This document shows positions 1 through 5,645 of a DNA stretch of 5,645 bases, piece after piece. Position 1 is the stretch's first letter, and every line of letters starts with the position of its first letter. The DNA comes from Thermoprotei archaeon (GTDB lineage Archaea > Thermoproteota > Methanomethylicia > Nezhaarchaeales > WYZ-LMO8): positions 1 through 5,645 of the forward strand of contig QMSF01000072.1 of NCBI GenBank assembly GCA_003649565.1. The letters run 5' to 3'. The notes below the pieces were generated by a model that did not search any database, had not been told where the DNA came from, and saw only the letters and a list, made by a program, of their open reading frames with translations. The translations under genes and the position numbers were made by a program.

Positions 1-2241
1 GGAGACGAAATAGATTGGAACGAAGACATAGATGGCCTGGGACTTGACACGGATACGGATGAGAACATGATAGACCCTGACTCAGATGGTGACGGTCTCT
101 GGGACGGGTGGGAACCCAATTGGGCTGGGGATGATGATTATGATGATTTGAAGGGGATGACGGACCCGGACTCAGATAACGATGGTCTTTGCGACGGATG
201 GGTGGACGGATACATCTGGGATCCGAAAGCTACAGGTGGAGCGAAGTTTGTTCCTGTGGACAATTCCAATACGTATCACCCCACCGACACCTCAAATGTA
301 TTTGACCCATGGGAAGGGGAAGATTCTAATCTAGATGGGATTAAGCAATCAACGGAAACTGATCCCCTGGACCCTGATTCCGATGACGATATGTTATGGG
401 ACGGCTATGACATAGTGGACGGGGACTCTGTCCGAAGGGGAGAATTATATGAAAATGGAAATACAGCGATGAATGGTATAGTTGAAGGCTTCGTATATAC
501 AAGGATATACATCCCAGGATCAAGTTCCTCGGAACAGCAAGGGGACACTGATCCTTTAAACAGCGACACCGATGATGATGGTATAGAGGATGGGGAGGAG
601 GTGTATGGATGGGTGAAAATCTTAAAGGTTACAAAGCCCTCAAGTGATAGTGATGGCGAAGAAGAACACGTTTATCAAAAATATACAATAATGTCCGATC
701 CTACAAAGAGTGATACGGATATGGATGGTAGCCTATCAGATGGCGAGGAATATGAAAAGAACTGTCTGCCATACACATTGGATACCGACTCTGATGGGTT
801 ATCCGATGTAAAGGAGATTAGCTATGGCACGAACCCATGCCATTACGATACAGACGGAGACCACCTGCCCGATGGAGGTGTTGATGGTTGGTGGAGATTC
901 GGAACGGACCTTTGGAAGATCGGAGATTCCTCATATAGGGACGGAGACATAGATTACTGGGAAGGGGAAGACATAGACGGCGATGGCGTGAAGGATTCTT
1001 ACGAGACGGACCCCACGAAACCGGATACTGACATGGATACAATTAGAGATGGTGTGGAGTATTTCTTTGATCTTAAATATTATTTCATGAACCCCGTTTC
1101 AAACTATGATTATGATGGGGACGGATATCCCAATGCGGTGGATACCGATTCGGATAACGATGGCCTTTATGATTATGAGGAGGATTTAGACGGTGATGGG
1201 GAGATTGATGCAACTACTATTTCTGGTGAAACCTATCCCACTTATGCAACAGCATACGAACCATGTCCATATGACGACGATAGTGATGACGATAATTTAA
1301 TGGACGGAGAGGACGTAGAGGATGAGTACGGAACACTGTTTTATCTTGTGGACTATGATGGTGATGGAAAGATAGCCTCCATGGACAAGGATACTGATGG
1401 TGATGGTGCCCTGGATGATGTCGATCCTGACTCGATTGATTATAATACCCAATGGGATAACGATACAGATGGATTAAACGACAAAGAGGAGAAGTTATAT
1501 GGAACTGACGATAATAACGAAGATTATGATGGCGACGGTGTTTCCGATGGAGATGAGGTCAAGACCTATAACACTAGAGCACCCAATCCCGATTCGGATG
1601 GTGACGGATTGCCAGACGGTTTTGAGATACGCCATTCACCTTATCTAGATCCAAACGACCCTGATGTGGATGATGATGGTCTAGCTGATGGGAGTTTTTT
1701 TGAAGGAGTAGTAGATGGGAATGGAAACCCCATCCCTTTACGATGCAATTGGCTAGATAGCGACGGAGATGGCATATATAATGTAAATGATTTGGATTCT
1801 GATGGGGATGGCTTGGATGATAATATTGAGCTTCATATCTTAAAAGGTCAGGGCACATTTTACGTAAAGAACACTATTGACGGCGACGATGACAACGACT
1901 TAATAATAGATGATGGCGAGATTTGGACTGACACTAATCCTCTTTCTCAAGACTCGGATGGTGACGGACTGCCAGATGGTTGGATAGATGGATGGGGTTA
2001 TGATCACTTAAGCGGCAAATGGAAAATTATAGAACCCCCAGACAGTATTAGACAAGAGAGAGAGGGAGAAGATGTAGATTTAAATGGTTACATATCGAGA
2101 CGGGAAAGTAATCCTATTCTGAAAGATACGGACGGGGATAACATCCAAGATGGGGATGAAATAGAAAAACTCCTGTCAAATCCATGTAGAAAAGATACGG
2201 ATTTCGATGGATTCCACGATAATGTGGATATGTTTCCTGCT
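1..2241 (+). repeat. DxDxDG calcium-binding repeat array with larger internal modules
   Basis: Dozens of DxDxDG or DSDxDGL loops occur, often followed by DG and an aromatic residue or glutamate, as in thrombospondin type 3 repeats, whose Asp side chains bind calcium. Above this short period there is a longer one. Three modules share the order DxDxDxL..DG.VDG(W/Y), a variable spacer, EGEDxDxxG, then E(T/S)(D/N)P..xDTDxD. They start near 169, 847 and 1951, and their EGED motifs lie at 313-324, 961-972 and 2062-2073. The spacer is 37-38 residues from repeat start to EGED in the second and third modules and 48 in the first. The array probably forms a rigid stalk. A shorter repeat block recurs at about 2989-3180. 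Confidence 0.85.
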
Positions 2242-3807
2242 GGAAACCTGGAGTTGGCAATAAAAATAAAAGAGATTATTGCATTGGATCCTGTAGATCC
2301 CGATTATAATGGAGCCGACTTTTATACTATTGTCGATTTCTGGTTTAAAGACATGCATAATAATCAATGGATGCCGCTTTACTCCTCAACACCTTACGGC
2401 AAATACTCTCAGATATGGCGATGGAGTCGTCAGGACGAGACCACATGGCAGGATCAGGGGGCAAATGACGATAATATAGTATGGGACCAGGATAACATAA
2501 AAACGCCAAATGAAATAGGAGATAGATTCACATATATTACATGGGGGCTCCCAGATAACGCTGAAATGGTAATGATACGTATACAGCTTTTTGATGATGA
2601 TTATAATAGAGGAACGAGCAAGGATGACAGGTGCGATATTAATAAATCTGACACTCAAGGGAGTGAAGCAGGAAGTGATCCCTGGAACGATGAGGATTAT
2701 AATAATATAGGCAACCCACTCTACAATTTTGGTGAAAGGAGTTTGAACTTGATATATTATCTCGATGGATGCTTCTGGGTAGCTTATGACAGTAACGGAA
2801 ATATTATAGAAGGGTGGTATTATGATAATACTCACCAGTACCATTCAGATAACGATGGTGTTGGATATGCTTGCGGAATAAGTAGCATGGCCGATGGTGA
2901 ACACTATTCCAATAAAAGAGATAAGAATGACAATTGTGCAATATACTTTGATATTTATGTTTCTGATCCCACAAGTGGTGCATACTCGGACGAAGACCAG
3001 GATGGGATTTTAGCTAGAGCGGAGTCATACATCTATGGTACTGATCCCGATAAGAAGGACACCGATGGCGATGGAATGGATGACGGATGGGAAGTAAAAT
3101 ATGGCTTTGAACCAACATATGACAATCATCCTGGTGCCTATGATCATGACTCGGATGGCATTAGTTCCGAGAAAGAATATGTATACCATGACTGGTGTGC
3201 CTTGCCTGATAGAAAAGATATTTTTGTGGAGGTAGATTGGATGAAAGGACATAAAATGAAAGAGAAAGCAAAAATTCTGGTAATCAGAGCCTTTGCGAGG
3301 CATGATATCTCACTGCACATAGATGACGGATGCATGGGTGGGGGAACAAATGTACCTATGCAATCATCAAATACTTTTTCATATCCCTCAGATTGGGATA
3401 ATTATTATAATAGTCATTTCTTAAAATTGAAAAGTGGTAGTGCATCACATAGAGATGGTGTATTTCATTATTGCTTAATGGCAAAATCAAAAGCACCCGG
3501 GTCGAATTCTAGGGGACAAGGGGGTTGTCCTGGATATAGTGGGCACACCGATATGTTTGTTACATATGATATGAAATCATTAAGTAGTAAAAATCAGGTT
3601 AATGGTTTTATTCATGAATTGGGACATAATTTACTTGGGTTGATTGATTCAACACATCAATCTACCCAAAAAGGTGATACTGCACCAACAACACATTGTA
3701 ATGATCCAGATTGTGCGATGTATTATAAATTAAATGAAAATAGTAATTATTGTGATCATTGTTGGAATGAATTAAGCAGAGATGGATTAGGATTAGGATT
3801 ACCATAA
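1..3807 (+). CDS. Giant secreted calcium-binding repeat protein with C-terminal archaemetzincin-like zinc metalloprotease domain (5' partial)
   Basis: The frame is open from base 1, so the true start and any signal peptide lie upstream; 1268 residues are visible. Counting residues from base 1, about 1-748 are Asp-rich DxDxDG repeats of the thrombospondin type 3 kind. About 749-990 look like a C2-like beta-sandwich (LDPVDPDYNGADFY near its start, an IQLFDDDYNRG strand and DDRCDI later). About 997-1060 are a second short repeat block. The protease domain follows: KDIFVEVDWM, the family-like motif LHIDDGCMGGGT (from residue 1105), HELGH (1205-1209) and a Cys-rich tail. HCxxxxCxM plus CxxC matches the archaemetzincin zinc signature, but about 17 extra residues separate GL from HC. 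The protein is presumably exported, calcium-stabilised and proteolytic at the cell surface; the substrate is unknown. The last 450 bases are much more AT-rich than the rest. A lipoprotein gene follows after 11 bp. The protease call is firm; the C2-like call is moderate. Confidence 0.9.
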   Translation, partial: GDEIDWNEDIDGLGLDTDTDENMIDPDSDGDGLWDGWEPNWAGDDDYDDLKGMTDPDSDNDGLCDGWVDGYIWDPKATGGAKFVPVDNSNTYHPTDTSNVFDPWEGEDSNLDGIKQSTETDPLDPDSDDDMLWDGYDIVDGDSVRRGELYENGNTAMNGIVEGFVYTRIYIPGSSSSEQQGDTDPLNSDTDDDGIEDGEEVYGWVKILKVTKPSSDSDGEEEHVYQKYTIMSDPTKSDTDMDGSLSDGEEYEKNCLPYTLDTDSDGLSDVKEISYGTNPCHYDTDGDHLPDGGVDGWWRFGTDLWKIGDSSYRDGDIDYWEGEDIDGDGVKDSYETDPTKPDTDMDTIRDGVEYFFDLKYYFMNPVSNYDYDGDGYPNAVDTDSDNDGLYDYEEDLDGDGEIDATTISGETYPTYATAYEPCPYDDDSDDDNLMDGEDVEDEYGTLFYLVDYDGDGKIASMDKDTDGDGALDDVDPDSIDYNTQWDNDTDGLNDKEEKLYGTDDNNEDYDGDGVSDGDEVKTYNTRAPNPDSDGDGLPDGFEIRHSPYLDPNDPDVDDDGLADGSFFEGVVDGNGNPIPLRCNWLDSDGDGIYNVNDLDSDGDGLDDNIELHILKGQGTFYVKNTIDGDDDNDLIIDDGEIWTDTNPLSQDSDGDGLPDGWIDGWGYDHLSGKWKIIEPPDSIRQEREGEDVDLNGYISRRESNPILKDTDGDNIQDGDEIEKLLSNPCRKDTDFDGFHDNVDMFPAGNLELAIKIKEIIALDPVDPDYNGADFYTIVDFWFKDMHNNQWMPLYSSTPYGKYSQIWRWSRQDETTWQDQGANDDNIVWDQDNIKTPNEIGDRFTYITWGLPDNAEMVMIRIQLFDDDYNRGTSKDDRCDINKSDTQGSEAGSDPWNDEDYNNIGNPLYNFGERSLNLIYYLDGCFWVAYDSNGNIIEGWYYDNTHQYHSDNDGVGYACGISSMADGEHYSNKRDKNDNCAIYFDIYVSDPTSGAYSDEDQDGILARAESYIYGTDPDKKDTDGDGMDDGWEVKYGFEPTYDNHPGAYDHDSDGISSEKEYVYHDWCALPDRKDIFVEVDWMKGHKMKEKAKILVIRAFARHDISLHIDDGCMGGGTNVPMQSSNTFSYPSDWDNYYNSHFLKLKSGSASHRDGVFHYCLMAKSKAPGSNSRGQGGCPGYSGHTDMFVTYDMKSLSSKNQVNGFIHELGHNLLGLIDSTHQSTQKGDTAPTTHCNDPDCAMYYKLNENSNYCDHCWNELSRDGLGLGLP
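3313..3357 (+). repeat. Copy 1 of the 44-bp LHIDDGCMGGGT segment, inside the metalloprotease gene
   Basis: Bases 3314-3357 reappear at 5565-5608 with 41 of 44 identities; the first 31 bases are identical and the three differences are all A here and G in the second copy. Both are read in the same frame. The flanking codon is Leu in both copies (CTG here, TTG there). Upstream flanks are unrelated and downstream flanks diverge. The segment encodes a Gly-rich motif that I believe is conserved among related archaeal secreted metalloproteases. It sits exactly where the gene changes from moderate to low GC. Confidence 0.9.
3613..3762 (+). other. Zinc-binding active-site region of the metalloprotease
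   Basis: HELGH at 3613-3627 supplies two zinc-binding His residues and the catalytic Glu. It is followed by NLLGLIDSTH, then an extra stretch, then HC at 3694-3699, Cys at 3712, CxM ending in Met at 3718-3720, and CxxC at 3751-3762. Archaemetzincins carry HExxHxxGxxHC, then C after four residues, CxM, and a later CxxC that binds a second structural zinc. Here the third His ligand is either His at 3655 or, more in line with the family, His at 3694, which needs an insertion. The spacing from Met to the final CxxC is 10 residues, shorter than the 17 usual in archaemetzincins. Confidence 0.8.
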
Positions 3808-3818
3808 GGGGGAATGAT

Positions 3819-4343
3819 ATGGAAAAGAAGCTACTATCCATCATCACTTTCGTAATAATTATCATTATATTATGCTGTGGATGTATTAAAAACGATAATT
3901 GTGATAATTCGCATGATAAAAAAGAAGAATTTTTAGTTATACGAATAGAATCGATAGATATTATCAATAAGACTAATATTTTAAAACCGATTAATATCTA
4001 TTTTCAATTGGATGAGGATAAAAAGAATATCACGTATAATGAAACTCAATGGACAAATGAAATTCGCCTTGATTTATTAAATGCTGATGAGAAATATTTC
4101 TTTAATGTTTCATTATCCAATGAAAAGTATATTTTTCGATTTGCTGGAAAGTATTCTTTTTTCAATGGACATATACATTTCAAGAATGAAATGATATCTA
4201 TTGATATAAATCCACAATTTAAAGCATCATATGAAATTGAGAAGAATAAATTATATTCAGACAATCAAGGTTTCAATATTAATATTACTGGTGAAGATGG
4301 TAGTATTGAGATATTAATAGCAATTGAACATACGCCACCGTAG
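3819..4343 (+). CDS. Small secreted lipoprotein of unknown function, downstream partner of the metalloprotease
   Basis: The 174-residue product starts with MEKK, then a long hydrophobic stretch rich in Ile (residues 5-18), then CCGC. Cys22 preceded by Gly is a plausible lipid-anchor site, although position -3 is Cys rather than the usual Leu, so the lipobox is atypical. The mature part looks beta-rich and carries several N-glycosylation sequons (N50KT, N70IT, N74ET, N96VS, N155IT), fitting an extracellular protein. The gene begins 11 bp after the protease stop, with a G-rich ribosome binding site at 3808-3812 that sets the start at 3819 rather than the out-of-frame ATG at 3814. It shares the low GC of the protease tail and may have travelled with it. 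I do not recognise the family. A role as anchor, chaperone or inhibitor of the protease is only a guess from position. Confidence 0.8.
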   Translation: MEKKLLSIITFVIIIIILCCGCIKNDNCDNSHDKKEEFLVIRIESIDIINKTNILKPINIYFQLDEDKKNITYNETQWTNEIRLDLLNADEKYFFNVSLSNEKYIFRFAGKYSFFNGHIHFKNEMISIDINPQFKASYEIEKNKLYSDNQGFNINITGEDGSIEILIAIEHTPP

Positions 4344-4358
4344 TAATTATAAGAACGT

Positions 4359-4472
4359 CACTCGCATTGCGACCTGAAATTCGGTCGCCGGACTGACATG
4401 TGAAATTGCCCGAAAGGGTGAGAAAACATGTCCGGTCTGTAGATGCGCAATTTGTGAGTTTCCACTCGCAAT
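4359..4472 (+). ncRNA. Compact structured RNA element between convergent genes
   Basis: The sequence folds by eye into a three-way junction. P1 is 4363-4367 with 4443-4447. P2 is GCGACC 4369-4374 with GGTCGC 4383-4388. P3 is CGGAC 4389-4393 with 4430-4434, then a TGAC bulge, then ATGT 4398-4401 with ACAT 4426-4429, a symmetrical GAAA/GAAA internal loop, and TTGCCC 4406-4411 with GGGTGA 4416-4421 capped by a GAAA tetraloop. An 8-bp hairpin follows (4452-4459 with 4464-4471, loop TTCC). Several pairs are G-U only when the plus strand is read, so the plus strand is the likely RNA. It could be a small RNA, a riboswitch-like leader without an obvious downstream gene, or a 3' UTR element of the lipoprotein mRNA. 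I cannot assign it to a known family. Confidence 0.55.
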
Positions 4473-4517
4473 AACAATGTCCAAGAGGATGTGCAAGAAA
4501 AACTATGTCGGAGGTGA

Positions 4518-4844
4518 TCAGTCAGGAATGATGAATTGTTCCAAATAAGATCGAATCTCATCAATATCTGATGGAAGCTTGGAACAATCAACAATGATGA
4601 TCTCATAACCTGTCACCCTGTACTGCTCGATCTTCCGGTTCCGGTATTTCTTGGAAACATGGAACTCGATCTCATACAAGGTCCTTGTTGTCTTATCGCA
4701 GAGATCGACATATCCGTTGGGGATCTTCCACTCGGCTGATACTTCATGCTTCATGTCTCTGAGGATCCAGAACAGGATCGCTTTGGCAACGAAATGCTTG
4801 TAGGATTCGTTCGACAGCTTTGTAAGATGGTTTGGCCAGCTCAT
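4518..4844 (-). CDS. Small PD-(D/E)xK-like nuclease family protein
   Basis: The 108-residue protein has the order expected of a minimal restriction-endonuclease-like fold: an N-terminal helix (SNESYKHFVAKAILFWILRD), the strand EVSAEWKIPNGYVDL with Asp47, the strand LYEIEF with Glu58 and Glu60, a basic helix KKYRNRKIEQY, and the strand GYEIIIVD. In this superfamily Asp and Glu bind the metal. The usual (D/E)xK is ExE here, so the catalytic Lys may have moved to Lys65, Lys66 or Lys71, or activity may be lost. The start is well supported: AGGAGGT on the minus strand at 4859-4853, 8 nt before ATG. The gene runs convergently to the lipoprotein gene and ends before a short T-run on its strand (4502-4498). 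DNA repair, mobile-element or defence roles are all possible; no partner gene is visible. Confidence 0.72.
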   Translation of the reverse strand: MSWPNHLTKLSNESYKHFVAKAILFWILRDMKHEVSAEWKIPNGYVDLCDKTTRTLYEIEFHVSKKYRNRKIEQYRVTGYEIIIVDCSKLPSDIDEIRSYLEQFIIPD

Positions 4845-4852
4845 TGATTTAT

Positions 4853-4859
4853 ACCTCCT
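4853..4859 (-). promoter_or_regulatory. Strong Shine-Dalgarno site of the nuclease gene
   Basis: Read on the minus strand the site is AGGAGGT, a full match to the anti-Shine-Dalgarno core, with 8 nt to the ATG at 4844. It fixes the start and marks the gene as translated from a leadered mRNA. Confidence 0.85.
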
Positions 4860-4862
4860 GAA

Positions 4863-4893
4863 GATCTTTCATCGGAGGATTACGGGAAAGATC
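4863..4893 (-). promoter_or_regulatory. 8-bp inverted repeat just upstream of the nuclease ribosome binding site
   Basis: GATCTTTC at 4863-4870 and GAAAGATC at 4886-4893 are perfect inverted copies around a 15-nt centre. The inner arm ends three bases before the AGGAGGT site. It could be a two-fold operator for a dimeric repressor, or a leader hairpin next to the ribosome binding site. Either would allow expression of the nuclease to be held down. Confidence 0.45.
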
Positions 4894-4929
4894 GGAAGGA
4901 GAATCGAGAACTGAGGAACCGGAAGAAGA

Positions 4930-4941
4930 GAAAATATTTCC
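4930..4941 (-). promoter_or_regulatory. Possible archaeal TATA box for the nuclease gene
   Basis: A short palindromic A/T run, AAATATTT at 4932-4939, lies in otherwise G/C- and purine-rich DNA about 90 bp before the nuclease start. With transcription starting about 25 bp downstream, the leader would be near 60 nt and would include the inverted repeat at 4863-4893. There is no clear purine-rich BRE, so the call is weak. Confidence 0.2.
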
Positions 4942-5292
4942 CTGGTCTCTTCAAGCGTTTTCGAACATAGCGCAGAAGGTGGGAGTGGTTAACGTGGGAA
5001 GTGGATGAACGAAGTGAAGGAACGGTTGGTTGTTGGGTGAGTGTGAGTCGATGATAAGAGTCTCCGAAGGATCCAATGAATAGGGTAGGTGAATGGTACC
5101 TTCGGTAGGATCCGAGGTCAGTGAATTGTCAGCGAGGAAACAAAGGGAAATATTAAAGTTGAAATGTGGATGATAATCCAAAGATCTTACATCTGTTTGA
5201 GGTTGTTTTGCGAAAACGGATGATAAGATTTTTAATGCAATAAAGCCATATAGTTACCGTACAAAGGTTTGTAAAAAATCTGTTCCAATGTG

Positions 5293-5302
5293 GATATATA
5301 TT
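5293..5302 (+). promoter_or_regulatory. TATA-like box upstream of the GC-rich structured region
   Basis: GATATATATT is the best archaeal TATA-box match in the right half of the window. Transcription would be expected to start about 25 bp downstream, near 5322-5330, just before the hairpin-rich block beginning at about 5340. This placement supports that block being an independently transcribed RNA. Confidence 0.35.
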
Positions 5303-5339
5303 CTCAAAGGTATGGTGTATGAAATGAGAGAAGAAATCA

Positions 5340-5563
5340 TGTTCCGGATGACCCGCCCCGAGGAAGGTGAGCGGGGCCTGGGCGTGAGCCACCGCAGGGG
5401 CGGAACCGGGTGGGATTCTTACAGGCGTCCGCCCGAAGGGGCGCACTTGCGGAATTTTCCCGTAGGGAAAAGGGGTGCGAGTGCGACTTCGAAGGCACCT
5501 GGAGTGAAACGGAAGGTGGAGTCGATGCGAGACAAGGGAGCGAAGCGACCGGCCAATAGGAAA
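5340..5563 (+). ncRNA. GC-rich, hairpin-dense region, probably a structured RNA
   Basis: GC content rises to about 75% at its start and stems follow one another. GCCCCG 5355-5360 pairs with CGGGGC 5372-5377. GGC-GTGA-GCC at 5381-5390 has a GNRA-type loop and is enclosed by CCTG 5377-5380 with CAGG 5395-5398. CGCCC 5430-5434 pairs with GGGCG 5439-5443. CGCACTTGCG 5442-5451 pairs with TGCGAGTGCG 5476-5485 around the perfect hairpin TTTTCCC 5455-5461 with GGGAAAA 5465-5471. CGACT 5484-5488 pairs with AGTCG 5520-5524 around CACCT/AGGTG. The wobble pairs point to the plus strand. I cannot fit it to RNase P, SRP RNA or tRNA. The 5480-5550 part has a group II intron domain I flavour, but no domain V or reverse transcriptase is in the window. 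Some of the listed stems share bases and are alternatives. Confidence 0.5.
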
Positions 5564-5564
5564 T

Positions 5565-5608
5565 TGCACATAGATGACGGATGCATGGGTGGGGGGACGA
5601 GTGTACCT
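5565..5608 (+). repeat. Copy 2 of the 44-bp LHIDDGCMGGGT segment
   Basis: It matches 3314-3357 on the same strand at 41 of 44 positions, 2251 bp away. The first 31 bases (5565-5595) are identical; the differences are at 5596, 5599 and 5601, all G in place of A. Direct repeats of this size and spacing can support homologous recombination that deletes or swaps everything between them. Confidence 0.9.
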
Positions 5609-5609
5609 G

Positions 5610-5627
5610 TAGGATCAATCGATCCTA
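5610..5627 (+). other. Perfect 7-bp hairpin right after the repeated segment
   Basis: TAGGATC 5610-5616 and GATCCTA 5621-5627 flank an AATC loop. The hairpin starts two bases after the end of the duplicated 44 bp, at the point where the two copies diverge. It may be a recombination or breakpoint feature, part of the structured RNA extending to the right, or chance within coding sequence. Confidence 0.4.
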
Positions 5628-5645
5628 TCGTTTATCAACCTAGAC

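What the first reader, a model, noticed from the sequence alone, without database searches (positions are those of the whole stretch)
3314..5645. Conserved motif followed by two different tails: a possible displaced C-terminal cassette of a secreted protease
Seen: 44 bp of the protease gene recur 2251 bp downstream, same strand and frame, 41 of 44 identical, with unrelated upstream and divergent downstream sequence. Known: CDI, Rhs and other polymorphic secreted proteins keep displaced C-terminal modules downstream that begin at a conserved motif and can be recombined onto the main gene. Inferred: the catalytic tail plus lipoprotein (3358-4343) may be an exchangeable unit here and the sequence from 5565 a stored or ousted tail. 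A metalloprotease version of this in archaea would be new to me.
Basis: partly seen in the sequence, partly recalled or inferred. Interest (0 to 1): 0.78.

Follow-up and report, generated by a model that had tools for sequence, protein, structure and literature searches.

The report
Archaeal protease with swappable tail cassettes
An archaeon carries a large, probably secreted protease gene followed by a spare, stalkless copy of the enzyme's business end, and related DNA suggests that such spare ends, each paired with a possible protector lipoprotein, are swapped on and off the main gene at one short conserved sequence.

Summary
The repeat is real: 3314-3357 and 5565-5608 match at 41 of 44 bases.

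It codes LHIDDGCMGGG, a family signature of Thermoplasmatota metalloproteases. In loci of this system its silent codon positions are conserved too.

The second copy starts an orphan tail behind a GC-rich header (X), with no stalk. A second archaeal genome has the same X and signature, another tail, a lipoprotein gene and the same downstream DNA. Of 53 short proteins found with that orphan, 25 have an X-type header by my expressions, mostly with different tails.

The window's X is identical for 84 residues to P0011, whose tail differs. The window's orphan tail is identical for 27 of 27 residues to P0038, where stalk-type sequence precedes it. P0014 and P0055 share 147 of 148 residues from the signature on, none before it.

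A related genome repeats the layout with a caspase-like protease.

Best reading: a polymorphic protease-immunity system with stored C-terminal cassettes, exchanged inside the catalytic domain. Exchange is inferred from sequence; toxicity and immunity are untested. A new variant of a known kind.

The parts
1..3807 (+). Main gene, 5' end outside the window: TSP3-type Asp-rich repeat stalk followed by a metzincin-like protease
   Evidence: ORF of 1268 aa, open at 5' end; Pfam TSP3_bac PF18884 27.4 bits against cut-off 25; P0001 from an ENA contig is identical over the searched region
3175..3312 (+). Retained N-terminal part of the catalytic domain (DIFVEVDW strand and following helix), stalk side of the crossover
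   Evidence: AlphaFold2 model md03fab906646, pLDDT 77.6: strand 14-23, helix 30-41, strand 45-50 of the 210-aa piece
3313..3345 (+). Signature / crossover site, main copy (LHIDDGCMGGG)
3346..3804 (+). Tail 1 with HELGH zinc motif (3613-3627)
   Evidence: metzincins as best profile and fold matches
3819..4343 (+). Lipoprotein-like gene, candidate cognate immunity protein, 11 nt after the protease stop
4353..4432 (.). Conserved noncoding DNA just after the lipoprotein gene; candidate right border of the cassette
   Evidence: 84% identical to L005 1627-1706, also just after the partner gene; seen in G005 only
4518..4844 (-). 108-aa ORF, weakly PD-(D/E)XK-like, repeated in the G014 and G016 units
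   Evidence: sub-threshold Pfam hit; 6 of 389 genomes of the phylum
4489..5208 (.). Right-flank DNA shared with other loci; 4936-5208 is also a dispersed repeat in G001
5341..5564 (+). X: GC-rich header of the orphan cassette; its left end is not fixed (identity with P0011 reaches back to about 5312)
   Evidence: 5416-5564 is 95% identical to G014 C26; 5351-5409 78% identical to the header in G016; same kind of header in metagenome orphans
5564..5645 (+). Signature copy 2 and start of orphan tail 2, which runs off the window
   Evidence: 27 of 27 residues identical to P0038

Best explanation
This is a polymorphic, probably secreted protease locus of a Thermoplasmatota archaeon with stored, exchangeable C-terminal cassettes. 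One gene carries the stalk and the first strand-helix-strand of a metzincin-like domain. Downstream lies an orphan cassette: header X, the signature and a different catalytic tail; in G014 the orphan is followed by its own lipoprotein gene and conserved DNA. Shown by sequence: the modular layout, the sharp breakpoint at the signature, the same tail behind two kinds of header, similar headers before many tails, and left and right homology around the variable unit in G014. Inferred: homologous recombination or gene conversion between the roughly 32-bp signature and the right flank moves tail plus lipoprotein onto the stalk gene. Orphans would be inactive because they lack the N-terminal part of the catalytic domain and, apparently, export signals. 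The exported protease would act on other cells (toxin-like), and the membrane-anchored lipoprotein would protect the producer. My estimates: modular exchange 0.9; stored orphan cassettes 0.85; protease-immunity conflict 0.55.
For: Window orphan versus P0011: 84 upstream residues identical, then only the 11-residue signature. Window orphan versus P0038: 27 of 27 identical from the signature on, 0 upstream. P0014 (X) and P0055 (stalk): 147 of 148 from the signature on, 0 upstream. P0009 (X) and P0042 (stalk): 142 of 165 tail residues. Of 2013 pairs, 110 have alike headers and unlike tails, 7 the reverse, 3 both alike (ungapped, up to 40 residues a side, some rows being the same protein twice). 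Signature codons coding the same residue are identical in 176 of 210 comparisons among 7 system copies, 311 of 703 among 13 other copies, and 18 of 42 in the 15 codons just upstream. In the first 4000 bases of each, the stalk-bearing and orphan loci of G014 share, at BLAST E<=1e-3, only 37 bp at the signature (97%) and 644 bp after the partner gene (89%). In-class proteases are followed by an ORF with a hydrophobic N-terminus in 11 of 11 loci tested, 8 with a lipobox-like motif; outside the class 4 of 11 have an ORF in reach and 1 of 11 a lipobox-like motif. G016 has a stalk-bearing caspase-like gene and 4 orphan tails sharing a 27-bp border, the orphans with an X-like header. Orphans start within strand 45-50 of the model, so they lack strand 14-23 and helix 30-41.
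Against: No reads, strains or expression data. Short-read assemblies can chimerise at repeats, and a 32-bp repeat could create some same-tail/two-header cases; the window ends 37 bases after the 44-bp repeat. The protein search used an X-headed query, so X-headed hits are enriched and no frequency can be read from them. Of the 7 same-tail/different-header pairs, 4 compare P0046 with other X headers and G008/P0002 is confounded by an insert in G008 (18 of 38 header residues alike when gapped). Some breakpoints lie elsewhere: P0045/P0047 share 105 residues ending 31 residues before DDG, and P0032 has an X-like header followed by stalk-type residues. X-like DNA is not confined to cassettes: of 8 matches in G016, 4 partial ones are not followed by such a tail. 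The five G016 tails are not all different: the stalk-bearing one and C127a are 82% identical, and C127b and C143 are alike as far as their contigs go. Partner proteins are about 22-33% alike where BLAST aligns them over more than 70 residues, and nothing tests a tail against its partner. In G016 the gene after the tail is a ~1130-aa beta-helix/FN3 membrane protein and not a lipoprotein. The 108-aa ORF was not found in G001 and is broken in G005. No recombinase was recognised by eye in the units; no family search for one was run.
Confidence: 0.75

Rival explanations
1. Duplicate-and-decay: the orphan is only the 3' remnant of an old paralogue broken by repeat elements (X, group II introns, small inserts), with no exchange.
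For: X is repeat-like and X-like fragments occur elsewhere in G016; G014's X carries a group II intron end; the G019 locus looks decayed; G008, G017 and P0042 have inserts in or near the signature.
Against: Many orphans in different assemblies start at the same codon with similar headers, most with a HExxH-bearing tail. Nearly identical tails occur behind stalk-type sequence. Decay does not explain silent-site conservation of the signature.
Confidence: 0.1
2. X plus tail plus lipoprotein is a mobile element that inserts as a unit, and fusion to a stalk is a by-product of insertion at the signature.
For: Related X-like headers precede unrelated tail families in G016 and the window; 4936-5208 is a dispersed repeat in G001, near genes that by eye look like PIN, ParE-type and IS3-type genes.
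Against: No transposase recognised by eye in the unit; the repeat finder on the window lists no inverted repeat at X at 18 bases or more; target-site duplications were not tested. Stalk-type proteins lack X, apart from the hybrid P0032.
Confidence: 0.12
3. Same cassette exchange, different purpose: protease specificity varies to meet changing substrates, viruses or predators; the lipoprotein is a chaperone or anchor and not immunity.
For: No target known; TSP3 stalk and metzincin fold also fit nutrient proteases; VARTIG in Thermococcales has equally open functions (PMC8416519, abstract and two sections read).
Against: A divergent partner with a hydrophobic N-terminus directly behind each in-class tail tested, largely specific to this class, is the layout of effector-immunity pairs.
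Confidence: 0.3
4. Assembly artefact at 5564 in the window.
For: The window ends close to the repeat; source unknown, possibly short-read.
Against: Same X-signature junction in G014 (95% identical DNA) and in other proteins from several sources.
Confidence: 0.03

Closest known systems
Rhs main/orphan toxin loci (Salmonella rhs, Koskiniemi et al. 2014, PMC3967940; passages read)
   Same: Full-length gene, downstream orphan C-terminal fragment without export signals, immunity gene beside each, recombination at a shared segment
   Different: There the shared segment is 522 bp at 95%; here about 32-53 bp. No Rhs/YD match in the stalk, archaeal host, protease tail split inside its domain, GC-rich header on the orphan, lipoprotein-like partner. 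The paper reports experimental evidence for recombination; here it is inferred from sequence
Polymorphic toxin systems with standalone cassettes (Zhang et al. 2012, PMC3482391; passages read)
   Same: Constant N-terminal part, variable C-terminal enzyme, solo cassettes, adjacent partner gene
   Different: That paper names Imm65 as the only lipoprotein immunity protein in its collection; here 8 of 11 in-class partners have a lipobox-like motif. Its toxin families were not searched one by one
VARTIG modules of Thermococcales (Makarova et al. 2021, PMC8416519; abstract, sections 12-13 and passages read)
   Same: Archaeal, long protein with hypervariable C-terminus, short genes homologous to that C-terminus, recombination inferred
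   Different: Ig domains; exchange inferred between species; authors found no module closely resembling it in other archaea; no X-type header described in the parts read
Archaeal polymorphic toxins (Makarova et al. 2019, mBio; not held, known only from citations in PMC8416519 and recall)
   Same: Predicts such systems in archaea
   Different: Could not be read; whether it lists this family is unknown
Silent-cassette gene conversion (vlsE, pilE; search listing and recall)
   Same: Expression site plus silent donors with shared borders
   Different: Here the tails differ far more and a partner gene lies inside the exchanged unit

Membership tests
Polymorphic toxin system with orphan cassettes | Conserved N-terminal part with different C-terminal domains | tested here: met
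   Pairs with alike stalk-type headers and unlike tails, e.g. P0038/P0055, P0002/P0027, P0034/P0040 (19-40 header residues compared)
Polymorphic toxin system with orphan cassettes | Standalone C-terminal cassettes sharing a boundary motif with the full gene | tested here: met
   Window, G014 C26, 25 of 53 metagenome proteins by my expressions, and G016 with another protease
Polymorphic toxin system with orphan cassettes | Adjacent variable partner gene | tested here: met
   11 of 11 in-class loci tested; in G016 a different kind of gene follows
Polymorphic toxin system with orphan cassettes | C-terminal domain is toxic and the partner neutralises it | not testable with these tools
   Needs expression assays
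Polymorphic toxin system with orphan cassettes | Dedicated export route | tested here: inconclusive
   5' end of the main gene lies outside the window
Rhs / CDI | YD (Rhs) or filamentous haemagglutinin repeats in the stalk | tested here: not met
   Stalk is TSP3-type; no such Pfam match in the part of the protein in the window
Metzincin metalloprotease | HExxH in a metzincin-like fold | tested here: met
   HELGH; Foldseek best hits fragilysin and snake-venom metalloproteases, E 2.9e-6, TM 0.57; profile hits reprolysins/serralysins; Pfam Reprolysin_5 only sub-threshold
Metzincin metalloprotease | HExxHxxGxxH/D with Met-turn at exact spacing (motif recalled) | tested here: inconclusive
   HELGHNLLGLID has one extra residue before G; region 158-169 modelled with pLDDT below 50
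PD-(D/E)XK nuclease (108-aa ORF) | Significant match to the superfamily | tested here: inconclusive
   PDDEXK_9 E 0.0076, 16.7 bits against cut-off 25.5; 3 of 9 members at E<=0.1; no PDB nuclease by profile; model pLDDT 39, unusable
Known structured RNA (X) | Match to an Rfam family | tested here: not met
   0 matches in the window at E<=1; the hit in L015 is the group II intron beside X
VARTIG | Variable C-terminal Ig domain | tested here: not met
   No Ig family among the 3 matches of the window protein

The most novel reading that the evidence does not exclude
A dedicated switching machine in archaea: X is a functional nucleic-acid element that marks donor cassettes, the signature is a DNA site kept at silent positions for recombination, and the 108-aa ORF repeated in cassette units is a nuclease that provokes gene conversion there, much as in mating-type switching. 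It reprograms half of a protease catalytic domain together with its inhibitor, and the same machine serves a second, unrelated caspase-like protease in a sister genome.
Probability: 0.2. Interest if true: 0.92.

Novelty: new variant of a known kind. Interest (0 to 1): 0.8.

Why it matters
Archaeal antagonism systems are mostly predictions; PMC8416519 states (2021) that archaeal polymorphic toxins had not been characterised experimentally. Here is a system with a sharply defined exchange site, natural recombinant sets and candidate protease-inhibitor pairs that can be tested in the laboratory. Exchange inside the catalytic domain, rather than of a whole toxin domain, would be a distinct way to diversify an enzyme, and the recurrence of the layout with an unrelated protease points to a more general cassette mechanism in this archaeal class.

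Tried and rejected
Assembly error and simple paralogue: argued against by G014 and the metagenome orphans. Insertion of X into an intact second gene: not favoured, because no stalk lies upstream of X in the window and other ORFs lie upstream in G016. X as a coding leader: not favoured. Between window and G014 its 8 substitutions are 5 nonsynonymous and 3 synonymous, while 6 fall in unpaired columns and 2 form one compensatory pair; the structure came from these two sequences, so this is weak. Single-sequence folding is only modest (z -1.9 and -2.2). Viral carriage: 0 exact matches to a 29-base pattern and no relatives among 41 pattern stretches in viral contigs. The stalk search gave 147 proteins, 120 listed, mostly TSP3 proteins matched over a small part; I did not examine them further. 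The structure of the 108-aa ORF failed. PADLOC gave nothing for the protease tail, lipoprotein or 108-aa ORF, and one weak Cas11a match for a G016 ORF. A 6-row DNA alignment of X elements did not align the two groups convincingly. No covariance model of X was built.
Full report
OBSERVATION. The window holds one long ORF (1-3807), a smaller one (3819-4343) and mostly noncoding DNA after 4343, with a 108-aa ORF on the other strand. The repeat is as described: 31 identical bases, 41 of 44, 87% over 53. Both copies code LHIDDGCMGGG. Homologous loci in 15 other genomes, nearly all named as Thermoplasmatota, Thermoplasmata or Thermoplasmatales MAGs, show that this string is a family signature of the protease, which by itself could explain a repeat between paralogues.

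WHY IT IS MORE THAN A PROTEIN MOTIF. In loci of the class that carries the system the DNA is almost fixed: TTGCACATAGATGACGGATGCATGGGTGGGGG in G001, in two G014 loci and in the window's second copy, with few changes in the window's first copy, G005 and G017. Where the residue is the same, codons agree in 176 of 210 comparisons among these 7 copies but in 311 of 703 among the 13 other copies, and in 18 of 42 in the 15 codons just upstream in four stalk-bearing genes. The 7 copies are not independent (two from the window, two from G014). G008, of the same class, was placed in the second group because its DNA differs; that choice was made after seeing it. Further G014 paralogues (C24, C40) did not match the search expression; C24 has a diverged signature.

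ORPHAN CASSETTES. Window 5416-5564 is 95% identical to G014:C26:344-492, directly before a tail-only protease gene, a lipoprotein gene and DNA like window 4489-5154. In the first 4000 bases of each, G014's stalk-bearing locus (C30) and orphan locus (C26) share at E<=1e-3 only 37 bp at the signature and 644 bp after the partner gene. A protein search with the G014 orphan gave 53 proteins. With P0001-P0003 and 8 rows of my own (64 rows; three pairs are the same protein twice), 27 have an X-type header, 26 stalk-type and 11 neither by my expressions; 25 of the 27 are among the 53, one of them (P0005) being the query's own protein, and P0032 and P0036 are atypical. Among 23 X-headed rows with at least 45 header residues, 231 pairs with usable tails (the window's short orphan drops out) have a median identity of 0.85 in the last 20 header residues and 0.32 in tails; 123 pairs have headers at least 0.75 and tails below 0.40 alike. 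Some tails recur: P0016, P0029, P0030 and P0046 share one.

RECOMBINANT SETS. The window's X equals P0011 for 84 residues up to the signature and then differs. The window's orphan tail equals P0038 for 27 of 27 residues (11 of them the signature), where stalk-type residues precede it. P0014/P0055 share 147 of 148 residues from the signature on with nothing before it. P0009/P0042 share 142 of 165. G008 C110/P0002 share 44 of 45 tail residues and 18 of 38 header residues, with an insert in G008 that blurs the comparison. A second breakpoint exists: P0045 and P0047 share 105 residues up to DIFVEVDWM and then differ.

PARALLEL WITH ANOTHER PROTEASE. G016 of the same class has a stalk-bearing gene (5' end outside the stretch fetched) with a caspase-like tail (Peptidase_C14 below cut-off in the orphan tail tested) and four orphan tails, two of them cut by contig ends. 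All five share CCGAAACATAACGGTAACGGTGATAAT at the border; the orphans have an X-like header instead of the stalk. They make at least three tail types: the stalk-bearing one and C127a are 82% identical, C127b resembles C143, C201 differs. The 108-aa ORF occurs five times in these units. Window 5351-5409 matches that header at 78%. Of 8 matches to the G016 header in G016, the 4 long ones precede orphan tails and 4 partial ones do not.

PARTS. The tail domain models as a metzincin-like fold (pLDDT 77.6; profile and Foldseek hits). The signature lies within strand 45-50, so the stalk keeps the first strand and helix and the cassette brings the rest, including HELGH. Orphans should therefore be unable to form the whole domain (inference). 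A partner ORF of at least 90 aa starts -4 to 58 nt after the protease stop in 11 of 11 in-class loci tested (G008 C53, labelled OUT_L008 in the script, belongs to the class and has a 369-aa partner without lipobox); 8 of 11 have a lipobox-like motif by a simple expression. Three of the 11 (G014 C24 and two at C40) are not cassette loci as far as seen. Of 11 loci outside the class, 4 have such an ORF within 160 nt and 1 a lipobox-like motif. The 108-aa ORF is found in 6 of 389 genomes of the phylum, not in G001, and broken in G005; its nuclease label is weak.

MECHANISM. In G014, left homology (37 bp, kept at silent sites) and right homology (644 bp) bracket exactly tail plus partner gene. Homologous recombination or gene conversion is the simplest agent; no recombinase was recognised by eye and none was searched for. 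Conversion would leave the same tail on stalk and orphan, as in P0014/P0055. The order stalk-tail-lipoprotein and X-tail-lipoprotein fits effector-immunity pairs; this function is inferred.

LIMITS. No reads; metagenome proteins of unknown sample; possible chimeras at a short repeat; biased query; rough header classification; ungapped comparison understates tail identity.

KNOWN SYSTEMS. Nearest are Rhs main/orphan loci (PMC3967940, passages read), polymorphic toxins (PMC3482391, passages read) and VARTIG (PMC8416519, abstract, two sections and passages read). Eight literature searches listed nothing that I recognised as this family; Makarova et al. 2019 could not be read, so novelty is provisional.

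Noticed in passing
L015:1-341 (G014 C26): Group II intron end (ORF like an intron RT C-terminus by eye; Rfam RF00029 at 266-341) sits inside the X header, next to the point equivalent to window 5415/5416.
   Followed up: partly
L067:133-188 (G008 C110), L093:8165-8220 (G017), P0042: A short in-frame insert splits the signature between LHID and DDG/DGC in G008 and P0042; similar DNA lies upstream of the G017 signature, suggesting a small mobile coding insert that favours this site.
   Followed up: partly
window 4936-5208; L057, L058, L059, L056: Dispersed noncoding repeat, 80-88% identical, in G001 and G014; in G001 near genes that by eye look like PIN, ParE-type and IS3-type genes and often near contig ends.
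   Followed up: partly
L093:7992-9767 (G017): LHIDDGCLGGG is followed by a different metalloprotease (HEFGHYLFWLGEEY) and then a lipoprotein-like gene; a possible tail from another protease family.
   Followed up: no
L094:6216-7748 (G019): A decayed-looking version of the locus (partial protease, lipoprotein-like gene, 108-aa ORF with an internal TAG) between other genes.
   Followed up: no
L122, L123, L124, L127: More distant 108-aa ORF paralogues, some beside other large secreted- or membrane-looking proteins, so the ORF may serve further variable loci.
   Followed up: no
P0001 residues 1-6: Starts with MCIRDS, which I recall as a common adapter-derived artefact in metagenome proteins; its N-terminus is probably not real.
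   Followed up: no
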